Part shown: positions 1 to 64,000 of the stretch, in pieces | How positions within the stretch are numbered: the first letter of the stretch is position 1 | Layout: every line of letters begins with the position of its first letter | Assembly (NCBI RefSeq): GCF_000015825.1 | Contig: NC_009051.1 | Location: forward strand, 1,668,695-1,732,694 | Length of the DNA: 64,000 bases | Reading direction: 5' to 3' | From: Methanoculleus marisnigri JR1 | Lineage (GTDB): Archaea > Halobacteriota > Methanomicrobia > Methanomicrobiales > Methanoculleaceae | Position numbers and translations under genes: made by a program | The notes under the pieces: generated by a model | Seen by the model: the letters and a program-made list of their open reading frames with translations, nothing else | Told to the model about the DNA's origin: nothing | Database searches by the model: none

Positions 1-1
1 C

Positions 2-196
2 GTCCGGCTGCGGTCGGGGTATACGCTTTTTGTCCGCTCATGCGGCATCTCCCCGGAAGACGCCGCACGGCTCTGCAACGACTTCACATACGAAGGAAGG
101 GTGCCCGAACCCATCCGGGTGGCGCGGCTCGTCGCCCGCGGCGTCGTCCGGTCGTCAGGATGCGTCGGGTTCGCCCCTGACGACCATGACCGTTGA
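2..196 (+). CDS. C-terminal fragment of a DUF99-like protein (putative endonuclease dU family)
   Basis: The frame is already open at the left edge and reads about 64 residues to a TGA at 194-196. The segment PEPIRVARLVARGVV near the end resembles the conserved tail of archaeal DUF99 proteins, some of which cleave deoxyuridine-containing DNA (family knowledge). About 40 bases of its 3' end overlap convergently with the universal stress protein gene on the other strand. Only the C terminus is visible, so the call rests on one motif and overall composition; the rest of the gene lies to the left of the window. Confidence 0.5.
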   Translation, partial: VRLRSGYTLFVRSCGISPEDAARLCNDFTYEGRVPEPIRVARLVARGVVRSSGCVGFAPDDHDR

Positions 197-625
197 CGCC
201 GCGTGGTCGACGGCGTAGGAACTGGTGCTCCCGAGGAAGAAGCGGCCGAGCCGGCCCTTGCCGTGCGACCCGACCACGGTCAGGTCGGCGCCGAGTTCCC
301 GCGCCAGCGCGATGATCTCCGCTCCCGGGTGTCCCCAGCGTTTGTGGACGGTGAGCGGGACACCGATGGCGGCAGCCTCTTGCTCCACGTCGGCGAGGAT
401 CTCGTCGGCCTCCCGGTCGAGCGCATCGAGAAGCGCCTGCTGGGCGATATCGGGAGGTTCGAGCTGGTTGAGGGTCAGCGAGGGATACGTGGCGGTCTGG
501 ACGACGTGTACGGCATGCACGGAGGCCTCCATGGCGCGGGCGACGGCCAGGGCCTCTTCGAGCGCCCGGTGACCGATCTCCGATCCGTCGACCGCCACGA
601 GAACTGATTTGAACATAACAGTCAT
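155..625 (-). CDS. Universal stress protein (UspA family)
   Basis: The 156-residue product is a single Usp domain, a Rossmann-like nucleotide-binding fold. It opens with FKSVLVAVDGSE, carrying the conserved Asp of strand 1. Near the C terminus it has GSHGKGRLGRFFLGSTS, the G-x2-G-x9-G-(S/T) ATP-binding loop, so this is the ATP-binding branch of the family. Met at 625 or Met at 616 could be the start; the shorter form begins right at the conserved beta strand. The gene stands alone between convergent and codirectional neighbours. A general stress or starvation role is family knowledge; nothing in the context narrows it. Confidence 0.92.
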   Translation of the reverse strand: MTVMFKSVLVAVDGSEIGHRALEEALAVARAMEASVHAVHVVQTATYPSLTLNQLEPPDIAQQALLDALDREADEILADVEQEAAAIGVPLTVHKRWGHPGAEIIALARELGADLTVVGSHGKGRLGRFFLGSTSSYAVDHAASTVMVVRGEPDAS

Positions 626-671
626 TAGAAGCGTTCCGGTACAAAAACATGGTCTTTGAGAACGATGCGCC

Positions 672-1268
672 TCAGGCCCGCACCGTGTGTTTCGAGATCA
701 CCTTCCCGCTACGTTTATCCACCACCTGCAGAGTGACCTCTGCGCCCGGGTAGAAGGTTCCGTCGGTGAGATCCGCCGTCATCGTCTCGCCCGGGTTCCA
801 GAAGGGGGTGCAGCAGCCCTCGCCGCTGAGAGTCTTTACCCCGTAGTGGTGCGACGGGATGAGGAGATGGCCGTTCAAGGTATGGACGATGCAGGCCCTG
901 TAGCCGTTCACGTAGAAGACCGCCCTCAGGCAATCGTTCTCGTATGTCGTGCTCCCGTTGTTCTTGAGGGTGACCCTGCTCGCATACGTCAGTGCTCCGG
1001 CACCTGTGTTGACGTGGGAGATCTCGGTGATGATGATCGATGGCTGCGGCGGTTCGTCCCACGAACCGGTGGGGAACATCGAAAGCAGCAATAACAGGAG
1101 AATAGCGGCGAGAATGACGGTGACCGCAACCATCAGGAACACGCCGTGCGTGTCCGAAAGAGCGGTCTCGCCCTTAGCGATCCGCCTCACCGGGGCTGCC
1201 GGTGAGCCGGAGGGATGCTCTCCCCTCCGCGCAGCACCTGATGATCGGCCCCTAATACGGCATTCCAT
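672..1268 (-). CDS. Membrane-anchored protein with archaeal pilin-like N-terminal segment
   Basis: The product is 198 residues from ATG 1268. A GTG at 1190 would give a 172-residue form beginning VRRIAKGETALS, which is a better fit to a pilin N terminus because the upstream part is Arg/Pro-rich and unlike anything else. After a basic stretch comes ETALSDTHGVFLMVAVTVI and a run of Leu, the arrangement of archaeal type IV pilin signal segments (charged region, small residues, hydrophobic helix). The rest is an extracellular beta-rich domain with four Cys, including a CC pair. It overlaps the 3' end of the transglutaminase-like gene and is probably co-transcribed with it. Function unknown; a surface or pseudopilin role is inference. 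Confidence 0.7.
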   Translation of the reverse strand: MECRIRGRSSGAARRGEHPSGSPAAPVRRIAKGETALSDTHGVFLMVAVTVILAAILLLLLLSMFPTGSWDEPPQPSIIITEISHVNTGAGALTYASRVTLKNNGSTTYENDCLRAVFYVNGYRACIVHTLNGHLLIPSHHYGVKTLSGEGCCTPFWNPGETMTADLTDGTFYPGAEVTLQVVDKRSGKVISKHTVRA

Positions 1269-2169
1269 ATGTCTGAGCTAGATTCCGGTAACGCCCGTAG
1301 GAATATGAGTCCAGTTTGGGTCCCTCGCTCTGTACCTTGTCCCGTATCTTGTTCCACTCGACGGCATCGGTGTGCTCGCGCCAGATGCTCTCGAAGGAGT
1401 CTCCTTCGGCTATGACGAAGACTTTCGGCTTCGACGTCAGTTTCTTCCCGGAATCTCCGTACTCCCCACCGGCATCGGTCGGGATGGCCGGCACCGTGGT
1501 CTCGATGAACGCGTACCCCGTGTCCCGGTAGCAGTACTGGTCGGGTGCCCTGATGCCCACGGCCATATGGCTCTCCTGCTCGAACTCGAAGAGCGCGACG
1601 CCGTACCCCAGGTCACGAAGGATGTACGCAAGCAGGAGCGACTTCTCGTCGCAGTCCCCGTCCTGGTGGTAGAGCACGTGGTACGGGTACTTGGCCGCCG
1701 TATCGAACGAGTAATCGGCGTAAGGGATCTGCTGCACCATGCTGATCGCGGTACGCACCTGGTTGTCGGGCTCGGACTCGGCAGCCCGGATGTTGCCGGC
1801 AAGCTGGTGCAGGTATCGGTCCTGGACGCTCTCATTGATAAACTGGAGCCAGTATTCACGTTCGATACGGAACGGGGTAGGATGCCTCGTGGACAGATAG
1901 TCGTTGACACCCCGGTAGGCATCGAACCGGATCGAACCCGGCTTGCCGCGGAGAACATACGGATAGTTGATGGTCTTTGGTCCTTTCTCCAGGGTCTCGT
2001 TGGAGATCTCCGGTGAACTGAGGCCCGACGCTTCAAGCGTCCCGGTGACCGTCGTTCCTACCGACGAGACGATCTGCCCGCCCCAGATGGCGGCTATGCC
2101 GATGATGACAAGGATGACGATCACAGCCCCGAGAGGGAATTTGCGCGGATGGTAAGGGTCGCCGGACAT
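1252..2169 (-). CDS. Membrane-anchored transglutaminase-like protease-fold protein
   Basis: The 305-residue product has a short cytoplasmic N terminus, one transmembrane helix at about residues 13-33, then an extracellular transglutaminase-like domain. The catalytic triad is visible: Cys173 in HQDGDCDEKS, His201 in QESHMAVGI, and an acidic residue in AFIETT (about 223). In this superfamily the fold serves as a cysteine protease, transglutaminase or peptide N-glycanase, so the exact reaction is open. A TATA-like TTTATATA about 25 bases upstream of ATG 2169 indicates a leaderless transcript and supports this start. The pilin-like gene follows with a 17-base overlap, suggesting joint work at the cell surface. 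Confidence 0.85.
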   Translation of the reverse strand: MSGDPYHPRKFPLGAVIVILVIIGIAAIWGGQIVSSVGTTVTGTLEASGLSSPEISNETLEKGPKTINYPYVLRGKPGSIRFDAYRGVNDYLSTRHPTPFRIEREYWLQFINESVQDRYLHQLAGNIRAAESEPDNQVRTAISMVQQIPYADYSFDTAAKYPYHVLYHQDGDCDEKSLLLAYILRDLGYGVALFEFEQESHMAVGIRAPDQYCYRDTGYAFIETTVPAIPTDAGGEYGDSGKKLTSKPKVFVIAEGDSFESIWREHTDAVEWNKIRDKVQSEGPKLDSYSYGRYRNLAQTYGMPY

Positions 2170-2190
2170 ACGATGATAAATTCATTACCG

Positions 2191-2200
2191 AATATATAAA
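2191..2200 (-). promoter_or_regulatory. TATA box for the transglutaminase/pilin-like pair
   Basis: Minus-strand TTTATATATT is centred about 26 bases upstream of the ATG at 2169, the normal archaeal distance from TATA box to transcription start. This predicts an almost leaderless mRNA. Confidence 0.6.
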
Positions 2201-2561
2201 CATTTTCAAAATTATTCGATGCCGTGGAGAGAGGGCCGGAGGTTGTGAGGGGGGAGATCGGCGGTACGGGATTTACGCCGCATCTAAGAGAGCAGATGTA
2301 ACAACACCGAAATTACAGGGGAAATCGGATCCCGGGGGATTTTCGGCGCCTGTGCCCTCTCAGGAAAAACGGAATCACCGTCCCTCGCGGGGACCGACCG
2401 GCCAGGAGTTAAAGCACCAGAGGTGCGTCCGGGGAGCGCAGAGCGCGGACATCGGACCCCCGGCACTCGGGTGACGCGGCCCCGGGATCCATCTCGACGG
2501 TTGTAACTCCGCAAGTTATTGCAGGGACAAACTTTCTTCTCCTCCGCACCCAGGGAGGATC
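2201..2561. other. Intergenic region without a convincing gene
   Basis: About 360 bases between divergent genes. Short open frames here have no coding character. A lone GCACC-AGA-GGTGC hairpin at 2414-2426 followed by GTCCGGGGAGC looks like a decayed unit of the hairpin arrays described elsewhere in the window. GGGAGGATC at about 2550 is the ribosome-binding site of the next gene. Confidence 0.5.
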
Positions 2562-3500
2562 ATGGCCGAAGCAGAACGAACACAACTACCCGGATACGTG
2601 CGCCTATCCCGGAGCGGCGAACTGGAGGAGCGGGCACGGCGAGCGCACGAGGTGCTCCGCGACTGCGTCGTCTGCCCCCAGGAGTGCCGCGTGAACCGTA
2701 TCGAGGACGAGGAAGGGTTCTGCCGGACAGGTCTTTCACCACGAGTCTCGAGTTACAGCCCGCATTTCGGCGAAGAGTCCCCGCTTGTCGGGAGGAACGG
2801 TTCGGGAACGATATTCTTCGCTGGCTGCAACATGCGGTGCGAGTTCTGCCAGAACTACGAGATCAGCCAGTGCGAGGTCGGCTACGCGGTCTCGTGCGAA
2901 GACCTCGCCGCGATCATGCTCCGCCTGCAGGAACGCGGGTGCCACAACGTCAACTTTGTCTCCCCCTCGCACGTCGTCCCCCAGATCCTCCGTGCGGTCG
3001 CCTTCGCCGCCCCCCGGGGCCTCGACATCCCGCTGGTCTACAACAGCGGCGGCTACGATTCCGTGGAGACCCTGCGGCTCCTCGACGGCATCGTCGACAT
3101 CTACATGCCGGACGCGAAGTACGGGCGGGACGACGTGGCGCTGGAACTCTCCCACGCCCCCGGCTATACCGGCCGGATGCATGCCGCATTAAAAGAGATG
3201 CACCGGCAGGTCGGCGACCTCGAGGTCAGGGACGGCGTCGCGGTGCGGGGCATGATCATCAGGCACCTGGTGCTCCCGGGGAACCTTGCAAACAGCGAGA
3301 TGGTGATGAAGTTCGTCGCAGAGGAGATATCGCGCGACTCCTACGTGAACGTCATGGCCCAGTACCACCCGGCATGGAAGGCATCCGAAGGAGGGAGGAG
3401 CCCGGTGCTTGCGGCACTGCAACGCCCGATAACGGCGCGGGAGTATGCCTACGCCGTCCGCTGCGCACAGGAGAACGGCCTCACCCGGGGGTTCCCGTGA
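2562..3500 (+). CDS. Radical SAM protein, PflA-like (pyruvate-formate-lyase-activating-enzyme family)
   Basis: The 312-residue product carries CNMRCEFC (Cys89, Cys93, Cys96), the CxxxCxxC motif that ligates the radical SAM [4Fe-4S] cluster. A separate N-terminal Cys set (Cys35, 38, 42, 54; CVVCPQECxxxR) is typical of the archaeal and bacterial PflA-like group related to AmmeMemoRadiSam proteins. YNSGGYDS and PDAKYG are also conserved in this group. Substrate is unknown; no pyruvate formate-lyase or glycyl radical enzyme is nearby. A strong Shine-Dalgarno site GGGAGGATC precedes ATG 2562. The stop codon overlaps the GTG start of the PP2C gene (GTGA), so the two are translationally coupled. Confidence 0.87.
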   Translation: MAEAERTQLPGYVRLSRSGELEERARRAHEVLRDCVVCPQECRVNRIEDEEGFCRTGLSPRVSSYSPHFGEESPLVGRNGSGTIFFAGCNMRCEFCQNYEISQCEVGYAVSCEDLAAIMLRLQERGCHNVNFVSPSHVVPQILRAVAFAAPRGLDIPLVYNSGGYDSVETLRLLDGIVDIYMPDAKYGRDDVALELSHAPGYTGRMHAALKEMHRQVGDLEVRDGVAVRGMIIRHLVLPGNLANSEMVMKFVAEEISRDSYVNVMAQYHPAWKASEGGRSPVLAALQRPITAREYAYAVRCAQENGLTRGFP

Positions 3501-4288
3501 AAAGTGAACGGGAGACCCCGCCACCAAAAGACTATCCGCTCGAACGAAGAGAGAACTCTGGAGTGCAGGTGAGAAGAGAGGCAGGACTCCGGTACGCGGC
3601 CCTGACCGATACCGGAAAGCGGGAGCAGAACGAGGACGCGTATTTCGCCGGCCGGATGAACGGGCACTACCTCTTCGCCGTCGCGGACGGTCTCGGGGGG
3701 CATGCCTGCGGAGAGGTTGCGAGCAGGATGGCGATCGAGATCCTCGCGGAGGCTGCAGACAGGGAACTCATGGAGAGCGAACCCGCCGAACTGCTCGGAA
3801 ACGCGTTCCAGCGCATCAACGCCGCAATTCTTGCATATAACAGGAATAAGGGTCTGAACGCAGGCACAACGCTCTCGGCGACAGTCGTCGGGGAGTCGGG
3901 CAGGTGCTGGATCGGCACGGTGGGCGACAGCAGGACGCATATCGTCACGCCGGCCTCCGTCTGGCATACGCGCGACCAGACCTACGTCCAGGGCCTGGTG
4001 GAGGCGGGAACCATCTCCCCGACCGAGGCGATGCTCCACCCGCAAAAGAACGTCCTGACCCAGGCGCTCGGCCTCTCGGCCCGGGTACGGATCGGCCTCG
4101 ACGAAAGGGATCTCGCCGGAGGGGTTCTCCTGATCAGTTCGGACGGGCTGCACGATTACGTCCCGGAGGGCGTCATCCGGGAGATCGTGCTCGAAAACGA
4201 TCCCGATACGGCATGCCGGAGGCTGATCGGTGCCGCCCGGGACGCGGCAAGCACCGACAACACCACGGTGATCGTTGCTAGAGCATGA
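3497..4288 (+). CDS. PP2C-family (PPM) protein serine/threonine phosphatase
   Basis: The frame is open far upstream, but the real gene should begin at GTG 3497, overlapping the preceding stop by four bases. The product has about 263 residues. PPM motifs are complete: DTGKREQNEDAYF, VADGLGGHACGE, AGTTLSATVV, GTVGDSRTH, ISSDGLHDYV and STDNTTVIVA, supplying the Asp residues that bind the two catalytic metals. It dephosphorylates Ser/Thr phosphoproteins by family knowledge; no kinase is adjacent. Coupling to the radical SAM gene suggests a shared context, but the partner is unknown. An internal GTG about 66 bases downstream is a possible alternative start. Confidence 0.9.
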   Translation: MKSERETPPPKDYPLERRENSGVQVRREAGLRYAALTDTGKREQNEDAYFAGRMNGHYLFAVADGLGGHACGEVASRMAIEILAEAADRELMESEPAELLGNAFQRINAAILAYNRNKGLNAGTTLSATVVGESGRCWIGTVGDSRTHIVTPASVWHTRDQTYVQGLVEAGTISPTEAMLHPQKNVLTQALGLSARVRIGLDERDLAGGVLLISSDGLHDYVPEGVIREIVLENDPDTACRRLIGAARDAASTDNTTVIVARA

Positions 4289-4317
4289 CAGGGCCTTATA
4301 TTCAGGGTTTACTGTCA

Positions 4318-4436
4318 CAGCAACCAACCGTTCTTCGCGTTCTTCGAACCTGCGGTGCTCAAACTCCAGACTCGAAGCCTGACGGCTTCTCATGCTCCGG
4401 ACGTCCCGTCCGTCGCACCCTACGGCCCGTCATTCC
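4318..4436 (-). repeat. Array of short hairpin units (minus-strand orientation)
   Basis: Read on the minus strand this stretch contains consecutive small stem-loops: GGACG-GGA-CGTCC flanked by GCGA and GGAGC, then AAGCC-GTCA-GGCTT flanked by GAG and CGAG, then CACC-GCA-GGT followed by TCGAAG. Units and flanks match arrays at 12.4, 14.8, 20.8, 25.7 and 55.7 kb. The array lies between the convergent PP2C and HEAT-repeat genes and covers the last codons of the latter. The end near 4330 (TTCTTCGCGTTCTTCG) resembles the right terminus of the 12.3 kb element. Confidence 0.75.
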
Positions 4437-4941
4437 CTATATCGCGGAGCGCTTCAAGGATTGCCGCACGGACGCCGTCGGTCGCCTCACCCTCCAGGGC
4501 GGCACGCAGCGCCAGAACCGCCTCCTCGCCGCCGATCGTCCCGAGCGATCGGGCGACGCTCCGTCGGACGAACTCGTTCTCGTCGTTTCGCATCGGCCCG
4601 AGCCGCTCGACCGCCCGGGGATCGCCGAGCAGCCCGAGCCCTTTCGCCGCCATGTAGCGGACGTGATCCTTTTCATCGTCGAGGGCGGCGACGAGGGCCG
4701 CATACGCCTCGCCGTCGGCGAGCAGCCCGAGGGCCTCCGCCGCACGATAGCGCACCCTCCAGTCGCCGTCCGATAGCAGGGCGATGCAGGCGGGCACGGC
4801 ATGTTTTCCAATCGCCACGAGCCCGTGCATCGCTTCCGCCCGCACCGTCTTGTTCGGGTTCGAGAGCCTTGCGATGAGAACCTGCAGGTCCCGGCTATTC
4901 GAACGATCGTCTCCCGGTTCAGGAGGTATACTCTGAGTCAT
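4420..4941 (-). CDS. HEAT-repeat protein (PBS-lyase-type repeats)
   Basis: The product from ATG 4941 has 173 residues. It consists of four to five helical repeats of about 31 residues (for example DWRVRYRAAEALGLLADGEA and DHVRYMAAKGLGLLGDPRAV), the E-Z/PBS-lyase type of HEAT repeat. The frame extends upstream, but a TATA-like TTTATCTAC lies about 30 bases ahead of ATG 4941, which favours this leaderless start. Such proteins are scaffolds or modulators of other enzymes; no partner is evident. Its stop codon lies inside a hairpin array shared with the convergent PP2C gene. Confidence 0.85.
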   Translation of the reverse strand: MTQSIPPEPGDDRSNSRDLQVLIARLSNPNKTVRAEAMHGLVAIGKHAVPACIALLSDGDWRVRYRAAEALGLLADGEAYAALVAALDDEKDHVRYMAAKGLGLLGDPRAVERLGPMRNDENEFVRRSVARSLGTIGGEEAVLALRAALEGEATDGVRAAILEALRDIGNDGP

Positions 4942-5067
4942 GATTCCGTCACATCCGCGGCGTAAGCCGGGGCGTAGATAAACATTGAAGCGGCTGCGTA
5001 ATAAGTTCTCAGGAGCGCCGGAGCTCGTTGCAGGCACCGAATCCCGGCGGCAACCCCTGCCGTCAGA

Positions 5068-5193
5068 TCAGAGACCCGATGCGTAGAGGACCAGGCCTGC
5101 AAAGATAAGAATGAGGATACCGGTCCCGAAGATGAGCGTCCCCAGAATATCGAAAACGGGATCGCTCGCGATCCATTTCCCCAGAGCGTGCAT
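5068..5193 (-). CDS. Small single-span membrane protein (41 aa)
   Basis: From ATG 5193 the reading frame gives 41 residues: a short amphipathic start (MHALGKWIASDPVFD) and one hydrophobic helix (ILGTLIFGTGILILIFAGL). A longer frame to 5256 exists, but a clear TATA box (AAAATATATATA on the minus strand, about 5215-5228) lies about 27 bases before 5193, fitting a leaderless transcript. Not recognised as a named family. The hydrophobic pattern and the well-placed promoter are the reasons to accept it. Confidence 0.6.
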   Translation of the reverse strand: MHALGKWIASDPVFDILGTLIFGTGILILIFAGLVLYASGL

Positions 5194-5214
5194 GAGAGCG
5201 GATACTTCATCAAG

Positions 5215-5228
5215 GTATATATATTTTA
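5215..5228 (-). promoter_or_regulatory. TATA box of the small membrane protein
   Basis: An AT-only tract, TAAAATATATATAC on the minus strand, is centred about 27 bases upstream of ATG 5193. It decides the start of the 41-residue gene. Confidence 0.6.
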
Positions 5229-5414
5229 CCTTAAGAATAAAAATAACATTTAACATATAATGGTTTTCAAGAACCGATAATTCCAGAATTTCTGTCTCGC
5301 CGGATTATCGGCAAATTCAGGGAGCAATACGGATATTCCCGGCAGCACAAGAGGTTAGTGTTCCGCGGCCGGAGGAACGGCTCCGCTGAGGGCTGGAAAA
5401 ATGAAAGAAAGTGA

Positions 5415-5487
5415 CGCCCAGGACGGAATTCGAATCCGTGTCGACGGCGTGACAGGCCGTCATGATAGGCCACTACACTACCTGGGC
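5415..5487 (-). tRNA. tRNA-Asp (GTC)
   Basis: On the minus strand the acceptor arms GCCCAGG/CCTGGGC pair fully, with discriminator G. The anticodon arm is ACGGC-CTGTCAC-GCCGT, giving anticodon GTC. The T arm contains GGATTCGAATTCC. 73 bases, no intron and no encoded CCA. It lies 18 bases downstream of tRNA-Tyr, and the two are probably one transcript. Confidence 0.97.
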
Positions 5488-5505
5488 ACTCAATGTTCGA
5501 GGGGA

Positions 5506-5612
5506 TCCCGCCTCCCGGATTCGAACCGGGGACATCGCGGTAGCCGCGCAGTTCGCCCGAGAGCGAAGACTATACTACAGCCGCGCACTCTACCAGTCTG
5601 AGTTAAGGCGGG
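5506..5612 (-). tRNA. tRNA-Tyr (GTA) with a 33-base intron
   Basis: Minus strand: acceptor CCCGCCT/AGGCGGG with discriminator A. The anticodon stem CGCGG/CCGCG is interrupted after position 37. The exon reads CT-GTA-G, then an intron at 5542-5574 (33 bases), then A38. The anticodon GTA is at 5576-5578. The T arm is CCCCGGTTCGAATCCGGG. The position between bases 37 and 38 is canonical for archaeal introns removed by the splicing endonuclease at a bulge-helix-bulge. A TATA-like AAATATTTAATAA about 30-40 bases upstream (5640-5655) is the likely promoter of the Tyr-Asp pair. Confidence 0.96.
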
Positions 5613-5641
5613 TCTCTGCTCTAATAATGTTAGATCGAGTT

Positions 5642-5655
5642 GTTATTAAATATTT
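5642..5655 (-). promoter_or_regulatory. Promoter of the tRNA-Tyr/tRNA-Asp transcript
   Basis: Minus-strand AAATATTTAATAAC lies 30-43 bases upstream of the mature 5' end of tRNA-Tyr. It matches the archaeal TATA box in composition and distance. Confidence 0.5.
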
Positions 5656-5694
5656 CGCAGGATTTGCGGGGAACGGTAGAACACAGACGTTATT

Positions 5695-5703
5695 CTATAT
5701 ATA
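5695..5703 (+). promoter_or_regulatory. TATA box ahead of the leuA-type gene
   Basis: CTATATATA is centred about 27 bases upstream of the ATG at 5726, predicting a leaderless transcript starting at that ATG. This matters because that ATG is not in the frame of the conserved enzyme (see the next entry). Confidence 0.6.
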
Positions 5704-5725
5704 CAACTTCAGATAACGAGTAGGT

Positions 5726-7298
5726 ATGAACCCTACAAACGCTGAAGCACCTAGGAACGCTGAAGCGTACTGTCTTCTTCACCGATAGCCGTGCGAACAA
5801 GAACGTCACTGTTTTCGACACCACACTGCGCGACGGTGAACAAACACCGGGCATCTCGTTCACGCTCGAAGAGAAGCTCGGTATTGCAGAACAGCTCTCC
5901 GGAATAGGAGTCCACGCCATCGAAGCGGGCTTTCCCGCATCCTCCGATGCCGAACGTGAGATAGTTCGGGCCATCAAAGGTCTCGATCTTTCGACGCAGG
6001 TCTGCGGCCTTGCGCGGTCGCTCCGGGCCGACGTAGATGCGTGCATCGACTGCGGCGTCGACATGGTTCACGTCTTCATCCCGACCTCCGACGTCCAGCG
6101 CGAGTACACCATCAGAAAGACCCGCGAGCAGGTCCTCGAGGCAACCGGGGATATCATCGCGTATGCACGCGACCACGTCGACCGGTGCATGTTCTCCGCG
6201 ATGGACGCCACGAGAACCGACTGGGATTACCTGATAGAGGTATACCGCGTTGCGGTGGACGCCGGAGCGACGATCATCAACGTGCCCGACACGGTCGGCG
6301 TGATCACCCCGACGGCCATGAAGCACCTCATCGAGCGGATCGACCGCGAGGTGAACTGCCCGATCGACGTCCACTGCCACAACGACTTCGGGCTTGCGGT
6401 GGCGAACACCATCGCGGCGGTCGAGGCCGGCGCCTCCCAGGTGCAGGTGACGGTGAACGGCATCGGCGAACGGGCCGGAAACGCCGACCTCGCGCAGACG
6501 GTGATGGCGCTGTCGTCCATCTACGGGATCGATACCGGCATCCGGACGACGGGCCTCGTCGAGACTTCAAGGCTCGTCGCCCGCTACGCGGGGATGAGCA
6601 TCCCGGCAACGTTCCCGATCGTCGGCGAGAACGCCTTTGCCCACGAGAGCGGGATCCACTCCCACGGCGTGATCACCCGGTCGGATACGTTCGAGCCGGG
6701 TATCATGACGCCGGAGATGGTCGGCCACCGGCGCAGGCTGAAACTCGGCAAACACGCCGGGAGGCATGCGGTCAAGCAGATGCTCGCCGACGTGCATATG
6801 GAGCCCGCCGACACGCAGCTCGACGAGATCGTCCTGCGGGTGAAGGCGATTGCCGGGAAGGGCAAGCGGGTGACGGACGCGGACCTCTACGAGATCGCGG
6901 AGAGCGTCATGCAACTCGCGCCCGACGAGAAGACCCTGGAGCTCCAGGACGTCGCCATCATGACCGGCAACCACGTCATCCCGACGGCGAGCGTCAGGGC
7001 GACCGTCGACGGAGTCGAGCACACCTTCTCGAGCATCGGCAACGGCCCGGTGGACGCGGCCGTGCGGGCGATCCTCGGGATCATCCCGGCCCCGGTGCAG
7101 CTCAAAGAGTTCAACATCGAGGCGATCTCCGGGGGCACCGATGCTCTCGGGCACGTCACCATCTCCGTCGAGGACGAGCGGGGCCGGGTCTTCGATGCCA
7201 GCGCCTCGAGCGACGACATCATCCTCGCATCGGTCGAGGCGGTGATCAACGCGATCAACCTCGTCTGCCGGACGCACAAACTCGACCGCGAGGAGTGA
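5726..7298 (+). CDS. leuA: 2-isopropylmalate synthase / (R)-citramalate synthase family enzyme, apparent frameshift near the start
   Basis: Claisen-type condensing enzyme of the HMGL superfamily, joining acetyl-CoA to a 2-oxoacid in leucine or isoleucine synthesis. From about 5805 the frame reads NVTVFDTTLRDGEQTPG, later NVPDTVGVITP and HCHNDFGLAVANTIAAVE (metal-binding HxH), and ends with a LeuA allosteric domain (GTDALGHVTISVEDERGR). A length of about 520 residues with that domain argues against the shorter homocitrate synthases. In this frame there is a stop at 5727 and no ATG, GTG or TTG until 6063, which lies inside the catalytic barrel. The well-placed ATG 5726 is in another frame (MNPTNAEAPRNAEAY...) and stops at 5786. 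A +1 shift between 5726 and 5786, or a sequence error, would join them. The coordinates given assume that joined product. Confidence 0.85.
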
Positions 7299-7304
7299 GC
7301 ACTT

Positions 7305-7325
7305 CACTCCTTTTTTTACAAAAAA
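7305..7325. terminator. Shared T-run terminator between convergent leuA-type gene and prefoldin gene
   Basis: CTCCTTTTTTTACAAAAAAG lies between the two convergent stop codons. The T7 run ends leuA transcription on the plus strand, and the A6 run gives a T-run for the minus-strand prefoldin transcript, in the style of archaeal oligo-T termination. Confidence 0.5.
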
Positions 7326-7334
7326 GTTCGGGGA

Positions 7335-7706
7335 TCAGGCGGGGCCGGGAGGCTGCTGTTTACCTTCCAGCGCTCCCCTGATCTGCGAGGATAGCTGCTC
7401 GAACCTGCCCTGAAGCGCCTTCTCCTGCTTTTCGAGCGACTTGACGCGGAGTTCGAGCGTCTCGATACGCTCGTTTAAGGACGCGAGCACCTGCTCCTTG
7501 CTCTTCTGCATCATGACGCTGCCGACGTTCATGAAGACCGCCGCATCCTCGGGGACGTCGGCCAGATCCTCGACCGCGCGCCTGGCCTCGCGGATCGTCA
7601 GTTCATACTGCCCTTTCTGCGATACCACGGTCTGGAGCTGCTGCTGCATCTGCTGGAGCATCGCCAGCTGATTCTGTACTTTTGGCGGGATGTTTTCCAT
7701 ATTCAT
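7335..7706 (-). CDS. pfdB: Prefoldin beta subunit
   Basis: The 123-residue product is two long coiled-coil arms around a beta hairpin (VFMNVGSVMMQKSKEQVLASL), the beta-prefoldin layout. It assembles with alpha subunits into the hexameric holdase that passes unfolded proteins to the thermosome. The hydrophobic N-terminal arm is Gln/Leu-rich (NQLAMLQQMQQQLQTVV). The start is Met 7706 (MNMEN...) with GGAG just upstream; Met 7700 is possible. It lies downstream of the Rpo12-Brix-Pcc1 genes in the same direction, an arrangement common in Euryarchaeota. Confidence 0.93.
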   Translation of the reverse strand: MNMENIPPKVQNQLAMLQQMQQQLQTVVSQKGQYELTIREARRAVEDLADVPEDAAVFMNVGSVMMQKSKEQVLASLNERIETLELRVKSLEKQEKALQGRFEQLSSQIRGALEGKQQPPGPA

Positions 7707-7852
7707 CTACTCCTCGAATGAGACGAAGATCGGTAACGATATTTCGGGTGGCGGACAGCGGCCTTCCCGGCACCCTGCCCTTTCTCTACATGATAGGGGC
7801 GTGAAGGCCTTTAAATGTAAGGGTTCAAAGGAGTGGTTCCCGTCTCGTCCCC

Positions 7853-8107
7853 CTACGGGGCCGCATCGGACGGGACGGCAAGCTCCCGCATCTCGACGGC
7901 TATGGTGACCAGTCGCAGCCAGGTGTTCAGGGCCGCCCGGAGCGCGGGTATATCGGAGGCGGTCACCTCGAGGACGAGCATATCGTCGTCTGCGAGCCTG
8001 ACCCGGACGGACGACCGGTCACCCACGTCGCCCATCTCCTGGCAGACGGAGAGGTAGAGGGCACGGGCATCGGGGGTCGCGAACCGGAAACGAGCGGTAT
8101 GCGTCAT
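7853..8107 (-). CDS. pcc1: KEOPS complex subunit Pcc1
   Basis: The 84-residue product matches the CTAG/Pcc1 family: a small alpha-beta domain with RFRFATPDARALYLSV at the start and DIPALRAALNTWLRLVTIA at the dimer helix. Pcc1 is the dimerisation subunit of KEOPS, which makes threonylcarbamoyl-adenosine at position 37 of tRNAs. Its ATG overlaps the stop of the Brix gene (ATGA), so translation is coupled. The neighbours are also RNA-maturation and transcription genes, which fits. Confidence 0.88.
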   Translation of the reverse strand: MTHTARFRFATPDARALYLSVCQEMGDVGDRSSVRVRLADDDMLVLEVTASDIPALRAALNTWLRLVTIAVEMRELAVPSDAAP

Positions 8108-8508
8108 GAGGCCACCTTCAGGGTGTAGCGTCTCCGCTGCGTTCCGTCAAAGACGATCCGGTGTCCCGTAAGGGACTCCCCGGCAAACACGACGTCGACA
8201 TGATCCTTGAGCGCCTCGTACACGGGGCGATCCGAGACGAAAAGCCCGCGGGCGATCGCGCCGGGCCGCTCTTCGACGGCAAACGACCTGACACGGATCT
8301 CCACCACAGGCTCTCCGCCGTCATATACCAAAATCAGAAAAAAAGGACCGGATTTCGAGACGACCAGAACCGATCCGGCAAGGGAAAAAAGGTCGCCCAT
8401 GCCCGCTTTGCCGCGGGTGACGTACTCGGCGCCGATCGAGAACGCCAGATCCCGCGCAAGGGTGCGCACCTCGGGAACGGGTTTACGTGACGTCGTGACG
8501 ACCGTCAT
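8104..8508 (-). CDS. Archaeal Brix-domain rRNA biogenesis protein (Imp4-like)
   Basis: The 134-residue product begins [21 protein letters not shown], the conserved Brix/Imp4 opening for rRNA contact. It continues through the half-domain [16 protein letters not shown] found in archaeal single-domain Brix proteins. Its role is pre-rRNA processing or ribosome assembly, by family knowledge. Both ends overlap neighbours by four bases (ATGA with rpo12 upstream, ATGA with pcc1 downstream), defining a tight operon. Confidence 0.85.
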
Positions 8509-8636
8509 CGAGCCTTCAAATCTTTTATTCCGGCTCCGCGTTCCTTGAAGAGAATGCGGTGCCCACAGTAGGGACAGCGTATATTGACGTCGATTTCTAC
8601 TTTTTGTTTACAGCGAGCGCACTTATAGGCAGCCAC
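8505..8636 (-). CDS. rpoP: DNA-directed RNA polymerase subunit P (Rpo12)
   Basis: A short 43-residue gene read from GTG 8636: [17 protein letters not shown]..., then [16 protein letters not shown]. CxRC and CPYCG form the zinc ribbon of Rpo12, the counterpart of eukaryotic Rpb12, which helps open-complex formation. It starts six bases after the L37Ae stop and overlaps the Brix gene start by four. Length and motif match the family closely. Confidence 0.95.
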
Positions 8637-8642
8637 GACCGA

Positions 8643-8933
8643 TTAACCCTCCTTCTGCAGCGACCGCTCGATGCTCCGCGCGGCGACGCGCATCGCCGGC
8701 GTCTCCGGGACATAGCTGCCGCCTGCAAACTTGAACCCGCACTTGCGGCACGTCCAGATGCCTGTTCCCTCACGCTTGACCGCTTTCTGGTCGCAGCGGG
8801 GGCACGCATGGCTCGCGCGGGAGACCTTCTCGATCTGGTTGACTCTCTTCCGGATAAACCGGCCGTACCTCGGGCCGAAACGCCCGGAACTTCCGACTAC
8901 CCTGCCCTTTGCACTCTGTTTGCGACTTGCCAT
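8643..8933 (-). CDS. rpl37ae: 50S ribosomal protein L37Ae
   Basis: The 96-residue product has a basic N terminus (SRKQSAKGRVVGSSGRFGPRYG) and a C2-C2 zinc finger (ACPRCDQKAVKREGTGIWTC...CGFKFAGG) as in L37ae/eL43. A Shine-Dalgarno AGAGGTAC precedes ATG 8933, and a TATA-like CTATATTAATC lies farther upstream. This is therefore the likely first gene of the L37Ae-Rpo12-Brix-Pcc1 transcript. Confidence 0.96.
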   Translation of the reverse strand: MASRKQSAKGRVVGSSGRFGPRYGRFIRKRVNQIEKVSRASHACPRCDQKAVKREGTGIWTCRKCGFKFAGGSYVPETPAMRVAARSIERSLQKEG

Positions 8934-8988
8934 TTCGCGTACCTCTTGTATGTCCTCTAATTTTTGTGCTGTCGATTAATATAGTTAC

Positions 8989-9705
8989 TCACGACATCCG
9001 TTCGACGATCCGGGTCTCCGCATTCCCCTTGGAAACCTTGTTCACCAGGTCGTAGAACTCTTCCTGGATGCCCGCCGGAATTTTGACGACGGCGATCCAG
9101 GATCCGTCCTTCTGCCACTCTTCCCGCTCGAGCGATCCTGCGGTCGTGATCTCGTAGGCTCTCGCGGCATAATCCGCCGGGATCTTCACGGCGATCCGGA
9201 TCTCCTCGAACCGGATGGGGAGGAGCGGGCGGAGCGCCTTGACCACCTCTTTGACCTGCTCCTCGACGGACTTGAAGGGGTCGATGCTCACCCGCGCCTC
9301 TTCCATCGCAAGCTCGATGCGCTGCGGGGGGTGAGGGAACCCGGACTGCGGGTTGACGGCGTTCCTCGCGATGAACGTGACGACCCGGTTCCGCTTCTCC
9401 GCGATGAGATGGCGGCGCTGTTCGGAGGTGAGGTGGATCTCGCCCTTCCGGATGATCCGGAGCGCCGCCTCTTCGAACTCGGTCGTCTTGAAGACCTTCA
9501 GGAGAGCCTCCTCGGAGGCCCGTTCGGCATGGGCAGCGTTCGAAAAGATGGAATCGGCGGCAACGACCTCCTCCAGGTCGACGTCTTCGCCCTGCCGGAT
9601 GCGCATGGCCAGGTTGGGGTCGACAAGGACCTCGAACCGTTCTCCGTAACTTTCAAGCCGTGCTACTACTGCCTGGTCGAGAGGGATCATACAGATGACG
9701 CTCAC
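8989..9705 (-). CDS. Ribosome maturation protein SBDS/Sdo1
   Basis: The 238-residue product has the three SBDS domains. The N-terminal FYSH domain includes ARLESYGERFEVLVDPNLAMRIRQGE and the segment EQRRHLIAEKRNRVVTFIARNAVNPQSGFPHPPQRIE. A central helical domain and a C-terminal ferredoxin-like domain (IRFEEIRIAVKIPADYA) follow. With EF-2-like GTPases, SBDS releases anti-association factor aIF6 from the large subunit. Its ATG overlaps the psmA stop by four bases, the usual archaeal order psmA-sdo1. Confidence 0.95.
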   Translation of the reverse strand: MSVICMIPLDQAVVARLESYGERFEVLVDPNLAMRIRQGEDVDLEEVVAADSIFSNAAHAERASEEALLKVFKTTEFEEAALRIIRKGEIHLTSEQRRHLIAEKRNRVVTFIARNAVNPQSGFPHPPQRIELAMEEARVSIDPFKSVEEQVKEVVKALRPLLPIRFEEIRIAVKIPADYAARAYEITTAGSLEREEWQKDGSWIAVVKIPAGIQEEFYDLVNKVSKGNAETRIVERMS

Positions 9706-10424
9706 TCTTCGAACTGGTCGACGTATGCCTTTACCTCATCCTTCTCCATCTTCCGGAACTCCCCGGTCTCGATGGAGACGACGCCGATCTCGATGGCGCT
9801 CACGTCGAGCTTGCCCTCCGTCGCGGCGTGCAGGGCCTTGATTCCGAGCCTGATGGCGCCGGAGAAATCCGCATCCTCCTGGTACTCGTCCTCGAAGGTC
9901 TTTATGACCGCAGGACGTCCGGTTCCGATCCCGGTCGCCTTGTACTCGAGCAGCGTGCCGCTCGGATCGGTCTCGAAGAGCCGTGCCTCCCCGTCGCTGA
10001 CTCCTGCGATCAGGAGAGCGGTTCCGTAGGGGCGTGCACCGCCGAACTGGGTGTAGGTCTGCATGTGGTCGCAGAGTTTTTTCGCGAGAATCTCGACGTT
10101 GATCGGCTCGTTGTAGGAGACACGGTTGATCTGGGACTCAACTCGCGCCCGATCCACGAGAGACCGCGCATCGCCGACGAGGCCGGAGGACGCAACGCCG
10201 ATATGCGCGTCGATCTTGAAGATCTTCTCGATAGAAACCGGTTCGAGGAGCCGGGACGTCACCCTTTTATCGACGATCAGCACGACGCCTTCGCTGCACT
10301 TGATTCCGACGGCCGTCGTGCCTCGTTTCACCGCTTCTCTGGCGTACTCGACCTGGTAAAGCCTTCCGTCCGGGCTGAACACCGTGATTGCCCGGTCATA
10401 TCCCATCTGATATTGTGGTTGCAT
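9702..10424 (-). CDS. psmA: Proteasome alpha subunit
   Basis: The 240-residue product carries the alpha-subunit signature GYDRAITVFSPDGRLYQVEYAREAV, whose N-terminal helix gates the 20S barrel. It also has the fold's GVASSGLVGDARSLVDRAR. It lacks the catalytic N-terminal Thr, as expected for the structural outer ring. ATG 10424 shares one base with the stop of the upstream RNase P gene (TAATG), and the 3' end overlaps sdo1. No beta subunit is in the window. Confidence 0.97.
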   Translation of the reverse strand: MQPQYQMGYDRAITVFSPDGRLYQVEYAREAVKRGTTAVGIKCSEGVVLIVDKRVTSRLLEPVSIEKIFKIDAHIGVASSGLVGDARSLVDRARVESQINRVSYNEPINVEILAKKLCDHMQTYTQFGGARPYGTALLIAGVSDGEARLFETDPSGTLLEYKATGIGTGRPAVIKTFEDEYQEDADFSGAIRLGIKALHAATEGKLDVSAIEIGVVSIETGEFRKMEKDEVKAYVDQFEE

Positions 10425-10906
10425 TATCGTTCCTCCAAATCGGCTTCGGTGAAAAACAATGACTTCTGATGCTTAATACCTTTTTCAACCAAATCAACCT
10501 TTTGACGCGGATAGCGATAGACCGCAAAATAAGTTTCCCCGATCTTCACTTCCTCGTCTCCGGGAAGCTGGCGGATCGATCTCATCCGGCGCCGCAGTGC
10601 GTGAATCGTCCCCGAGGTGGCGACCGTCCGGAGGGCGATCCGCTCATCGGCGACTGCGGTGACCGTCGAAAGCGCGACGGCGACATCCTTCTCGGTTCCC
10701 CGGCGGCACCGGACGACGACATATCCCCCTTCACAGAAGACCACCGCGGGCTGCGCAAGACCGGCAGCCGCATCGCCGAGGAGCGAGGTCGCGGCCTCGA
10801 TGACCGCGAAGTACATCTGCTTCTGGTCTACCCGCGCCCTGTAGGGAAGGATCCGCGCCAGGATGTAGCGCCGCTTCGTCCGCATCGCCGGGGGTCTCGG
10901 TCTCAT
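10424..10906 (-). CDS. rnp2: Ribonuclease P protein component 2 (Pop5)
   Basis: The 160-residue product has the Pop5 core, from KRRYILARILPYRARVDQKQMYFAVIEAATSLLGD to CEGGYVVVRCRRGTEKDVAVAL and GTIHALRRR. It is a protein subunit of RNase P, which trims tRNA 5' leaders, and pairs with Rpp30, encoded just upstream with a four-base overlap. It has a longer C-terminal tail than many Pop5 proteins (about 40 residues, VKIGETYFAVYRYPRQ). Confidence 0.93.
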   Translation of the reverse strand: MRPRPPAMRTKRRYILARILPYRARVDQKQMYFAVIEAATSLLGDAAAGLAQPAVVFCEGGYVVVRCRRGTEKDVAVALSTVTAVADERIALRTVATSGTIHALRRRMRSIRQLPGDEEVKIGETYFAVYRYPRQKVDLVEKGIKHQKSLFFTEADLEER

Positions 10907-11547
10907 TCGACCACCCTCACGGGCCGGTGCGGCTCGATGAGCCGGCCGATGGACGAGAGCGCTTCGGTTACTTCCGCCCCGGTCATCTCGAAGAGTGCGC
11001 AGAGACCGTGGATCTCGCGAATAGATCGCTGCCCGAGTATCGAGCGGGCATCGGACGAAATCGTCAGCGGGAAGCCGTATCGCCGCTGCAATGAGAGGAC
11101 GTCCGCATACCGCTGCAGCGCCCTCTGGCGCTTCGTCCCGCGAAGGTAGATGATGGGAGCCATCGAGATGTCCACCGCGACGCCCTGCTCGGCCGCCGTC
11201 CTTGCGGCGACGTGATCGAAGGCGTTTCTCCGGGTGGCGTGGATGCTCCTGACGACGCTCACCTCTCTGACGGAGACGACCGCCCGGTTGAAGGAGATAT
11301 CCCCGGCGTCGACGTAGACGATATCGGCCCGCCGGACGGCGGGATCGCGCACCCTCTTCAGAACTTCCTTTACGGACGCGGCACCGATCACGGCACCCCG
11401 GAGAACCTCGACGCCGGATGACCGACAGGCGGCATCCCCGATAACGACGGCGCTGTCGAACCCGATTTCTGCCGCTTCGAGCGCCATCCGCGCAACCGTC
11501 GAGTCACCGGCAGGATAGGGATGTATACCGGCGTCTGTGATCTTCAT
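10903..11547 (-). CDS. rnp3: Ribonuclease P protein component 3 (Rpp30)
   Basis: The 214-residue product is a PHP-like TIM barrel of the Rpp30 family: MKITDAGIHPYPAGDS, ADIVYVDAGDISFNRAVV, ARTAAEQGVAVDISMAPI and LTISSDARSILGQRS. Rpp30 forms a heterotetramer with Pop5 in archaeal RNase P. A TATA-like TAAATACCC about 28 bases ahead of ATG 11547 overlaps the end of the L15e gene, so a separate leaderless promoter for the rnp3-rnp2-psmA-sdo1 operon is plausible. Confidence 0.93.
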   Translation of the reverse strand: MKITDAGIHPYPAGDSTVARMALEAAEIGFDSAVVIGDAACRSSGVEVLRGAVIGAASVKEVLKRVRDPAVRRADIVYVDAGDISFNRAVVSVREVSVVRSIHATRRNAFDHVAARTAAEQGVAVDISMAPIIYLRGTKRQRALQRYADVLSLQRRYGFPLTISSDARSILGQRSIREIHGLCALFEMTGAEVTEALSSIGRLIEPHRPVRVVE

Positions 11548-11563
11548 CGTAGGTAGGCCGTAT

Positions 11564-11580
11564 GAAAAAAAGGGTATTTA
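11564..11580 (-). promoter_or_regulatory. Possible internal promoter/terminator between rpl15e and rnp3
   Basis: On the minus strand TAAATACCC is followed by a T7 run immediately after the L15e stop, 17-33 bases before the rnp3 ATG. The first part fits a TATA box for rnp3; the T-run fits termination of the L15e message. Both readings are inference. Confidence 0.4.
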
Positions 11581-12168
11581 TTTGCCGCGGTTCGCGTGGG
11601 AACGTATGCTCGGGCGCGTCTTCTCGGTTCCACGTCCGCGCGTCCGCATCCCGCGGCCCTTCATGCCGGCGGAGGTCTTGCCGCGTTCCGCCCGGCCCCG
11701 GTGAACCGGGTTCGCCAGCCACGCGAGGTTGCGGTCGCTCTTGATCGAAGGGTGGTGCCCGTCGACCAGGATGACCTCGAACCACTTGGAGCGGCCGTCC
11801 TCACCAACCCAGTAGGAGTTCAGGGCCTCCATGTTCGGGAACTTGCGGGATGCGCGCTCCTCGGCCATGCGCTGCAGGCTCTTTGCGGGAGTCAGCCGGC
11901 GCATACCCATGCGTGCGGATCTGCGCCCGCGGGTGTACCGGGGTTTCCTCCGGCCGCCGCGGCGGATCTTGACCCGCACGACGACGATTCCCTGCTTGGC
12001 CTTGTAGCCGAGCGACCGGGCCCGGTCGATCCGGGTCGGGTGCTCCACGCGCACGATACTCCCTTCGCGCCGCCAGGTCTGGAGCCGCTCCCAGAGGAGG
12101 GCTTTCACTTCCGACCGGTCGGGCCGCTTCCATGCCTCGCGTACGTAGGCATACATCGATTTTGCCAT
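11578..12168 (-). CDS. rpl15e: 50S ribosomal protein L15e
   Basis: The product from ATG 12168 has 196 residues: [43 protein letters not shown], and a very basic C terminus ([25 protein letters not shown]) that reaches into rRNA. The frame stays open to 12255, but GAGGTGAT lies correctly before 12168 and L15e proteins begin MAKS or MARS. It heads the RNase P/proteasome block. Confidence 0.96.
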
Positions 12169-12331
12169 GTTTAGAATCACCTCAGGTTCAGCGTTTCCGC
12201 CACATTCCTTTTCGGGACGTATCCCGTGGTTCCTAACAGGTTGACGGGAGCGCAAATAAAGGATTCCCCCGGGGTCCCGCGCCCACCGGGGGCTCCGGTA
12301 TATTGACCCTCCTTATTCTGGTATTTCACCT

Positions 12332-12552
12332 CACGCGAAGAGCGCGAAGCCGCGAAGTACGACTTTCCCGAAGGGAAAGGAGTTCGAGCACCGCCAGTGC
12401 GAAGTGCGACGTTCCGTAGGAACAGAGCTTGAGAAACCCGAAGGGTTTCGAAGTGCGATCTCCCCGTAGGGGAGGGAGGGTGAGAAGCATCAGACATCTC
12501 AGGGAATCCGCCAACAGCCAACCGATCTTCGCGTTCTTCGCGGCTTCGCGTG
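12332..12552 (+). repeat. Hairpin array bounded by CACGCGAAG-type inverted repeats
   Basis: The ends at 12332-12357 and 12527-12552 are about 26-base imperfect inverted repeats built from CGCGAAG words, starting CACGCGAAG. Inside are five consecutive stem-loops: 12363-12379 (CTTTCCC-GAA-GGGAAAG), 12389-12399 (CACC/GGTG type with one mismatch), 12411-12423 (GTTCC-GTA-GGAAC), 12433-12449 (GAAACCC-GAA-GGGTTTC) and 12460-12474 (CTCCCC-GTA-GGGGAG). Flanks alternate between GTGCGA...GAGC and GAG...CGAAG. It lies between rpl15e and moaC and has no reading frame of its own. Confidence 0.8.
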
Positions 12553-12605
12553 ATGCCGGATCCTTCACACGAAGGGGCATGTGGGAAGATCGATCCCGCA
12601 GTGCC

Positions 12606-13100
12606 CTACACGCCCTTGCGTTTCTCCACGACGCGGATGGCATCCATCCGGGTGACCGGATACTGTCCGTTCTCGTCTTTCTCCGCCGACTTGACCATGT
12701 CCCAGACGGTGAGAAGGGCGACGGAGACGCCGGTGAGCGCTTCCATCTCGACGCCCGTCCGCCCGTAGGACCTGACACGGGCGGTCGCCTCGATGTAGCC
12801 GTCGCCCTCTTCGAAGTCGATGGTGATGCCCCCGAGCGGTATGGGGTGGCACATGGGGATGAGGCGCGGCGTGTCTTTCACCGCGAGGGTTGCCGCCACC
12901 CGTGCGGTCGCCAAAACGTTGCCCTTGACCGCGGTTCCTTCCCGGATGGCGCGGAGCGTCTCGCTCCGGAGGTAGATCCTGCCGCTCGCAACCGCTTCCC
13001 GGGTGACCTCGCTCTTTGCAGAGATGTCCACCATCTGTGCGCGGTCGTTCTCGATGTGGGTGAAGACCGGGGTCTTGCCGTGTTCGCCGGACTCGCTCAT
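12606..13100 (-). CDS. moaC: Cyclic pyranopterin monophosphate synthase (MoaC)
   Basis: The 164-residue product converts the 3',8-cyclo-dihydro-GTP product of MoaA to cyclic pyranopterin monophosphate in molybdopterin synthesis. Conserved elements are VDISAKSEVTREAVASG, KGNVLATARVAATLAVKDT, LIPMCHPIPL (the MCHP substrate loop) and TGVEMEALTGVSVALLTVWDMVK. Molybdopterin or tungstopterin is needed for formylmethanofuran dehydrogenase in methanogens. It stands alone between a hairpin element and the nnr gene. Confidence 0.96.
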   Translation of the reverse strand: MSESGEHGKTPVFTHIENDRAQMVDISAKSEVTREAVASGRIYLRSETLRAIREGTAVKGNVLATARVAATLAVKDTPRLIPMCHPIPLGGITIDFEEGDGYIEATARVRSYGRTGVEMEALTGVSVALLTVWDMVKSAEKDENGQYPVTRMDAIRVVEKRKGV

Positions 13101-13158
13101 GTGTATCGCAGGAGATCTTCTCTCTTTTAAGGGATAAAAGAAGGCGGCTATCGGCAGT

Positions 13159-14562
13159 TCATTCGGGTGCGGGGTGCCGGAAGAGAATTTCCGGGATGTA
13201 GCCGGGCATATCGGTCGCGAGCATGCCTTCCCCGTGCTCCCCTGCGGCGAGCATGCCGGCCCTGCCGTTGACGTACGCGGCGATGCAGGCGGCCTCGAAC
13301 GCGGGAATCCGGCAGAAGAGCGCGCCTGCGATGCCGGCTAGGAGGTCGCCCGTCCCGCCGGTGGTCATGGCGGGAGTTCCGGTCCGGTTGAACCTGACCC
13401 GCGACCCGTCGGATACGACATCGACCGGGCCCTTGAGCAGGATGGTCCCCGCCGTCGCGGCGGCCTTCGCGCACCGGCCGCGCGCCGCAAGGTCCGCCGG
13501 GGGCTCCGTCCCGGTTATCCGGGCGAACTCGCCCGCGTGCGGGGTGTAGATCGTCTCCCTCGCCGCCGGCAGGGGCAGGGCGAGCGCGTCGGCATCGAAT
13601 ACCGCCCGCTTCGCCGCCTCGGCGACGGCGAGCACGACGTCGTGGCTCTCCTTCCCAAGGCCCATCCCGCAGACGACCACGTCCGCCCGGTCGACGAGGG
13701 AGAGGATCGTTTCCAGGTGGTCGCCGGTGATCGCCTTCCCTTCCAGCCGCTCGTAGATCAGGTCGGGCATGGGGACGTAGGCGGGTGAGGCGACCCGCAC
13801 GATGTCGGCCCCGGCGCGGAGCGCCCCCATCGCCGCGATGTAGGGCGCCCCCTGGTAGGGCCCGCCCCCGACGACGAGCACCTCGCCGCCGGCGCCTTTG
13901 TGAGCCCCCTCTGCCCGGGCCGGGACGAGCGTGAGGTCTCCGGGGCCGGTGAATATCTCCGCCTCGAGCGGGATGCCGATATCCGCGACGTCCGCGCCTT
14001 CCACCTTCGGCCGGTGGAACGAGAGAATCCGGCTCGCACGGATGCCGGGAGTGGGGACGTCGACGGCGATGACGGGCGAGCCGCTCGCGTTCGCCCGGGC
14101 AACGAGGGACGCGAGCGGCTCCCGCACCGCACCCGACGCCCCGGTGCCGAGCATGGCGTCAATGATGACATCGGCGTCGTCAAAGAGGCGGGAGAGCCCC
14201 TCGACATCTGCGGCGCACCGGACGGGGTGAAGAGATACGGAGCAGTGCCGGAGGAGAGCGAGCTGGGCGGCGGCAGAGGGAGTCGTCGAGCCGTAGTCGG
14301 GGTAGACGACGTCGACCGAATCAAGGTGCTGGAGGTAGCGGGCCGCCACCATCCCGTCGCCGCCGTTGTTCCCCCTCCCGCAGAGTACGAGGACGCGGGA
14401 GGGACCGCGGGCGAGGACGGCATCCGCGACCGCCCGGCCGGCGCTCTCCATCATCAAAAGCGACGGCTGGCCGAGCGCGACGGCGTTCCCTTCGACCGCT
14501 CTCATCCGGCCGGCGTCGATCGTGCCGGTCTCCAGAAATTCCCGCATATCGTTTGTCGCCAT
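13159..14562 (-). CDS. nnr: Bifunctional NAD(P)HX epimerase / ADP-dependent NAD(P)HX dehydratase
   Basis: The product from ATG 14562 has 467 residues, with GGAGGT in the right place upstream. The N-terminal YjeF_N half (about 1-210) has VLCGRGNNGGDGMVAARYL and epimerises damaged hydrated NAD(P)H. The C-terminal ribokinase-like half (about 220-467) has VLVVGGGPYQGAP, YTPHAGEFARITG and MTTGGTGDLLAGI, with the catalytic Asp in GTGD, and dehydrates the S form. Fusion of both halves is usual in prokaryotes. The upstream 800 bases, shared with the divergent DHH gene, are filled by two repeat elements. Confidence 0.95.
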   Translation of the reverse strand: MATNDMREFLETGTIDAGRMRAVEGNAVALGQPSLLMMESAGRAVADAVLARGPSRVLVLCGRGNNGGDGMVAARYLQHLDSVDVVYPDYGSTTPSAAAQLALLRHCSVSLHPVRCAADVEGLSRLFDDADVIIDAMLGTGASGAVREPLASLVARANASGSPVIAVDVPTPGIRASRILSFHRPKVEGADVADIGIPLEAEIFTGPGDLTLVPARAEGAHKGAGGEVLVVGGGPYQGAPYIAAMGALRAGADIVRVASPAYVPMPDLIYERLEGKAITGDHLETILSLVDRADVVVCGMGLGKESHDVVLAVAEAAKRAVFDADALALPLPAARETIYTPHAGEFARITGTEPPADLAARGRCAKAAATAGTILLKGPVDVVSDGSRVRFNRTGTPAMTTGGTGDLLAGIAGALFCRIPAFEAACIAAYVNGRAGMLAAGEHGEGMLATDMPGYIPEILFRHPAPE

Positions 14563-14725
14563 GTTCTGTACCTCCAGGAGCGTTGTCTGATCGGTGCTTG
14601 GCGTTTCTTTCTTAGATAGTTTTAGTTTCTGACCGGGGATGCGCCGGGGAGGCTGTTGGTTTAAAGCGGCGTCGACAGGCGACACCCACTGGTGCTTACG
14701 CTCATTCTCGGTTGCACGTGCCCAT
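14563..14725. other. Intergenic stretch before the repeat elements
   Basis: About 160 bases upstream of nnr holding its ribosome-binding site and, farther out, an AT-richer tract (TTCTTTCTTAGATAG) that may hold its promoter. No gene is seen. Confidence 0.4.
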
Positions 14726-15020
14726 ACACGGATTCCCACCGGATATCGCCATTGGGGGAACGACCGTCCGCAGGAGCGACAGTTCACTAGAACTGGAGCG
14801 TGAGCACCGAAGGTGCGAAGAACCGGCGCTCGACCACCGTCAGGTGCGAGGTGCGAACGGAGTGAGCATGAGAAGACCGAATGTCCTCGAGGGGGAGCAT
14901 CCCCCCTCCCCTGTCTTTATCTCATAAAACTCTACTTGTGACCCCCACCGCCCGCGCTTCGCGCTCCTCCCGCCCCCAAGGGGGCGGGCAGTGCGTGGCG
15001 ATACTCCCACGAAATCCGTA
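14726..15020 (+). mobile_element. Composite foldback (MITE-like) element, copy A
   Basis: The left end reads ACACGGATTCCCACC then GGATATCGCCATTGGGGG. The right end (14989-15020) reads GTGCGTGGCGATA...GAAATCCGT, the approximate reverse complement of the left end. Inside are hairpins such as AGTTC-ACTA-GAACT, CACC-GAA-GGTG and CACC-GTCA-GGTG with GTGCGA/GGAGC/GAG flanks, then a GGGGGAGCATCCCCC palindrome followed by TCCCCTGTCTTTATC. The right arm is GC-rich with further palindromes (CGCGCTTCGCGC, CGCCCCCAAGGGGGCG). No coding capacity and no clear target duplication. It sits in the nnr/DHH divergent region. Confidence 0.75.
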
Positions 15021-15071
15021 ACCCCGGAGCGGGCCGGGACGCCGCACTTCCTCTAACATCTTCTCGGACGG

Positions 15072-15246
15072 TGGACCGTGGGGGTATCGCCGTTGGGGGT
15101 GGGGCTGACGGGGAGGGGGCAAGACCCCCTCCCCTGTCTCTACCCGCAAGACTGTACCTGTGCCCCCACTCGAAGGCCTCCGGCCTCCTCCCCCTTCCTG
15201 CTGGGCGGGGGCAGTTCCCGGGCGTTGCCGGTGGGAATCCGTGCAC
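15072..15246 (+). mobile_element. Composite foldback (MITE-like) element, copy B (short)
   Basis: The left end GTGGACCGTG...TATCGCCGTTGGGGG and the right end (15220-15246, GCGTTGCCGGTGGGAATCCGTG) are related to the termini of copy A. The centre has GGGGAGGGGG...CCCCCTCCCC then TGTCTCTACC, and the right arm has GGCCTCCGGCCTCCTCCCCC. This copy lacks the hairpin array. It is joined to copy A by a linker (CCGGAGCGGGCCGGGAC, about 15023-15040) that recurs between two elements at 25.3 kb. Confidence 0.7.
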
Positions 15247-15367
15247 AGGTTTGCACGATCAAACGGGCTTGAGCCCCTCCCTCATGGGATCCTGCCTGCA
15301 TCCACCTCTCGAACATCGTCAACCCCTCACACTCCCATGCATTATTGACCCTTCACCACCCACTACT

Positions 15368-16771
15368 ATGGAGATGAGCCTCGAGAACGATGTGCGGAGA
15401 GCGGCGGATCTAATCTGCGATGCGGACTCGGTGACGATCGTCTCCCACATCGACGCCGACGGCATCAGCACGGAGGCGATCCTCGCGCAGGCGCTCACCC
15501 GCGAGAGCATGCCGGTCGAATCCGTCTTCGTCCGCCAGCTCGAGCCGATGGCGATGCGCCATGTCCCAAAGGACGGGTCCCTGAAACTCTTCGCCGACCT
15601 CGGCGCCGGGCAGCAGAACCTTCTCGAGGAACACGGCCTTTCCGCGGACGAAGTCCTGATCCTGGATCACCACGTCGGCCAGCCCTGCGGCACGGCCTAC
15701 CCCCAGGTGAACAGCCTCGATCACGGCATCACCCGGATGAGCGCCGCCGGGATCGCGTACCTGGTCGCGAAGGCAATCGACCCGACAGGCATCGACCTCG
15801 CCAAACTCGCCGTCGTCGGGAACGTCGGGGACATGATGGCCCGCGAGAACTGCGGGCTGGTCGGCCCGGCACGCGAGATCGTCCAGGACGGCGTGGAGTA
15901 CGGCAACATCGTCGTGCAGGACCATGACCTGAACTGCTACGGGACGTCCACCCGCCCGGTCCACGTCTGCCTCGGCTACTGCGACGACCCCTACATCGAC
16001 GGGATCTCGAACAACGCGAACGCAGCACTCCGGTTCCTCGAGAGGCTCGGTGTCGAACTGAAGAACCCGCGGGGCGGGTGGCTCGTCTGGGAAGAACTCC
16101 CGTTCGATGACCGGCGCACGATCATCAGCGCCCTCGCCCAGCAGCTCATCGCCCACGGGAGGGATACCGACCGCCTGCTCGCCGAGACCTACATCTTCCC
16201 CGACGAGTCGGAACGGACGCCGCTCCGGAACGCCTCCGAGTATGCCACCCTCTTGAACGCCTGCGGCCGGTGGGCGAAACCGAAGGTTGGGAGCAGCATC
16301 TGCCGCGGGGAGCGCGGGGAGGCCTACCGCGACGCCGAGCACATGCTCGCCCACCACCGGACGGTCATCCGCGACCTGCTCCAGTACATCCTCGATGCCG
16401 GGGTGACCGAGCGGTCCCACCTCCAGTACATCCACACCGGCGACCGGTTCCCCGACACCATCGTCGGGATCGGGGCGGGGATGGCGCTCTCCAAACTGAA
16501 CTGGAAGAAGCCCATGATGGTGCTCGCCGCGATGGTGGACGAGCCGGAGGTGATGAAAGTCTCGATGCGGACGAACGAGTGGGCGCTCGGCCATGGGGTC
16601 GATCTCTGCGAGGCGCTCGTCGAGGCGTCGGCGGCGGTGGGCGGCGCAGGAGGCGGGCACCGGATCGCCGCCGGGGCATTCATCCCCCACGATACAGAAG
16701 AGGAGTTTGTTGATGGTGTCAACCGAATACTCAAACGACAGTTCGCTTCGGCGGATCCGAACGATAGCTGA
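15368..16771 (+). CDS. RecJ-like single-stranded-DNA exonuclease (DHH/DHHA1 phosphoesterase)
   Basis: The product from ATG 15368 has about 467 residues; the frame extends upstream only through repeat DNA. The DHH domain has SHIDADGISTEAI (metal-binding DxD), LFADLGAGQ and LDHHVGQP (DHH motif), and a later Asp in VVGNVGDMM. The C-terminal DHHA1 domain has GGGHRIAAGAFIP. Archaeal relatives include GINS-associated nuclease and RecJ-type 5' exonucleases; which one this is cannot be told from sequence alone. The last 59 bases overlap the PUA-domain gene, so the two are co-transcribed. Confidence 0.88.
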   Translation: MEMSLENDVRRAADLICDADSVTIVSHIDADGISTEAILAQALTRESMPVESVFVRQLEPMAMRHVPKDGSLKLFADLGAGQQNLLEEHGLSADEVLILDHHVGQPCGTAYPQVNSLDHGITRMSAAGIAYLVAKAIDPTGIDLAKLAVVGNVGDMMARENCGLVGPAREIVQDGVEYGNIVVQDHDLNCYGTSTRPVHVCLGYCDDPYIDGISNNANAALRFLERLGVELKNPRGGWLVWEELPFDDRRTIISALAQQLIAHGRDTDRLLAETYIFPDESERTPLRNASEYATLLNACGRWAKPKVGSSICRGERGEAYRDAEHMLAHHRTVIRDLLQYILDAGVTERSHLQYIHTGDRFPDTIVGIGAGMALSKLNWKKPMMVLAAMVDEPEVMKVSMRTNEWALGHGVDLCEALVEASAAVGGAGGGHRIAAGAFIPHDTEEEFVDGVNRILKRQFASADPNDS

Positions 16772-17213
16772 CTTCCAGTTCGGTGCCGGGGCCGGGGTTG
16801 CGATCTTCCCCGACGAATGTACCTTCCAGTTCTCCACGACCGGGCGCATCCGCCAGGTGCGCCTCGGGAAGGAGAGACTTGCGACCGTTCGCGCACAGGA
16901 CGGCCGCCTGACCCTCGGGATAACCGCAGCGGCGCTACTTTGCGCCCATCTCGCCCCCCCGGCCTACCGGGTGGCGGTGCAGGAGGACGTGGCGCCGTTC
17001 GTCGCAGACGGGAAGAACGCGATGGCAAAACACGTCGTCGCTGCCGACGAGGGCATCCGCGCAGGAGACGAGGTGCTGGTGGTGACCGGCGACGACGTGC
17101 TCCTCGCCACCGGGGCGGCCCTGCTCTCCGGGCGGGAGATGCTGGCATTTAATTACGGTGTAGCGGTAAAAGTACGGCAGGGGAGAGGATCCGAATGTTT
17201 CCAGGAAAAATAA
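16713..17213 (+). CDS. PUA-domain RNA-binding protein
   Basis: The 166-residue product starts at ATG 16713 inside the 3' end of the DHH gene, preceded by GAGGAG. The C-terminal half is a PUA domain (VAPFVADGKNAMAKHVVAADEGIRAGDEVLVVTGDDVLLATGAALLSGREMLAF), the module that binds structured tRNA or rRNA in archaeosine, pseudouridine and methyltransferase enzymes. No catalytic domain is attached. The next gene (NAC) begins 19 bases before its stop. The context with NAC and TrmI suggests a translation or tRNA role (inference). Confidence 0.8.
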   Translation: MVSTEYSNDSSLRRIRTIADFQFGAGAGVAIFPDECTFQFSTTGRIRQVRLGKERLATVRAQDGRLTLGITAAALLCAHLAPPAYRVAVQEDVAPFVADGKNAMAKHVVAADEGIRAGDEVLVVTGDDVLLATGAALLSGREMLAFNYGVAVKVRQGRGSECFQEK

Positions 17214-17536
17214 ACCCGAAAAAGATGAAGCAGATGATGAAGCAGATGGGCATGGAGATGGAGGAGCTCGAGGGCGTCGAGAAGGTCGTCATCTACACGC
17301 CCGCGGGAAACTACGTCTTTGACGAGGCTCAGGTCGTCGCGACCACCATGCAGGGGGCCACCACCTACCAGCTCACGGGGGAGGCCCGGTTCGAGGAGGC
17401 CGTCCCGGAGATCCCCGACGACGACGTCGTTCTCGTCGCATCCCAGACCGGGGCAACCGAGGAGGCCGCGAGGGCGGCGCTCGTCGAGACCCGCGGCGAC
17501 ATCGCCGAAGCGATCCTGAAACTCGCGCAGCAATGA
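17195..17536 (+). CDS. nac: Nascent polypeptide-associated complex protein (aNAC)
   Basis: The 113-residue product has the two expected parts. A NAC barrel (MFPGKINPKKMKQMMKQMGM..., EGVEKVVIYTPAGNYVFDEAQV) is followed by a C-terminal UBA domain (DDVVLVASQTGATEEAARAAL...GDIAEAILKL). Archaeal NAC is a homodimer that binds emerging chains at the ribosome. The start overlaps the PUA gene; the stop overlaps the TrmI start by four bases (ATGA). Confidence 0.96.
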   Translation: MFPGKINPKKMKQMMKQMGMEMEELEGVEKVVIYTPAGNYVFDEAQVVATTMQGATTYQLTGEARFEEAVPEIPDDDVVLVASQTGATEEAARAALVETRGDIAEAILKLAQQ

Positions 17537-18258
17537 TCGAGACAGGCGAACGTCTTCTCCTCGTCGGCGAAGACCGCGAGTACTTCGTGACGGCGGGCGA
17601 GGGGCAGTTCTCCACCGACCGGGGGATGATCGATCTCGGGGCCCTCGCGGGCATGAACCCGGGAGACGAGGTCCGGACCCACCTCAACGTCCCGTTCACC
17701 GTGCTGCGCCCCCGGCCGACCGACTTCTTCGTCCACGCAAAACGGAGCGGAGCGCCCATGCTCCCCAAGGACATCGGAACGGTGATCGCCTACACGGGGA
17801 TGAACCGCGAGGACCGCGTCCTCGACGCCGGAACCGGGAGCGGGGTCGCCGCGATCTACTTCGGGAATATTGCCCGCGAGGTGAAGACCTATGAGGTGCG
17901 CCCGGAGTTCGCCCGGATTGCCGAGAAGAACATCAGGAACGCCCGCCTCGAGAACGTCGAGGTGGTCGCGGCCGATATGCTCGAGGCGACCGGCGAGTTC
18001 GACGTCGTTCACCTCGACCTCACGATAACGCCCGCGCACGTGGAGCACGCCTTCTCGCTCCTCTCGCCCGGCGGCTATCTCTCCTGCTACACGCCGTTCC
18101 TCGAGCACACGTTCGTCGCGCTCGATGCCGCAACGCCGCTCTTCCGGGACGTCCACTGCTACGAGTGCATGGAACGGGAACTGACGCGCTCCGCCCGGGG
18201 GACCCGTCCGTCGACCAGGGTCGCGCACAGCGGCTACATCACGGTCGCGCGAAAATAG
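17533..18258 (+). CDS. trmI: tRNA (adenine-N1)-methyltransferase (TrmI family)
   Basis: The 241-residue product has a small N-terminal barrel (ETGERLLLVGEDREYFVTAGEGQFSTDRG), then a Rossmann methyltransferase domain with VLDAGTGSGVAAIYFG as SAM motif I and DVVHLDLTITPAHVEHAF around the catalytic Asp. Archaeal TrmI makes m1A at positions 57/58 of the tRNA T loop. It ends the DHH-PUA-NAC-TrmI operon. Confidence 0.93.
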   Translation: MIETGERLLLVGEDREYFVTAGEGQFSTDRGMIDLGALAGMNPGDEVRTHLNVPFTVLRPRPTDFFVHAKRSGAPMLPKDIGTVIAYTGMNREDRVLDAGTGSGVAAIYFGNIAREVKTYEVRPEFARIAEKNIRNARLENVEVVAADMLEATGEFDVVHLDLTITPAHVEHAFSLLSPGGYLSCYTPFLEHTFVALDAATPLFRDVHCYECMERELTRSARGTRPSTRVAHSGYITVARK

Positions 18259-18260
18259 AG

Positions 18261-18449
18261 TTAGTATTCCTTCAGCGGGCGTTCCCACCCGGTGTAGCCG
18301 CAATAGATACAGCAGTCCCCGTCGCAGTGCCTGCACTTCTGCGCAGGCTGCGGCACCATCACGGTGCCTTGTTTGTTACAATACATGCACCCGATCCCCT
18401 CGCAGTGGCAGCAGACTTCAGGTGCGTACTCTACATTCTCTTCGGACAT
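18261..18449 (-). CDS. Small cysteine-rich zinc-binding protein (62 aa)
   Basis: From ATG 18449, with AGGAGA upstream, the frame encodes 62 residues holding four CxxC-type pairs: CCHCEGIGCMYC, then KCRHCDGDCCIYC. The spacing (CxxCxGxGCxxC) recalls the DnaJ zinc-finger repeat and should bind two zinc ions. It ends with an aromatic tail (GYTGWERPLKEY). It converges on trmI. No named family is recognised; a partner-binding or RNA-related role would be a guess. Confidence 0.75.
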   Translation of the reverse strand: MSEENVEYAPEVCCHCEGIGCMYCNKQGTVMVPQPAQKCRHCDGDCCIYCGYTGWERPLKEY

Positions 18450-18517
18450 GCGTCTCTTCTCCTGAAAATAGTATGAAGCGGGCGAAGGTGACAAAGGTTG
18501 TCATGGAAGGTAGGGCA

Positions 18518-18609
18518 CGCACCCGAAAAAAAGGTATTTAGTGGGTGCGCGGCGAACCACTATTCAGGAGAGAAGAGGGGCGGAACAATCCGGACGCCAG
18601 CGCCGGATG
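18518..18609 (+). promoter_or_regulatory. pyrB promoter and leader region with two inverted repeats
   Basis: CGCACCC (18518-18524) and GGGTGCG (18543-18549) are perfect inverted arms separated by 18 bases that contain the TATA-like GGTATTTA. Downstream in the presumed leader, ATCCGG and CCGGAT (18589-18609) enclose inner CGC/GCG arms, forming a strong hairpin about 25 bases before the pyrB start. The first could be an operator over the TATA box, the second an RNA structure. Regulation of pyrBI by either is inference. Confidence 0.4.
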
Positions 18610-18634
18610 AAAAGCCCCGGAAGGTAGCCGCACG

Positions 18635-19531
18635 ATGTACCACATTATCTCGATCCGCGATTTTGAAAGGAGCGATCTCGATTACCTGCTTGACCGGGCG
18701 CAGGAGTTCGATACCGGCAAGTACCGGCCCGGAATGCTTGACGACAAACTCGTGGCGCTTCTCTTCTTCGAGCCCAGCACCAGGACAAGGATGTCGTTTG
18801 CGACGGCCATGGCCCGGCTCGGCGGACGGTCGATCAGCGTCGATTCCGTGGAGGCGAGTTCCATCGTCAAGGGAGAGACGCTCGCGGACACCATCCGGGT
18901 GGTGAGCGGCTACGCGGACGCCATCGTGCTCCGCCACCCGAAGGAGGGGGCGGCACGGCTCGCAAGCGAGTTCGCCACGGTGCCGGTCATCAACGCCGGC
19001 GACGGCGCGGGGCAGCACCCGAGCCAGACGCTGCTCGACCTCTACACCATCAGGCAGTCGATGCCGGTCGATGGGATCGACGTCGGACTTTTGGGGGATC
19101 TCCGCTACGGCAGGACTGCGCACTCGCTGGCGCTCGCCCTCTCCCTCTACGGCGTCACGCTGCATACCATCGCGCCCGTGGGGCTCGAGATGCCGGCAAA
19201 CATCGCCCTCGAACTCAGGGAGCGCGGCATGGAGGTCGTCGAGCACCCGAACGTCGAGGAGGCGATCCGGGAACTCGACGTCCTCTACGTGACGAGAATC
19301 CAGCGCGAACGGTTCCCGGACTCGGCATCCTACTACAACGTCGCGTCCAGTTACCGGATCACGACCGACCTTCTCGACGGCGTGAAGGAGCGGCTGATGA
19401 TCCTCCACCCGCTCCCGCGCGCAGGTGAGATCGACCCCGCGGTGGACCGCACGCCGTACGCGCGCTACTTCGAGCAGGCGAGGAACGGCGTGCCCATCAG
19501 GATGGCGCTCCTCCACGAGGTGATGAAATGA
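18635..19531 (+). CDS. pyrB: Aspartate carbamoyltransferase catalytic subunit
   Basis: The 298-residue product catalyses carbamoyl phosphate + aspartate to N-carbamoyl-aspartate, the committed step of pyrimidine synthesis. The carbamoyl-phosphate loop FEPSTRTRMSF is at residues 45-55. VLRHPKEGAARL, NAGDGAGQHPSQTLLDLYT and the aspartate-binding HPLPRAGEIDPAVD follow. The overlap with pyrI (ATGA) gives the catalytic-regulatory pair in the usual order. Confidence 0.98.
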   Translation: MYHIISIRDFERSDLDYLLDRAQEFDTGKYRPGMLDDKLVALLFFEPSTRTRMSFATAMARLGGRSISVDSVEASSIVKGETLADTIRVVSGYADAIVLRHPKEGAARLASEFATVPVINAGDGAGQHPSQTLLDLYTIRQSMPVDGIDVGLLGDLRYGRTAHSLALALSLYGVTLHTIAPVGLEMPANIALELRERGMEVVEHPNVEEAIRELDVLYVTRIQRERFPDSASYYNVASSYRITTDLLDGVKERLMILHPLPRAGEIDPAVDRTPYARYFEQARNGVPIRMALLHEVMK

Positions 19532-19995
19532 GCGCGAAAGACCCGTCACGGGGGCTGCTCGTCAGCCCCATCAAGAACGGAACCGTCATCGACCATATCA
19601 CGGCCGGCGAGGCGCTGAACGTCCTGCGGATCCTCGGTATCACCGGGTCGACCCGGGAATGCCTGAGCATCGCGACGAACGTCGAGAGCAAACGGATGGG
19701 GAAGAAGGATATCGTCAAGATAGAGAACCGCGAGCTCCGCACGGAGGAGGTCGACCGGATCGCCCTGCTTGCGCCGCAGGCGAAGATCAACATCATCAGG
19801 AACTACAAGGTCGTGGAGAAGAAGGGCGTGGAGATCCCGGAGGTCATCAGGGGCGTGGTCCGGTGCCCGAACCCCGGCTGCATCACGAACACGGACGAGC
19901 CTGTCGCGAGCACGTTCGAAGTGCTCGATAAAGGGCTGCATTGCCTCTATTGCGACTGGCTGATCAAGGACGATATCGCGAACCACATCATCTGA
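19528..19995 (+). CDS. pyrI: Aspartate carbamoyltransferase regulatory subunit
   Basis: The 155-residue product has the N-terminal allosteric nucleotide-binding domain (GLLVSPIKNGTVIDHITAGEALNVLRIL) and the C-terminal zinc domain with CPNPGC (Cx4C) and CLYC (Cx2C). It binds CTP/ATP and holds catalytic trimers together. It is translationally coupled to pyrB. Its last eight bases overlap coaD on the opposite strand. Confidence 0.98.
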   Translation: MSAKDPSRGLLVSPIKNGTVIDHITAGEALNVLRILGITGSTRECLSIATNVESKRMGKKDIVKIENRELRTEEVDRIALLAPQAKINIIRNYKVVEKKGVEIPEVIRGVVRCPNPGCITNTDEPVASTFEVLDKGLHCLYCDWLIKDDIANHII

Positions 19996-20446
19996 TCAGG
20001 CGGCCGTGCCGGTCGATCTCCCCCCGGCAGATCCGGGTGCTCGAGATCCGCCGGCCGTCCTCGGCGAGGACGCACGAGATCTCGTGAAGATCCACTTTTC
20101 TTTTCCCGCGCTCGCGCCGGCGTTCGTTAATCTCCACGGCGACCGGGAAGGTCTCCTCGGAGACGACGAGGATATCGAAGTCGGCGTCGAGGGCGCTGCC
20201 GTAGCGGTCGACGAGCGGTTCGACCTTCCACGCTGCGGTGTAGCCGTGTTCGCGGATGAACGACGTGATGTTCTCAAGCCGTTTCTCAAAGTTGTGGACG
20301 GGATGCACCTTTGCACCGGCAAACTCGTCGGTCGTCAACCCGATGGTCACCTCTCCGTCGGGCCCGGCGAGTTCGAAGGAACGGGCGAGGAGTTTCCGGT
20401 GCCCGGCATGCAGGGGATCGAACGTCCCCCCGACCATCACTTTCAT
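19988..20446 (-). CDS. coaD: Phosphopantetheine adenylyltransferase, archaeal type
   Basis: The 152-residue product is a nucleotidyltransferase with GGTFDPLHAGHRKLL (the HxGH active site) and RRISSTRI near the C terminus (the ISSTxx motif). It makes dephospho-CoA from 4'-phosphopantetheine and ATP. It is convergent with pyrI, and its upstream region runs into a large repeat element. Confidence 0.93.
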   Translation of the reverse strand: MKVMVGGTFDPLHAGHRKLLARSFELAGPDGEVTIGLTTDEFAGAKVHPVHNFEKRLENITSFIREHGYTAAWKVEPLVDRYGSALDADFDILVVSEETFPVAVEINERRRERGKRKVDLHEISCVLAEDGRRISSTRICRGEIDRHGRLIR

Positions 20447-20610
20447 CCAGAGGCGTTTGCCGCGAGGGGTTTTATGGGTAGTGATCGGGTGGTGGAGGAG
20501 GGTGAGGGGTTTCAGGTAGGCGGACGAGGAACCGCAGGACTAGGCACCTGGCATCTCCGGTGCTCGTGTTCCTGCCCTTCAAATCTGCTAATTCCTTGTG
20601 GTTACACATA
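20447..20610. other. Upstream region of coaD, no gene seen
   Basis: About 160 bases between the coaD start and the first terminal repeat of the following element. A short GGCACCTGGCATCTCCGGTGCTC segment resembles a degraded hairpin unit. Nothing else is recognisable. Confidence 0.4.
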
Positions 20611-21050
20611 GCACGGTTTCCGTGGGAGTATCACCATAGGGGGGAGGGGACAAAGGGGAGTGCGAGCGCAGCGAGCATGAGAAACTCGAAGAGTTTCGAG
20701 GGGGGGATGCTCCCCCCTCCCCACCTGACGGTGGTCGAGCTCCGTTCCTTCGCACCTTACGGTGCTCACGCTCCGGTTCTAACGAACCGTCGCGTATCGG
20801 AACATCGCACTCCCCGTCAGCCCCACCTCGCACCTTCGGTGCTCGAACTCCGCTCCTCAAAGACCTTCGGTCTTCTCGAACTCCTGTCCGAAACCCTTCG
20901 GGTTTCTCAAGCTCCGGCCCTGCACCTTCGGTGCTCCTGCTCCGTTCCGTCGGAACGTCGCACCCTGCGGGCCCTCGCATCCTGCGGACAGTCGTTCTCC
21001 GGAGCGTCGTTCCCCCAGTCGCGATATCCCCTCGAAATCCGTGGATGGTT
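20611..21050. mobile_element. Composite foldback (MITE-like) element, copy C, symmetrical
   Basis: The left end (20611-20645) reads GCACGGTTTCCGTGGG then AGTATCACCATAGGGGGG. The right end (21011-21050) reads CCCCCAGTCGCGATATCCCC then TCGAAATCCGTGG, the inverted counterpart. The left interior holds plus-orientation units (AAACTC-GAA-GAGTTT with GAG/CGAG flanks). From 20720 onward the units run on the minus strand: CACC-GTAA-GGTG, GGTTC-GTTA-GAACC, GCACC-GAA-GGTGC, AAGACC-GAA-GGTCTT, AAACCC-GAA-GGGTTT and GTTCC-GAC-GGAAC. The element is thus an overall inverted repeat. It lies between the divergent coaD and carbonic anhydrase genes and has no coding capacity. Confidence 0.75.
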
Positions 21051-21216
21051 GTGAGCGACTGTCCAAAATACAGGAACGTGAGCACCCCCATGCCGGGTCC
21101 CGACAATCAATCTCCCGGTCTGCCTCCTCGCCTCCCGTCCCTCACCAAACCCACCCGCCCCTCCCCCACATCGATGGAGAACATTTTGTATCGCCGCAAC
21201 CAATAGTAGACTCACT

Positions 21217-21708
21217 ATGGAGAGCGGAACGGTTGTGGGGAACCGCGTCTTTATCGCAGAGAACGCAACAGTCATCGGAGACGTGAGCCTCGGCGACGAC
21301 GTGAGCGTCTGGTTCGGCGCCGTGGTCCGGGGGGATCGGGATACGATCACGGTCGGAGCGGGCTCGAATATTCAGGACAACGCCGTCGTCCACACCACGC
21401 CCGGGTTTCCGGTCACCATCGGTGCGGAGGTCTCGGTCGGCCACGGCGCCATCCTGCACGGCTGCACCATTCGCGACCGGGTGCTCGTCGGGATGGGCGC
21501 CGTCGTCCTGAACTGCGCGGTGGTGGGCGAGGGTTCCATCATCGGCGCCGGCGCGGTGGTGACGGAGGGAAAGGAGATCCCGCAAAACTCGCTCGTCCTC
21601 GGCGTGCCCGGCAAAGTGGTCAGGGAGACGACGCCCGAGCAGCAGGAGAGCATCCTCCACAACGCGCGTGAATACGTCAAACTCGCAGGGAGGTACCGCC
21701 ATGACTGA
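21217..21708 (+). CDS. Gamma-class carbonic anhydrase-like left-handed beta-helix protein
   Basis: The 163-residue product consists of hexapeptide turns (VFIAENATVIGDVSLGDDVSVWFGAVVRGD...) forming a left-handed beta helix. Zinc-ligand histidines are present in AVVHTTPG and VGHGAILHG, as in gamma-carbonic anhydrases (Cam/CamH type); the acidic-loop proton shuttle of Cam is absent, so it belongs to the shorter CamH-like group. CO2/bicarbonate interconversion would suit a CO2-reducing methanogen. It opens a four-gene operon with overlapping starts. Confidence 0.87.
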   Translation: MESGTVVGNRVFIAENATVIGDVSLGDDVSVWFGAVVRGDRDTITVGAGSNIQDNAVVHTTPGFPVTIGAEVSVGHGAILHGCTIRDRVLVGMGAVVLNCAVVGEGSIIGAGAVVTEGKEIPQNSLVLGVPGKVVRETTPEQQESILHNAREYVKLAGRYRHD

Positions 21709-22975
21709 GGTCGCCGTCATCGGCGCCGGGGTCGCGGGCATCCAGGCGGCGCTCGACCTCGCCGACCACGACATCCACGTCCACCTCATCGAGCGCGAAC
21801 CGACCATCGGGGGGCATATGGCCCAGCTCGACAAGACGTTCCCCACCAACGACTGCTCGATGTGCATCCTCTCCCCGAAGATGGTCGAGGTGGCCCGGCA
21901 CCCGAATGTCACCATCCACACCTGCTCCGAGGTCGAGGGGATCGAGGGCGAGGTGGGGAACTTCCTCATCAGGGTCAGAAAGCATCCGCGCTACATCCTC
22001 GAGGACGAATGCAACGGCTGCGGGGACTGCATCGCGATCTGTCCGGTGGAAGTCTACAACCGGTTCGACGCCGGCATCGGGGTCCGGAAAGCAATCTACA
22101 AGCCCCATGCACAGGCGGTGCCCGACATCGTCGTCAAGGATAATGAGCACTGCATCGAGTGCGGACTCTGCTACGACGTCTGCGGAAAAGAGGCAATCCT
22201 CCGCGAGGACGAAGAGCGTCTGCTTGAGATAGAGGCGGCAAGCATCGTCGTCGCGACCGGTTATGCGACGTTCGATGCCAGAAACAAGACGCAATTCCGC
22301 TACCTCATTATCCCCGACGTCATCACGAGCCTGGAGTTCGAGCGGATGATCAACGCAAGCGGCCCGACGGGGGGCAAACTCAAGAGGCTCTCAAACGGCA
22401 AGCCGCCCCGGAGCGTGGCGTTCGTCCAGTGCGTCGGCTCCCGCGACATCTCCGTCGGCCGGCCCTACTGCTCCGGGGTCTGCTGTATGTATGCGATGAA
22501 GAACGCCATGCTCATCAGGGAGAAGAACCCCGACGTCGAGGTCACCGTCTTCTACAACGATATCCGCGCATACGGCAAGGGTTACGAGGAATATTACGAG
22601 CGGGCGAGGAGCCTCGGGGTCAGATTCGTCCGCGGGTTCCCCGGCGAGGTGCTCGAGGAGAACGATCACCTGACGATGGTCGCGGAGAACACCGAGACCG
22701 GCGAGGTGGAGACGTTCCACCCGGACCTGGTCGTGCTCTCCGTCGGGCTCGAACCTGCCACAGAAGCGGATGAGGTGGCCCGGATGCTCGGCATCCCGCG
22801 GGACGAGTCCGGGTTCTTCGGGGTCGCCGACCAGAAAGTCGGCCCCGTGCTCACGGTGAAGCCCGGGATTTACGTGGCGGGAACCGCCACCGCGCCGAGG
22901 GACATCCCCGATTCGGTTGCCATGGGCGGCGCGGCGGCGATGCGGGCGTATCTTGACACGATCAGGGTGGGATGA
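21701..22975 (+). CDS. HdrA-like FAD and iron-sulfur oxidoreductase
   Basis: From ATG 21701 (overlapping the preceding stop by eight bases) the product has 424 residues. TEVAVIGAGVAGIQAALDLAD binds FAD. IGGHMAQLDKTFPTNDCSMC is the characteristic HdrA segment. Two [4Fe-4S] motifs follow: CNGCGDCIAICP and CIECGLCYDVC. It is much shorter than true HdrA (about 650 residues), lacking further ferredoxin-type domains, so it is a paralogue rather than the electron-bifurcating methanogenic subunit. Its electron donor and acceptor are unknown; its operon includes carbonic anhydrase, an MtnA-like isomerase and DUF116. Confidence 0.85.
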   Translation: MTEVAVIGAGVAGIQAALDLADHDIHVHLIEREPTIGGHMAQLDKTFPTNDCSMCILSPKMVEVARHPNVTIHTCSEVEGIEGEVGNFLIRVRKHPRYILEDECNGCGDCIAICPVEVYNRFDAGIGVRKAIYKPHAQAVPDIVVKDNEHCIECGLCYDVCGKEAILREDEERLLEIEAASIVVATGYATFDARNKTQFRYLIIPDVITSLEFERMINASGPTGGKLKRLSNGKPPRSVAFVQCVGSRDISVGRPYCSGVCCMYAMKNAMLIREKNPDVEVTVFYNDIRAYGKGYEEYYERARSLGVRFVRGFPGEVLEENDHLTMVAENTETGEVETFHPDLVVLSVGLEPATEADEVARMLGIPRDESGFFGVADQKVGPVLTVKPGIYVAGTATAPRDIPDSVAMGGAAAMRAYLDTIRVG

Positions 22976-24039
22976 GCATGCCGGAAGGGGAAGAGCCCTA
23001 CACCATCGTGTGGGATACAGAGAACGAGTGCATCCTCTACATCGACCAGACCCTGCTTCCCGGCCGGTACGAGCAGATGCGGTGTGCGACCGTCGACGAC
23101 CTCGCCCGGGCGATCCGGAGGCTCGAGATCCGGGGAGCCCCGGCGCTCGGGATTGCCGGCGCGATGGGCGTGGCGCTCGCCGCCGTCCGGAGCAGAGAGA
23201 CAGATCTCGAGCGGTTCCTCGACGAGGTCGGCCGGGCGGGGGACCTCCTCAAGGGCACCCGCCCGACCGCGGTCAACCTCGCATGGGGGATCGACCGCGT
23301 GCAGCGGAAGATGGCGCTGACCGCATCGGTCGCGGAGGCGAAGTCCATAGCGGTCGCCGAGGCGAACGCCATCGCAGAGGAGGACGAACTGACCTGCCGG
23401 AGGCTCGGCGGGTTCGGCGAAGAACTCTTCCCGGAGAAATGCACGGTGCTCACGCACTGCAACGCGGGAGCGCTCGCCTGCCGCTGCTGGGGGACGGCGC
23501 TCGGGACGATCCGGTCGGCGATTGCCGCCGGAAAAGACGTGCGGGTGATCGCCTGCGAGACCCGACCGCTCAACCAGGGCTCAAGGCTCACCTGCTGGGA
23601 ACTTGCCCGGGACGGGGTCGACGTGACCCTCATCCCCGACTCGTCGGCGGCGTACCTGATGCGAAAGGGCAAGATCGACCTCGTCGTCGTCGGCGCCGAC
23701 AGGATCACGCAGGACGCGGTCTTCAACAAGATCGGGACGTATATGCACGCCGTTACCGCTCATCACCACCGGATCCCGTTCTACGTCGCGGCGCCGGCCT
23801 CCACGTTCGACCTCTCCCGCAGGGAAGCGGATGTCACCGTTGAGGAGCGGGACCGCTCCGAGCTCGCATACTGCGGCGACGTGCAACTCGTGCCCGACGA
23901 CGTAAACGTGCTCAACTACGCCTTCGACGCCACGCCGCTCGGCCTCGTCGATGCGATCGTCACCGAGATCGGGGTGCTGCGGCCGCCGTATACGGAGTCC
24001 TTCCGGCTGCTCGGGAAAAATAGGGAGAACCGACCATGA
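22972..24039 (+). CDS. mtnA: S-methyl-5-thioribose-1-phosphate isomerase (MtnA/eIF2B-like family)
   Basis: The 355-residue product has RGAPALGIAGAMGVALAA, LTHCNAGALACRCWGTALG (catalytic Cys) and VVVGADRITQDAVFNKIGTY (catalytic Asp), the MtnA pattern. Family members isomerise methylthioribose-1-phosphate, and some archaeal relatives act on ribose-1,5-bisphosphate or 5-deoxyribose-1-phosphate. No other methionine-salvage gene is adjacent, so the substrate stays open. Four-base overlaps on both sides (ATGA) tie it to the HdrA-like and DUF116 genes. Confidence 0.88.
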   Translation: MSMPEGEEPYTIVWDTENECILYIDQTLLPGRYEQMRCATVDDLARAIRRLEIRGAPALGIAGAMGVALAAVRSRETDLERFLDEVGRAGDLLKGTRPTAVNLAWGIDRVQRKMALTASVAEAKSIAVAEANAIAEEDELTCRRLGGFGEELFPEKCTVLTHCNAGALACRCWGTALGTIRSAIAAGKDVRVIACETRPLNQGSRLTCWELARDGVDVTLIPDSSAAYLMRKGKIDLVVVGADRITQDAVFNKIGTYMHAVTAHHHRIPFYVAAPASTFDLSRREADVTVEERDRSELAYCGDVQLVPDDVNVLNYAFDATPLGLVDAIVTEIGVLRPPYTESFRLLGKNRENRP

Positions 24040-24740
24040 GTCTCTTCGATTCCGAGATCTGGATCCAGTTGATGACCCTCATCGGGGAGGTCACGTTCTT
24101 CTTCATCCTCGGGATGGTGCTTGCCGCAATAGCCCTCGCGATCATCGCCGCCGCCTCGATCACCAGGGGCAAGTTCTACCTGCCGAGGATCCTGATACCC
24201 GGCATGGTCCTTCTTGAGGGGCTCGTGAAGGCGTTCTGCAAACTCCTCGGGCTGGACGACAAGGATCTCATCACGTTCTTCATAACGCTCCGGAACACCA
24301 TGAACACGAAGGCCTTCTCCGAGACACCCATCGAGCAGCGGGCGGTCTTCCTGCCCCAATGCCTGCGGTCGGCGCAATGTCCGGCGCACCTGACGCCGGA
24401 AGGCCTCAAATGCCGCAACTGCGGCCGTTGTTCGGTCGGGGAGAACGCGGAGTGGCTTGAGAAACTCGGGTACCGGGTATTCATCGTCCCGGGCTCGACG
24501 TTCATCAAACGGATGGTCAAGAAGTATCACCCGCGGGCGATCATCGGCGTCGGCTGCCTCATGGAAGTAAAAGACGGGATCGATATGTCCGATCGGATAG
24601 GGATCATCGCTATCGGCGTCGTGAACGTAAAAGACGGGTGCGTGGAGACGATAGCGGACTGGACCGCGGTGAGAGATACCGCCCTGCTCGGCATCAAACC
24701 CCCGTCAGGTTCCGTAGACTTTCACGGCCCTGCCGAATAG
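24036..24740 (+). CDS. DUF116 membrane protein
   Basis: The 234-residue product has a hydrophobic N-terminal region with one or two helices (about 8-45), then a soluble domain with a Cys set CLRSAQCPAHLTPEGLKCRNCGRC, probably a metal or Fe-S site, and GVGCLMEVKDGIDM farther on. This is the DUF116 layout found mainly in anaerobes and methanogens; function unknown. It is coupled to mtnA. Its 3' end overlaps the convergent bactofilin-like gene by 36 bases. Confidence 0.85.
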   Translation: MSLFDSEIWIQLMTLIGEVTFFFILGMVLAAIALAIIAAASITRGKFYLPRILIPGMVLLEGLVKAFCKLLGLDDKDLITFFITLRNTMNTKAFSETPIEQRAVFLPQCLRSAQCPAHLTPEGLKCRNCGRCSVGENAEWLEKLGYRVFIVPGSTFIKRMVKKYHPRAIIGVGCLMEVKDGIDMSDRIGIIAIGVVNVKDGCVETIADWTAVRDTALLGIKPPSGSVDFHGPAE

Positions 24741-25115
24741 ACGCTCGCTCGTGACCTTGCCGTAGACGAAGATCGTCTCGTCGCTGTTCACGGCACCGAC
24801 ATCGACCCCGGGTCGGAGGGTGACGTTGCCCCCCGCCTTGATCGAATGGAGGCTCGCGTTGTCGCAGATGGTGGCGGTCTCCAGAACCCTGACTGGCCCT
24901 TTTATCTTGGCGTCATGGCCGACGACGATGCTCTCGGCCTCGACGAACCCGCCGACCGTCGAGCCGGGTCCGAGTTCGAGGCGGCCGGCAACGACCATGT
25001 TGCCCCAGATGTGCGTCTCGGGAGGGGTGATGAAATTCCCATCTATCTTCACGTTTCCGTCAAAAAAGGAACCTTTCGGTGCTATATACGTGTCCCCGTG
25101 CCGGTAAACTTTCAT
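24705..25115 (-). CDS. Bactofilin-like polymer-forming protein
   Basis: The 136-residue product is built of repeating beta turns (GNVKIDGNFITPPETHIWGNMVVAGRLELGPGSTVGGFVEAESIVVGHDAKIKGPV...), a right-handed beta-helix pattern seen in bactofilin and related polymer-forming proteins. There is no transmembrane segment. A cytoskeletal or scaffold role is family inference. Upstream of its start comes a run of repeat elements. Confidence 0.75.
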   Translation of the reverse strand: MKVYRHGDTYIAPKGSFFDGNVKIDGNFITPPETHIWGNMVVAGRLELGPGSTVGGFVEAESIVVGHDAKIKGPVRVLETATICDNASLHSIKAGGNVTLRPGVDVGAVNSDETIFVYGKVTSERLFGRAVKVYGT

Positions 25116-25229
25116 GAAGATCTCCTGAATAACAGCTCGGCCCGTAACCAGATAAAATTATCAGTGCACAATTCTGGACATTGGAAGGGAGGATATTTTT
25201 TTTGCCGGTTCCTATCCGCCGGACACTAC
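25116..25229. other. Upstream region of the bactofilin-like gene
   Basis: About 110 bases with AT-rich tracts (GATAAAATTATC at about 25153 and ATATTTTTTTTG at about 25193) likely holding the promoter of the minus-strand gene. No gene. Confidence 0.4.
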
Positions 25230-25292
25230 TCACCCCGCCGGCCAGGGCCGGAGGCAATGCGTGGCGATAGCCAGGGGAAAGCCGTCCCGGGG
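25230..25292 (+). mobile_element. Right-end fragment of a composite foldback element
   Basis: CACCCCGCCGGCCAGGGCCGG...GCAATGCGTGGCGATAG followed by GAAAGCCGT matches the right arm and right terminus of the other copies. The rest of that copy is missing. It is followed by the linker GGAGCGGGCCGGGAC also found between copies A and B. Confidence 0.65.
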
Positions 25293-25332
25293 GAGCGGGC
25301 CGGGACTCCACCCTTTTCCAGTGCCTTCCCAT

Positions 25333-25564
25333 CCAGTGGACCGTGATGGACATCGCCATTGGGGGAGGGGCCGACAGGGAGTGCGATGTTCCGACAGGAA
25401 CGGAGCTCGACCACCGTCAGGTGGGGAGGGGGAGCATCCCCCTCCCCTGTCTCTATCGCGTAAGGCTCTATCGATAGCCCCCACCCCGCCCGGCCTTCGG
25501 CCTCCTCCCCCGCCCCAAGGGGCGGGGGCAGTGCGTGAGGATATCCACAGAAAGCCGTGTACGG
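25333..25564 (+). mobile_element. Composite foldback (MITE-like) element, copy D
   Basis: The left end GTGGACCGTGATGGACATCGCC is shared almost exactly with copy E. Inside are GTTCC-GACA-GGAAC (flanks GTGCGAT and GGAGC) and CCACC-GTCA-GGTGG, then GGGGAGGGGGAGC...CCCCCTCCCC and TGTCTCTATC. The right arm is GGCCTTCGGCC and CCGCCCCAAGGGGCGGGGGC, and the right end GTGCGTGAGGATATCC is followed by GAAAGCCGTG. This is the most compact complete copy, about 230 bases. Confidence 0.75.
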
Positions 25565-25589
25565 TTCTTCCCCAGGTTCTCCCCGTGCA

Positions 25590-26000
25590 GTGGACCGTGA
25601 TGGACATCGCCATTGGGGAGTGCGACTGGTCGAAGGGTGCGACGGACAACGTCCGGAGCTTAAGAAGACGCGGAAGCGTCTTCGAGCAGGAGCATGAGAA
25701 GAACGAAGTTCTTCGAGAGGCCGACGCGGAGTGCGATGTTCCGACAGGAACGGAGCACGAGAAGCCGTTAGGCTTTGAGGTGCGAGCGAAGCGAGCGTGA
25801 GCACCGTTAGGTGCGATTTGCGACGTTCCGAAGCGCGATGGTTCGTAAGAACCGGAGCGTGAGCACCGCAGGTGCGATTTGCGACGTTCCGAAGCGCGAT
25901 GGTTCGTAAGAACCGGAGCGTGAGCACCGCAGGTGCGAAGGAACGGAGCTCGACCACCGTCAGGTGGGGGGCACCATCCCCCCTCCCCTGTTTCTATCCA
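25590..26000 (+). mobile_element. Composite foldback element, copy E, with the longest hairpin array and no right end
   Basis: The left end is nearly identical to copy D. The array holds at least ten stem-loops: CGGAC-AAC-GTCCG, AAGACGC-GGAA-GCGTCTT, AAGAAC-GAA-GTTCTT, GTTCC-GACA-GGAAC, AAGCC-GTTA-GGCTT, CACC-GTTA-GGTG, two of GGTTC-GTAA-GAACC, two of CACC-GCA-GGTG and CCACC-GTCA-GGTGG. The G/C palindrome and TGTTTCTATCC follow at about 25966-25999, but no right terminus is seen before the UbiA-type gene ends at 26065. Confidence 0.75.
25798..25938 (+). repeat. Tandem 61-62 bp duplication inside the hairpin array
   Basis: A block beginning TGAGCACCG and running through TTGCGACGTTCCGAAGCG and GGTTCGTAAGAACC to the next TGAGCACCG occurs at 25798 and again at 25860, with a third partial start at 25921. 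The copies differ essentially only in the loop of the first hairpin (GTTA against GCA), showing recent duplication of two to three hairpin units as a block. Confidence 0.85.
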
Positions 26001-26064
26001 TCCCGGATATCAATAGTCCCCAATCCAGCCGGATGAAAATATTGAAATACTGAAGTTCCCCCGA

Positions 26065-26904
26065 TCATATCACCGCGGCAATCGCAAAGACCGCAAGCGC
26101 GGCGAACATACCTGCTCGCAGGATCGACGTCGCATTTGACTCCCGGACGCAGCCCGGCGTCGTGCATGAAAGACCCCGGAAGGCCCCGAAGAGGATGACG
26201 AGATCCACGACCGCGATGCCAGCGAGATAAAAGAGGCCCCACCAGTCGCCGAAGGGGAGAAGGCTTGCCGCAACGGCGCCGCAGGCGCAGGCGAACGCGA
26301 ATATTCCCGTCTTCCGGACGCCGACGATCATGGGAAGGGTGCGTGCGCCTCCCGCCGCATCCCCGTCGACGTCTTCCGCATCCTTTAGAAGTTCCCGTGC
26401 GATGGTCGCGAGGAACGTGATCGCCGCGAGCGAGAGGTTCCGGACGAGCCCCTCGATGCCCGCAAACGCTCCGCCGAAGAGGAAGACGCTCCCCGCCAGG
26501 TAGGCGACAGCCACGTTGCCGAGGACGGGGGTGCGCTTCAGCCGGACAGCGTATACGATGAGGATGACTGAATTTATGATGGCGATCGCAAGGCAGAGGG
26601 TCGTCGTCAGGGTGGCAATCGCGATGCCCCCGACAAAGAGCGCCGCTGCATACGCCCTTGCACCGGCAAGGCTGATATCTCCTGCCGGTATGGGACGGTC
26701 GGGGCGGTTGATCCGGTCGATCTCAACGTCGCGGACATCGTTGATGACGTTCCCGCCGGCGGTGATGAGCGCGACGATCACGGCGAGCAGGAGCGACGGC
26801 GGCGTGAGCGTCCCGGTGGCGATGAGATAGCCGATGAGCGCGGTAAGGCCGGCAACGACGGCGTTGTGCGGACGGGTAATCCGGATGAATGCGGAGACAC
26901 TCAT
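26065..26904 (-). CDS. Digeranylgeranylglyceryl phosphate synthase (UbiA prenyltransferase)
   Basis: The product from ATG 26904 has 279 residues and eight or nine membrane helices. The two Asp-rich motifs are NDVRDVEIDRINRPDRPIPAG and ELLKDAEDVDGDAAGG, the prenyl-diphosphate/Mg sites. It attaches the second geranylgeranyl chain to geranylgeranylglyceryl phosphate in archaeal membrane lipid synthesis. The frame is open farther upstream across the tRNA, but a TATA-like TTATTTAT about 30 bases before 26904 supports this start. Confidence 0.9.
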   Translation of the reverse strand: MSVSAFIRITRPHNAVVAGLTALIGYLIATGTLTPPSLLLAVIVALITAGGNVINDVRDVEIDRINRPDRPIPAGDISLAGARAYAAALFVGGIAIATLTTTLCLAIAIINSVILIVYAVRLKRTPVLGNVAVAYLAGSVFLFGGAFAGIEGLVRNLSLAAITFLATIARELLKDAEDVDGDAAGGARTLPMIVGVRKTGIFAFACACGAVAASLLPFGDWWGLFYLAGIAVVDLVILFGAFRGLSCTTPGCVRESNATSILRAGMFAALAVFAIAAVI

Positions 26905-26978
26905 TCTCGAAGAGTTAGGTTCTCGGGGGGAGGATAAATAACCAGAGGATTCGTCCGGAGCAGAATTGAGAGAAACAG

Positions 26979-27053
26979 CGGGCTTGGGGGGATTTGAACC
27001 CCCGGCATTCAGCTTAGGAGGCTGACGCCATGTCCGGGCTAGGCCACAAGCCC
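26979..27053 (-). tRNA. tRNA-Arg (CCT)
   Basis: Minus strand, 75 bases: acceptor GGGCTTG/CAAGCCC with discriminator G, anticodon arm TCAGC-CTCCTAA-GCTGA giving anticodon CCT, and T arm CGGGGGTTCAAATCCCCC. No intron and no encoded CCA. It lies between the prenyltransferase gene and the divergent trm1. Confidence 0.96.
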
Positions 27054-27122
27054 ATACTTCGGAGTAAAAGTATTGCTCATGAGAAGGTATAAGGGTATCG
27101 AGCATCCACCTTTTCGGGAAGC

Positions 27123-28238
27123 ATGGACGTTGTCGAGGTTACCGAAGGGAGAACCAGGTTTTTCGTATCCAGACAGGATCCTCACCTCCAGTTCCCGCCG
27201 GGAAGCGGCCAGGTCTTTTACAACTCGCGCATGGAGATGAACCGGGACGCCACCGTCCTCCTGCTCTCCGTTCTGCGCCCGGAGAGTTACCTCGACGCGA
27301 TGGGCGCATCCGGCGTGCGGGGGCTAAGGGTGGCGCACGAGGTCGGGATACCGGTGACGATCAACGACTGGAACGCGAAAGCGGTCGATCTTGCCCGGCA
27401 GAACGTGGAGGCGCTGGGTCTCGTCGCCGAGGTGACCCACGGGGATGCGAACGTGCTGATGAGCGGGAGAACGTTCGATGCCGTCGACCTCGATCCATTC
27501 GGGACGCCGGCGCCGTTCGTCGACTCCGCGGCACGGAGCGCCGGGAATTACCTCTTCGTCACCGCCACCGACACCGCGCCGCTCTGCGGGGCGCACCTGA
27601 AGGCAGGCATGCGCCGCTACTTCTCCCGGCCCCGGAACACCGAGTACCACGCCGAGGTCGGCCTCCGGACGCTGATGGGATTCGTGGTGCGCGAGGTGAT
27701 CAAGTACGACCGCGGGGTGGAACCGCTCTTCTGCTACGCGCACGAGCACTTCCACCGCCTGCATCTCCGGCTCCGCTACGGGGCGGCGGCGGCCGACCGG
27801 GCGCTTGCGCGGATCGGCTACGTGATGCAGTGTCCAAACTGCCTCTACCGCTCGGAACAGACCGGAATGCTCCCCGAACCGGAAGAGTGCCCGCTCTGCA
27901 GCGCGGCCCTCGTGCCGGTCGGCCCGCTCTGGACGGGGGGGATCAACGACGATGCGACGCTTGCCGCGATGCAGGAAGCCCTGCCGTCGGTCACGGCCGG
28001 AACCGGAGCGCGGATCGGCCGGCTGCTCGCGACCTGCCGGCAGGAACTCGATACGTCGAGCCACTACGACTACCACGTCATTGCAAAACGCCTGCGGGTT
28101 TCTCCCGGCAGGATCGAGACGGTCATCGAGCGGCTTGTAGCCCTCGGCTACCGGGCGAGTCGCGCGCACTACTCCGGCACCGCCCTCAAGACCGATGCGC
28201 CGCTCCCGGTCCTCGAAAAAGTGGTCAGCGGCGGGTGA
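27123..28238 (+). CDS. trm1: tRNA (guanine-26 N2)-dimethyltransferase
   Basis: The 371-residue product adds one or two methyl groups to G26 of tRNAs. The N-terminal part has EGRTRFFVSRQDPHLQFPPG and NSRMEMNRD, then a SAM-binding Rossmann domain (GASGVRGLRVAHEV, NDWNAKAVDLARQNVEALGL, VDLDPFGTPAPFVDSAARSA). The C-terminal zinc site is CPNCLYRSEQTGMLPEPEECPLC. It neighbours a tRNA gene, and its 3' end overlaps the convergent GTPase gene by 14 bases. Confidence 0.96.
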   Translation: MDVVEVTEGRTRFFVSRQDPHLQFPPGSGQVFYNSRMEMNRDATVLLLSVLRPESYLDAMGASGVRGLRVAHEVGIPVTINDWNAKAVDLARQNVEALGLVAEVTHGDANVLMSGRTFDAVDLDPFGTPAPFVDSAARSAGNYLFVTATDTAPLCGAHLKAGMRRYFSRPRNTEYHAEVGLRTLMGFVVREVIKYDRGVEPLFCYAHEHFHRLHLRLRYGAAAADRALARIGYVMQCPNCLYRSEQTGMLPEPEECPLCSAALVPVGPLWTGGINDDATLAAMQEALPSVTAGTGARIGRLLATCRQELDTSSHYDYHVIAKRLRVSPGRIETVIERLVALGYRASRAHYSGTALKTDAPLPVLEKVVSGG

Positions 28239-29340
28239 CGACGGTGAGGACGTCCCCGTCCGCGAGTTTGTGGGTGAGGCCGACACGCTGCGCGTCGTGT
28301 TTGGCCGATTCGCCCCAGACCTTCGCGTAGCGGAACTTGTCCGCAAAGTCCCGGTGAAGGCGATTGCAGACGTCCTCGACCGTTGCCGGGCTCCGGATGA
28401 TCAGCGGCTCGTCCATATCCGCGGGGCCGCCGACCGGCTTTAAGTAGACCCGCATGAACCCCAGGTTATCGAAGATGGCGTCTTTTAAGTCTTCGATGCG
28501 GTAGCCGCTGTGCGCCGAGACCATGATGGGGGGCTCGCCGAACCGTTCGGTCAGTTCTTCCTCGATACCCGCCCGGGTCTTTTCGTCCACGAGATCGACC
28601 TTGTTGACCGCGATGAAGGCCGGGACGTAGACCCGGTTCCCGATCATCGCGTCAATGAAGTCGTCCTGGCTGACTTCGTTCCGTATCAGGACATCGGCGT
28701 TGACGATCTTGTTCTCCGCGAGGATCGAGCGGATCTCCTCGACATCAAGGTCGACGGCGCCGACGGTGTTCAGCCGGATACCGCCGTTCCCGGCCTTCTT
28801 GATGGTGATATCGGGTTTAGGGCGGTTGATCCGGATACCGGCGTCGTGGAGCTCGCGGAGAAGGACGTCCGTATGCTTCTCGTTGAAGACGTCGACCAGA
28901 ACAAGGATCAGGTCGGCGCTCCGGACGACGGCGATGACCTCTTTCCCGCGGCCCTTGCCCATGGCGGCGCCGGCGATCAGGCCGGGGATATCCAGGACCT
29001 GGATCTTCGCGCCCCGGTGCTCCATCGAGCCCGGGATGACGGAGACAGTCGTGAAGGCATAGGCCGCCGTCGCGCTGATATCATCACCGGTAAGCCTGTT
29101 GAGCAGCGTACTCTTTCCGACGGACGGGAAGCCGACCAGGACAACGGTAGCGTCCCCCGACTTCTTCACGGAGTAGCCCTCGCCCCCTCCGGCGGAGGCC
29201 ATGGCCCGGGCTACTGCATCGTCACGGATCTTCGCGAGTTTCGCCTTGAGGCGGCCGATATGCTTGGAGGTCGCCTTGTTGTACGGGGTATTCTTGAGTT
29301 CGTCCTCTATTTCCCGTATCTGCTCTTCGACACTGCTCAT
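28225..29340 (-). CDS. DRG-type Obg-family GTPase with TGS domain
   Basis: The 371-residue product starts with a basic helical arm (NTPYNKATSKHIGRLKAKLAKIRDD). The G domain has GFPSVGKSTLL (G1), VLDIPGLI (G3) and VNKVD (G4). An inserted helical region carries NRPKPDITIKKAGNGGI, and a TGS domain forms the C terminus (LKPVGGPADMDEPLIIR...ADGDVLTVV). This is the archaeal counterpart of eukaryotic DRG GTPases linked to ribosome function. Single gene with its own upstream region. Confidence 0.94.
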   Translation of the reverse strand: MSSVEEQIREIEDELKNTPYNKATSKHIGRLKAKLAKIRDDAVARAMASAGGGEGYSVKKSGDATVVLVGFPSVGKSTLLNRLTGDDISATAAYAFTTVSVIPGSMEHRGAKIQVLDIPGLIAGAAMGKGRGKEVIAVVRSADLILVLVDVFNEKHTDVLLRELHDAGIRINRPKPDITIKKAGNGGIRLNTVGAVDLDVEEIRSILAENKIVNADVLIRNEVSQDDFIDAMIGNRVYVPAFIAVNKVDLVDEKTRAGIEEELTERFGEPPIMVSAHSGYRIEDLKDAIFDNLGFMRVYLKPVGGPADMDEPLIIRSPATVEDVCNRLHRDFADKFRYAKVWGESAKHDAQRVGLTHKLADGDVLTVVTRR

Positions 29341-29528
29341 TGCTGCCGATACACGTATGCTGGGAAGCTACTTATGGGTGTCTGTGATGAAAATCACGAA
29401 GCGTTGGGAAAATTCCGGCCCGTACAGGGTTTAGATTGTCCGGCCGCCGGCATGACCGGAGAAGGCGGAGCGCAAGACATGTTTAAATATGATAAAGGTC
29501 AATAATTTAGAGCACGTTGGTGCAATGC

Positions 29529-29603
29529 GCTGCTATAGTGTAGACCGGCCAATCATGCAGGACTCTCACTCCTGCGACTGGGGTTCGAATCCCCATAGCA
29601 GCA
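29529..29603 (+). tRNA. tRNA-Glu (CTC)
   Basis: 75 bases: acceptor GCTGCTA/TAGCAGC with discriminator A, anticodon arm CAGGA-CTCTCAC-TCCTG giving anticodon CTC, T arm TGGGGTTCGAATCCCCA. A TATA-like GTTTAAATATG about 40-50 bases upstream (29479-29489) is the likely promoter. No intron. Confidence 0.96.
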
Positions 29604-29661
29604 TACTGTTCTAAGGGCAAACGCCCACTTCTGCACCACTACCCGAGATAGAGACGATTCC

Positions 29662-30870
29662 ATGCACCACTCCCCCGCCAGTGACCGGCCGACCCAGCAA
29701 TACCTCGGGGACCGCGGTCTCATCGTCCTGATTGCTCTCCTCTCCGCCTTCGTCCCGCTCTCGACCGATCTCTACCTCCCCGCCTTGCCCGGCATGGGAG
29801 ACTACTTCGGCGTCTCCGCCACCCTCACCAACCTGACCCTGATCCTCTTCTTTCTCTTCTTCAGCCTCGGGCTGCTCTTCTGGGGGCCGCTCTCCGACAG
29901 GTACGGGCGACGGCCCGTCCTGCTCGTCGGACTGGCCCTCTACATCGCCGCAAGCGCCGGTTGCGCGGTATCGTGGGAGATCTGGCATCTCATCGCCTTC
30001 CGCATCCTCCAGGCCGTCGGCGGCAGCGCCGCCTCCGCGGTCGCTATGGCAATGGTCAAGGACGTCTACGACGGGCGAAAGAGGGAGTCGGTGCTCGCGC
30101 TCGTCCAGTCCATGGTCGTCATCTCGCCCGCCGTCGCTCCGGTCCTCGGGGCGTTCATGCTTCCCTACACATCGTGGCGGGGCCTCTTCGTGGCGCTCGC
30201 CATCATCGGCGTCGTCTCGATGGCCGGCGGCCTCCTCCTCCGGGAGACCATACCCTCGCGGTATAACGGCACCATGGCGCAGTCCGTCCGCCGGCTCGGG
30301 GTCGTGCTCAAAAACCCCGGTTTCACCTCGCTCCTCGTCGTATTCTCGCTCGTGAGCACCGCATCGCTCGCGTTCGTCTCCGCCTCGTCGTATATCTACC
30401 AGGACGCGTTCGGCCTCTCGGAGCAGTGGTACAGCTTCTACTTCGCCCTCAACGCCGTCGGCCTGATAGCGGGGCCGTTCCTCTACCTCTGGCTCTCCCG
30501 GCACGCGAGCCGCCGCTCGATCGTCGCGTCGGGGTTCGTCGTCATGATCGGTGCAGGCCTGCTCGTCTGCCTCTTCGGGGGTCTTGGCCCCCTGGCCTTT
30601 GCCCTTGCCCTCTTCCCGGCCTCGCTGATGGGGAGCGCCGTGCGGCCCGGAGGTGCGTTCCTGATGCTCGACCAGCAGAAGGAGGATACCGGCTCCGCAT
30701 CCGCCCTGATCAACTGCGCGGGCCTCGTCTTCGGCAGCGCCGGGATGGTTCTCGTCTTCCTCTTCGGGAACAGCCTGGTCTTCGGCCTCGGAGCGATCAA
30801 CGTGGCGGCCGGGGTTGCGTGTCTTTTAGGGTGGGCGGCGATCGGGAAGCGGGGGCTGGTGAGGTTCTGA
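29662..30870 (+). CDS. MFS drug-resistance transporter, Bcr/CflA type
   Basis: The 402-residue product has 12 predicted membrane helices. After DLYLPALPGM near helix 1, the loop between helices 2 and 3 carries GPLSDRYGRRPVLLVG, the major-facilitator motif A. The Bcr/CflA group exports chloramphenicol-like drugs, bicyclomycin or sulfonamides by proton antiport; the natural substrate here is unknown. The gene lies between a tRNA and a toxin-antitoxin pair, which fits an acquired accessory segment (inference). Confidence 0.88.
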   Translation: MHHSPASDRPTQQYLGDRGLIVLIALLSAFVPLSTDLYLPALPGMGDYFGVSATLTNLTLILFFLFFSLGLLFWGPLSDRYGRRPVLLVGLALYIAASAGCAVSWEIWHLIAFRILQAVGGSAASAVAMAMVKDVYDGRKRESVLALVQSMVVISPAVAPVLGAFMLPYTSWRGLFVALAIIGVVSMAGGLLLRETIPSRYNGTMAQSVRRLGVVLKNPGFTSLLVVFSLVSTASLAFVSASSYIYQDAFGLSEQWYSFYFALNAVGLIAGPFLYLWLSRHASRRSIVASGFVVMIGAGLLVCLFGGLGPLAFALALFPASLMGSAVRPGGAFLMLDQQKEDTGSASALINCAGLVFGSAGMVLVFLFGNSLVFGLGAINVAAGVACLLGWAAIGKRGLVRF

Positions 30871-30871
30871 A

Positions 30872-31024
30872 ATGATCCTGAAGTACACCCCACCGAAGAA
30901 GAAACTCTCTGAGATCCTCAAAGAATTCGGGCCGAACCCCGCGCTGGCCGCCTCGGTCGCGGAAGCCTCGCGTGAGATGAGAAGGTCTTCGATGCGAAAG
31001 GTCGACTTCGATGCCGACGCTTGA
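30872..31024 (+). CDS. VapB-type antitoxin (50 aa)
   Basis: A short frame from ATG 30872, one base after the transporter stop, encodes 50 residues: MILKYTPPKKKLSEILKEFG...ASREMRRSSMRKVDFDADA. It is basic and helical in the middle and ends with an acidic tail. It overlaps the PIN-domain toxin gene by 14 bases, the normal antitoxin-first arrangement. Assignment rests on position, size and overlap more than on a recognised DNA-binding fold. Confidence 0.7.
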   Translation: MILKYTPPKKKLSEILKEFGPNPALAASVAEASREMRRSSMRKVDFDADA

Positions 31025-31403
31025 CACCTCCCTGCTCGTCGACCTGATCCGGCACGACCCGGAGGCGATGAGAACACTCGCGGCGATGGAGCGGGAAGGG
31101 CTGCCGCTTGCAACCACGGCAATCAACGCCCTCGAACTCTACCGCGGCGCGTTCCTCTCGGCATCGGTGCAGGAGAACCTCCGGGGAGTCGAAGCGATCA
31201 TGAAGGCGCTGATCGAACTCCCGATCACCGACGAGACCTACCGGATCCTCGGTGCACTCGCTGCCGAACTTCAGGGAAGAGGCAGCCGAATCGGGGATTT
31301 CGACGAGGTGATCGATGCAATCACGCTCGCGGGCGACGGCGAGATCGTCACCCGGGACGATCACTTCACCCGCGTTCCGGGGCTGAAGGTCAGGACGTAT
31401 TAG
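31011..31403 (+). CDS. vapC: VapC-type PIN-domain ribonuclease toxin
   Basis: The 130-residue product is a single PIN domain with the acidic metal-binding set visible: Asp5 in LDTSLLVDL, Glu in NALELYRGA, Asp in RIGDFDEVIDA and Asp in IVTRDDHFTRV. VapC toxins cleave tRNA or rRNA until bound by their antitoxin. The pair is autonomous and may be horizontally acquired. Confidence 0.9.
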   Translation: MPTLDTSLLVDLIRHDPEAMRTLAAMEREGLPLATTAINALELYRGAFLSASVQENLRGVEAIMKALIELPITDETYRILGALAAELQGRGSRIGDFDEVIDAITLAGDGEIVTRDDHFTRVPGLKVRTY

Positions 31404-31771
31404 AGTCGGGCCGGGCATTATCTCCCCTTCACCGCCCCAGGCGCCTCCCGGGCAGCCCTTCCACACCTCCGAATCCCGGTCTTGAGCACCGGATGGGTGC
31501 CCTATGGATCAACGCTTCGATCCGCTCTATCACAACCGACGGAACCTGTCCCGAACAAGAGACCTGATGAAGGAACAGGTGTCCCGGCCCATTCCGGTCA
31601 TCCACACCCTGCGTTAAATGTTACTCGGACAGGTACGCCCCCGCCGGAACCTGCTGGAGATCCGGGAAGAATCTCCCTCCAATCCAGGCATTCCAGGAGC
31701 GTAACAGCGGTATCCTGAAGGCGGACAGAACCCCCAATCCCATTTGTCATGTAGAATCATTACAAAACCTA
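31404..31771. other. Intergenic region without recognisable gene
   Basis: About 370 bases after vapC. Open frames are short and lack coding character. A weak inverted pair AACCTGT/ACAGGTG around 31536-31582 is the only structure noted. Confidence 0.4.
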
Positions 31772-31915
31772 TAAAACAGATATGATACCACGCTGTAAGG
31801 TTCATACCGACCTATTGGTTTAGTTTTCCGGGAGACGGTTCATCTGTCAGGGAACACGAACTGCAAGATCATAGTGATGTTCGAGTAAAGATACTCAAGA
31901 GGTGAGGAGACAACC
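31772..31915 (+). promoter_or_regulatory. Promoter and long leader of the ADP-forming acyl-CoA synthetase gene
   Basis: CCTATAAAAC at about 31771-31780 is a good TATA box, giving a start near 31800 and a leader of about 115 bases, unusual in this window where many transcripts look leaderless. The leader ends with AAGAGGTGAGGAG, a strong ribosome-binding site before ATG 31916. Confidence 0.5.
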
Positions 31916-33958
31916 ATGGCAAAAAGAATGCTGAGCGAGTTCGAATCGTACGATCTCCTGAAACAGTACGGCGTACCGGTGCCCGAACATGCGATCGTCA
32001 AGACTGTTGCAGAAGCAGGCAAGATGGCAGATAAGATCGGTTTTCCGGTCGTCATGAAGATCCACTCGCCCCAGATCGTCCACAAAAGCGATGCGGGGGG
32101 CGTTATCGTCAGTATATCCTCAAAGCAGGCTGCAGAAGAGGCGTTCAACAAGATCGTCGCAAACGCGAAGGCCTACAACCCCGAAGCCGAGATCAAGGGC
32201 GTCATCGTCGAGCAGCAGGCGGCGCCGGGACTTGAACTGATCATCGGCGGGAAGACCGACCCGGCGTTTGGGAAGGTGCTCACCTTCGGTATGGGGGGCA
32301 CCCTCGTCGAGCTGATGAAGGACGTCACCCTGCGGATCCTGCCCGTCTCCGAAGAGGAGATCCGGGTGATGGTCAGGGAGATCCACGGCTACCCGATGAT
32401 CCAGGGCTATCGGGGGTCAAAGCCCCGGGACGAGGAGACCCTCGTTCAGGTCATGTGGGCGATCAACCGCTTCTTCGCCGAGAACACCAACGTCGTGGAG
32501 TTCGATATCAACCCGGTCAGGCTCTACGAGTCCGGAGCCTGCATCGTCGACGCCCGGATCTTCATCGATGACGAAGCCGTCGAGAAGACGGCTAAGGAGC
32601 GGCCGTTCGTCCCGATCGAGTACTTCACCCCCCGGTCGATCGCGGTCATCGGCGCCTCGTCCGAACCAAAGAAGATGGGCTACGCCGTGATGCACAACCT
32701 CCTCCACTTCCCGGGGCAGCTCTACCCGGTGAACAACAAGCGCCCGGAGGTCCAGGGTCTCAAAGCGTATCCCTCCATCCTCGATATCCCGAACCCCGTC
32801 GACATGGCGGTCATCACCGTCCCGGCAAAACACGTCCCGAGCGTGATCGAGGAGTGCGGGCAGAAGGGAGTCTCCATGGTGGTCATCATCACAGCCGGAT
32901 TCAAGGAGATGGGCGAGGGAGGAAAGGCCCTGGAAGACCGGGTTCTCGAGATCGCAAAAGGCTACGGCACGCGGATCGTCGGCCCGAACTGCCTCGGGCT
33001 GATCGTCCCCCCGAAGGGCATCGACACCACCTACGTTCACGAATCCCCGAAACCCGGCAACATCGCCTTCATCTCCCAGAGCGGCGCCATCGTCAACACA
33101 GTGGTTGACTGGAGCATCCGGCAGGACATCGGGTTCTCCGCCGTCATCTCGGTCGGCAACCAGGCCGACCTCAACTTCATCGACTTCCTCAGGTTCGTGG
33201 AGCGTGACCCGAAGACCAAAGGCATCATCCTCTACATCGAGGAGATCCAGGACGGCAAGACCTTCATGAAAGTGGTCAGCGAGGTCTCGAAGACCAAGCC
33301 CGTCGTGGCGATCAAGTCCGGTTCCTCCGCGAAAGGCCAGGCAGCGGCCTCGTCCCACACGGGTTCGCTCTCCGGATCCTACGACGTCTACATGGAAGCC
33401 TTCCGCGAGTCCGGCGTTATCCCCGTCCACACCCTGACCGGCACGTTCCAGGTCGCGGAGATGCTCTCGCTCCCGAAGGGCTACCCCCGCGGCAAGCGAG
33501 CGGTCGTGATCACGAACGCCGGCGGGTTCGCCGTCCTCTCCTCCGACTACGCAGAACGCTACGGGATCGACCTGATCAACCTCCCGCCGAAGGTCCTCAA
33601 GGAGTTGAACGACCTCCTCCCCGACTTCTGGAACAAAAACAACCCGATCGACCTCCTCGGCGACGCCAACGAAAAGCGGTTCGAACAGACGTTCAGCGTG
33701 CTCGCCAAGCACCAGGACTGCTGGGACATCGCGTTCGTCGTCGGGTTCCCGAACCTCGTCATCGGCTCAGAGCAGCTCGCAAACCAGATCATCCGGTTCT
33801 CGGAGAAGACCGAGAACATGATCGTCTCGACGCTTCTTGGCGGGGGATCCATGGACCGGGGCCGCAAGGTTCTCAAGGAGAACGGCATCCCGCTCTTCGA
33901 CGAACTCGACTTCACCTTCCGGGTGATGGGGAGAATCCTCTGGCAGAGGTTCCGGTAA
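31916..33958 (+). CDS. acd: ADP-forming acetate/acyl-CoA ligase, fused beta-alpha subunits
   Basis: The 680-residue product interconverts acyl-CoA + ADP + phosphate with acid + CoA + ATP. The N-terminal third is the ATP-grasp beta part (FPVVMKIHSPQIVHKSDAGGV, EFDINPVRLYESG). A CoA-binding domain follows (FTPRSIAVIGASSEPKKMGYAV), then the ligase domains with ISQSGAIVNTVV and the segment AAASSHTGSLSGSYDVY, with a His typical of the phosphorylated loop. The beta-first order is opposite to the alpha-beta fusion of several other archaeal ACDs. In a methanogen it may make ATP from 2-oxoacid breakdown or work in acetate assimilation; no ferredoxin oxidoreductase is adjacent. Confidence 0.92.
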   Translation: MAKRMLSEFESYDLLKQYGVPVPEHAIVKTVAEAGKMADKIGFPVVMKIHSPQIVHKSDAGGVIVSISSKQAAEEAFNKIVANAKAYNPEAEIKGVIVEQQAAPGLELIIGGKTDPAFGKVLTFGMGGTLVELMKDVTLRILPVSEEEIRVMVREIHGYPMIQGYRGSKPRDEETLVQVMWAINRFFAENTNVVEFDINPVRLYESGACIVDARIFIDDEAVEKTAKERPFVPIEYFTPRSIAVIGASSEPKKMGYAVMHNLLHFPGQLYPVNNKRPEVQGLKAYPSILDIPNPVDMAVITVPAKHVPSVIEECGQKGVSMVVIITAGFKEMGEGGKALEDRVLEIAKGYGTRIVGPNCLGLIVPPKGIDTTYVHESPKPGNIAFISQSGAIVNTVVDWSIRQDIGFSAVISVGNQADLNFIDFLRFVERDPKTKGIILYIEEIQDGKTFMKVVSEVSKTKPVVAIKSGSSAKGQAAASSHTGSLSGSYDVYMEAFRESGVIPVHTLTGTFQVAEMLSLPKGYPRGKRAVVITNAGGFAVLSSDYAERYGIDLINLPPKVLKELNDLLPDFWNKNNPIDLLGDANEKRFEQTFSVLAKHQDCWDIAFVVGFPNLVIGSEQLANQIIRFSEKTENMIVSTLLGGGSMDRGRKVLKENGIPLFDELDFTFRVMGRILWQRFR

Positions 33959-33976
33959 GGATATCTCCCGAAACTG

Positions 33977-33986
33977 TTCTTTTTTG
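33977..33986 (+). terminator. Oligo-T terminator after acd
   Basis: TTCTTTTTTG lies about 20 bases after the stop codon, the usual form of archaeal intrinsic termination. Confidence 0.45.
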
Positions 33987-34009
33987 TCGGTTCCGGAATG
34001 CCGGAACGC

Positions 34010-35584
34010 TCAGTCGATACCGCCTCCCGCCACAAGCCTGCCGTCTCTTTGCCAGACCACCAGAAACGACGAGAGGACGGCGAGCGTGTAGCAGGCCCAG
34101 AAGAGCGGGATCGCCGTGCCGGCATCCGAACCCAGGGAGACCGTCCGCATGATGCCGACGGCCATCGACACCAGGACGGCCGCGATCACGAGGAGAACCG
34201 GGGCTATCCGGACACGGGAACGGGAAGAGGGGCCAGGCGCAACCTTCGGCGTCACGACGAACGGCAGGTGCCTTCCGGAGACGGCGTACCAGATTGCCCG
34301 GGCGTATACGAAGGCGAGCGTATTGAAGATCGCCTGCGAGAACGCGAGGTCGTACAGGGAGTACTGCCGCTCACGAACGCTGACGATGACCTGGATCGCG
34401 ATCACCACGACGAGCACCACGGCGAACGTCGGGGGAACCCATACGGGGAGGATCGGAATACCGAAGATCAGCGTGGCGACGGGAAGGAGGAAGAGCACCA
34501 CGTTCACCCCTCCGAGCAGGTAGATCGAGACCGTGACGAGGAACTCAAGCCAGTGCGTCGCGGTCATGCTCCGGGGCTGCGCCACGAGCTGCCGGAGAAT
34601 CGTCCCGAGAAGCTGGGTGTTCCCGTATGCCCAGCGGAGTTGCTGCGTGAAGTATGCGGCGAGGTTCGGCGGCCCGACGCCCTCCGCATACACGGCATCG
34701 AGAAAGACCCCCCGCCGGCCCTTGAGGTGGAACGTAAACGAAGTGGCGATGTCTTCGGCGATGCACGCCTCGTCCATCCCTCCGATGGCGGCGAGATGGC
34801 TCACCCGGAAGATGCAGTTCGAACCCGTCAGCATGGCGGTATTGTTGACGGAGAGCCCCCTGCAGACGTGCTTGTTGTAGATGTGCTGCTGGTAGGAGAA
34901 TGTGACGCTTATCGGGTCGTGGGGCTCCGAACGGAAGAACTGCGGGGTCTGGATGAAGGATACGGCCGGGTCGGCCTCGAGGATGGGGACGAGATCAGCA
35001 AGGATCTCCGGTTTCACTCTCTGGTCGGCGTCGATGACCAGGAGGTACGGCGTATCGCCGCCGAGATGCGAGAGGGCGTGATTGATCGCTCCCGCCTTGA
35101 ACCCGCGCCTGTGGTCGCGGTGGAGATAACGGAGACCGTACCTCCTGCATATCCCCTGCATCGCCGTGCGTTTCCGCGTATCCGTGGAGTCGTCGAGGAG
35201 GAAGATACGGAGGTCGGGGTAGGCGATAGCCGCGCACGCCCGGACACAGAATTCGACCACGTCCGGCTCCTCGTTGTAGACCGGGATGAAGACCGCGACG
35301 GGAGAGGTCGGGGCACCCGACCCCTGCGGTGCCGTGGGACGGTAGGCATAGATCGACCGGAGGAGGTGATCGGCATAGCTCACGAACTGGATCACCCCGA
35401 ATGCCGTGACGGCGACGAGAAAGAGCGAGAGAATCCTCGCAAACAGGCTCCACCCGGCTCCGGTCAGTATGAGGTGCAGGTCACGGAGGAAGACGGCCGC
35501 GAGCAGCACCATGAGCGTGGCGGTAAAGAATGAAATGTGTGCTGCCGTTGTCATGAAAATCCACCGCAGTCTGGCTGATATCAT
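34010..35584 (-). CDS. Membrane glycosyltransferase family 2 (cellulose-synthase-like)
   Basis: The 524-residue product has two N-terminal membrane helices, a GT-A catalytic domain and four or more C-terminal helices. Motifs in order are VFIPVYNEEPDVV, LLDDSTDTRKR (D), VIDADQRVKP (DxD), FIQTPQFF and QQLRWAYGN (QxxRW), the processive beta-glycosyltransferase pattern of cellulose and related polysaccharide synthases. It probably builds and translocates an extracellular glucan or similar polymer. It is a single gene with no partner exporter or regulator beside it. Confidence 0.9.
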   Translation of the reverse strand: MISARLRWIFMTTAAHISFFTATLMVLLAAVFLRDLHLILTGAGWSLFARILSLFLVAVTAFGVIQFVSYADHLLRSIYAYRPTAPQGSGAPTSPVAVFIPVYNEEPDVVEFCVRACAAIAYPDLRIFLLDDSTDTRKRTAMQGICRRYGLRYLHRDHRRGFKAGAINHALSHLGGDTPYLLVIDADQRVKPEILADLVPILEADPAVSFIQTPQFFRSEPHDPISVTFSYQQHIYNKHVCRGLSVNNTAMLTGSNCIFRVSHLAAIGGMDEACIAEDIATSFTFHLKGRRGVFLDAVYAEGVGPPNLAAYFTQQLRWAYGNTQLLGTILRQLVAQPRSMTATHWLEFLVTVSIYLLGGVNVVLFLLPVATLIFGIPILPVWVPPTFAVVLVVVIAIQVIVSVRERQYSLYDLAFSQAIFNTLAFVYARAIWYAVSGRHLPFVVTPKVAPGPSSRSRVRIAPVLLVIAAVLVSMAVGIMRTVSLGSDAGTAIPLFWACYTLAVLSSFLVVWQRDGRLVAGGGID

Positions 35585-35924
35585 GCAGAGACGCCTCGAA
35601 GCCGTACTGGCACCCGGAGACCGGCAACCCGGATTCGGTCAGGGTGCAACGGAAAGCGCGAGGCGGCCCGGATACCATCCATCATACCGGCGTACTTAAA
35701 GGTTTCGGGGCCGGCCGAACCGCAGCCTCCAGACCCCGGAGTTGCCTTTTCCGCTCTTTTGCCACTACGGCGAGGTGCAGGTGCCGACCCTCCCGGGGAT
35801 GTATGGCCGGGACGGGACAGGAGCACCGCGGCCGCACACGACGGGAAAAGGCACGGGCAGGCACCATCTCCGGCAGGATCGATGAGCACCGACACAATGA
35901 AATAGATCCCTTCCCTTCTGACGA
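35585..35924. other. Intergenic region between glycosyltransferase and superoxide dismutase genes
   Basis: About 340 bases. No gene is supported. ATGAAATAGATC at about 35897-35908 may be the TATA element of the superoxide dismutase gene, about 25 bases before ATG 35925. Confidence 0.4.
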
Positions 35925-36566
35925 ATGATTACTATGGCTGTACAGAAGATGGCACCTGCATCGTTGAAGAAGTACGAGCTGCCGCCGCTGCCGTATGCGC
36001 CCGACGCTCTCGAACCCCATATCTCGAAGGAACAACTCTCCCTGCACCACGATAAGCACCACCAGGCTTACGTGACCGGGGCGAACGCCGACCTCGAGAA
36101 ACTGGAGAAGGCGCGGCAGGAAGGCACCGAAGTGGATATGAAGGCGCTCTTAAAGGAACTCTCGTTCAACATCGGCGGCCATGTCCTGCACACCCTCTTC
36201 TGGCCGACCATGGCCCCGGCCGGAAAGGGCGGCGGCGGAACCCCGGGCGGCGCACTTGCAGACCTGATAGACCGGGAGTGGGGTTCCTTTGACCGGTTCA
36301 AAGCCGAGTTCACGAAGGCGGCCGCGAGCGTCGAGGGGTCCGGATGGGCAGCACTGGCGTACTGCACCATGACCGACCGTCCCATGATCATGCAGATCGA
36401 GAAGCACAACAACCACATCTACCCATCGTTCCGCATCCTGATGGTGCTCGACGCCTGGGAGCACGCCTATTACATCGATTACCGGAACAACCGGGGCCAG
36501 TTCATCGACGCGTTCTGGAACGTCGTGAACTGGGACACGGTGAACAAGCGACTCGAGAACCTCTAA
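35925..36566 (+). CDS. sod: Iron/manganese superoxide dismutase
   Basis: The 213-residue product has the four metal ligands: His in [12 protein letters not shown], His in [11 protein letters not shown], and Asp/His in [34 protein letters not shown] is the usual opening. It removes superoxide in the cytoplasm, a useful oxygen defence for a strict anaerobe. ATG 35925 or ATG 35934 could start the protein; the possible TATA box fits the first. Monocistronic, followed by a T-run. Confidence 0.96.
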
Positions 36567-36572
36567 TCACCA

Positions 36573-36578
36573 TTTTTT
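36573..36578 (+). terminator. Oligo-T terminator after sod
   Basis: CATTTTTTCC follows the stop codon by seven bases, an archaeal-type T-run terminator. Confidence 0.45.
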
Positions 36579-36779
36579 CCCAATCCGGGGCGGCTTACCG
36601 GAACGGCGAACCGGCTGCACCTCCTGATACACTACGGCAGCCGTCGGCACCCGTTTACCCCGGAAGCGCCGTGCGGCGGCCTCCTATCCAAACCATTAAG
36701 TAGTCATCGCAAGAGGTATCGGCGACGTCATCGGTGGGGGAAGGAATGGATCGATACCGCAGACGATATAGTCTAAACT

Positions 36780-38303
36780 GTGCTCACTCTCCTGGGGAAG
36801 GAACGACCGCCCGTTCAGATATGCGTAGAGCAGGGGCGTTCGCAGGGATCGGCCATGCTCGGTAGGGCCATCCCCGAACCGGATCGGGAGGTGATCCGGG
36901 ACGCGATCACGGACGGGGCCATACGCCACCTGCTCCACGAAGAAGACCCGCGGCTCCGGAACTTCCGGCTCTGCAACGCATGCGGTTCCTGCACGCCGTA
37001 CTGCCCGGCACGGATCAACGATCCCGGAGCGAACGGAGACCCGGGCTACCTTGCACGAAAGGTGACCGCGGCCCTCCAGGCGGGCAGACGCCCCGGGCTC
37101 GATCTTGCCGACTGCGTCCAGTGCTACTCCTGCGAGACCGTCTGCCCGCGCTCCGTCAGCATCGGCGGGATCATCAACGCCGTCTACGAGACAGAACGCC
37201 TGCAGCCGGTCTTTAGAAGGATGCTCCTCGACCGGGGGGGCCTTCCACCCCAGGCGTTTCTTCCGCTTTACACCGGCAGGGGCCGCTTCCGGAAGTTCAT
37301 CGTAAAGGCCGTCCGACACCCGTATCCGGTGGACGGCAGGGCGATCGACGAGGTCAGGCGGCTGCTGCTCCATCCGGTCGACGCGTCGGCCTTCTCGGCC
37401 CCCGGACACCCCGCGCAGAGGCGGCCGCTCGCCCGTCCCGACCGGGTCTTTCACCTCAACTCCTGCTGCGCCTTCAACTACCCCGGCGCGGACCTCTCGC
37501 AGAAGACGATCCTTGCCGCCCTCGGCGTCCGTTACGAGACCTCCCCGATGCAGACCTGCTGCGGGGGTGCCCCGCACTACATGGGCGGGGCAGGTTTTGC
37601 CGACCGGCTGCTCCTCACCGCACGGAACCTCAGCGTCATCCGCGACGCGTTCGAACCCGGCGGCGAGATCGCCGTTACCGGCATATGCCCGACCTGCAGC
37701 GACTCGTATGCTGCCGCACTCGACATGCTCTCGCTGAAGGGCAACAGGGAGGTGGTGAACGAAGCGCTGGCGAGGATCGGCCGGGAAGTGAACGATCCGG
37801 GGGCGTTTACGGTGGCAAACGTTCTCGACCTCTATCCCCTCTATCTCGAGGAACTGCGGCGGCTCGTCGAGACACGGCTCACCGGGCTCGCCGTCGGGGT
37901 GCATGTCAGCTGCCACTACCGGAAGATGAACGGCAGCCTTGCCGTCCCGCCGGGACTGCAGGATCTTGCGGCGGTGACGGGAGCGAGGATCACGAGAAGC
38001 GTGATGGAGCACTACTGCTGCGGCGGGGTCAAGAACCTCTTCGACCGGCACCGGAAAGGCCGCCCGGGGGAACTCTCACGGCTGAACCGGCTCGTCCGCC
38101 AGGACTTTATGAACCATCGCCTGGACGTGATGGTCGTCGACTGTCCGGGGTGCGAACTGGTCTACGACCACATGGGGGTGCCGGTGCTCCATATCACCGA
38201 GCTCCTGGCACTCGCAATGGGCGCCGACCCGAGGGAGACGATCCGCATCCAGGGTCACATGACCTCGCTTTCGGGGGAAATCGGCCGGATAGGGATTCTT
38301 TAA
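36780..38303 (+). CDS. HdrC-HdrB-like fusion protein (iron-sulfur and duplicated CCG domains)
   Basis: The product has 507 residues from GTG 36780, or 482 from ATG 36855 (MLGRAIPEPDRE), the more likely start by its resemblance to HdrC openings. The N-terminal HdrC part has two [4Fe-4S] motifs, CNACGSCTPYCPA and CVQCYSCETVCPRS. The HdrB part has two cysteine-rich CCG domains: SCCAFN...TCCGGAPH...CPTC and SCHYRK...YCCGGVKN...CPGC. CCG domains hold the noncubane Fe-S cluster that reduces the CoM-S-S-CoB disulfide. No HdrA or hydrogenase gene is adjacent, so this is a paralogue of unknown acceptor. Confidence 0.88.
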   Translation: MLTLLGKERPPVQICVEQGRSQGSAMLGRAIPEPDREVIRDAITDGAIRHLLHEEDPRLRNFRLCNACGSCTPYCPARINDPGANGDPGYLARKVTAALQAGRRPGLDLADCVQCYSCETVCPRSVSIGGIINAVYETERLQPVFRRMLLDRGGLPPQAFLPLYTGRGRFRKFIVKAVRHPYPVDGRAIDEVRRLLLHPVDASAFSAPGHPAQRRPLARPDRVFHLNSCCAFNYPGADLSQKTILAALGVRYETSPMQTCCGGAPHYMGGAGFADRLLLTARNLSVIRDAFEPGGEIAVTGICPTCSDSYAAALDMLSLKGNREVVNEALARIGREVNDPGAFTVANVLDLYPLYLEELRRLVETRLTGLAVGVHVSCHYRKMNGSLAVPPGLQDLAAVTGARITRSVMEHYCCGGVKNLFDRHRKGRPGELSRLNRLVRQDFMNHRLDVMVVDCPGCELVYDHMGVPVLHITELLALAMGADPRETIRIQGHMTSLSGEIGRIGIL

Positions 38304-38492
38304 GGGGAGACGGATACCGGTGGAGGGTGCGCGATCCCCGTCACGAAGAGCGGCACGGGGCACGGCACCAAACGGCCGGGTGCGGTCTTCGGCATGGCCG
38401 CAGCCATGTTTGCGCAACCGCCCGAGACCGCAGGCGGTCCGGCACCTGCCGGGCTGCCACCGTAAATCACTTATTACCGGGGATGTGATTTG
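38304..38492. other. Intergenic region, no gene seen
   Basis: About 190 bases of GC-rich sequence after the HdrCB-like gene, with short palindromes (GCGGTC, GGCATGGCC) but no coding frame. Confidence 0.35.
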
Positions 38493-38500
38493 TTTATATA
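38493..38500 (+). promoter_or_regulatory. TATA box of the histidine kinase gene
   Basis: TTTATATA within an AT-rich tract lies about 41-48 bases before ATG 38541, predicting a leader of about 15-20 bases with a GGGGGCAG ribosome-binding site. Confidence 0.55.
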
Positions 38501-38540
38501 ATTTTTACAGGATAAAACATCAAGGGGGCAGAACACCCGT

Positions 38541-40148
38541 ATGAATAGAGCGGATTCGATATCAACCATATCTCAAGAGGCGTTTCGGATTCTCGACGAG
38601 CCCGGCGCAGGTATTCTCGTGCTCGATCGGAAGATGCAGGTGTTCTGGGCAAATGCATTTGCCATGGATATTCTCTGTGCACGCGAAGAGGAGATCCTCG
38701 GATTCGACGCCCGCCGGATCCTCGACGCACGTCTGGCGCCGCTTCTGCAGGAGAGGGACGTTGCCAGGAGACTCCTCGCCACGATGAACAACGGAACCGA
38801 GATGTCCGGTCTCGACCTCTCGGTGCAGGACTCACGGGGGGAAGAGCGACGGATCGTCTACTCCAGCCGAAAGATTGAGCAGGGGACGTTCGCAGGGATG
38901 TGGGTGCTCTGCATGCGGGACGTCACCGACCGGAGGCCGGCAAACGAAGGGCTGCTCTCTTCGAACAGACAACTCCTGGTCCTGAACCAGATCATGGGAG
39001 TATCCGCGTCGTCCCTCTCGCTGGACGAACTGCTCGAAGCGTCGCTCTCGAAGACCCTCGATCTGCTCGGGTTCGACCTGGGGCTGACCTACCTCTTGAA
39101 CCCGGAGCGGACGATAGCGCTCACGCGCTACCACCGCGGCGTCCCGGAGAACTACCTCGCCCGGAACAGGGCCATCAAAGTTCACCACTGGCCCTGGAAC
39201 TTTGTATTTGTCGCCGGACAGCCGCGTTACCTCGATCTGCAGGGGGAAGGGGGCACGATCGAGGAGGAGATCCTCGCCTCGCTCGGGATTTCCACCCTCG
39301 CCTGCATCCCGATCCTTGCGGAATCGGTCGTGGTCGGCGCGCTCTTCCTCGGGAGCAGGAAGGCCGAGGGGTTCCGGGACGAGGAGCGCCGCCTCCTCGA
39401 GGCGATCGGGCAGGAGATCGGTTCGGGTGTTCTGCGGAGCATGCTCCACAAGCGGCTGGAGGCGGCCCACCGCGAGACGAACCTCTACCTGGACGTCATG
39501 ACCCACGACATCAAGAACGCGGAGAACGTCGCGAACCTCTACTGCGACCTCCTGCTCGATATTCTGGAGGGCGACGCCGCCCAGTATGCACGGAAACTCA
39601 AGGGAAGTATCCGCAAAAGCAGCGGCATCCTCCAGAACGTCTCGACCATCCGGCGCATTCACCAGGAACCGCCCGACGTAAAACCGGTCCATCTCGGCCG
39701 CGTGATCCGGGCGGGGATCGAGCGCACCCCGGAAGCAGCCATCTCTTTTGACGGCACCACGGCGGAGGTCTGGGCCGACGACCTGCTCCCCGAGGTCTTT
39801 ACGAACCTCATCGGCAACGCCGTGAAGTTCGGCGGACCGGACGCCGGGATCGCGATCCGCGTGGAGGACTGCCTCGAGGAGGACCACGCGGTGGTGGTGA
39901 CCGTGGAGGACACCGGCCCCGGCATCCCCGACGAGATGAAGGAGACGATCTTCGACCGGTTCAGGCATGGCAGGAGCCGGGGATGCGGGGAAGGGCTCGG
40001 CCTCTACATCGTCGGGATGCTTGTCGAGCGCTACGGCGGCCGGATCTGGGTCGAGGACAGGGTGGAAAGCAGGCCCGACCTCGGGGCGTCGTTTAAGTTC
40101 ACATTGCGCGAAGTGGTGCACGGCGAGGCCGGCGAGTATGAGGAGTGA
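38541..40148 (+). CDS. Cytoplasmic PAS-GAF sensor histidine kinase
   Basis: The 535-residue product has no membrane helix. Its order is a PAS domain (about 15-130; GILVLDRKMQVFWANAFAMDIL), a GAF domain (about 145-300; LDELLEASLSKTLDLLGFD, LACIPILAESVVVGALFLG), a dimerisation helix with MTHDIKNAENVAN (phospho-acceptor His), then the ATPase domain: NLIGNAVKFGG (N box), EDTGPGIPD (G1), IFDRF (F box) and GEGLGLYIV (G2). It senses an intracellular cue. No response regulator is nearby, so the partner is encoded elsewhere or output is unconventional. Confidence 0.92.
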   Translation: MNRADSISTISQEAFRILDEPGAGILVLDRKMQVFWANAFAMDILCAREEEILGFDARRILDARLAPLLQERDVARRLLATMNNGTEMSGLDLSVQDSRGEERRIVYSSRKIEQGTFAGMWVLCMRDVTDRRPANEGLLSSNRQLLVLNQIMGVSASSLSLDELLEASLSKTLDLLGFDLGLTYLLNPERTIALTRYHRGVPENYLARNRAIKVHHWPWNFVFVAGQPRYLDLQGEGGTIEEEILASLGISTLACIPILAESVVVGALFLGSRKAEGFRDEERRLLEAIGQEIGSGVLRSMLHKRLEAAHRETNLYLDVMTHDIKNAENVANLYCDLLLDILEGDAAQYARKLKGSIRKSSGILQNVSTIRRIHQEPPDVKPVHLGRVIRAGIERTPEAAISFDGTTAEVWADDLLPEVFTNLIGNAVKFGGPDAGIAIRVEDCLEEDHAVVVTVEDTGPGIPDEMKETIFDRFRHGRSRGCGEGLGLYIVGMLVERYGGRIWVEDRVESRPDLGASFKFTLREVVHGEAGEYEE

Positions 40149-40154
40149 GATCCC

Positions 40155-41567
40155 TCACGCCGCCGTCGCTCCGGCCTGCCTGATCTGGAGCCCTGCCGAG
40201 TACCGGCGCGCCCAGGCATACCCGAGCGCCGCGCCGATCGCGTTCCCTGCGGCAACTCCCCACCAGATGCCGGAGAGGCCGAGCCCGAGACCGGCTGCAA
40301 ATATCCAGGCGAAGAGGATGGACAGGACGACGTTCTGCAGAACCGTGATCGTTAGAGACCGTGCGCCAAGCCCCGTCCCCTGGAAGAACGACGCCGAGAA
40401 GAGCCCGAACCCGACCATGGGGTAGACGAGACTCATGACCTGGAGGTAGGTCGTCAGCTCGGGAGCAATCCCGGCGGTGTCGCCCGCCGTGAAGAGTGCG
40501 GCAATCCGGGGGGCGAAGGCGAACGTGGCCACGGCAAGCCCGAGACCGATCCCGAGACCAAGCCGTGCGGCGAACCGGAGTGCGGTCTCCATCCGTGCGT
40601 ACGCCCGTGCCCCGTAGGTGGCGCCAGTGACCGCGACCACCGCCGAGGATATGGCGAGGATCGGCGTCAGACCGATGCTCACGACCCGCCACCCGACCGA
40701 GTATACGGCGACGCCGTCGGTGCTCGCTATGAGGACGATGACGCCGTTTAAGATCAGGGCCATCAGGGCGAGTGCCAGTTGCTCGGCTGCGGCGGGGAGA
40801 CCAACCCCCAGGACGTTCCGTGCGACTGCAGCGTCCGGGGAGAACTCCCGGAAGCGGAGCGAGATGTAGGTATCTCTCTTCACGAAGAGCCAGTAGACCA
40901 TCGGGACGGCGGCGATGACCTCCGCGAGGATGGTCGCCCACGCTGCGCCGCCGATCCCCATATCGAGCCCGTAGATCAGGATCGGGTCGAGGGCGATGTT
41001 CGCCACCGCTCCCGCCGCCATGGCGTACATCGTCCGCTTTGCATCTCCTTCACCGTGCATGAGCGCGTAGGCGACCTCGCCGAAGAGGAGGGCAAACGTC
41101 CCCATAAAGAGGATTCGCGCATACTCGGTGGCTAGACCGACGGCGTCGCCCGCTCCCATGAGGACGAAGATATCGTGGGCAAAGAGGTAGAGCGGGATGG
41201 TGACGGCGACGGCGAGCACGGTCATCAGGAGAAGGGTGTGCATCGCAACACTGCTCGCACCGGCCCTGTCGCGAGCACCGATCGTCCGCGCGAGCGCCGC
41301 TTCCCCGCCGGTTCCAAGGCCGCTCGCTAACCCGATGGTTATGATGAAGAGCGGGAATGCGAACCCGACAGCGGCAAGAGCGTCTGCACCGAGACCCGCG
41401 ACCCAGAACGCGTCGACGACGTTGTAGAGGGTCATGAGGGTCATCGCGATCATCATCGGCAGGGAGAGCCGGAGGATCGCGGTCTTCGGATCGGCGAGGA
41501 GTATCTTTGTTCCTTCTGTTTGGTTACTACTTGCGGGTGTATCGTCTTCCGAGTCACTTGTCGGCAT
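40155..41567 (-). CDS. MATE family efflux transporter
   Basis: The 470-residue product has 12 helices in two homologous halves, starting after a Ser/Asp-rich leader. PMMIAMTLMTLYNVVDAFWVAGLG is the first-helix signature, and LGVGLPAAAEQLALALMALILNG begins the second half. MATE proteins exchange organic cations or flavin-like compounds for Na+ or H+; the substrate is not deducible. The gene converges on the kinase gene with six bases between stop codons. Confidence 0.93.
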   Translation of the reverse strand: MPTSDSEDDTPASSNQTEGTKILLADPKTAILRLSLPMMIAMTLMTLYNVVDAFWVAGLGADALAAVGFAFPLFIITIGLASGLGTGGEAALARTIGARDRAGASSVAMHTLLLMTVLAVAVTIPLYLFAHDIFVLMGAGDAVGLATEYARILFMGTFALLFGEVAYALMHGEGDAKRTMYAMAAGAVANIALDPILIYGLDMGIGGAAWATILAEVIAAVPMVYWLFVKRDTYISLRFREFSPDAAVARNVLGVGLPAAAEQLALALMALILNGVIVLIASTDGVAVYSVGWRVVSIGLTPILAISSAVVAVTGATYGARAYARMETALRFAARLGLGIGLGLAVATFAFAPRIAALFTAGDTAGIAPELTTYLQVMSLVYPMVGFGLFSASFFQGTGLGARSLTITVLQNVVLSILFAWIFAAGLGLGLSGIWWGVAAGNAIGAALGYAWARRYSAGLQIRQAGATAA

Positions 41568-41914
41568 ACATATCGCCTGCTGGCGTGCCCACGCCGCGGG
41601 CTCCCGGAGAAAACGGGAACCTCATATTATGCGGATTGGGCATCGTGCCAATCTGTGGATTTTGATTGCCGGATGCACCGGGTAAACGTGACAGAACAGA
41701 AAGCGGCCGATTAATAGCCGCCCCAATTCTCCAATTTCCTGGCGCCATCGAGCAATACAAGACAAATATGGGCGCGGATCAGTAGATATACCTTCGCACC
41801 CGGCGGATCGAAACGGGCTGTCGAACGTTCGTTTCCGGCGGGTACGCCCCCGGTTCGACGGGTATCCGGGCTCCCGGACAGCCCGGCTGATGAACACCGC
41901 GGGATCTTGATGAG
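41568..41914. other. Intergenic region, no gene seen
   Basis: About 350 bases upstream of the MATE gene and downstream of the ATP-cone gene. AT-rich words such as ACCTCATATTATGCGG (41619) may contain the MATE promoter. Open frames through here are chance. Confidence 0.4.
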
Positions 41915-41922
41915 AAAAAAAA
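41915..41922 (-). terminator. Oligo-T terminator of the GGR/RNase III/ATP-cone operon
   Basis: A run of eight T on the minus strand directly follows the TGA stop at 41923. Confidence 0.55.
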
Positions 41923-42210
41923 TCAGCGGGCAGGCAACCCCACGGCCGCCGCACCGCGTTTCTTGACGGCGCGGTCGTAAATGCGCCAGTTTTCCTCCCA
42001 CTCCGGGTTCCGGTCATGGAGCTGCTCGAGCACCCGGCGCCGGATCTCGCCGGAAGGCATTCCGTCGTAGGCGATCCGTTCGACGGCTTCGCCGATCGCC
42101 CTTGCCTCCTCCGGCGGCGCTCCCGATTTCAGCGCGCTCACGGTCACTTTCTCCCGCACGAACGGCTCTCTCCTGCCGTCGGCCTTGACAACATCGACCA
42201 GTTCAATCAC
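41923..42210 (-). CDS. Stand-alone ATP-cone domain protein
   Basis: From GTG 42210 the product has 95 residues. VIELVDVVKADGRREPFVREKVTVSALKSGAPPEEARAIGEAVERIAYDGMPSGEIRRRVLEQL is an ATP-cone domain, the nucleotide-sensing module of anaerobic ribonucleotide reductases and NrdR. No zinc ribbon or catalytic domain is attached. GTG 42228 is an alternative start; no in-frame ATG is well placed. The gene begins inside the 3' end of the RNase III-like gene, so it is translationally coupled and may act as a nucleotide-level sensor for that operon (inference). Confidence 0.78.
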   Translation of the reverse strand: MIELVDVVKADGRREPFVREKVTVSALKSGAPPEEARAIGEAVERIAYDGMPSGEIRRRVLEQLHDRNPEWEENWRIYDRAVKKRGAAAVGLPAR

Positions 42211-42262
42211 CTCGAGGAAGACGGAGGGCACCCGGGAATCATAACCGTTCCGGTTATCCCCG

Positions 42263-42958
42263 TCACGGGGCAGGCGGCCTGAGAAGTTCCGTTGCGGATG
42301 CAACTCCTTTCAGCCCCTCCCTGAGAAAGAGAATCCCGAAGACCGATTCGACCAGCGTCCCCTTGACGTGGTCGACCTTCCGTGTGCTTCGCGGGGTGTC
42401 GGGGTCGAAGTGGATCCGGTGCTCATACAGCCCCCAGCGATCGCAGAGCCGGGCGAGGTTCGAGTTCCGGTCGTATGCCTTCCGGTTCCCGGTCAGGACT
42501 CCGGCTTTCGCGATATCGGGATCCCAGATTGCCGGAAGAAGACCGATCTTTAGAGCGGCGTCACCGATCCACGCGAGCGCCCCCGCCACTTCGTGGAGCC
42601 CCGCGAGTTCCCGCAGGTTCGCATCGGTGAGGGTGCACCAGCAGCCGCTCTGAGCGTGCTCCGCTATCTCGTCGAAGAGGTTGCGGGTGCTCGGGCGGAA
42701 CATGGCAATGACGAACTGCTCGCGATCCCCGAGCGGGTAGCCGAGATCCGCCTCGACCTCCGGCTGCACCGTCCCCGAGATCACGGCTGCCTTCGCGAAG
42801 ATCGTCTCGATGTCCAGGACCCAGCGCCGGAACTTTTCGGCGTCTCCCATAGAGAGCGCCGGGGTCTCCCGCACGAAGTCGTCCCTGAGCGTTGTGAGCC
42901 GCCCCTCGATTCCCGGCAGGTCCCACGTAAGCGAGCGGTGCATCCCACTGCCCGTCAC
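42263..42958 (-). CDS. RNase III-domain-like protein
   Basis: The 231-residue product has, in its second half, LAWIGDAALKIGLL and KGTLVESVFGILFLREGL, which align in pattern with the RNase III signature (LExLGDAxL) and its second acidic helix (GDxxEAxxGAxxLDxG). The first Glu of the classic signature is Trp here, while Asp in GDA and Glu in VES are kept. There is no double-stranded-RNA-binding domain. RNase III-type proteins are rare in Archaea, so activity is uncertain. It overlaps the geranylgeranyl-reductase-family gene by four bases (ATGA), which fixes the start. Confidence 0.68.
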   Translation of the reverse strand: MTGSGMHRSLTWDLPGIEGRLTTLRDDFVRETPALSMGDAEKFRRWVLDIETIFAKAAVISGTVQPEVEADLGYPLGDREQFVIAMFRPSTRNLFDEIAEHAQSGCWCTLTDANLRELAGLHEVAGALAWIGDAALKIGLLPAIWDPDIAKAGVLTGNRKAYDRNSNLARLCDRWGLYEHRIHFDPDTPRSTRKVDHVKGTLVESVFGILFLREGLKGVASATELLRPPAP

Positions 42959-44052
42959 TCCCGTGGGGCATGAGCCTTTCGGAGACCGCCGTGAATGATG
43001 ACGTCTGCAATGCCGCGGCCCCCGAGGAGACGCATCGTCCGCTCGAGGAGGAAGTCCGAGCCGAGAATCCGGTCGGCCATCCTCTTCGTCCTTGCGGCGG
43101 CGAGAAGTTCACGGCCTATCGCCGAACGCCACTCCCACTCGTAGGCCGCGAGGGGCTCGCCGCGGAGCAGGTGATTCGCCGCCGCAAGCCCGGCAAGCCG
43201 TCCGCAGATCATCGCGGGCGCAATACCCCCTCCGTTGGACGCGACGACGTGGCCCGCGGCGTCGCCTACGGCGAGGACGTTTTCGCGGACGGTCTCACGG
43301 ATAGGGCCGGAGACGGGCACGAACCCGGCCTGGACGTCGCGGGCGGAGAACCCCTGGCTCGCGAGGAACGCTCTCAGGAGAACCGGAACCGGGACATCTC
43401 TCTTCTGCACGCCGAGCCCGGCGTTTGCACACCCCCGTTTCGGGAAGACCCATGCGTAGCCTCCCGGGGCGATACGGTTCCCGAAGAAGAACTTCAGGCG
43501 GTCGCCGAACTCCCCGTCGACCCGGCAGGTTATGGCGGGGGCGAGCACGGCGCTCCGCTCCATCCCGGCCGAGCGGCATACGCGGGAAAGCGGGCCGTCC
43601 GCGGCGACGACGACGCGAGCCTCGACCTCGCCCCGGGTGGTCGTTACCCGGCTGCCTTCCCGGCCGAGGAACTTCGTATCCGGCAGGAGCTCGGCACCCT
43701 CACGAACGGCCGCATCCGCGAGATGCCGGTCGAATGCATCCCTGTCGACGGTGTAGCCGGGGAGCTCGAACTCGTACTCCCGGCCGCCGGGAGAGACGGC
43801 GACGGCGCCCCGGATCTCCCGCCGGATCAGCCCGGGGTCGACGGGGAAGAGTTCGTCGAGCCCGGAGGCGTTCGGGAGCACGCTCGCGAGGACCTCCGAT
43901 GACGCGTTGAACTCCCCGCAGCAGACGGGGACGCCGATCGTTCTCCGCTTATCGATCAGAAGGACGTCGAGCCCCGTTTTTGCCGCGTAGCGCGCGGCGG
44001 TGCTGCCCGCGGGGCCCGCACCGACGACGACTACGTCGCACCGGTTTTGCAT
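42955..44052 (-). CDS. Geranylgeranyl reductase family flavoprotein
   Basis: The 365-residue product has an FAD-binding N terminus (DVVVVGAGPAGSTAARYAAKTGLDVLLIDKR), GVPVCCGEF with the Cys seen in archaeal family members, and ENVLAVGDAAGHVVASNGGGIAPAM, the second FAD motif. The family saturates isoprenoid chains of archaeal lipids, menaquinone or dolichol. Which isoprenoid cannot be told. It is coupled downstream to the RNase III-like gene, an unexpected partner. Confidence 0.88.
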   Translation of the reverse strand: MQNRCDVVVVGAGPAGSTAARYAAKTGLDVLLIDKRRTIGVPVCCGEFNASSEVLASVLPNASGLDELFPVDPGLIRREIRGAVAVSPGGREYEFELPGYTVDRDAFDRHLADAAVREGAELLPDTKFLGREGSRVTTTRGEVEARVVVAADGPLSRVCRSAGMERSAVLAPAITCRVDGEFGDRLKFFFGNRIAPGGYAWVFPKRGCANAGLGVQKRDVPVPVLLRAFLASQGFSARDVQAGFVPVSGPIRETVRENVLAVGDAAGHVVASNGGGIAPAMICGRLAGLAAANHLLRGEPLAAYEWEWRSAIGRELLAAARTKRMADRILGSDFLLERTMRLLGGRGIADVIIHGGLRKAHAPRE

Positions 44053-44097
44053 CGGTGCTCTCGTAAGGAGGGATAGGGTATAAAAAAGAGTGGGACG

Positions 44098-44343
44098 TTA
44101 CTCCGCGCTTCGCTTCCGCAGCCGCTCGATCCTCTCCGCCACCCGCCGCCTCGCCGCCTCCGTCTCCGCGACGTCCCGGCGGAACGCGACCTCCAGGATA
44201 TCGCCCTCCCGGGCACCGGGCGGAAGGAGGGAGCGGGGGAGCGTGAGCCGGATCGACTCGTCCTCGCGGAGGAGGAGGACGGCAAGGCCCTCCTCGACGC
44301 GATCGAGGCTCACCCGGAAGGCCGACTCATCCTCCGCCATCAT
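44098..44343 (-). CDS. DUF3006-like small protein
   Basis: The product has 81 residues: SAFRVSLDRVEEGLAVLLLREDESIRLTLPRSLLPPGAREGDILEVAFRRDVAETEAARRRVAERIERL. This is the DUF3006 pattern, a small beta domain with a charged helical tail. Its ATG overlaps the stop of the metallo-beta-lactamase gene (TGATG). DUF3006 genes are commonly found next to ComEC-like hydrolases, which is the arrangement here. Function unknown. Confidence 0.82.
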   Translation of the reverse strand: MMAEDESAFRVSLDRVEEGLAVLLLREDESIRLTLPRSLLPPGAREGDILEVAFRRDVAETEAARRRVAERIERLRKRSAE

Positions 44344-45608
44344 CACCGCTCCATGGTGCTGACGACGGTCCCGTTCGCGTCGGCAAGCGTGGCGAGGTCG
44401 CCGTCGTTGTTCCAGACCGCGCTTCCCCGGCCCCAGTAGAGGTCGGTCGCGGTATCGTTGCCCGCCCCGGAGTGGACGGTGACGTCGGCGCCCGGATCGA
44501 GCGTGTAGACCGGGAAGGTGTAGGTGTTGCGCGTCCCTTCGTCGGTGATCGTCCAGCCGGTGAGGTTGACCGCCGTTTCGTCCGCGTTCGCGACGGCGAT
44601 CCACTCCTCCTGGAGGCCGAGGTCGCTGATGTATACGCCGGATGAGGGAGCGGGCGTCGCCGTCGCTGTCGGGGTCGCCGTTGCGGCCGCGGTCGTTGCC
44701 CCGGCCGTCACGGTGGCGGCGGGTGCCCCGCCGGCGGCAACGGTGAGCGCCGTTCCGTCGGTGGCGACGATGACGGTTCCGTCAAGGTCGGTCCGGTAGA
44801 TGCGCGAGCCGGTCGCCTCGAGGCGTTCGACCGCTTCCTCATGGGGGTGGCCGTAGTCGTTCCCCTCGCCGACCTCGATGACGCTGATCGCGGGGCTGAC
44901 CGAGGAGAGGAACTCCGCCGAAGAGGCGTACCGGCTCGCGTGATGGCCGACTTTCAGGACGTCGGCATCGAGGTCGAGCCCGGCCTCCGCCATGCTCTCC
45001 TCTGCCGGGGTCCCGGCATCGCCCGTGAAGAGGTACGAGATCTCTCCATACGTCACCATCAGGACGACGGAGTCCTCGTTTATGTCGCCGAGCGGCTCTG
45101 CGCCCGGGTTCAGGATCAGGATCTCGAGGTCGGGATCGAGGGCGACCGACTGCCCGCGCTCCGCCGCGGTGTAGGGTATCCCCAGGTCTTCGACCAGGAC
45201 GAGCAGGTTCTCGTAGGTCGCGGTCGGGTGCGGCTGCGCGGCATCGACGAACCTGCCGACCGGGTAGGCGGAGATGACGTCGGAAAGGCCTCCGATGTGA
45301 TCGGAGTGCGCATGGGTCGCCACGACCACGTCGAGTGTCTCGACGTTCCTCTCATCGAGGTATGCAATGACGCGCTCCCCCATCCCGCGTTCGCCGGCAT
45401 CGATGAGCATGGTCTTATCGCGGAACTCGATCAGGATCGAATCGCCCTGCCCGACGTCGATGAAATGGACGACGAGATCGCCGGATAGGTCGGAGCCGAT
45501 CTCCGGCTGCTGCCCGGAAGGGTTGGAACAGCCTGCGGTGACGAGGCAGGCAACGGTGCATGCACAGAGTGCTATGCAGATCAGGTATCGTGCAGGTATG
45601 GACGACAT
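44343..45608 (-). CDS. Lipoprotein with ComEC-like metallo-beta-lactamase domain and lamin-tail domain
   Basis: The 421-residue product has a lipoprotein signal (CLVTAGC, lipidated Cys27). A metallo-beta-lactamase domain of the ComEC/Rec2 type follows (VVHFIDVGQGDSILIEF, THAHSDHIGG at 98-107, FTGDAGTPAEE, VLKVGHHASRYASS). After an Ala/Thr-rich linker with ATPTATATP repeats comes a C-terminal lamin-tail-like domain (SGVYISDLGLQEEWIAVAN...WTITDEGTRNTYTFP). It is predicted to hydrolyse phosphodiester or similar bonds outside the cell. A TATA-like CTTATAGC about 30 bases upstream fits ATG 45608 as a leaderless start. Confidence 0.88.
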   Translation of the reverse strand: MSSIPARYLICIALCACTVACLVTAGCSNPSGQQPEIGSDLSGDLVVHFIDVGQGDSILIEFRDKTMLIDAGERGMGERVIAYLDERNVETLDVVVATHAHSDHIGGLSDVISAYPVGRFVDAAQPHPTATYENLLVLVEDLGIPYTAAERGQSVALDPDLEILILNPGAEPLGDINEDSVVLMVTYGEISYLFTGDAGTPAEESMAEAGLDLDADVLKVGHHASRYASSAEFLSSVSPAISVIEVGEGNDYGHPHEEAVERLEATGSRIYRTDLDGTVIVATDGTALTVAAGGAPAATVTAGATTAAATATPTATATPAPSSGVYISDLGLQEEWIAVANADETAVNLTGWTITDEGTRNTYTFPVYTLDPGADVTVHSGAGNDTATDLYWGRGSAVWNNDGDLATLADANGTVVSTMER

Positions 45609-45793
45609 TGCTCTCTACACAAGTAGAGGGCGCCAGGGCTATAAGTGTGCTGAGGTCGGGCATCGGCACCGTACCCGGCGTTCCGGGCATGTGCTCGATC
45701 CGCCGGCGGAAGGGAGGGAACAGGGGATGGTGGAAGCGCGCAGGAATGGAAAGGATGATATGCGTCGACCGTCACCCCTTATCAGTAAGGACG

Positions 45794-46618
45794 ATGAAGG
45801 AAGTATCACCCCTTGAGATCTATAACGAGTACCACGACGACGTTCAGGCAATTTTCCGGTCGAGACTGCTGACGCAGGTGATGATTGCCCTCGGCAGCGG
45901 GAGCAAACCGCTTTCGACCCTTCGCGACATCACAGGGAGTTCGTCGCAGGCGCTTATCCCGAAGATCCGGTACCTTGAGGGCCTGCATTACGTCGAATCG
46001 GTGAAGGGAGACTACGCGCTCACCCCCATGGGCAGACTCGTCGAACCGAAGATCGAGCGGGTGGTTATGCTCATGGGAGTGCTCCAGAAGCACAGGAACT
46101 TCTGGATTGAACACGATATCGAGGGCATACCCCCGGAATTCCTGGATGAACTTGAACACCTGTACAATATAGAGCTCGTAAAGGATGTTGAGGAGAACAT
46201 CTTCGCCGTATACACGGTCTTTCAATCCATACTCAGGAAAGCATCGTGGATCCACGGCGTATCATCGATTATGAGCCCGGTTCATGTAGAGGCAATTAAA
46301 GAAGCGGCTATAGGCAGCACACCGATCGAACTCGTCGTCTCCGAAGAAATCGCCCGGGGACTGGTCTCCGGGCCATACAACACGGTACTGGAAACCCTGA
46401 AGAGATGCAAAAAATTCAGAATTTACGTCGCTCCTTCGCCAATCCACCTCGGGATGACAGTAACGGACGGATATCTCTCGTTAGGTCTGTACAGGCGCGA
46501 TACCGACAAATATGATACCACTACCGATCTCATCAGCACCGACGCTGCGGCGGTCTCCTGGGGCGAGAGACTCTTCCAGCACTACAAAGCAGACGCCAGA
46601 CCGCTGAAACTGTCCTGA
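45794..46618 (+). CDS. Winged-helix transcriptional regulator with DUF1724 domain (FilR1/MTH313-like)
   Basis: From ATG 45794 the product has 274 residues. The N-terminal winged helix reads LLTQVMIALGSGSKPLSTLRDITGSSSQALIPKIRYLEGLHYVES. The C-terminal DUF1724 domain has LRKASWIHGVSSIMSPVHVEAI and VVSEEIARGLVSG. This family is largely confined to methanogens and relatives, and FilR1 in Methanosaeta controls filament formation. The frame extends upstream, but AAGGA and the family's usual opening favour 45794. It is divergent from the metallo-beta-lactamase lipoprotein and might regulate it or the downstream UbiA gene (inference). Confidence 0.85.
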   Translation: MKEVSPLEIYNEYHDDVQAIFRSRLLTQVMIALGSGSKPLSTLRDITGSSSQALIPKIRYLEGLHYVESVKGDYALTPMGRLVEPKIERVVMLMGVLQKHRNFWIEHDIEGIPPEFLDELEHLYNIELVKDVEENIFAVYTVFQSILRKASWIHGVSSIMSPVHVEAIKEAAIGSTPIELVVSEEIARGLVSGPYNTVLETLKRCKKFRIYVAPSPIHLGMTVTDGYLSLGLYRRDTDKYDTTTDLISTDAAAVSWGERLFQHYKADARPLKLS

Positions 46619-46625
46619 TAGCCTC

Positions 46626-46631
46626 TTTTTT
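46626..46631 (+). terminator. Oligo-T terminator after the regulator gene
   Basis: CTCTTTTTTAGG follows the TGA stop by seven bases. Confidence 0.4.
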
Positions 46632-46847
46632 AGGACCCAATCGCCCGGTGCCCGATAGGACACCCGGCAAAACGCCGTTCCACGGTCCGGGGGATATACT
46701 ATCGTTCAGGGTTCGGACAATTTTCTCTTCGCGTTCGTTGAGCGGAACGGAGAGGGGGCGAATGCACCGCTCCGGCCTGCTCATTTCTTTGCTGAAATAA
46801 CGTGTTTAAATACCGCAACGCATCGAAGTGATGAATCTTCGTCGGAG

Positions 46848-46858
46848 TAATAAATATT
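46848..46858 (+). promoter_or_regulatory. TATA box of the UbiA-like gene
   Basis: TAATAAATATT lies 25-35 bases before ATG 46883, the distance for a leaderless or nearly leaderless transcript. Confidence 0.55.
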
Positions 46859-46882
46859 CACCTGTTCTCTGAAAAACACTCC

Positions 46883-47794
46883 ATGTTCGGATTTGCAAAT
46901 AATACCAACCCGATCCAACCAACCCGACAGATCGTCGTCCAACTTTTCGTGTACAGTTCCCTGTATCTATCTATAGCAGGAGTGGCGATGGTGTATATCT
47001 CGTGCCTCCTGCACGGCCTCCCCTTCGACCCGGTTGCGGCGGCAATACTGATGCTCGTCGTATTCGCCGTCTACAACCTCAACCGCAAGACCGACGAGGA
47101 CGAGGACGCCATAAATCACACGGAACGGTATGCTTTCACAAAGGAGTACGAGGTCATCCTCTTCCTTTCCGCAGTCGGCGCTTACATCAGTGCCCTCTGC
47201 CTCTCCTTCATTCAGGGCATCGACAGCCTCTTCGTCACGACCGTGCCCCTGGTCGCCGGGATCGTTTATAGTGTACCGCTCTTTCCCGCCCGGCTCGGGT
47301 TTCGGCGATTGAAAGAGGTGCCTCTGATGAAGAGCCTTATCGTGGCGTTCTCCTGGGCCGTCCCTCCGGCGCTCCTGCCGGTCCTCCACGCCGGCCTTCC
47401 CGCAGGTTTCGCCACCGGCATCGTCGCCGCCTTCTTCTTCTTCCTGGTCTTCATCAACACCGTGGTCTTTGACATACGGGATGTGGAAGGCGACATGGCG
47501 TCGGGCGTCAAAACGCTCCCGACGATCCTCGGCCCCCGGAGGACGCTCCTCCTCCTCACGGGGATGAACCTGGCAGCCGGAGCCGCGCTGGTGCTCGTCG
47601 GCGGGTTCCTGTCGGGTGTCTATCCGGCACTGTTGCTGGCTGCGGGGATAGGCTACGTTCAGGGTTACCTCCTGTGCTTCCATCGGCTTGTGAAGGAAAA
47701 ACTCCTCTTTGAACTGTTTGCCGACGGACAGTTCATCCTGCTGGCCATCATCCTCTACCTCCTCACCCTTGCAGTTCAGTATCTCCCGGTATGA
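46883..47794 (+). CDS. UbiA-family prenyltransferase-like membrane protein
   Basis: The 303-residue product has eight or more membrane helices. The first Asp-rich motif is changed (VYNLNRKTDEDEDAIN instead of the classical NDxxDxxxD), while the second, FDIRDVEGDMASGVKTLPTILG, is typical of UbiA enzymes. It is thus a divergent family member; the acceptor molecule is unknown. It differs clearly from the ether-lipid enzyme at 26.1 kb. Confidence 0.83.
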   Translation: MFGFANNTNPIQPTRQIVVQLFVYSSLYLSIAGVAMVYISCLLHGLPFDPVAAAILMLVVFAVYNLNRKTDEDEDAINHTERYAFTKEYEVILFLSAVGAYISALCLSFIQGIDSLFVTTVPLVAGIVYSVPLFPARLGFRRLKEVPLMKSLIVAFSWAVPPALLPVLHAGLPAGFATGIVAAFFFFLVFINTVVFDIRDVEGDMASGVKTLPTILGPRRTLLLLTGMNLAAGAALVLVGGFLSGVYPALLLAAGIGYVQGYLLCFHRLVKEKLLFELFADGQFILLAIILYLLTLAVQYLPV

Positions 47795-47877
47795 ACAGCC
47801 GTGAAGATTCATTGAAGAGGTGAAAATTCATCGACACAATAAATGTCTGGCAGCCGGAGAGCATCTTAGGGTACGAC

Positions 47878-48153
47878 ATGAGATCTCCCCGCGGCAGCGA
47901 TCCGCTGAAGAGTAACCCCGATGCTCAATACCCCGAGGCACAGGAGCGGGGGATGCATACGTTGCACGATGCAGAAACGGGAGGGCTCTTGCTGCAGAAA
48001 GAGGAGAAGCCGCAACTATGGGGATGCACTTCATGCATGTATTATGATCCCGGGTGCGCCTACTGCGCCTACATCCACGCTCCCGTGGACATACTGTTCG
48101 TCTGTCCGCAGGTTCTCGACAGGCGCAGGCAGCCCCCGGGGCCTGCACAGTAA
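47878..48153 (+). CDS. Small cysteine-rich protein of unknown function (91 aa)
   Basis: The 91-residue frame from ATG 47878 has a polar, disorder-prone N-terminal half and a compact Cys cluster in the second half: CTSCMYYDPGCAYCAYIH...LFVCPQ. Two CxxC pairs plus one Cys could bind zinc or an iron-sulfur cluster. A TATA-like CAATAAATGTC lies about 35 bases upstream. Not recognised as a family. The clustered cysteines argue for a real protein, but no other support is available. Confidence 0.5.
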   Translation: MRSPRGSDPLKSNPDAQYPEAQERGMHTLHDAETGGLLLQKEEKPQLWGCTSCMYYDPGCAYCAYIHAPVDILFVCPQVLDRRRQPPGPAQ

Positions 48154-48265
48154 GGTTGCGCCGTTCGTCAGGCAATATCTCCAGAGACCGCTCCCGCCGG
48201 GCGGAAGGGAGGAGGGATCGGGATCCCCAACGTTTTTGTGGTCCCCCCGCTATAGCCGGACTGTC

Positions 48266-49162
48266 ATGCCGGGTGCGGACTACATCTACCCGAACGTCAC
48301 GGAGGTGACCCAACGGGGCGGGCTCCTCGAGCGCTGGCGCCTCGCCGAGCCGCTCGGGTGTGCGTATATCGAGATCCCTGCCGACTTCGTCAAGAACAAA
48401 ACGGAGGTGGAGCGGACGGGGCAGGAGATCGGGTCGATCCTCAACCGATCGTCCGTCGAACTCCTTTACGAGCAGGATACGGCCCTTCCGGGCAACCTCA
48501 GATACCTCCTGCACACCGAACCGGCCATCCCCAGGAGAGACCCGCACGGCAGGCAGACGACGGCAAACCTGCGGTGGCGCGACCCCGGCTGGGTGGCTGA
48601 TTTCGGGGATATGCTCCTTGAGATCGAGGACTTTCTGGGTATCCCCCCGGAGATAATCGAGATTCACCCCGGCGACCGGAGGAACACCCACGCCGATATC
48701 GTCACGGCGATGCACGCCCTGATCGCCGCCCACTGGAACGCCTTCGGGACGGAACCGCTGGTGCTGCTCGAGCACCATAAGGACCAGAGCATCTCCACGG
48801 GTAGCCAGATACGGTCGTTCTGGGCGACACTCAAAGATATCCATCCCGAGATCGCCGGGCTGGCCGGGATAGCACTCGATCCCTGGCACCTCCACGCCGC
48901 CGCGAAAGAGGACTTTCCCGGATCTCTTGGCGAGGTTCCGCCCGATTCCCTGCGGGCGTTTCATATCCACAACGATCTCCGGCCTCCGTCGCCGGAAGAC
49001 AGGGTGCCCTGGCCGCAGGTCTTTGGGATGATCGCCGACGTCTCAAAGACGCCCCGCATAAAACCCGTGGTCTACCAGAAGAGCAGGGTTCCCGCGGCGA
49101 TTAACTTCTGCAGAGAGATGCTCGCCGCGCCGCGGGCGGCATACGCCGGGCCGCCTGCATGA
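48266..49162 (+). CDS. Putative xylose-isomerase-like TIM-barrel protein
   Basis: From ATG 48266 (MPGADYIYPNVTEV) the product has 298 residues. Metal-type motifs occur at regular intervals as in endonuclease IV/xylose isomerase barrels: CAYIEIPADF, IEIHPGDRRNTHAD, VLLEHHKDQS, IALDPWHLHAA and RAFHIHND. The pattern suggests a divalent-metal TIM barrel acting on a sugar or abasic DNA, but no specific family is recognised with certainty. An upstream extension of the frame covers the small Cys-rich gene in another frame and is rejected. Confidence 0.6.
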   Translation: MPGADYIYPNVTEVTQRGGLLERWRLAEPLGCAYIEIPADFVKNKTEVERTGQEIGSILNRSSVELLYEQDTALPGNLRYLLHTEPAIPRRDPHGRQTTANLRWRDPGWVADFGDMLLEIEDFLGIPPEIIEIHPGDRRNTHADIVTAMHALIAAHWNAFGTEPLVLLEHHKDQSISTGSQIRSFWATLKDIHPEIAGLAGIALDPWHLHAAAKEDFPGSLGEVPPDSLRAFHIHNDLRPPSPEDRVPWPQVFGMIADVSKTPRIKPVVYQKSRVPAAINFCREMLAAPRAAYAGPPA

Positions 49163-49224
49163 CGGTTCGGCCCGACCCCGATCCTCGCCAACATTCATAA
49201 CCTCAAACTGCCACAGGGTGTCGC

Positions 49225-50688
49225 ATGACACCGATAGCCGCGCCTGATTTCCCCCCCGGTCTCGAGTGGCTCAACATCGACCGTCCCCTCTCCGTCCGCG
49301 ATCTCTCGGGCAGGGTAGTGCTGCTCTCGTTTGCGACGTTCACCTGTTCGAACTGCATGCGGCTGGCACCGGACATCCGGCGGCTCGAGGAGAGGTATCC
49401 CGAGCTGGTGGTCGTCGAAGTTCATTATCCCGGGTTTGAATCCGCCGCGGTCGGCGGGAACTTCCGGGAGGCCGTGCGCCGTGCCGGACTGGAGCACCCC
49501 GTCGCCATCGACCGCAATCGCCTGCTCTGGCAGACCTTCGGCATCAGGGACTGGCCGACCTTCGTCCTCATCGACCCGGAGGGGAACATGGTCGGGAAGA
49601 CCGGCGGTGAAGGACTCTACGGGAGGCTCAATCCGAAGATCGACCGTTTAACGACGGAGTTCGGGCAGCGGGGCATGCTTGAGAAAGGACGGCTGTCGCC
49701 GGGAACCGCCCCGGAGACGGCGAGGGAAACGAGCCTATATCGTCCCGGCAAAGTCGCGGCGGACAACGCCGGGATGCGCCTCTTCATAAGCGATACCGGG
49801 CATCACCGGATCGTCGTCGCCGGCGGGGACGGAAAGATCCTGGAGACGATCGGCTCCGGGGCTGCCGGAAACGCCGACGGACCGTTCGACGAAGCCGCAT
49901 TCTACCTGCCGGAGGGCCTTGCGTTCGACGAAGAGGCGGGTATCCTCTACGTTGCGGATACCGGGAACCACACGATCCGCCGGGTCTCCTTTACTGAGCG
50001 GAGGGTCGCGACGAACGCCGGGACGGGCCTTGCCGCCCCGTCTTTTGGCGAAGGCGGACCGGGCACCGGAACCGCGCTGAACGCGCCGCGGGATCTCGCG
50101 CTGCTGGGCGGCCACCTCTATATCGCAATGGCGGGGGCAAACCAGATCTGGCGGATGGATCTCGCCACCTATGAGGTGGAGCCATATGCCGGTTCCGGTC
50201 GGGAGGGGCTGGTCGACGGGGCGCTCGACAAGGCCGCCTTCGCCGGGCCTACCGGGATCGTCACCGACGGCGAGGCACTCTTTGTCGCCGACAGCGGGGC
50301 TTCGGCAATCCGCCGCATCAAGCGGGGAATGGTCGAGACCCGTATCGGACACTCCCCTGAAGATTTCGGCGATCTCGACACCATCGCCCGGATGGCGCGT
50401 ATCCACCGACCGACGGGCATCGCTTACAGGGACGGATCGCTCTACATCGCCGACACGGGCAACCACAAGATCAAGCAGTTCGACCCGGAGACCGGGTGGG
50501 TCCTCACCCGGGCAGGAGACGGCGACCGTGGTTACCGGGACGGACTCTCGGGAGAAGCGAGGCTGAACGAGCCGGGCGGTCTGGTCGACTTCGGGGGACT
50601 CTGGTATATCGCCGACACCGGCAACCATATCGTCAGGGTCTACGATCCCGTCCGTCACATCGTCTCGACCCTGGCGCTCTGGAAGTAG
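49225..50688 (+). CDS. Thioredoxin-like domain plus NHL beta-propeller protein (NHLRC2-like)
   Basis: The 487-residue product starts with a thioredoxin/AhpC-type domain (about 1-150) with TCSNCMRLAPDIRRLEERYP (CxxC active site) and IRDWPTFVLIDPEGNMVGK. Six NHL repeats follow, each ending in a strand such as LYVADTGNHTIRRV, LYIADTGNHKIKQF or WYIADTGNHIVRVY, forming a six-bladed propeller. The layout matches the NHLRC2 group known from bacteria to animals. No signal peptide is seen. Redox target unknown. Confidence 0.9.
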   Translation: MTPIAAPDFPPGLEWLNIDRPLSVRDLSGRVVLLSFATFTCSNCMRLAPDIRRLEERYPELVVVEVHYPGFESAAVGGNFREAVRRAGLEHPVAIDRNRLLWQTFGIRDWPTFVLIDPEGNMVGKTGGEGLYGRLNPKIDRLTTEFGQRGMLEKGRLSPGTAPETARETSLYRPGKVAADNAGMRLFISDTGHHRIVVAGGDGKILETIGSGAAGNADGPFDEAAFYLPEGLAFDEEAGILYVADTGNHTIRRVSFTERRVATNAGTGLAAPSFGEGGPGTGTALNAPRDLALLGGHLYIAMAGANQIWRMDLATYEVEPYAGSGREGLVDGALDKAAFAGPTGIVTDGEALFVADSGASAIRRIKRGMVETRIGHSPEDFGDLDTIARMARIHRPTGIAYRDGSLYIADTGNHKIKQFDPETGWVLTRAGDGDRGYRDGLSGEARLNEPGGLVDFGGLWYIADTGNHIVRVYDPVRHIVSTLALWK

Positions 50689-50785
50689 AGTTACCCGTGA
50701 CCCGAACGCCGGATGCCCGAGACCAGTACTTTATGTAGGAGCAACGAGAGAGGAGGGGCGGAACATACAGTCCCCAGGAGGAACC

Positions 50786-51391
50786 ATGCAAACCAATTGC
50801 GCGTTGTTCATAACCGTTCTGGCTATCGGAGCGGCGGTTCTCATCTGCGGCTGCACGGGCCTGCCGGGAGACGACGTCCAGAACCAGACGAACGAAACAC
50901 CTTCCGAAACGCCGGCCGGCGCAAATCTGACAATCGCCAAGATGCTGGCCCGGGACGGCAACTTCTCGGCGTTCAACCGCGCGCTCGGTGCCGCCGGACT
51001 CAAGGGGACGCTCGCCGGGCCGGGCCCCTACACCGTCTTTGCGCCGACGGACGAGGCCTTTGACCTGATTCCGGAGACCATGATGGAAGAACTCTTCGAC
51101 GATCCGAAGGGCAACCTCGCGGAGACCCTGCTCTACCACATGGCTCCGGGGAGTTATACGGCGGCCGAGATCGCCGCAAGCGACACCGTTCCAACCGTTC
51201 AGGGCAATCCAATCACCGTCGACGCCGCCGGTGAGAGCGTGACGGTGGACGGTGCACGGATGATCCGGGCAGATATTCCGGCCGCGAACGGCGTCATCCA
51301 CGCCATCGATGCGGTCATGATCCCGCCGGACGTGACCCTGTCGCCGACGAACGAGACCCCCGCAAACGTGACGGCGAACACGACCGGGTGA
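50786..51391 (+). CDS. Fasciclin-domain lipoprotein
   Basis: The 201-residue product has a signal with lipobox LICGC (Cys23), a Thr/Asn/Pro linker, one fasciclin (FAS1) domain with GPYTVFAPTDEAFDLIP (H1 motif) and GVIHAIDAVMIPP (H2 region), and a second low-complexity tail rich in possible N-glycosylation sites (NET, NVT, NTT). It is an exported adhesion-type protein, unlike the four cytoplasmic fasciclins at 57.8-59.9 kb. Confidence 0.92.
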   Translation: MQTNCALFITVLAIGAAVLICGCTGLPGDDVQNQTNETPSETPAGANLTIAKMLARDGNFSAFNRALGAAGLKGTLAGPGPYTVFAPTDEAFDLIPETMMEELFDDPKGNLAETLLYHMAPGSYTAAEIAASDTVPTVQGNPITVDAAGESVTVDGARMIRADIPAANGVIHAIDAVMIPPDVTLSPTNETPANVTANTTG

Positions 51392-51430
51392 GGGCAAGGC
51401 GATCACCCTCTTCCCGGGGGTGCGACAAGG

Positions 51431-51448
51431 CGTATACGTTGGTATACG
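51431..51448. repeat. Perfect inverted repeat CGTATAC-GTTG-GTATACG
   Basis: Seven-base arms with a four-base spacer in the intergenic region between the fasciclin lipoprotein and the nuclease-helicase. It may be a protein-binding palindrome or a small hairpin; it is about 210 bases from the next start codon. Confidence 0.5.
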
Positions 51449-51657
51449 GAATGTGCTCGTACCTGCAGGCTTGTTCCTTCAAAGGCGCGGGCGCATTCCC
51501 GGAACCACCCCGGGAACATCGGGCGGGATAACCGGTCGAGGTCGATCCGTCGCGAACCTCCATTGTAGCGGATCGTTAAAGAAACCACGAATAACAACTG
51601 TTTTCCCACGACCGCACAAACAGAGAATCGCAAAGAGGGTCATCCCAGAGTTCGTCC

Positions 51658-54600
51658 ATGCCACGCTTCAACCTCAGCCCGTCGCTCATCGGCCGGTTCT
51701 TCTACCACGACTGCGAACGCCACCTCCGCTACCACGCGACCCCGGAGCAGGAGCGCGCCGGAGCCGGCATCCCGGCGGCCGCGATCGACACGAGCCCGGT
51801 GACGCGAGCCCTCCTCGATGCCGGCATCCGGTGGGAGGAGGAGGTGATCCGGACGAAACTCGCGGGCAGGGTCCGGCTCCCGGACGGGGCCGGGCCGATT
51901 TCGGGGCGGTCGTTCTCCATCGAAGAGAGTTTTAACCTCTTCCCCGGGCTCTCGCCGGGTGAGGCAATCTACCAGACGACCATCCCGGTCTCGATCCACT
52001 TCCTGAAGAGCTACGATCTTGACCCCAGGATGCACCGGTTCTCCCCCTGCCGCCCGGATCTCGTCAGGGTCGATGAAGAAGGTCGCCTGCAGATCATCGA
52101 CATCAAGGCAAGCGAAGAACTCAGCGTCAGCCACCGGATCCAGGCGACGCTGTATGCCCTGATCCTCGAGCACGCCCTGGACCTGCTCGGGCTCGATCTC
52201 CGGGTCGACCGGAACCGGGCGGGGATCTGGCTTTACGGGGAGGACGAACCGGAACCCTTCGATCTAAACCTCAACATACGGGTGATCGAGGACTTCTTCC
52301 GCCACCGCCTCCCGGGTATCCTCACCGCCCCACCGGGGGACGTGCCCTGGCACCTCACCTCGCGGTGCGAGTCCTGCGAGTTCTACCACCATTGCCGCGC
52401 AGAGGCGGAAGATTCCTCCTCGGTCTCGCAGATCCCGGGGCTCTCGCCCATCGGGCGGCGCTACCTGCGGGAGGCGCCTTGGGACGGCGGGCTCTCGATC
52501 AATGCGCTCTCCGACCTGGAGGCGTTCCTCCGTGACCCGGAGAGCGACGGCTGCCTTGACAACTGCGGGTCGCTCGCCGGCCAGGGCGACCGCCTGCGGG
52601 CGACCGTCCGGGCACTCACCACAGGGGAAGTCGTTTCGCTCGCCGCGACCTCGCTCGCACTCCCCGTCTACGAGGATATCGCCGTCGTCCTGACGCTCCA
52701 GAAAGACCCCGTATCCGGCCGGATATACGCCCTCGGGTTCCGGCGGAGCAGAGGCAAAGCCGTCTACGGGACGCCCTCGCACGAAGAAATCTTCGTCGCG
52801 GCGGATCCCGGCGACTGCACCCGGGTGCGCCGGGAGTTCGTCCGGGCGCTCGCCGCGGAACTCGAGGCCGTCGACGAATACAACCGGGGCCGCGACTGGG
52901 CCGAACAGGAGTCGGTGCAGACCTACGTCTACGACACCTACGAGGAGGAACTCTTCACCCGGCTGCTCGAAGAGGCGCTCGACGACCCCGTGACCGCCGA
53001 GGACGCTCTCCGGTTGCGGTTCTACTACCAGGATCCCGGCATCGCTCTCGGGTCGAGCCACCCGAGCACGTCCGTCCCCTTCCCGGTCGTCGTCCTGACA
53101 CGGGAGATCCGGCGACTGCTCGCGCTTCCCGTCCCGTTCACGCTCCGCCTGCCCGAGGTTCTCGCGGCAATCCCCTCCTCCCGGTTCGCGTACCGGCTCG
53201 ACCCAAGCTCCCTCTTCTGGAACGAGCACGGCAACGCCATGAAGAGCGACGCCATCATCATGGCCTGGCACGGGAAACGGCCGGAGGCTACGGACTGGAT
53301 CCGGCAGGAGGTCTCGCGCCGCCTGCTCGCCGCGGGGAGCGTCCTCGACGGACTCCGCGAACGAACGAAGGAGAGACTCGTGCGGTGGGCGGAGAAGTTC
53401 CGGTTCCCGGGTTCGTGGGACGCCGCGACGCCCGAGATATCCCGCCTTCTCTTCATCGCGGAGTACGAGTCGACCATGGGCGCCCGTCGGGTGCAGGAGC
53501 TGCGGAGCAGGCCGTGGGCTGCAAGGGTCCGTGACGGCATCAGCATCCCCCTCAAGAAGAGCGAGGGGAACTTCTGGAAGGTGCTCGCCCCCCTGGATCT
53601 CTCGCTCTTTGAGCAGTCGCGGGCGTTCAGTCACCTCCTCGTGCCGGACGGCGAGGCGGGCGAGGAGGCGGAACGGGCGTTCGACGACCTCCGCTACCGG
53701 AGCAGCCCAAACCCCGGGAACAGCGGGGTCTGCTTCGCAAGAGTCCGCGACACCATCGTCGACCGGACGGCCGGGGAGGTCAGGGGGCTCGTGCTGGAGG
53801 TGACCCACCCCCGCGACCACGCACCCTTCTCCGAGGGCGATCTCGCGGTGCTGCACCCCCGGTTCACGGACTTCACCGTCCCGCGCTACGTCGACCGCCT
53901 CCTCGCCCTGGACGAGCAGCCGGAGAACGCCTTCATCCGCCTCCTCCGCGACCCGCGGGGGTTCGCCGCACCGATCCCCGAGCCCGGAGAGGTCGTCACC
54001 GACGCCGGACGGCTCGCCCGCGATGCCGGGTTCACGAGAAGCCAGAATGCAGCGTTCTCCCACGTGACGGAGAACCGCCTGACCCTGGTCTGGGGGCCGC
54101 CCGGGACAGGGAAGACGCATTTCCTCGCGACGGCGATCCTCTCGCTCGTCAAAGCCCGGCGGGCGCACGGGGAGCGGATCCGGGTGGGGGTTGCGGCGTT
54201 CACCCACGCGGCCGTCGAGAACCTGCTCGTCAAGGTGCAGGCGTCGGTCGACGCGTTCGGCCTTACTGCAGGCCTTCCGATCTACAAACTGAGGGATATC
54301 CGGACGGCCGGCGGGGAGCGGAGCCTCGAGGTGCTGCCCCACGACCGGGCCGAGACCGTCGTCGGCTACCCGGCCCTCCTCCTCGGCGGGACGGTGCACG
54401 GTTTCGCAAAACTCGAGAAGTCCCTCCCGTCCCTCGATCTCCTGATCGTCGACGAAGCGTCGCAGATGCGGGCGGCGGAACTCGCGATGGTGCTCCCGAT
54501 GCTCGGCCAGGGCGGAAGGCTCGTCCTCGCGGGAGACGACCTCCAGCTCCCGCCGGTCGTCCAGGGGGCGTATCCGGCACCGGTTGACGGTCTCCCCGGG

Positions 54601-55437
54601 CTCGAAGACTCCGTCTTCGCCTACCTCCGGCACCGCGACGACCCCGGCCGCCCCGTCTACACCTGCCAGCTCCAGGAGAACTGGCGGATGAACCGCACCC
54701 TCTCGCGGTTCCCGGCGGAGACGCTCTACGGAACCGGGTACGCTTCCGCGACCGACGCGATCGCAGCGCAGCAGCTCGCCCTCGCCCCCGGTTCGCCACT
54801 GGAGGAGTGGATGGAATGGGTCCTCGATCCGGCATACCCGCTCGTGCTCTGCGTTCTCGAGGGCGTCCGGACGACCGTGGAGAACCGGGTCGAGGCGGCG
54901 CTGGCCGCCCGGCTGGCCGGGACACTCCGGGAGAGGCTCCTCGACCCCGGCTCGGGAGAACGTTACCCGGCGACGGAGGACGGAGATTACCGCTTCTGGC
55001 GGCACGGGCTCTTCATCGTCAGTCCGCACCACGCACAGATAGGCGCCATCAAGAACAGTCTCGCCGGGGTGCGGGACTGGAAGTATCCGCCGTTCGTGGA
55101 CACCGTCGACAAGATGCAGGGGCAGGAGGCGGAGAGCGCGATCATCAGTTACGGCGTGAGCGACGTCGAGACCGCCCTTCGCGAGGCCGAGTTCATCTAC
55201 AGCAGGAACCGCCTGAACGTATCGCTGACCCGGAGCCGGGCGAAGTGCGTGGTCTTCCTGCCCCGGCCGCTCCTTGAGCCGCCGCTTGATCTGGTGCAGA
55301 ACGAGAAGGCGGCGGAGGGGCTCCGGCAGATGCTCGACCTCCAGGAGTTCTGCCGGGCGCACGGCGATACGCGGACATTCGACCTCGACGGCGAGGAGGG
55401 CGTCCGGCTCACGGTGATGCGGGCGCGGGTGGAGTGA
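51658..55437 (+). CDS. Dna2/Cas4-type Fe-S nuclease fused to superfamily 1B helicase
   Basis: The 1259-residue single-chain protein begins with a RecB/PD-(D/E)XK nuclease: Asp134 in CRPDLVRVD and IIDIKAS at 146-152 (Asp148, Lys150). Its four Fe-S cysteines are split as in Cas4, AddB and Dna2: Cys19 (YHDCERH) and Cys237, 240, 246 (CESCEFYHHC). A long central region is followed by an SF1 helicase: GPPGTGKTHFL (about 813), LLIVDEASQMRAAEL (about 930), LAGDDLQLPPVV, VDTVDKMQGQEAESAI and LNVSLTRSRAK. Roles in end resection, replication or repair are inferred from Dna2. It is a single gene. Confidence 0.92.
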   Translation: MPRFNLSPSLIGRFFYHDCERHLRYHATPEQERAGAGIPAAAIDTSPVTRALLDAGIRWEEEVIRTKLAGRVRLPDGAGPISGRSFSIEESFNLFPGLSPGEAIYQTTIPVSIHFLKSYDLDPRMHRFSPCRPDLVRVDEEGRLQIIDIKASEELSVSHRIQATLYALILEHALDLLGLDLRVDRNRAGIWLYGEDEPEPFDLNLNIRVIEDFFRHRLPGILTAPPGDVPWHLTSRCESCEFYHHCRAEAEDSSSVSQIPGLSPIGRRYLREAPWDGGLSINALSDLEAFLRDPESDGCLDNCGSLAGQGDRLRATVRALTTGEVVSLAATSLALPVYEDIAVVLTLQKDPVSGRIYALGFRRSRGKAVYGTPSHEEIFVAADPGDCTRVRREFVRALAAELEAVDEYNRGRDWAEQESVQTYVYDTYEEELFTRLLEEALDDPVTAEDALRLRFYYQDPGIALGSSHPSTSVPFPVVVLTREIRRLLALPVPFTLRLPEVLAAIPSSRFAYRLDPSSLFWNEHGNAMKSDAIIMAWHGKRPEATDWIRQEVSRRLLAAGSVLDGLRERTKERLVRWAEKFRFPGSWDAATPEISRLLFIAEYESTMGARRVQELRSRPWAARVRDGISIPLKKSEGNFWKVLAPLDLSLFEQSRAFSHLLVPDGEAGEEAERAFDDLRYRSSPNPGNSGVCFARVRDTIVDRTAGEVRGLVLEVTHPRDHAPFSEGDLAVLHPRFTDFTVPRYVDRLLALDEQPENAFIRLLRDPRGFAAPIPEPGEVVTDAGRLARDAGFTRSQNAAFSHVTENRLTLVWGPPGTGKTHFLATAILSLVKARRAHGERIRVGVAAFTHAAVENLLVKVQASVDAFGLTAGLPIYKLRDIRTAGGERSLEVLPHDRAETVVGYPALLLGGTVHGFAKLEKSLPSLDLLIVDEASQMRAAELAMVLPMLGQGGRLVLAGDDLQLPPVVQGAYPAPVDGLPGLEDSVFAYLRHRDDPGRPVYTCQLQENWRMNRTLSRFPAETLYGTGYASATDAIAAQQLALAPGSPLEEWMEWVLDPAYPLVLCVLEGVRTTVENRVEAALAARLAGTLRERLLDPGSGERYPATEDGDYRFWRHGLFIVSPHHAQIGAIKNSLAGVRDWKYPPFVDTVDKMQGQEAESAIISYGVSDVETALREAEFIYSRNRLNVSLTRSRAKCVVFLPRPLLEPPLDLVQNEKAAEGLRQMLDLQEFCRAHGDTRTFDLDGEEGVRLTVMRARVE

Positions 55438-55569
55438 GGGGGTTCGTCGGGTCCCGCTGTGAGAATAAGAGCGTTCTAACGGCTTCCTGCCCGAAAGGAT
55501 AACTCTTCGCATCGGTAGGCGTAAATCCTGAGCTTGATCAATGAAATTGGTGTCGAGTCTGTAGAAAAT
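55438..55569. other. Intergenic region before the repeat element
   Basis: About 130 bases after the helicase gene, no gene seen. Confidence 0.35.
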
Positions 55570-55876
55570 CCATACACGGCTTTCCACCTGATATCGCCAT
55601 TGGGGGAGTGCGACTGGCTGAAGGGCAGGAGCACGAGCACCGTTAGGTGCGAGGGGCTGACGGGGAGGGGGGCTTGCCCCTCTTCCCCTGTCTCCTACTT
55701 GCATATCCGGTGCTTTGGATCTGATTGAGGGGCCGTTCCCTTCGTCCCCCACCCCGCCCGGCCTTCGGCCTCCTCCTCCGCACCTTCGGTGCTCATGCTC
55801 CGGCCCTATGGCCCCGTCGCACCCCGCCCCGGGGGGCGGGGGCAGTGCGTGGCGATACCCGATGGAAAAGCCGCGG
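55570..55876. mobile_element. Composite foldback (MITE-like) element, copy F, both ends present
   Basis: The left end (55570-55606) reads CATACACGGCTTTCCACC then GATATCGCCATTGGGGG. The right end (55841-55876) reads GTGCGTGGCGATACCC then GATGGAAAAGCCGCGG. Reversed, the two ends pair over about 30 bases with few mismatches. Inside are a plus-strand unit CACC-GTTA-GGTG, GGGGAGGGGGG...CCCC and CCCCTGTCTCCTACT, GGCCTTCGGCC, and near the right side minus-strand units (GCACC-GAA-GGTGC and a GGCC palindrome followed by CGTCGCACC). No coding frame, no obvious target duplication. It lies between the helicase and mutY genes. Confidence 0.8.
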
Positions 55877-56002
55877 ATGAGCGAGCAACTGACCCGAGTT
55901 CAACACCCGGGTTTTCATCAATCAAGCCTCCTATTGAGTTTGAGGATAACTCACCCCCCCGGGGGCCCAACCTATTTGCCCCCGTCAGACAGATAACATA
56001 CC

Positions 56003-56887
56003 GTGATCGGCAGCCTGGACCCCGAACAGAACGAGCGCGAACGCCGGCTCCTCGACGCCGTCCGGGAGCAGGGGGCGACACCGGAGACCATCGACCTCTT
56101 CCGCGACCTCATCCTCTCCTACTTCCGGGCCCACGGCCGCGACCTCCCCTGGCGGCACACCACCGATCCCTACCGGATCCTGGTCTCCGAGATCATGCTC
56201 CAGCAGACGCAGGTCGAGCGGGTCGTCGTGAGATACCGTGAGTTCCTCGACCGGTTCCCCGACTTCGCGAGCCTCGCCCGTGCGCCGAGAAGCGAGGTGC
56301 TCCTCGCCTGGCAGGGGATGGGCTACAACCGCCGGGCAATCGCGCTCCAGGAGACCGCACGGCGCGTCGTGGAGGAATACAGCGGCGACCTTCCCGCCGA
56401 CGTCGAGACGCTCGCGACCTTCCCCGGGATCGGGAACGCGACCGCGTCGGCGATCTGCGCGTACGCATTCAACTTGCCGGTCGTTTATGTCGAGACGAAC
56501 ATCCGGCGGATCTTCATCCACTTCTTCTTCCAGGACCGGGAGGGCGTCCGGGACGACGAGATCCTCCCGCTCGTGGAGAGGACGCTTTACCGTGAGAACC
56601 CGCGGGAGTGGTACAGCTCATTGATGGATTACGGCACGGTCTTGAAGAAACGGACGGCGAACCCGAACCGGCGGAGCGCCTCCTACTCCCGGCAGAGCCG
56701 GTTCGAGGGGTCCGACAGGCAGATCAGGGGACGGATCCTCGCGCTCGTCCTCGAGGAGGGGACGGTCACGGAGAAGGAGGTGATCCTTCGGCTCTGCGAA
56801 GAGCCCGGACGGGTGAAGAAGATCCTCGGCGACCTCGCGCGAGAGGGGTTCGTCGCCGAGAGCAAGGGTGCGTACACCTGTAGGTAA
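56003..56887 (+). CDS. mutY: MutY-like adenine glycosylase lacking the Fe-S cluster
   Basis: The 294-residue product from GTG 56003 has the HhH-GPD fold: DLPWRHTTDPYRILVSEIMLQQTQV with the MutY Glu63, AWQGMGYNRRA, and the helix-hairpin-helix FPGIGNATASAICAYAF. The usual catalytic Asp position reads VETNIRRIFIH, with Glu164. The region that normally supplies the four cluster cysteines reads MDYGTVLKKRTANPNRRSASYSRQSRFEGSDRQ and has none. A winged-helix-like C terminus replaces the NUDIX-type domain. Cluster-less MutY relatives are known. A/G mismatch repair is therefore likely but not certain. Confidence 0.82.
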   Translation: MIGSLDPEQNERERRLLDAVREQGATPETIDLFRDLILSYFRAHGRDLPWRHTTDPYRILVSEIMLQQTQVERVVVRYREFLDRFPDFASLARAPRSEVLLAWQGMGYNRRAIALQETARRVVEEYSGDLPADVETLATFPGIGNATASAICAYAFNLPVVYVETNIRRIFIHFFFQDREGVRDDEILPLVERTLYRENPREWYSSLMDYGTVLKKRTANPNRRSASYSRQSRFEGSDRQIRGRILALVLEEGTVTEKEVILRLCEEPGRVKKILGDLAREGFVAESKGAYTCR

Positions 56888-56921
56888 GGTTGATGCCCGT
56901 ACGGGATCACCCGGGAGAGCC

Positions 56922-57827
56922 ATGAAGATCGGCTACCCGTGCATCAACCGGAGCATCGGCTGCTCCTCGGGCCGCACGTTCAGGCTCTCCTCCTACTCCG
57001 ACGAACGGCTGGAGGAGACCGTCCGGGAGAACCTCCGCTGTCTTTGTGAGATCCTCCGCTTCAACCGGAGAGAATGCATCCTCTTCTTCCGGATCGGATC
57101 CGGCCTCGTGCCGTTCGCGTCGCATCCGGTCTGCACCGCCCCGTGGGAGGAGACCTTCGCGGAGACGTTTCGCGGGATCGGCCGGTTCGTCCGCGAGCAC
57201 GGGATACGAATCTCCATGCACCCCGACCAGTTCGTCGTCATCAACGCGAAAGACCCCGGTATCGTTGAGAAGAGCGTCGCGGAACTCCGCTACCACGCCG
57301 CCCTTCTCGATGCCATGCGCCTTGATAGAACCGCGAAAGTCCAGATCCACGTCGGCGGGGTCTACGGCGATAAGAAGGCGAGCATGGAACGGTTTGCGAG
57401 CGTATACTCCCGCCTCGACGAGAGCGTCCTCCGCCGGCTGGTCGTCGAGAACGACGACTCGCGCTACACCCTGGCCGACTGCCTCCGCGTCCACGAGGAG
57501 ACCGGCATCCCGGTGCTCTTCGATGTCTTCCACCACCAACTCAACCCCTCGGGCACCGGGGTGGCCGAAGCGGTCGAACTCTCCGGCGCGACCTGGCAGC
57601 CTCACGACGGCATTCCGATGATCGATTACAGCACCCCGATGCCCGGCGGCCGGAAGGGCCGGCACGCGGAAACCCTTGATATCGCCGACTTCGAGCGGTT
57701 CCTCGCCGGGACCGTGCCGACGGACATGGATATCATGCTCGAGATCAAGGATAAAGAGAAGAGCGCTCTTGCCGCCGTCGGGATGGCCCGCCGGGACGGG
57801 CGGTTCCTCCCGGCACGAGAGCGGTAA
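56922..57827 (+). CDS. uvsE: UV damage endonuclease (UvdE/UvsE)
   Basis: The 301-residue product is a TIM barrel. MKIGYPCINRSIGCSSGRTFRL is the family opening, followed by ISMHPDQFVVINA, QIHVGGVYGDKKASM, VVENDDSRYTL, PVLFDVFHHQLNPSG, MIDYSTP and DIMLEIKDKEKSAL, supplying the His/Glu/Asp metal ligands. It nicks DNA 5' to UV photoproducts and abasic sites. It follows mutY by about 35 bases in the same direction, forming a DNA repair pair. ATG 56922 is preceded by GGGAGAGCC. Confidence 0.95.
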   Translation: MKIGYPCINRSIGCSSGRTFRLSSYSDERLEETVRENLRCLCEILRFNRRECILFFRIGSGLVPFASHPVCTAPWEETFAETFRGIGRFVREHGIRISMHPDQFVVINAKDPGIVEKSVAELRYHAALLDAMRLDRTAKVQIHVGGVYGDKKASMERFASVYSRLDESVLRRLVVENDDSRYTLADCLRVHEETGIPVLFDVFHHQLNPSGTGVAEAVELSGATWQPHDGIPMIDYSTPMPGGRKGRHAETLDIADFERFLAGTVPTDMDIMLEIKDKEKSALAAVGMARRDGRFLPARER

Positions 57828-57833
57828 GTCCGG

Positions 57834-58259
57834 TCAGGGAGTGACGATCTCCAGCGTCGGCGGGACGAGCGCCGCGCTGATGGCGTGGCAGATGCCGTTC
57901 GTGCAGAACGCATCTGTCTCGACGATGGGGACGCTGTTGACGGTGATACCCCGGTCAGACGACCGTAGGACGAGATCCGTCCCGAGGCTCGACCTGACGG
58001 CGCCGATACTCCGGAGATCCTCCGAGGTCAACTGCCCCGGCACGACGTGGTAACTCACGATCAGGAGGAGTTTGTCCGCATCCTGGCGGATCTCGTCCAT
58101 CCGATCCCTGGGAACCCTCGAAAACGCCTCGTCCGTCGGGACGAAGACCGTGTACGGCCCCCTCTCGCGGAGCATCGGTTCCATGCCGGCAATCCGGACC
58201 AGATCGAGAAACACGCTGAGGCTCTCGGAGTCCTCCAGGGTATCGATGATGTTCTTCAT
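57834..58259 (-). CDS. Cytoplasmic fasciclin-domain protein, paralogue 4
   Basis: The product from ATG 58259 (GGAGAG upstream) has 141 residues and is a single FAS1 domain without signal peptide: NIIDTLEDSESLSVFLDLVRIAGM, GPYTVFVPTDEAFSRVPRDRMDEI, LLLIVSYHVVPGQL and CTNGICHAISAALVPP. The TATA-like CTTATACG on the plus strand at 58285-58291 is a weak own-promoter candidate. Last of four tandem paralogues. Confidence 0.9.
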   Translation of the reverse strand: MKNIIDTLEDSESLSVFLDLVRIAGMEPMLRERGPYTVFVPTDEAFSRVPRDRMDEIRQDADKLLLIVSYHVVPGQLTSEDLRSIGAVRSSLGTDLVLRSSDRGITVNSVPIVETDAFCTNGICHAISAALVPPTLEIVTP

Positions 58260-58298
58260 GCTGCTCTCTCCCCGCACCGGATTACTTATACGTTCCGG

Positions 58299-58730
58299 CT
58301 ACCCGTGTACGGCAACGGCTCTTGCAACGGGCGGCAGGAGCAGTGCGGAGACCGCATGGCAGATCCCGTTGGTGCACCACGCATCGGCCTCCACGACCGC
58401 CACGTCGTTGACCAGCACCCCCTCCGGCGCAACCTCCACGGCCAGGTCACCTCCCTGGAGCGACCGGAGCGTCCGTATGCCGAGCAGATCAATCATGGAA
58501 TGTACGCCGGGGACGATATGGTAGTTCAGGGTATCGCCGAGCCGGTCGGCGTTCCGGCGAATAGCCTCGAGTTCGGGCCGGGAGATCTCATGGAACGCAT
58601 CGTCGTCCGGGACGAAGAGCGTATAGGGACCTTCGGTGCTCAACCGCTCCTCCATGCCGGCCGTCCGTACGAGGTCAAGAAAAACGTCAAACGATCCCGA
58701 TTCACGCAGAGTCGCAAGGATACTCTTCAT
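58299..58730 (-). CDS. Cytoplasmic fasciclin-domain protein, paralogue 3
   Basis: From ATG 58730 the product has 143 residues: SILATLRESGSFDVFLDLVRTAGM, GPYTLFVPDDDAFHEISRPE, LNYHIVPGVHSMIDL and CTNGICHAVSALLLPP. It is closest to paralogue 4 (shared DLVR(I/T)AGM and CTNGICHA segments). There is no signal peptide. TATATATAAC at about 58769-58778 lies ahead of it on the minus strand. Confidence 0.9.
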   Translation of the reverse strand: MKSILATLRESGSFDVFLDLVRTAGMEERLSTEGPYTLFVPDDDAFHEISRPELEAIRRNADRLGDTLNYHIVPGVHSMIDLLGIRTLRSLQGGDLAVEVAPEGVLVNDVAVVEADAWCTNGICHAVSALLLPPVARAVAVHG

Positions 58731-58841
58731 TTGAACCAACTCCCGGCGGGAGTTGAAGGGGCATGAGTATATATAACTACGGATAATTCCGCACTGCTCG
58801 GGGAACCGGTCTCCTGCCGGTCTTCGCCGCCGGACAGGAAC

Positions 58842-59270
58842 CTACCGCTTCACCCGCGCCTCGACCGCCCGCGGCAGGAGCACCCTGTCGATGACATGGT
58901 AGATACCGTTCGTGCACTCGATGTCGGGCTGGATAACGGCGGCATCGTTCAGCCGTATCGCGCCGGGAGTGCCCGTGATATCCAGGTGATCCCCCTGTAG
59001 CGTCCTGATCGCCTCCATCCGCGAGAGCTCGTGCGTGGTGAGTTTGCCCTGGATCACGTGATACCTGATCATCTCCGTGAGCCGATCCAGGTCGGCCGCG
59101 ACGGCGTCCAGCACCTCCCGGGAAAACACGGAGTACGCCTCGTTCGTCGGAAACAATGCCGTATACTCCCCCCTTTCCAGGAGCGTCTCCGCCATCCCTC
59201 CGGCCTGCAGCATCGCAACGGAGGTGCTCAACCGGCCATCTTCCCGGGCCGTCTCAAAGATACTCTTCAT
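58842..59270 (-). CDS. Cytoplasmic fasciclin-domain protein, paralogue 2
   Basis: The 142-residue single FAS1 domain reads SIFETAREDGRLSTSVAMLQAGGM, YTALFPTNEAYSVFSREVLDAV, IRYHVIQGKLTTHEL and CTNGIYHVIDRVLLP. There is no signal peptide. GGGGAGTTACCC precedes the ATG and a TATA tract AAATATATAA (59293-59303 region) lies upstream, so it has its own promoter. Confidence 0.9.
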   Translation of the reverse strand: MKSIFETAREDGRLSTSVAMLQAGGMAETLLERGEYTALFPTNEAYSVFSREVLDAVAADLDRLTEMIRYHVIQGKLTTHELSRMEAIRTLQGDHLDITGTPGAIRLNDAAVIQPDIECTNGIYHVIDRVLLPRAVEARVKR

Positions 59271-59456
59271 GGGTAACTCCCCGGATCATTTGGCCAAATA
59301 TATAAAATTACGGACATGGTTGCGCGGGCCCGGGGAGAGGGCATCGGCTGAGAAAAGCGCCGTATATTGCTATCATCTCCCGCCGGGAGGAGTCGGAGTA
59401 CGCCCCATACCCGAAAAAGGGGTTTTCGGCCGGACGGTGCGGTCCCCCGCCCGGAC

Positions 59457-59903
59457 TCACTCGCTCACGGCCATGTAGGCCTCGTAAGCCTGCGAGAGCG
59501 TCGTGAAAGGAACGCTGTCGAGGGCATGGATGATGCCGTTCTCCGCCTCGATGTCGCCCTCGAGCACGACGGCCTCGTCCACCTGCGTGCCCCGCTCGGT
59601 ACTCCTGACCATGAGAGTATTCCCTTCGACGGTCTGCACGACGTTCTTTGAGAGGAGCGATTCAAGCGTGCATTTATGATTGCCGATCGTGAAGAAGTCA
59701 ATCAGGTGCGAGAGCATCTGCTTGTCGTTCAAGATCATCGCCCGGTTCGGCTCGGGGATCGCATCCCATGCCGAGTCGACCGGAGCAAAAAACGTCATCG
59801 GCCCCTCGCCCTGCAGCATCTTCTCTTCGCCGAGGGTCTGGATGATCTCGACGAGCCGGCCGAACCTGCCGTCGTTCTGCAACGTATCAAAGATCTTCGC
59901 CAT
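59457..59903 (-). CDS. Cytoplasmic fasciclin-domain protein, paralogue 1
   Basis: The 148-residue single FAS1 domain reads KIFDTLQNDGRFGRLVEIIQTLGEEKML, GPMTFFAPVDSAWDAIPEPN, LIDFFTIGNHKCTLESL and ENGIIHALDSVPF. It is the most divergent of the four: the usual YHV/YHI strand is FFTIGNH. GGAGGT precedes the ATG, and a TATATA tract lies about 40 bases upstream (59943-59965). No signal peptide. Confidence 0.9.
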   Translation of the reverse strand: MAKIFDTLQNDGRFGRLVEIIQTLGEEKMLQGEGPMTFFAPVDSAWDAIPEPNRAMILNDKQMLSHLIDFFTIGNHKCTLESLLSKNVVQTVEGNTLMVRSTERGTQVDEAVVLEGDIEAENGIIHALDSVPFTTLSQAYEAYMAVSE

Positions 59904-60059
59904 TACCAGGTACCTCCCTGTGGGGCGGTTCGTGGTATGTTCTCATATATAGGGATTATTATATGCCCAATACCATAGAATTCCGGAGAGATACCCGCCT
60001 CCCGGGAAGAACAGGGAGTTCCGGCTGTCTCGGCAGTTCGAGCCGGGCATAAAAAAACG

Positions 60060-60635
60060 TCACTCGCGGGTCAGGTCGGCGATATACCCCTCGAGGAGTT
60101 CGAGCGCCTCCCGTTCCCGGGCGCCGCCGCACTTCCGGGCGAGGCCGCTGTGGTGCTCGATCAGCCGCCCAAGCCACGGGTCGCGGTTCCTGACGTAGCG
60201 GGTGGCATGGACGGTAGCCTCCACGATGCTCGCAAACCCCCGGTTCACCGGGTGGAGACGGAGACCGAGCACCTCCTCTTTCAAGGGGCTGAGCCGCACG
60301 ACGATCGACTCGTCGCCCGACCGCTCCACATCGGCGGCAAACGCGGCCCAGGCCTCCGCGTCGCGAAGTCGGAAGACGGCCGTCCCGTCGATATCTTCGG
60401 AGACGAATGCGTCGAATGGAAGGTCGCCGAACGCGGTTTTGACGTAGATCACGGGATCGAAGACGAAGTTCGCCACCACCCGGCGATCCCGGGCGATATT
60501 CCGGGCGGTGTGGCTGCCCCGGAAGAGAACCATGTGCAGGGAGCCGTTCCGGTTGATGATCCCCATGGGAGCGGCGTTGTGGTCGGTTGTCGCGATCACC
60601 TCGTTGATCCCCTCGGTCAGCAGTCCCACTGCCAT
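60060..60635 (-). CDS. DUF447 family protein
   Basis: From ATG 60635 the product has 191 residues: GLLTEGINEVIATTDHNAAPMGIINRNGSLHMVLFRGSHTARNIARDRRVVANFVFDPVIYVKTAFGD. This is the DUF447 pattern, related to the FMN-binding split-barrel fold. It overlaps the CitG-like gene by 19 bases, so an upstream extension of the frame is rejected. DUF447 occurs mainly in methanogens and C1-metabolising organisms, commonly beside C1-cofactor genes; its reaction is unknown. Confidence 0.8.
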   Translation of the reverse strand: MAVGLLTEGINEVIATTDHNAAPMGIINRNGSLHMVLFRGSHTARNIARDRRVVANFVFDPVIYVKTAFGDLPFDAFVSEDIDGTAVFRLRDAEAWAAFAADVERSGDESIVVRLSPLKEEVLGLRLHPVNRGFASIVEATVHATRYVRNRDPWLGRLIEHHSGLARKCGGAREREALELLEGYIADLTRE

Positions 60636-61441
60636 CCCTCCCCGAGCGCCACGTATATCCCGGCGATGGTGATGTCGGCGATCGAGCCCGGGTTGATCCC
60701 GGCCAGGACGCATTCTGCATCGAAGGCGGCAAGGTCGCGCTTCCCGTCGAGCACCTCGGCCGCAGACCGCATCGTCCTCTCCGCCACGGCCTCCCCGTGC
60801 TTCTTCGCGATGAAGGTGTCCGGCTCTGTGGCGAGGAGGTCGAGGAACGCCGCGACGACCGACTCCCTGCCGCACCCGTGCGCATGAAGCAGGTCGGCGC
60901 ACCGGCGGGTCAGGGCAAATCCGTTCGTCCACTCCCGTGCGACCATGTCCCGGGGCGCCGAGTAGGCCATGACGTCGGCAAGCGTCATGCCGCGCTCCCG
61001 GATGGCGGCGACCGAGGCCGGGTCGTTCACGTCCAGGTCGTCGCTCTCCGCCATCCGGACGCTCGTGAGGCCGAACGCCGCGTAGAACTCGACCGCGTCC
61101 TCGACGTCGGTCGCGGCGACAACTGCCCGCGCCCCGTCGATATCTCCGCCGAGGACGAGGGGGATGAGGAGGAGAAACGCCCCGAAGTGGGTGTTCCCCC
61201 CGGAATGGCCGTTCGTGCACTGAACCGCCTCCCGGATGAGGGTCCCGACACGGCCGCCTGTCTTCTCGGCCGCATCGAAGACAGGACGGGCAAGAATGGC
61301 CGAAGCGAGGAAATGCTCGAGACGGGTATCCGGATAGTCGTGGCACCTATCCACATTCCCGGGCTTCGGGTAGGCGCAGACCTCGAGCATCATCGCCATC
61401 TGCGCATGTTCAGCTCGATTCATCGGCAGATTCTTCTTCAT
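60617..61441 (-). CDS. CitG/MdcB-like triphosphoribosyl-dephospho-CoA synthase family protein
   Basis: The 274-residue helical protein has HAQMAMMLEVCAYPKPGNVDRCHDY, TNGHSGGNTHFGAFLLLIPLVLGG and MVAREWTNGFALTRRC, matching the CitG/MdcB family. In bacteria these make the prosthetic-group precursor of citrate lyase or malonate decarboxylase, but neither enzyme is expected here. Methanogen members probably join a ribosyl-phosphate group in another cofactor pathway (inference). The start lies within the 3' end of the marker-9 gene. Confidence 0.82.
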   Translation of the reverse strand: MKKNLPMNRAEHAQMAMMLEVCAYPKPGNVDRCHDYPDTRLEHFLASAILARPVFDAAEKTGGRVGTLIREAVQCTNGHSGGNTHFGAFLLLIPLVLGGDIDGARAVVAATDVEDAVEFYAAFGLTSVRMAESDDLDVNDPASVAAIRERGMTLADVMAYSAPRDMVAREWTNGFALTRRCADLLHAHGCGRESVVAAFLDLLATEPDTFIAKKHGEAVAERTMRSAAEVLDGKRDLAAFDAECVLAGINPGSIADITIAGIYVALGEGWQWDC

Positions 61442-62549
61442 CGAATATCCTGTGCATGATCTTCTCGGAGAGGTGGTGCTTGCACCGCATGTACTCCCGC
61501 GCGGAGAGACCTTTCTTCTCGAGCGTCATGTTGCGGAACATACAGGGAGAACTGATCTTGCAGCACCAGGCAAGGCTCCCGAAACAGGTGCTCTTCCCGT
61601 CTTCGAGCGGGGTTCCCTTCACCGCCTCCTGCTTGAACTTCAGGTAGTCGTCGCGGGAGAGCCCGACCTTATCGAGGGCCGGGAGGAGCGGGCAGGCCTT
61701 CACCGGCATGCAGCAGAAGGTGAGCGCCCTGATGTCCCCGCCGCGGCAGAGCTGTTTCGGGGCGTTGTACCAGCCGCCCTCCTCTGCCGACCGGGTGATG
61801 GCGGCATCGAGGCCGGCGAGCGTCCAGGTATCGGACTGCCGGGCAAGCGAGACGAGGTCCGCCCCGTGGGAGAAAGCGTCCATCGCTTTATCGAAGGTGG
61901 TGATGGAGTTGTTCGCGATCAGCGTCAAAGGGGAGGCGTTACGGATCTGGCGGACCTTGTTATGCCCGAAGTCCATCAGGTCGACGTGGAGGATATCCGC
62001 CCCCGCCTTCCAGACGGTGCGGGCGAGAACTGCGTCGTCGGCAGCGACACCGGCACGGATCTTCACCGAGACGGTCACGTCCTCGGCTTTCAAAGCCCGG
62101 ATGATCTCGGCGAGTTTTGCCGGGTTTCGGAGGAGATGCTCGCCGCACCCGGCCTCGAGCATCGCCGGCTGCCTGCAGTGGGCGTCGATCTCGTAGACCA
62201 CGGCGTCCTCGAACGCCCGGGCGACCTCGGCGTAGGAGGCAGGGGTGCTCCCGCGAAGGTTGATGCCCATGACGACGTCACTCTCTTTCAGGGCGTCGAT
62301 CTCGCGGCCCAGCGCTTCGAGCGGGTCGTCGTACAAAAACTCTTTGCGACCCTCCTCTGCCATCCGCCGGCTTGCCTCGATGGTGGGGGCGTCGATCGAG
62401 TAGCCCCCGATGAAAGCCGCCCCGACATGGTCGGCCCGCTCGAGAACGTATGCCGCATCCACGATCCCGGCCATGGATGCTATTGCCACCGGTGTTTTCA
62501 CGATCCGATCGTTTATGAGGAGTTCAAAACGATCATATGCTTCCATCAT
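61410..62549 (-). CDS. Methanogenesis marker protein 9
   Basis: The 379-residue product has a dihydrouridine-synthase/DHOD-like TIM barrel in the first two thirds (PVAIASMAGIVDAAYVLERADH, VSVKIRAGVAADDAVLARTVWKAGADILHVD). The C-terminal domain is Cys-rich: QLCRGGDIRALTFCCMPVKAC, then CFGSLAWCCKISSPCMF. The repeated aromatic-CC...C motif is the hallmark of this methanogen-restricted family and probably binds Fe-S clusters. Function unknown. It heads a three-gene operon with the CitG-like and DUF447 genes, and overlaps the upstream nuclease gene by four bases. Confidence 0.87.
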   Translation of the reverse strand: MMEAYDRFELLINDRIVKTPVAIASMAGIVDAAYVLERADHVGAAFIGGYSIDAPTIEASRRMAEEGRKEFLYDDPLEALGREIDALKESDVVMGINLRGSTPASYAEVARAFEDAVVYEIDAHCRQPAMLEAGCGEHLLRNPAKLAEIIRALKAEDVTVSVKIRAGVAADDAVLARTVWKAGADILHVDLMDFGHNKVRQIRNASPLTLIANNSITTFDKAMDAFSHGADLVSLARQSDTWTLAGLDAAITRSAEEGGWYNAPKQLCRGGDIRALTFCCMPVKACPLLPALDKVGLSRDDYLKFKQEAVKGTPLEDGKSTCFGSLAWCCKISSPCMFRNMTLEKKGLSAREYMRCKHHLSEKIMHRIFDEEESADESS

Positions 62550-63043
62550 ACTTCTCCATCAGTTGGCGGTGAGAGAGGATATTGATTTGTGTCGAGTCCC
62601 GGCAGGTCGTACTCCTCACCGGAGCGGTCGAGCGCGCAGCAGAGCCGGAAATCGTCTATCGAGATGCCGGGGACGTTGCCGTAATACCGGAGCACCACGT
62701 CCCAGGGCATGAGGTATGCCTCCTTCGCCCTCCCCGCACCGAACCGGAACTCCACGGCAAGGAACCCCCGGCGACCGGTTTTTTTTATGAAGTCGCTGAT
62801 CGCGTCGACCTGGTGGACGTTGTTTTTGTCGGAGTGGAAGTGCTGGGAGAAGTAGAGTTTCTTGCCCGATATCGACTTGCACTCGATGGCCAGGTAGTAG
62901 CGGGGGTCGAGGGAGTCCACGAGGACATCGACGTACTGGGTATTGAATTTGCTCTGCTTGAGCCGGTAGGCGAACCCGTGAATCTGCCGGTGAGTGAAGA
63001 ATCGGTTGATGCAATAGGTGATCTCCCGTTCGAAGTTTGCCAT
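62546..63043 (-). CDS. Small PD-(D/E)XK nuclease (Holliday-junction-resolvase-like)
   Basis: From ATG 63043 the product has 165 residues: NFEREITYCINRFFTHRQIHGFAYRLKQSKFNTQYVDVLVDSLDPRYYLAIECKSISG. Glu near the N terminus, Asp in VDVLVDS, and ECK in IECKSIS form the nuclease site. HQVDAISDFIKKTGRRGFLAVEFRFG follows as in archaeal Hjc-type nucleases. A TTTTTAAGG element about 25 bases upstream supports the 63043 start. The coupling to marker protein 9 (ATGA overlap) is unexpected. Confidence 0.78.
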   Translation of the reverse strand: MANFEREITYCINRFFTHRQIHGFAYRLKQSKFNTQYVDVLVDSLDPRYYLAIECKSISGKKLYFSQHFHSDKNNVHQVDAISDFIKKTGRRGFLAVEFRFGAGRAKEAYLMPWDVVLRYYGNVPGISIDDFRLCCALDRSGEEYDLPGLDTNQYPLSPPTDGEV

Positions 63044-63118
63044 CAGATAAGTTTTGGATCGGGGCCTTAAAAACAATCGGTAATTATTTTAATATAGCAT
63101 CGTAGTACCTTGTAATAT

Positions 63119-63526
63119 ATGGCACTTAAAGGCATGTTACTGGTCGGACACGGGAGCAAGCTCCCCTACAATAAGGAACTTATCGAGACCACCGCCAGGC
63201 TCATCGCCGAAAAGACGGGCGATTACATCATAAAACCCGGATTCATGAGCCTCAACACCCCTACGGTGGAGGAGCAGCTCGAAGCGTTCCGGCGTGAGGA
63301 TATCGAGATGCTGGTTGTCGTCCCGCTCTTCCTCGCAAAAGGCGTCCACATCAACCAGGACATTCCCGAACTCCTCGGCCTCCCGAAAGGAGAGCGGTGC
63401 GGAACGTTCCAGCTGAACGGAAAGGCGGTGCCGCTCGTCTACGCGAACCCCATCGGCAGCGACCCGCTCCTTGCCGAACTGATGCTGAAGAACGCGTCCG
63501 ACGCGATCGCCGAACTGAAACCCTGA
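63119..63526 (+). CDS. cfbA: Sirohydrochlorin nickelochelatase (CfbA / small CbiX)
   Basis: The 135-residue product is a half-size class II chelatase: GMLLVGHGSKLPYNKE (first metal His), VEEQLEAFRREDIEMLVVVPLFLAKGVHINQDIPELLGL (second His). CfbA homodimers insert nickel into sirohydrochlorin, the first step to coenzyme F430 of methyl-CoM reductase; the same protein can insert cobalt. The next gene is cfbE, which decides the F430 assignment. Confidence 0.93.
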   Translation: MALKGMLLVGHGSKLPYNKELIETTARLIAEKTGDYIIKPGFMSLNTPTVEEQLEAFRREDIEMLVVVPLFLAKGVHINQDIPELLGLPKGERCGTFQLNGKAVPLVYANPIGSDPLLAELMLKNASDAIAELKP

Positions 63527-63531
63527 ACAAT

Positions 63532-64000
63532 ATGCGAATCCTGGTGCTGGATACCATCCACGGCGGGGCGGAGCTCGCCGGGGCACTCCGTGGTGCCGGC
63601 CACCAGGTGGACGAGGTGGACGTCTACCGGGGGCTGGCCGGCATCTCCATCGAGGAGGCGCTCGTCCGGACCTACGATCTCGTCACCGCACCGGTCCATC
63701 TCGATCCCGATCACCCTCTTCTCCGGCGGCACGGCCCCGCAGTCTCGCACCATGAGGCGGTGAAGAGGATTCTCGACGACGACCGGCTCCCACACCCCTT
63801 CATCGAGATCACCGGAGCGCGGGGGAAGACCACGACCGCCCACGCCCTCGCAATGCTGCTGCCGGGGCCCGGAATCCTGCACACCTCGACCGGAACCTAC
63901 CGCTACCCGGAGCGGGAACTGCTCTGGAAGAAGAGCATCACGCCTGCCTCCCTCATCCCGGCGGGGCGCGAGGCCGAACGGATCGGCGGCTGGCTGGTCG
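63532..64000 (+). CDS. cfbE: Coenzyme F430 synthetase (CfbE), N-terminal part
   Basis: ATG 63532 is five bases after the cfbA stop. About 156 residues are present before the right edge. MRILVLDTIHGGAELAGALRGAGHQVDEVDVYRG is followed by the Mur-ligase P-loop FIEITGARGKTTTAHALAML and YRYPERELLWKKSITPASLIPAG. CfbE uses ATP to close the six-membered carbocyclic ring of 17(2)-seco-F430, giving F430. The remainder, with the central and C-terminal Mur domains, lies outside the window. Confidence 0.92.
   Translation, partial: MRILVLDTIHGGAELAGALRGAGHQVDEVDVYRGLAGISIEEALVRTYDLVTAPVHLDPDHPLLRRHGPAVSHHEAVKRILDDDRLPHPFIEITGARGKTTTAHALAMLLPGPGILHTSTGTYRYPERELLWKKSITPASLIPAGREAERIGGWLV

Follow-up and report, generated by a model that had tools for sequence, protein, structure and literature searches.

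The locus studied here raises the question of why a row of very short hairpins, many with different stems that nevertheless remain self-complementary, should lie between two genes of Methanoculleus marisnigri JR1, and whether it is as RNA or as DNA that they fold. The hairpins occupy 25620-25975 of the window, by which we mean the whole stretch of 64,000 nucleotides that was analysed and which belongs to a single contig of 2,478,101 bases. They are flanked by what we take, from translations alone, to be a bactofilin-like gene (24705-25115, minus strand) and a prenyltransferase-like gene (from 26065, minus strand). The array at this main locus extends over 25240-26000, and at least five further arrays are present elsewhere in the window. 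Statistics were drawn from 854 kb, made up mainly of stretches picked around arrays plus nine arbitrary stretches, in which densities are not genome averages; the sampled share is about one third of this genome (G000). Intergenic regions were called by a simple open reading frame rule with a codon-position GC filter rather than from annotation, and the stop-poor arrays themselves give spurious reading frames.

Eleven perfect hairpins of 5-8 pairs were found in 25620-25975, and every hairpin quoted in a preliminary description of the locus was present at its place. That description had seen a different stem in almost every unit, which is nearly so: there are eight distinct stems among the eleven hairpins, because a stretch of 61 nt is tandemly duplicated. 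The units are of two types, B (GCGA-stem-loop-stem-GAGC) and A (GAGCNNGA-stem-loop-stem-GA), which take turns along the array in a fixed orientation. On the plus strand, the left end of a core repeat element (GTGGACCGTGATGGACATCGCCATTGGGGA, 25590-25619, the second at this locus) lies upstream of the main array and is followed by the B-type hairpin CGGAC(AAC)GTCCG (25643-25655), the A-type hairpins GAAGACGC(GGAA)GCGTCTTC (25664-25683) and GAAGAAC(GAA)GTTCTTC (25698-25714), the B-type hairpin GTTCC(GACA)GGAAC with a T.G foot pair outside it (25738-25751), the A-type hairpin AAGCC(GTTA)GGCTT (25762-25775), a minimal B unit, GCGAAGC, with a 2-bp stem and a GAA loop between GTGCGA and GAGC (25787-25793), and the A-type hairpin GCACC(GTTA)GGTGC (25801-25814). 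The duplicated 61-nt unit (25809-25869 and 25870-25930) is single in the orthologous array of a related genome (G004). Over this stretch are found a B-type hairpin of the nested type, GGTTC(GTAA)GAACC (25840-25853, second copy 25901-25914), and the A-type hairpin GCACC(GCA)GGTGC (25863-25875, second copy 25924-25936). At 25885-25945, an outer stem formed by CGTTCC (25885-25890) and GGAACG (25940-25945) has a GAA loop that holds a whole B+A dimer. The last A-type hairpin, CCACC(GTCA)GGTGG (25954-25967), leads into a G/C-rich hairpin at 25966-25983. Related arrays of the window lie at 14722-15215 (plus strand, a related element with an array), 20560-21054 (minus strand), 12335-12560 (plus strand, inside another palindromic repeat, CTCACGCGAAG..CTTCGCGTGA), 4320-4440 (minus strand, short) and 55570-55860 (plus strand, a related element with a short array).

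The flanks, given earlier as GTGCGA...GGAGC or GAG...CGA, are indeed fixed but are better written as GC-GA-stem-GA-GC for B and GAGCNN-GA-stem-GA for A units. In the genome sample, GA adjoins the stem on the 5' side of 189 of 199 units and on the 3' side of 174 of 199, an arrangement that would allow tandem G.A pairs beneath each stem. Some B units have only two pairs (26 of this 2-bp form in the sample), and the one at 25787-25793 is exactly the prototype DNA mini-hairpin. Arrays reach up to about 18 linkers. Folding of the region on the plus strand exceeds chance with both DNA energies (z = -4.9) and RNA energies (z = -6.1); together with the specific intergenic loops, which exceed a Markov control 4- to 80-fold, these scores show that the micro-hairpin arrays are real.

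The loops bear most directly on the choice between DNA and RNA. Hairpins with at least 5 pairs were counted in the intergenic sample against the Markov control, and 668 kb of coding DNA was included. The intergenic excess is restricted to C(GNA)G and C(GNNA)G loops. All four C-G-closed GNA triloops are enriched between genes (observed/expected: cGAAg 87/4.2, cGGAg 28/6.8, cGCAg 24/2.8, cGTAg 21/1.4), as are the tetraloops cGTCAg (48/0.6), cGTTAg (16/0), cGACAg (7/0.8) and cGATAg (5/0). The coding DNA has no excess of C-GNA-G or C-GNNA-G stems. RNA tetraloops of the comparable kind are GNRA, with a purine at the third position. Between genes, GNYA loops outnumber GNRA loops by 88 to 14, cGAAAg, cGAGAg and cGCGAg have zero occurrences in the census, and in the arrays the third base is C in 36 cases, T in 18, A in 8 and G in 2. 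The reading of these loops as RNA GNRA tetraloops was therefore rejected, and with it the earlier suggestion that they are of a kind favoured in RNA. The census does match a published rule for extraordinarily stable DNA mini-hairpins, under which the loop is GNA or GNNA, with N any of the four bases, on a stem that has two or more G-C pairs; the heptamer GCGAAGC has a Tm of 78 C (PMC4686876). Judged from sequence alone, the array hairpins share the loop, the C-G closing pair and the minimum of two G-C pairs of d(cGNAg) and d(cGNNAg) mini-hairpins. The bias of these loops to one strand, also reported earlier, is pronounced: in the arrays the linker strand carries the GNA or GNNA loop of 186 hairpins, the opposite strand that of 8.

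For the analysis of stem covariation, units were picked by their flanks and length only, ignoring complementarity. For 51 different B inserts of 15 nt, pairing was seen in 89.2% of cells compared to 64.4% after shuffling, and both sides had changed in 61 cells compared to 18.9; the signal was lost when the partner was shifted by one to three columns. A larger set (n=74) had 4.81 Watson-Crick pairs of 6 versus 2.98, and as units of related arrays are not independent, all these figures show structure and not the number of origins. The claim that stems change with pairing kept is thus borne out, and covariation in the lower stem of B units is weak past GC/GC. Among distinct units with a lone mismatch at the foot, 20 have T.G on the GNA strand and 4 have C.A, an excess that is as expected if the GNA strand folds. 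Between orthologous hairpins, one-sided stem changes number 107 and compensated ones 34, with both counts inflated by repeat misalignment. Some orthologous hairpins have changed on both sides; one of them is GAAACCC/GGGTTTC in this genome and GAAACTC/GAGTTTC in G004, and both alleles occur elsewhere in the genome. The loop, strand-bias and mismatch data fit a strand that folds as DNA, without proving it.

Comparison with G004 indicates how the arrays change. Identity between the two genomes reaches 97-98% over array loci, with whole modules differing, and the dimers gained or lost between them range from 37 to 61 nt. G004 alone has dimers of 37, 45 and 46 nt, together with blocks of 128 and 131 nt. 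In this genome, a 47-nt B+A dimer, GTTCC(GACA)GGAAC plus CCACC(GTCA)GGTGG (25376-25422, plus strand), lies between GAC and GGGGAGGGGG inside the first core repeat element of the main locus, and the orthologous site is empty in G004 and G015. This first element (25345-25546, plus strand) is MITE-like and of the published repetitive potential G-quadruplex (rPQS) type (PMC8044849), with a left end ..ATCGCCATTGGGGGAG, a G/C-rich hairpin GGGGAGGGGG..CCCCCTCCCC and a right end GGCAGTGCGTGAGGATATCC. Many arrays lie in or beside such an element of about 140 bases, which has the terminal motif TATCGCCA at both ends and whose G/C-rich piece is the rPQS published in 2021 (PMC8044849). The defining features of an rPQS, four G-runs and then a C-rich tract in an intergenic position, are found in the carrier (25423-25447) and not in the micro-hairpins. 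The rPQS of Methanomicrobiaceae occur in the same genomes and the same intergenic places as the arrays, and the hairpin beside the arrays, GGGG-N-GGGG-CTGAC-GGGG-A-GGGGG..CCCCCTCCCC, is the repeat of that report; its accessible text treats the G-quadruplex/triplex piece only, with no alternating micro-hairpins, GNA/GNNA loops, covariation or dimers in the rPQS (PMC8044849). In the genome sample, the rPQS site CTGACGGGGAG holds a dimer in 22 copies and is empty in 17. A second palindromic repeat, CTCACGCGAAGAGCGCGAAGCCGCGAAG...CTTCGCGGCTTCGCGTGA (window 12335-12560 and L140), also hosts arrays, and G003 has two copies of it, one with arrays inserted in both arms.

Dimers are also found within other hairpins. 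A 46-nt dimer of G004 occupies the GAA loop of a hairpin, CGTTCC(GAA)GGAACG, that has no insert in this genome. Eleven distinct nested cases were recognised, and one further candidate is a chance match. The layout is constant: the outer loop triplet (GAA, GTA, GGA or GAT) stays on the left, followed by a dimer of the form GCGA..GAGCGTGA (or GAGCATGA) and a constant GAA before the 3' arm. The outer stems that are hit differ in sequence, and in each the dimer comes immediately behind the loop triplet. Gain or loss favours a few kinds of site, namely the interior of the G-rich rPQS, the neighbourhood of GGGGGA, and the boundary between loop and 3' arm of other B hairpins. Target-site duplications were inconsistent in about ten gains or losses checked by eye, being GGGGAG-like in some and absent at hairpin loops. 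Single events could have run in either direction, because deletion between short GAA(G) repeats could yield the empty versions and gene conversion could move dimers between elements with common flanks. G004 and G086 lack the 12335-12560 array in their orthologous gap; in G006 and G003 that gap is occupied by other units. The array at 20560-21054 coincides with a break in synteny; in G003 and G015 the sequence to its left is on the opposite strand, 20-24 kb from that to its right, the layout that an inversion with one breakpoint in the array would leave.

The arrays form one family that spans the genome and the genus. A 701-base query gave 109 matches in this genome, and about 60 arrays, most of them intergenic, lie in the sampled third. 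With a flank pattern blind to complementarity, this genome has 73 B-type places, as opposed to 3 for the reversed pattern; the counts are comparable in many Methanoculleus species, and one other genus of the family (G092) is also positive. Of 393 genomes of the phylum, 13 match a stricter pattern for A units, and all 13 are Methanoculleus. Most Methanoculleus species have arrays; G002, G014 and G023 have nearly none, and G045 is likewise array-poor. Stem alleles such as CTGCCG(GAA)CGGCAG and CGGACG(GAA)CGTCCG recur in several species, and stem variety is largely drawn from a shared repertoire and shuffled. The stems described earlier as diversifying do vary, but with so many alleles recurring across arrays and species this is largely the reshuffling of an existing repertoire. 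Of 55 arrays in the sample, the gene calls place 50 between genes. Array-bearing gaps are convergent in 19 cases, between genes of the same direction in 27 and divergent in 3, compared to 54, 151 and 58 for all gaps of at least 150 bases. In same-direction gaps the arrays lie on the gene strand by 19 to 8; convergent gaps hold them in either orientation, and along the genome their strands are mixed (34 plus, 29 minus). The sole match on a viral contig is a lone unit on a high-GC contig with no surrounding array; it was taken as chance, and virus-borne spread was rejected.

We lean, with a confidence only a little above even, to the reading that the arrays are a small REP-like dispersed repeat specific to Methanoculleus, built of mini-hairpins that fold at the DNA level and are copied in modules. 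In its favour are the loop census and its match to the published mini-hairpin rule, the phage N4 precedent, the strand bias, the covariation, the preponderance of T.G over C.A at the foot, the gain and loss of 37-61 nt dimers, the nested insertions, the filled and empty rPQS sites and the stem changed in both arms. This reading carries the caveat that gains of dimers with common flanks could be due to gene conversion or to deletion between short direct repeats. Also against it are the lack of a Y1 transposase in this genome and most array-rich relatives, the near absence of reverse transcriptase from the genus, and the larger number of one-sided than of compensated stem changes. The GNA strand would fold when the DNA is single-stranded or negatively supercoiled, as do the GNA-loop promoter hairpins of phage N4, and it may be the folded hairpin that is cut, copied or joined, either by an enzyme acting in trans or by the repair machinery. 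Well-folding units would then be the ones to spread, and their arms might stay complementary partly via exchange of whole hairpins between arrays and partly via rewriting of a damaged arm from its partner. A more specific proposal, which we put forward tentatively and hold to be possible rather than probable, is a minimal mobile system that consists of nothing but folds of single-stranded DNA: pairs of GNA mini-hairpins of about 40-50 nt would be cut out or copied and then placed exactly into the loops of other hairpins by a putative archaeal enzyme that recognises their fold rather than their sequence, so that arrays grow by nesting.

The scarcity of arrays between divergent genes (3 of 49 array gaps, compared to 58 of 263 in the control) and their 19:8 co-orientation with flanking genes leave room for a role at RNA 3' ends. 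Were the arrays transcribed, mostly as the 3' parts of transcripts, their hairpins could protect, terminate or process RNA, and the strong folding with RNA energies and the tolerated T.G foot pairs would agree with selection at this level. We nevertheless consider it unlikely, as the GNRA loops favoured in RNA are avoided, array strands are mixed with either orientation in convergent gaps, and Rfam has no match for the arrays; the strand of the carrier repeat is also uncorrelated with the neighbouring genes in the accessible text of the rPQS report (PMC8044849). Mutation by itself, with GNA hairpins priming template switching or foldback synthesis that makes and repairs perfect stems with neither enzyme nor function, is less likely again. 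Perfect stems can arise and persist through template switching (PMC8794818), GNA mini-hairpins are ideal nuclei for folding back, and changes in both arms do occur between close strains. The foldback copying suggested in the preliminary description is only partly supported, and a general foldback process is disfavoured because C-GNA-G hairpins show no excess in the 668 kb of coding DNA, even if purifying selection in genes could hide such a process. It would also leave the fixed linkers, the strict B/A order and the reuse of stem alleles across species unexplained, and the arrays are essentially confined to one genus. The least probable account, to which we give little credence, is that an old tandem and dispersed repeat has been reshuffled by recombination and the hairpins are inherited structure with no role. 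It would draw on the 61-nt tandem duplication, the up to 14 near-identical tandem dimers at G000:C1:1429784 and the repertoire common to the genus. The stem and loop census and the covariation are at odds with it, loops and closing pairs are conserved while stems vary, which is the opposite of decay, and the mismatch pattern is strand-specific.

Palindromic repeats of small size are widespread. If the units do fold as DNA, a conserved DNA-stable loop joined to a free stem would be a natural record of DNA rather than RNA folding in an archaeon. The family would allow tests in the cell of mini-hairpin extrusion or single-strand formation and of which enzyme reads the shape. It would also test whether compensatory stem change, usually taken as proof of RNA function, can stem from copying at the DNA level.

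Several known systems resemble the arrays in part. Like bacterial REP, BIME and REPIN sequences, they are short intergenic palindromes in many copies, often dimers, that avoid promoter regions. In contrast to REP and BIME, which have a GTAG/CGTC foot, the array hairpins are flanked by GCGA/GAGC and GA/GA; their dimers are direct rather than head-to-head as in REP/BIME/REPIN, and they form arrays with up to about 18 linkers, with variable stems and constant loops. A Y1_Tnp/RAYT-type transposase (PF01797) is absent from this genome and from most array-rich relatives; six of the 31 genus genomes have it, and most of those six are poor in arrays. Mobilisation of the RAYT/IS200 type was rejected on the grounds of its absence here. 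G020, a genome of the same genus with almost no arrays, has 19 matches to the Y1 transposase family, many of them broken. Retro-copying was likewise set aside, as RVT_1 occurs in only 3 of 35 genus genomes. The arrays are not CRISPR arrays, in which unique spacers separate identical repeats, since their variable parts are self-complementary and their stems recur in other arrays and species. With Rfam covariance models the window gave only tRNAs and an eL15 leader and no match for the arrays; a known structured RNA family was rejected. The eL15-Euryarchaeota ribosomal protein leader (RF03144) lies at 12180-12226 on the minus strand, just left of an array.

The phage N4 virion RNA polymerase promoters are short-stem hairpins with C(GNA)G loops that are extruded by supercoiling. 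Extrusion at physiological superhelicity needs the C:G closing pair and the 5' G and 3' A of the loop, and non-conserved stem bases are irrelevant while pairing holds (PMC4496689). However, these are three early promoters of a phage polymerase, with no arrays and no archaeal link. The mitochondrial RHE/DHE elements of sponges and Allomyces are also small, possibly mobile intergenic hairpins that vary between close species; sponge RHEs have conserved stems and variable loops (PMC2800124), whereas the Methanoculleus arrays have conserved loops and variable stems. No earlier description of micro-hairpin arrays was found in the open-licence papers searched, which does not prove that none exists. 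A Methanoculleus-type array also occurs close to an end of L222 (DXJM01000434), a contig of 7.5 kb and 43% GC labelled Candidatus Lokiarchaeota, and is likely due to a chimera or to mis-binning. The accessible part of a paper on M. marisnigri satellites gives repeat lengths of 45 and 51 nt and concerns tandem repeats only, with structure not treated (PMC6749651); from their lengths, these satellites are probably tandem dimers of the arrays. About fourteen near-identical tandem dimers, GAAGTGCGACGGACCGAAGGACCGGAGTTTGAGCACCGTCAGGTGC, lie at G000:C1:1429784-1430450, and they are probably one of the satellites listed in the accessible part of that paper (PMC6749651).
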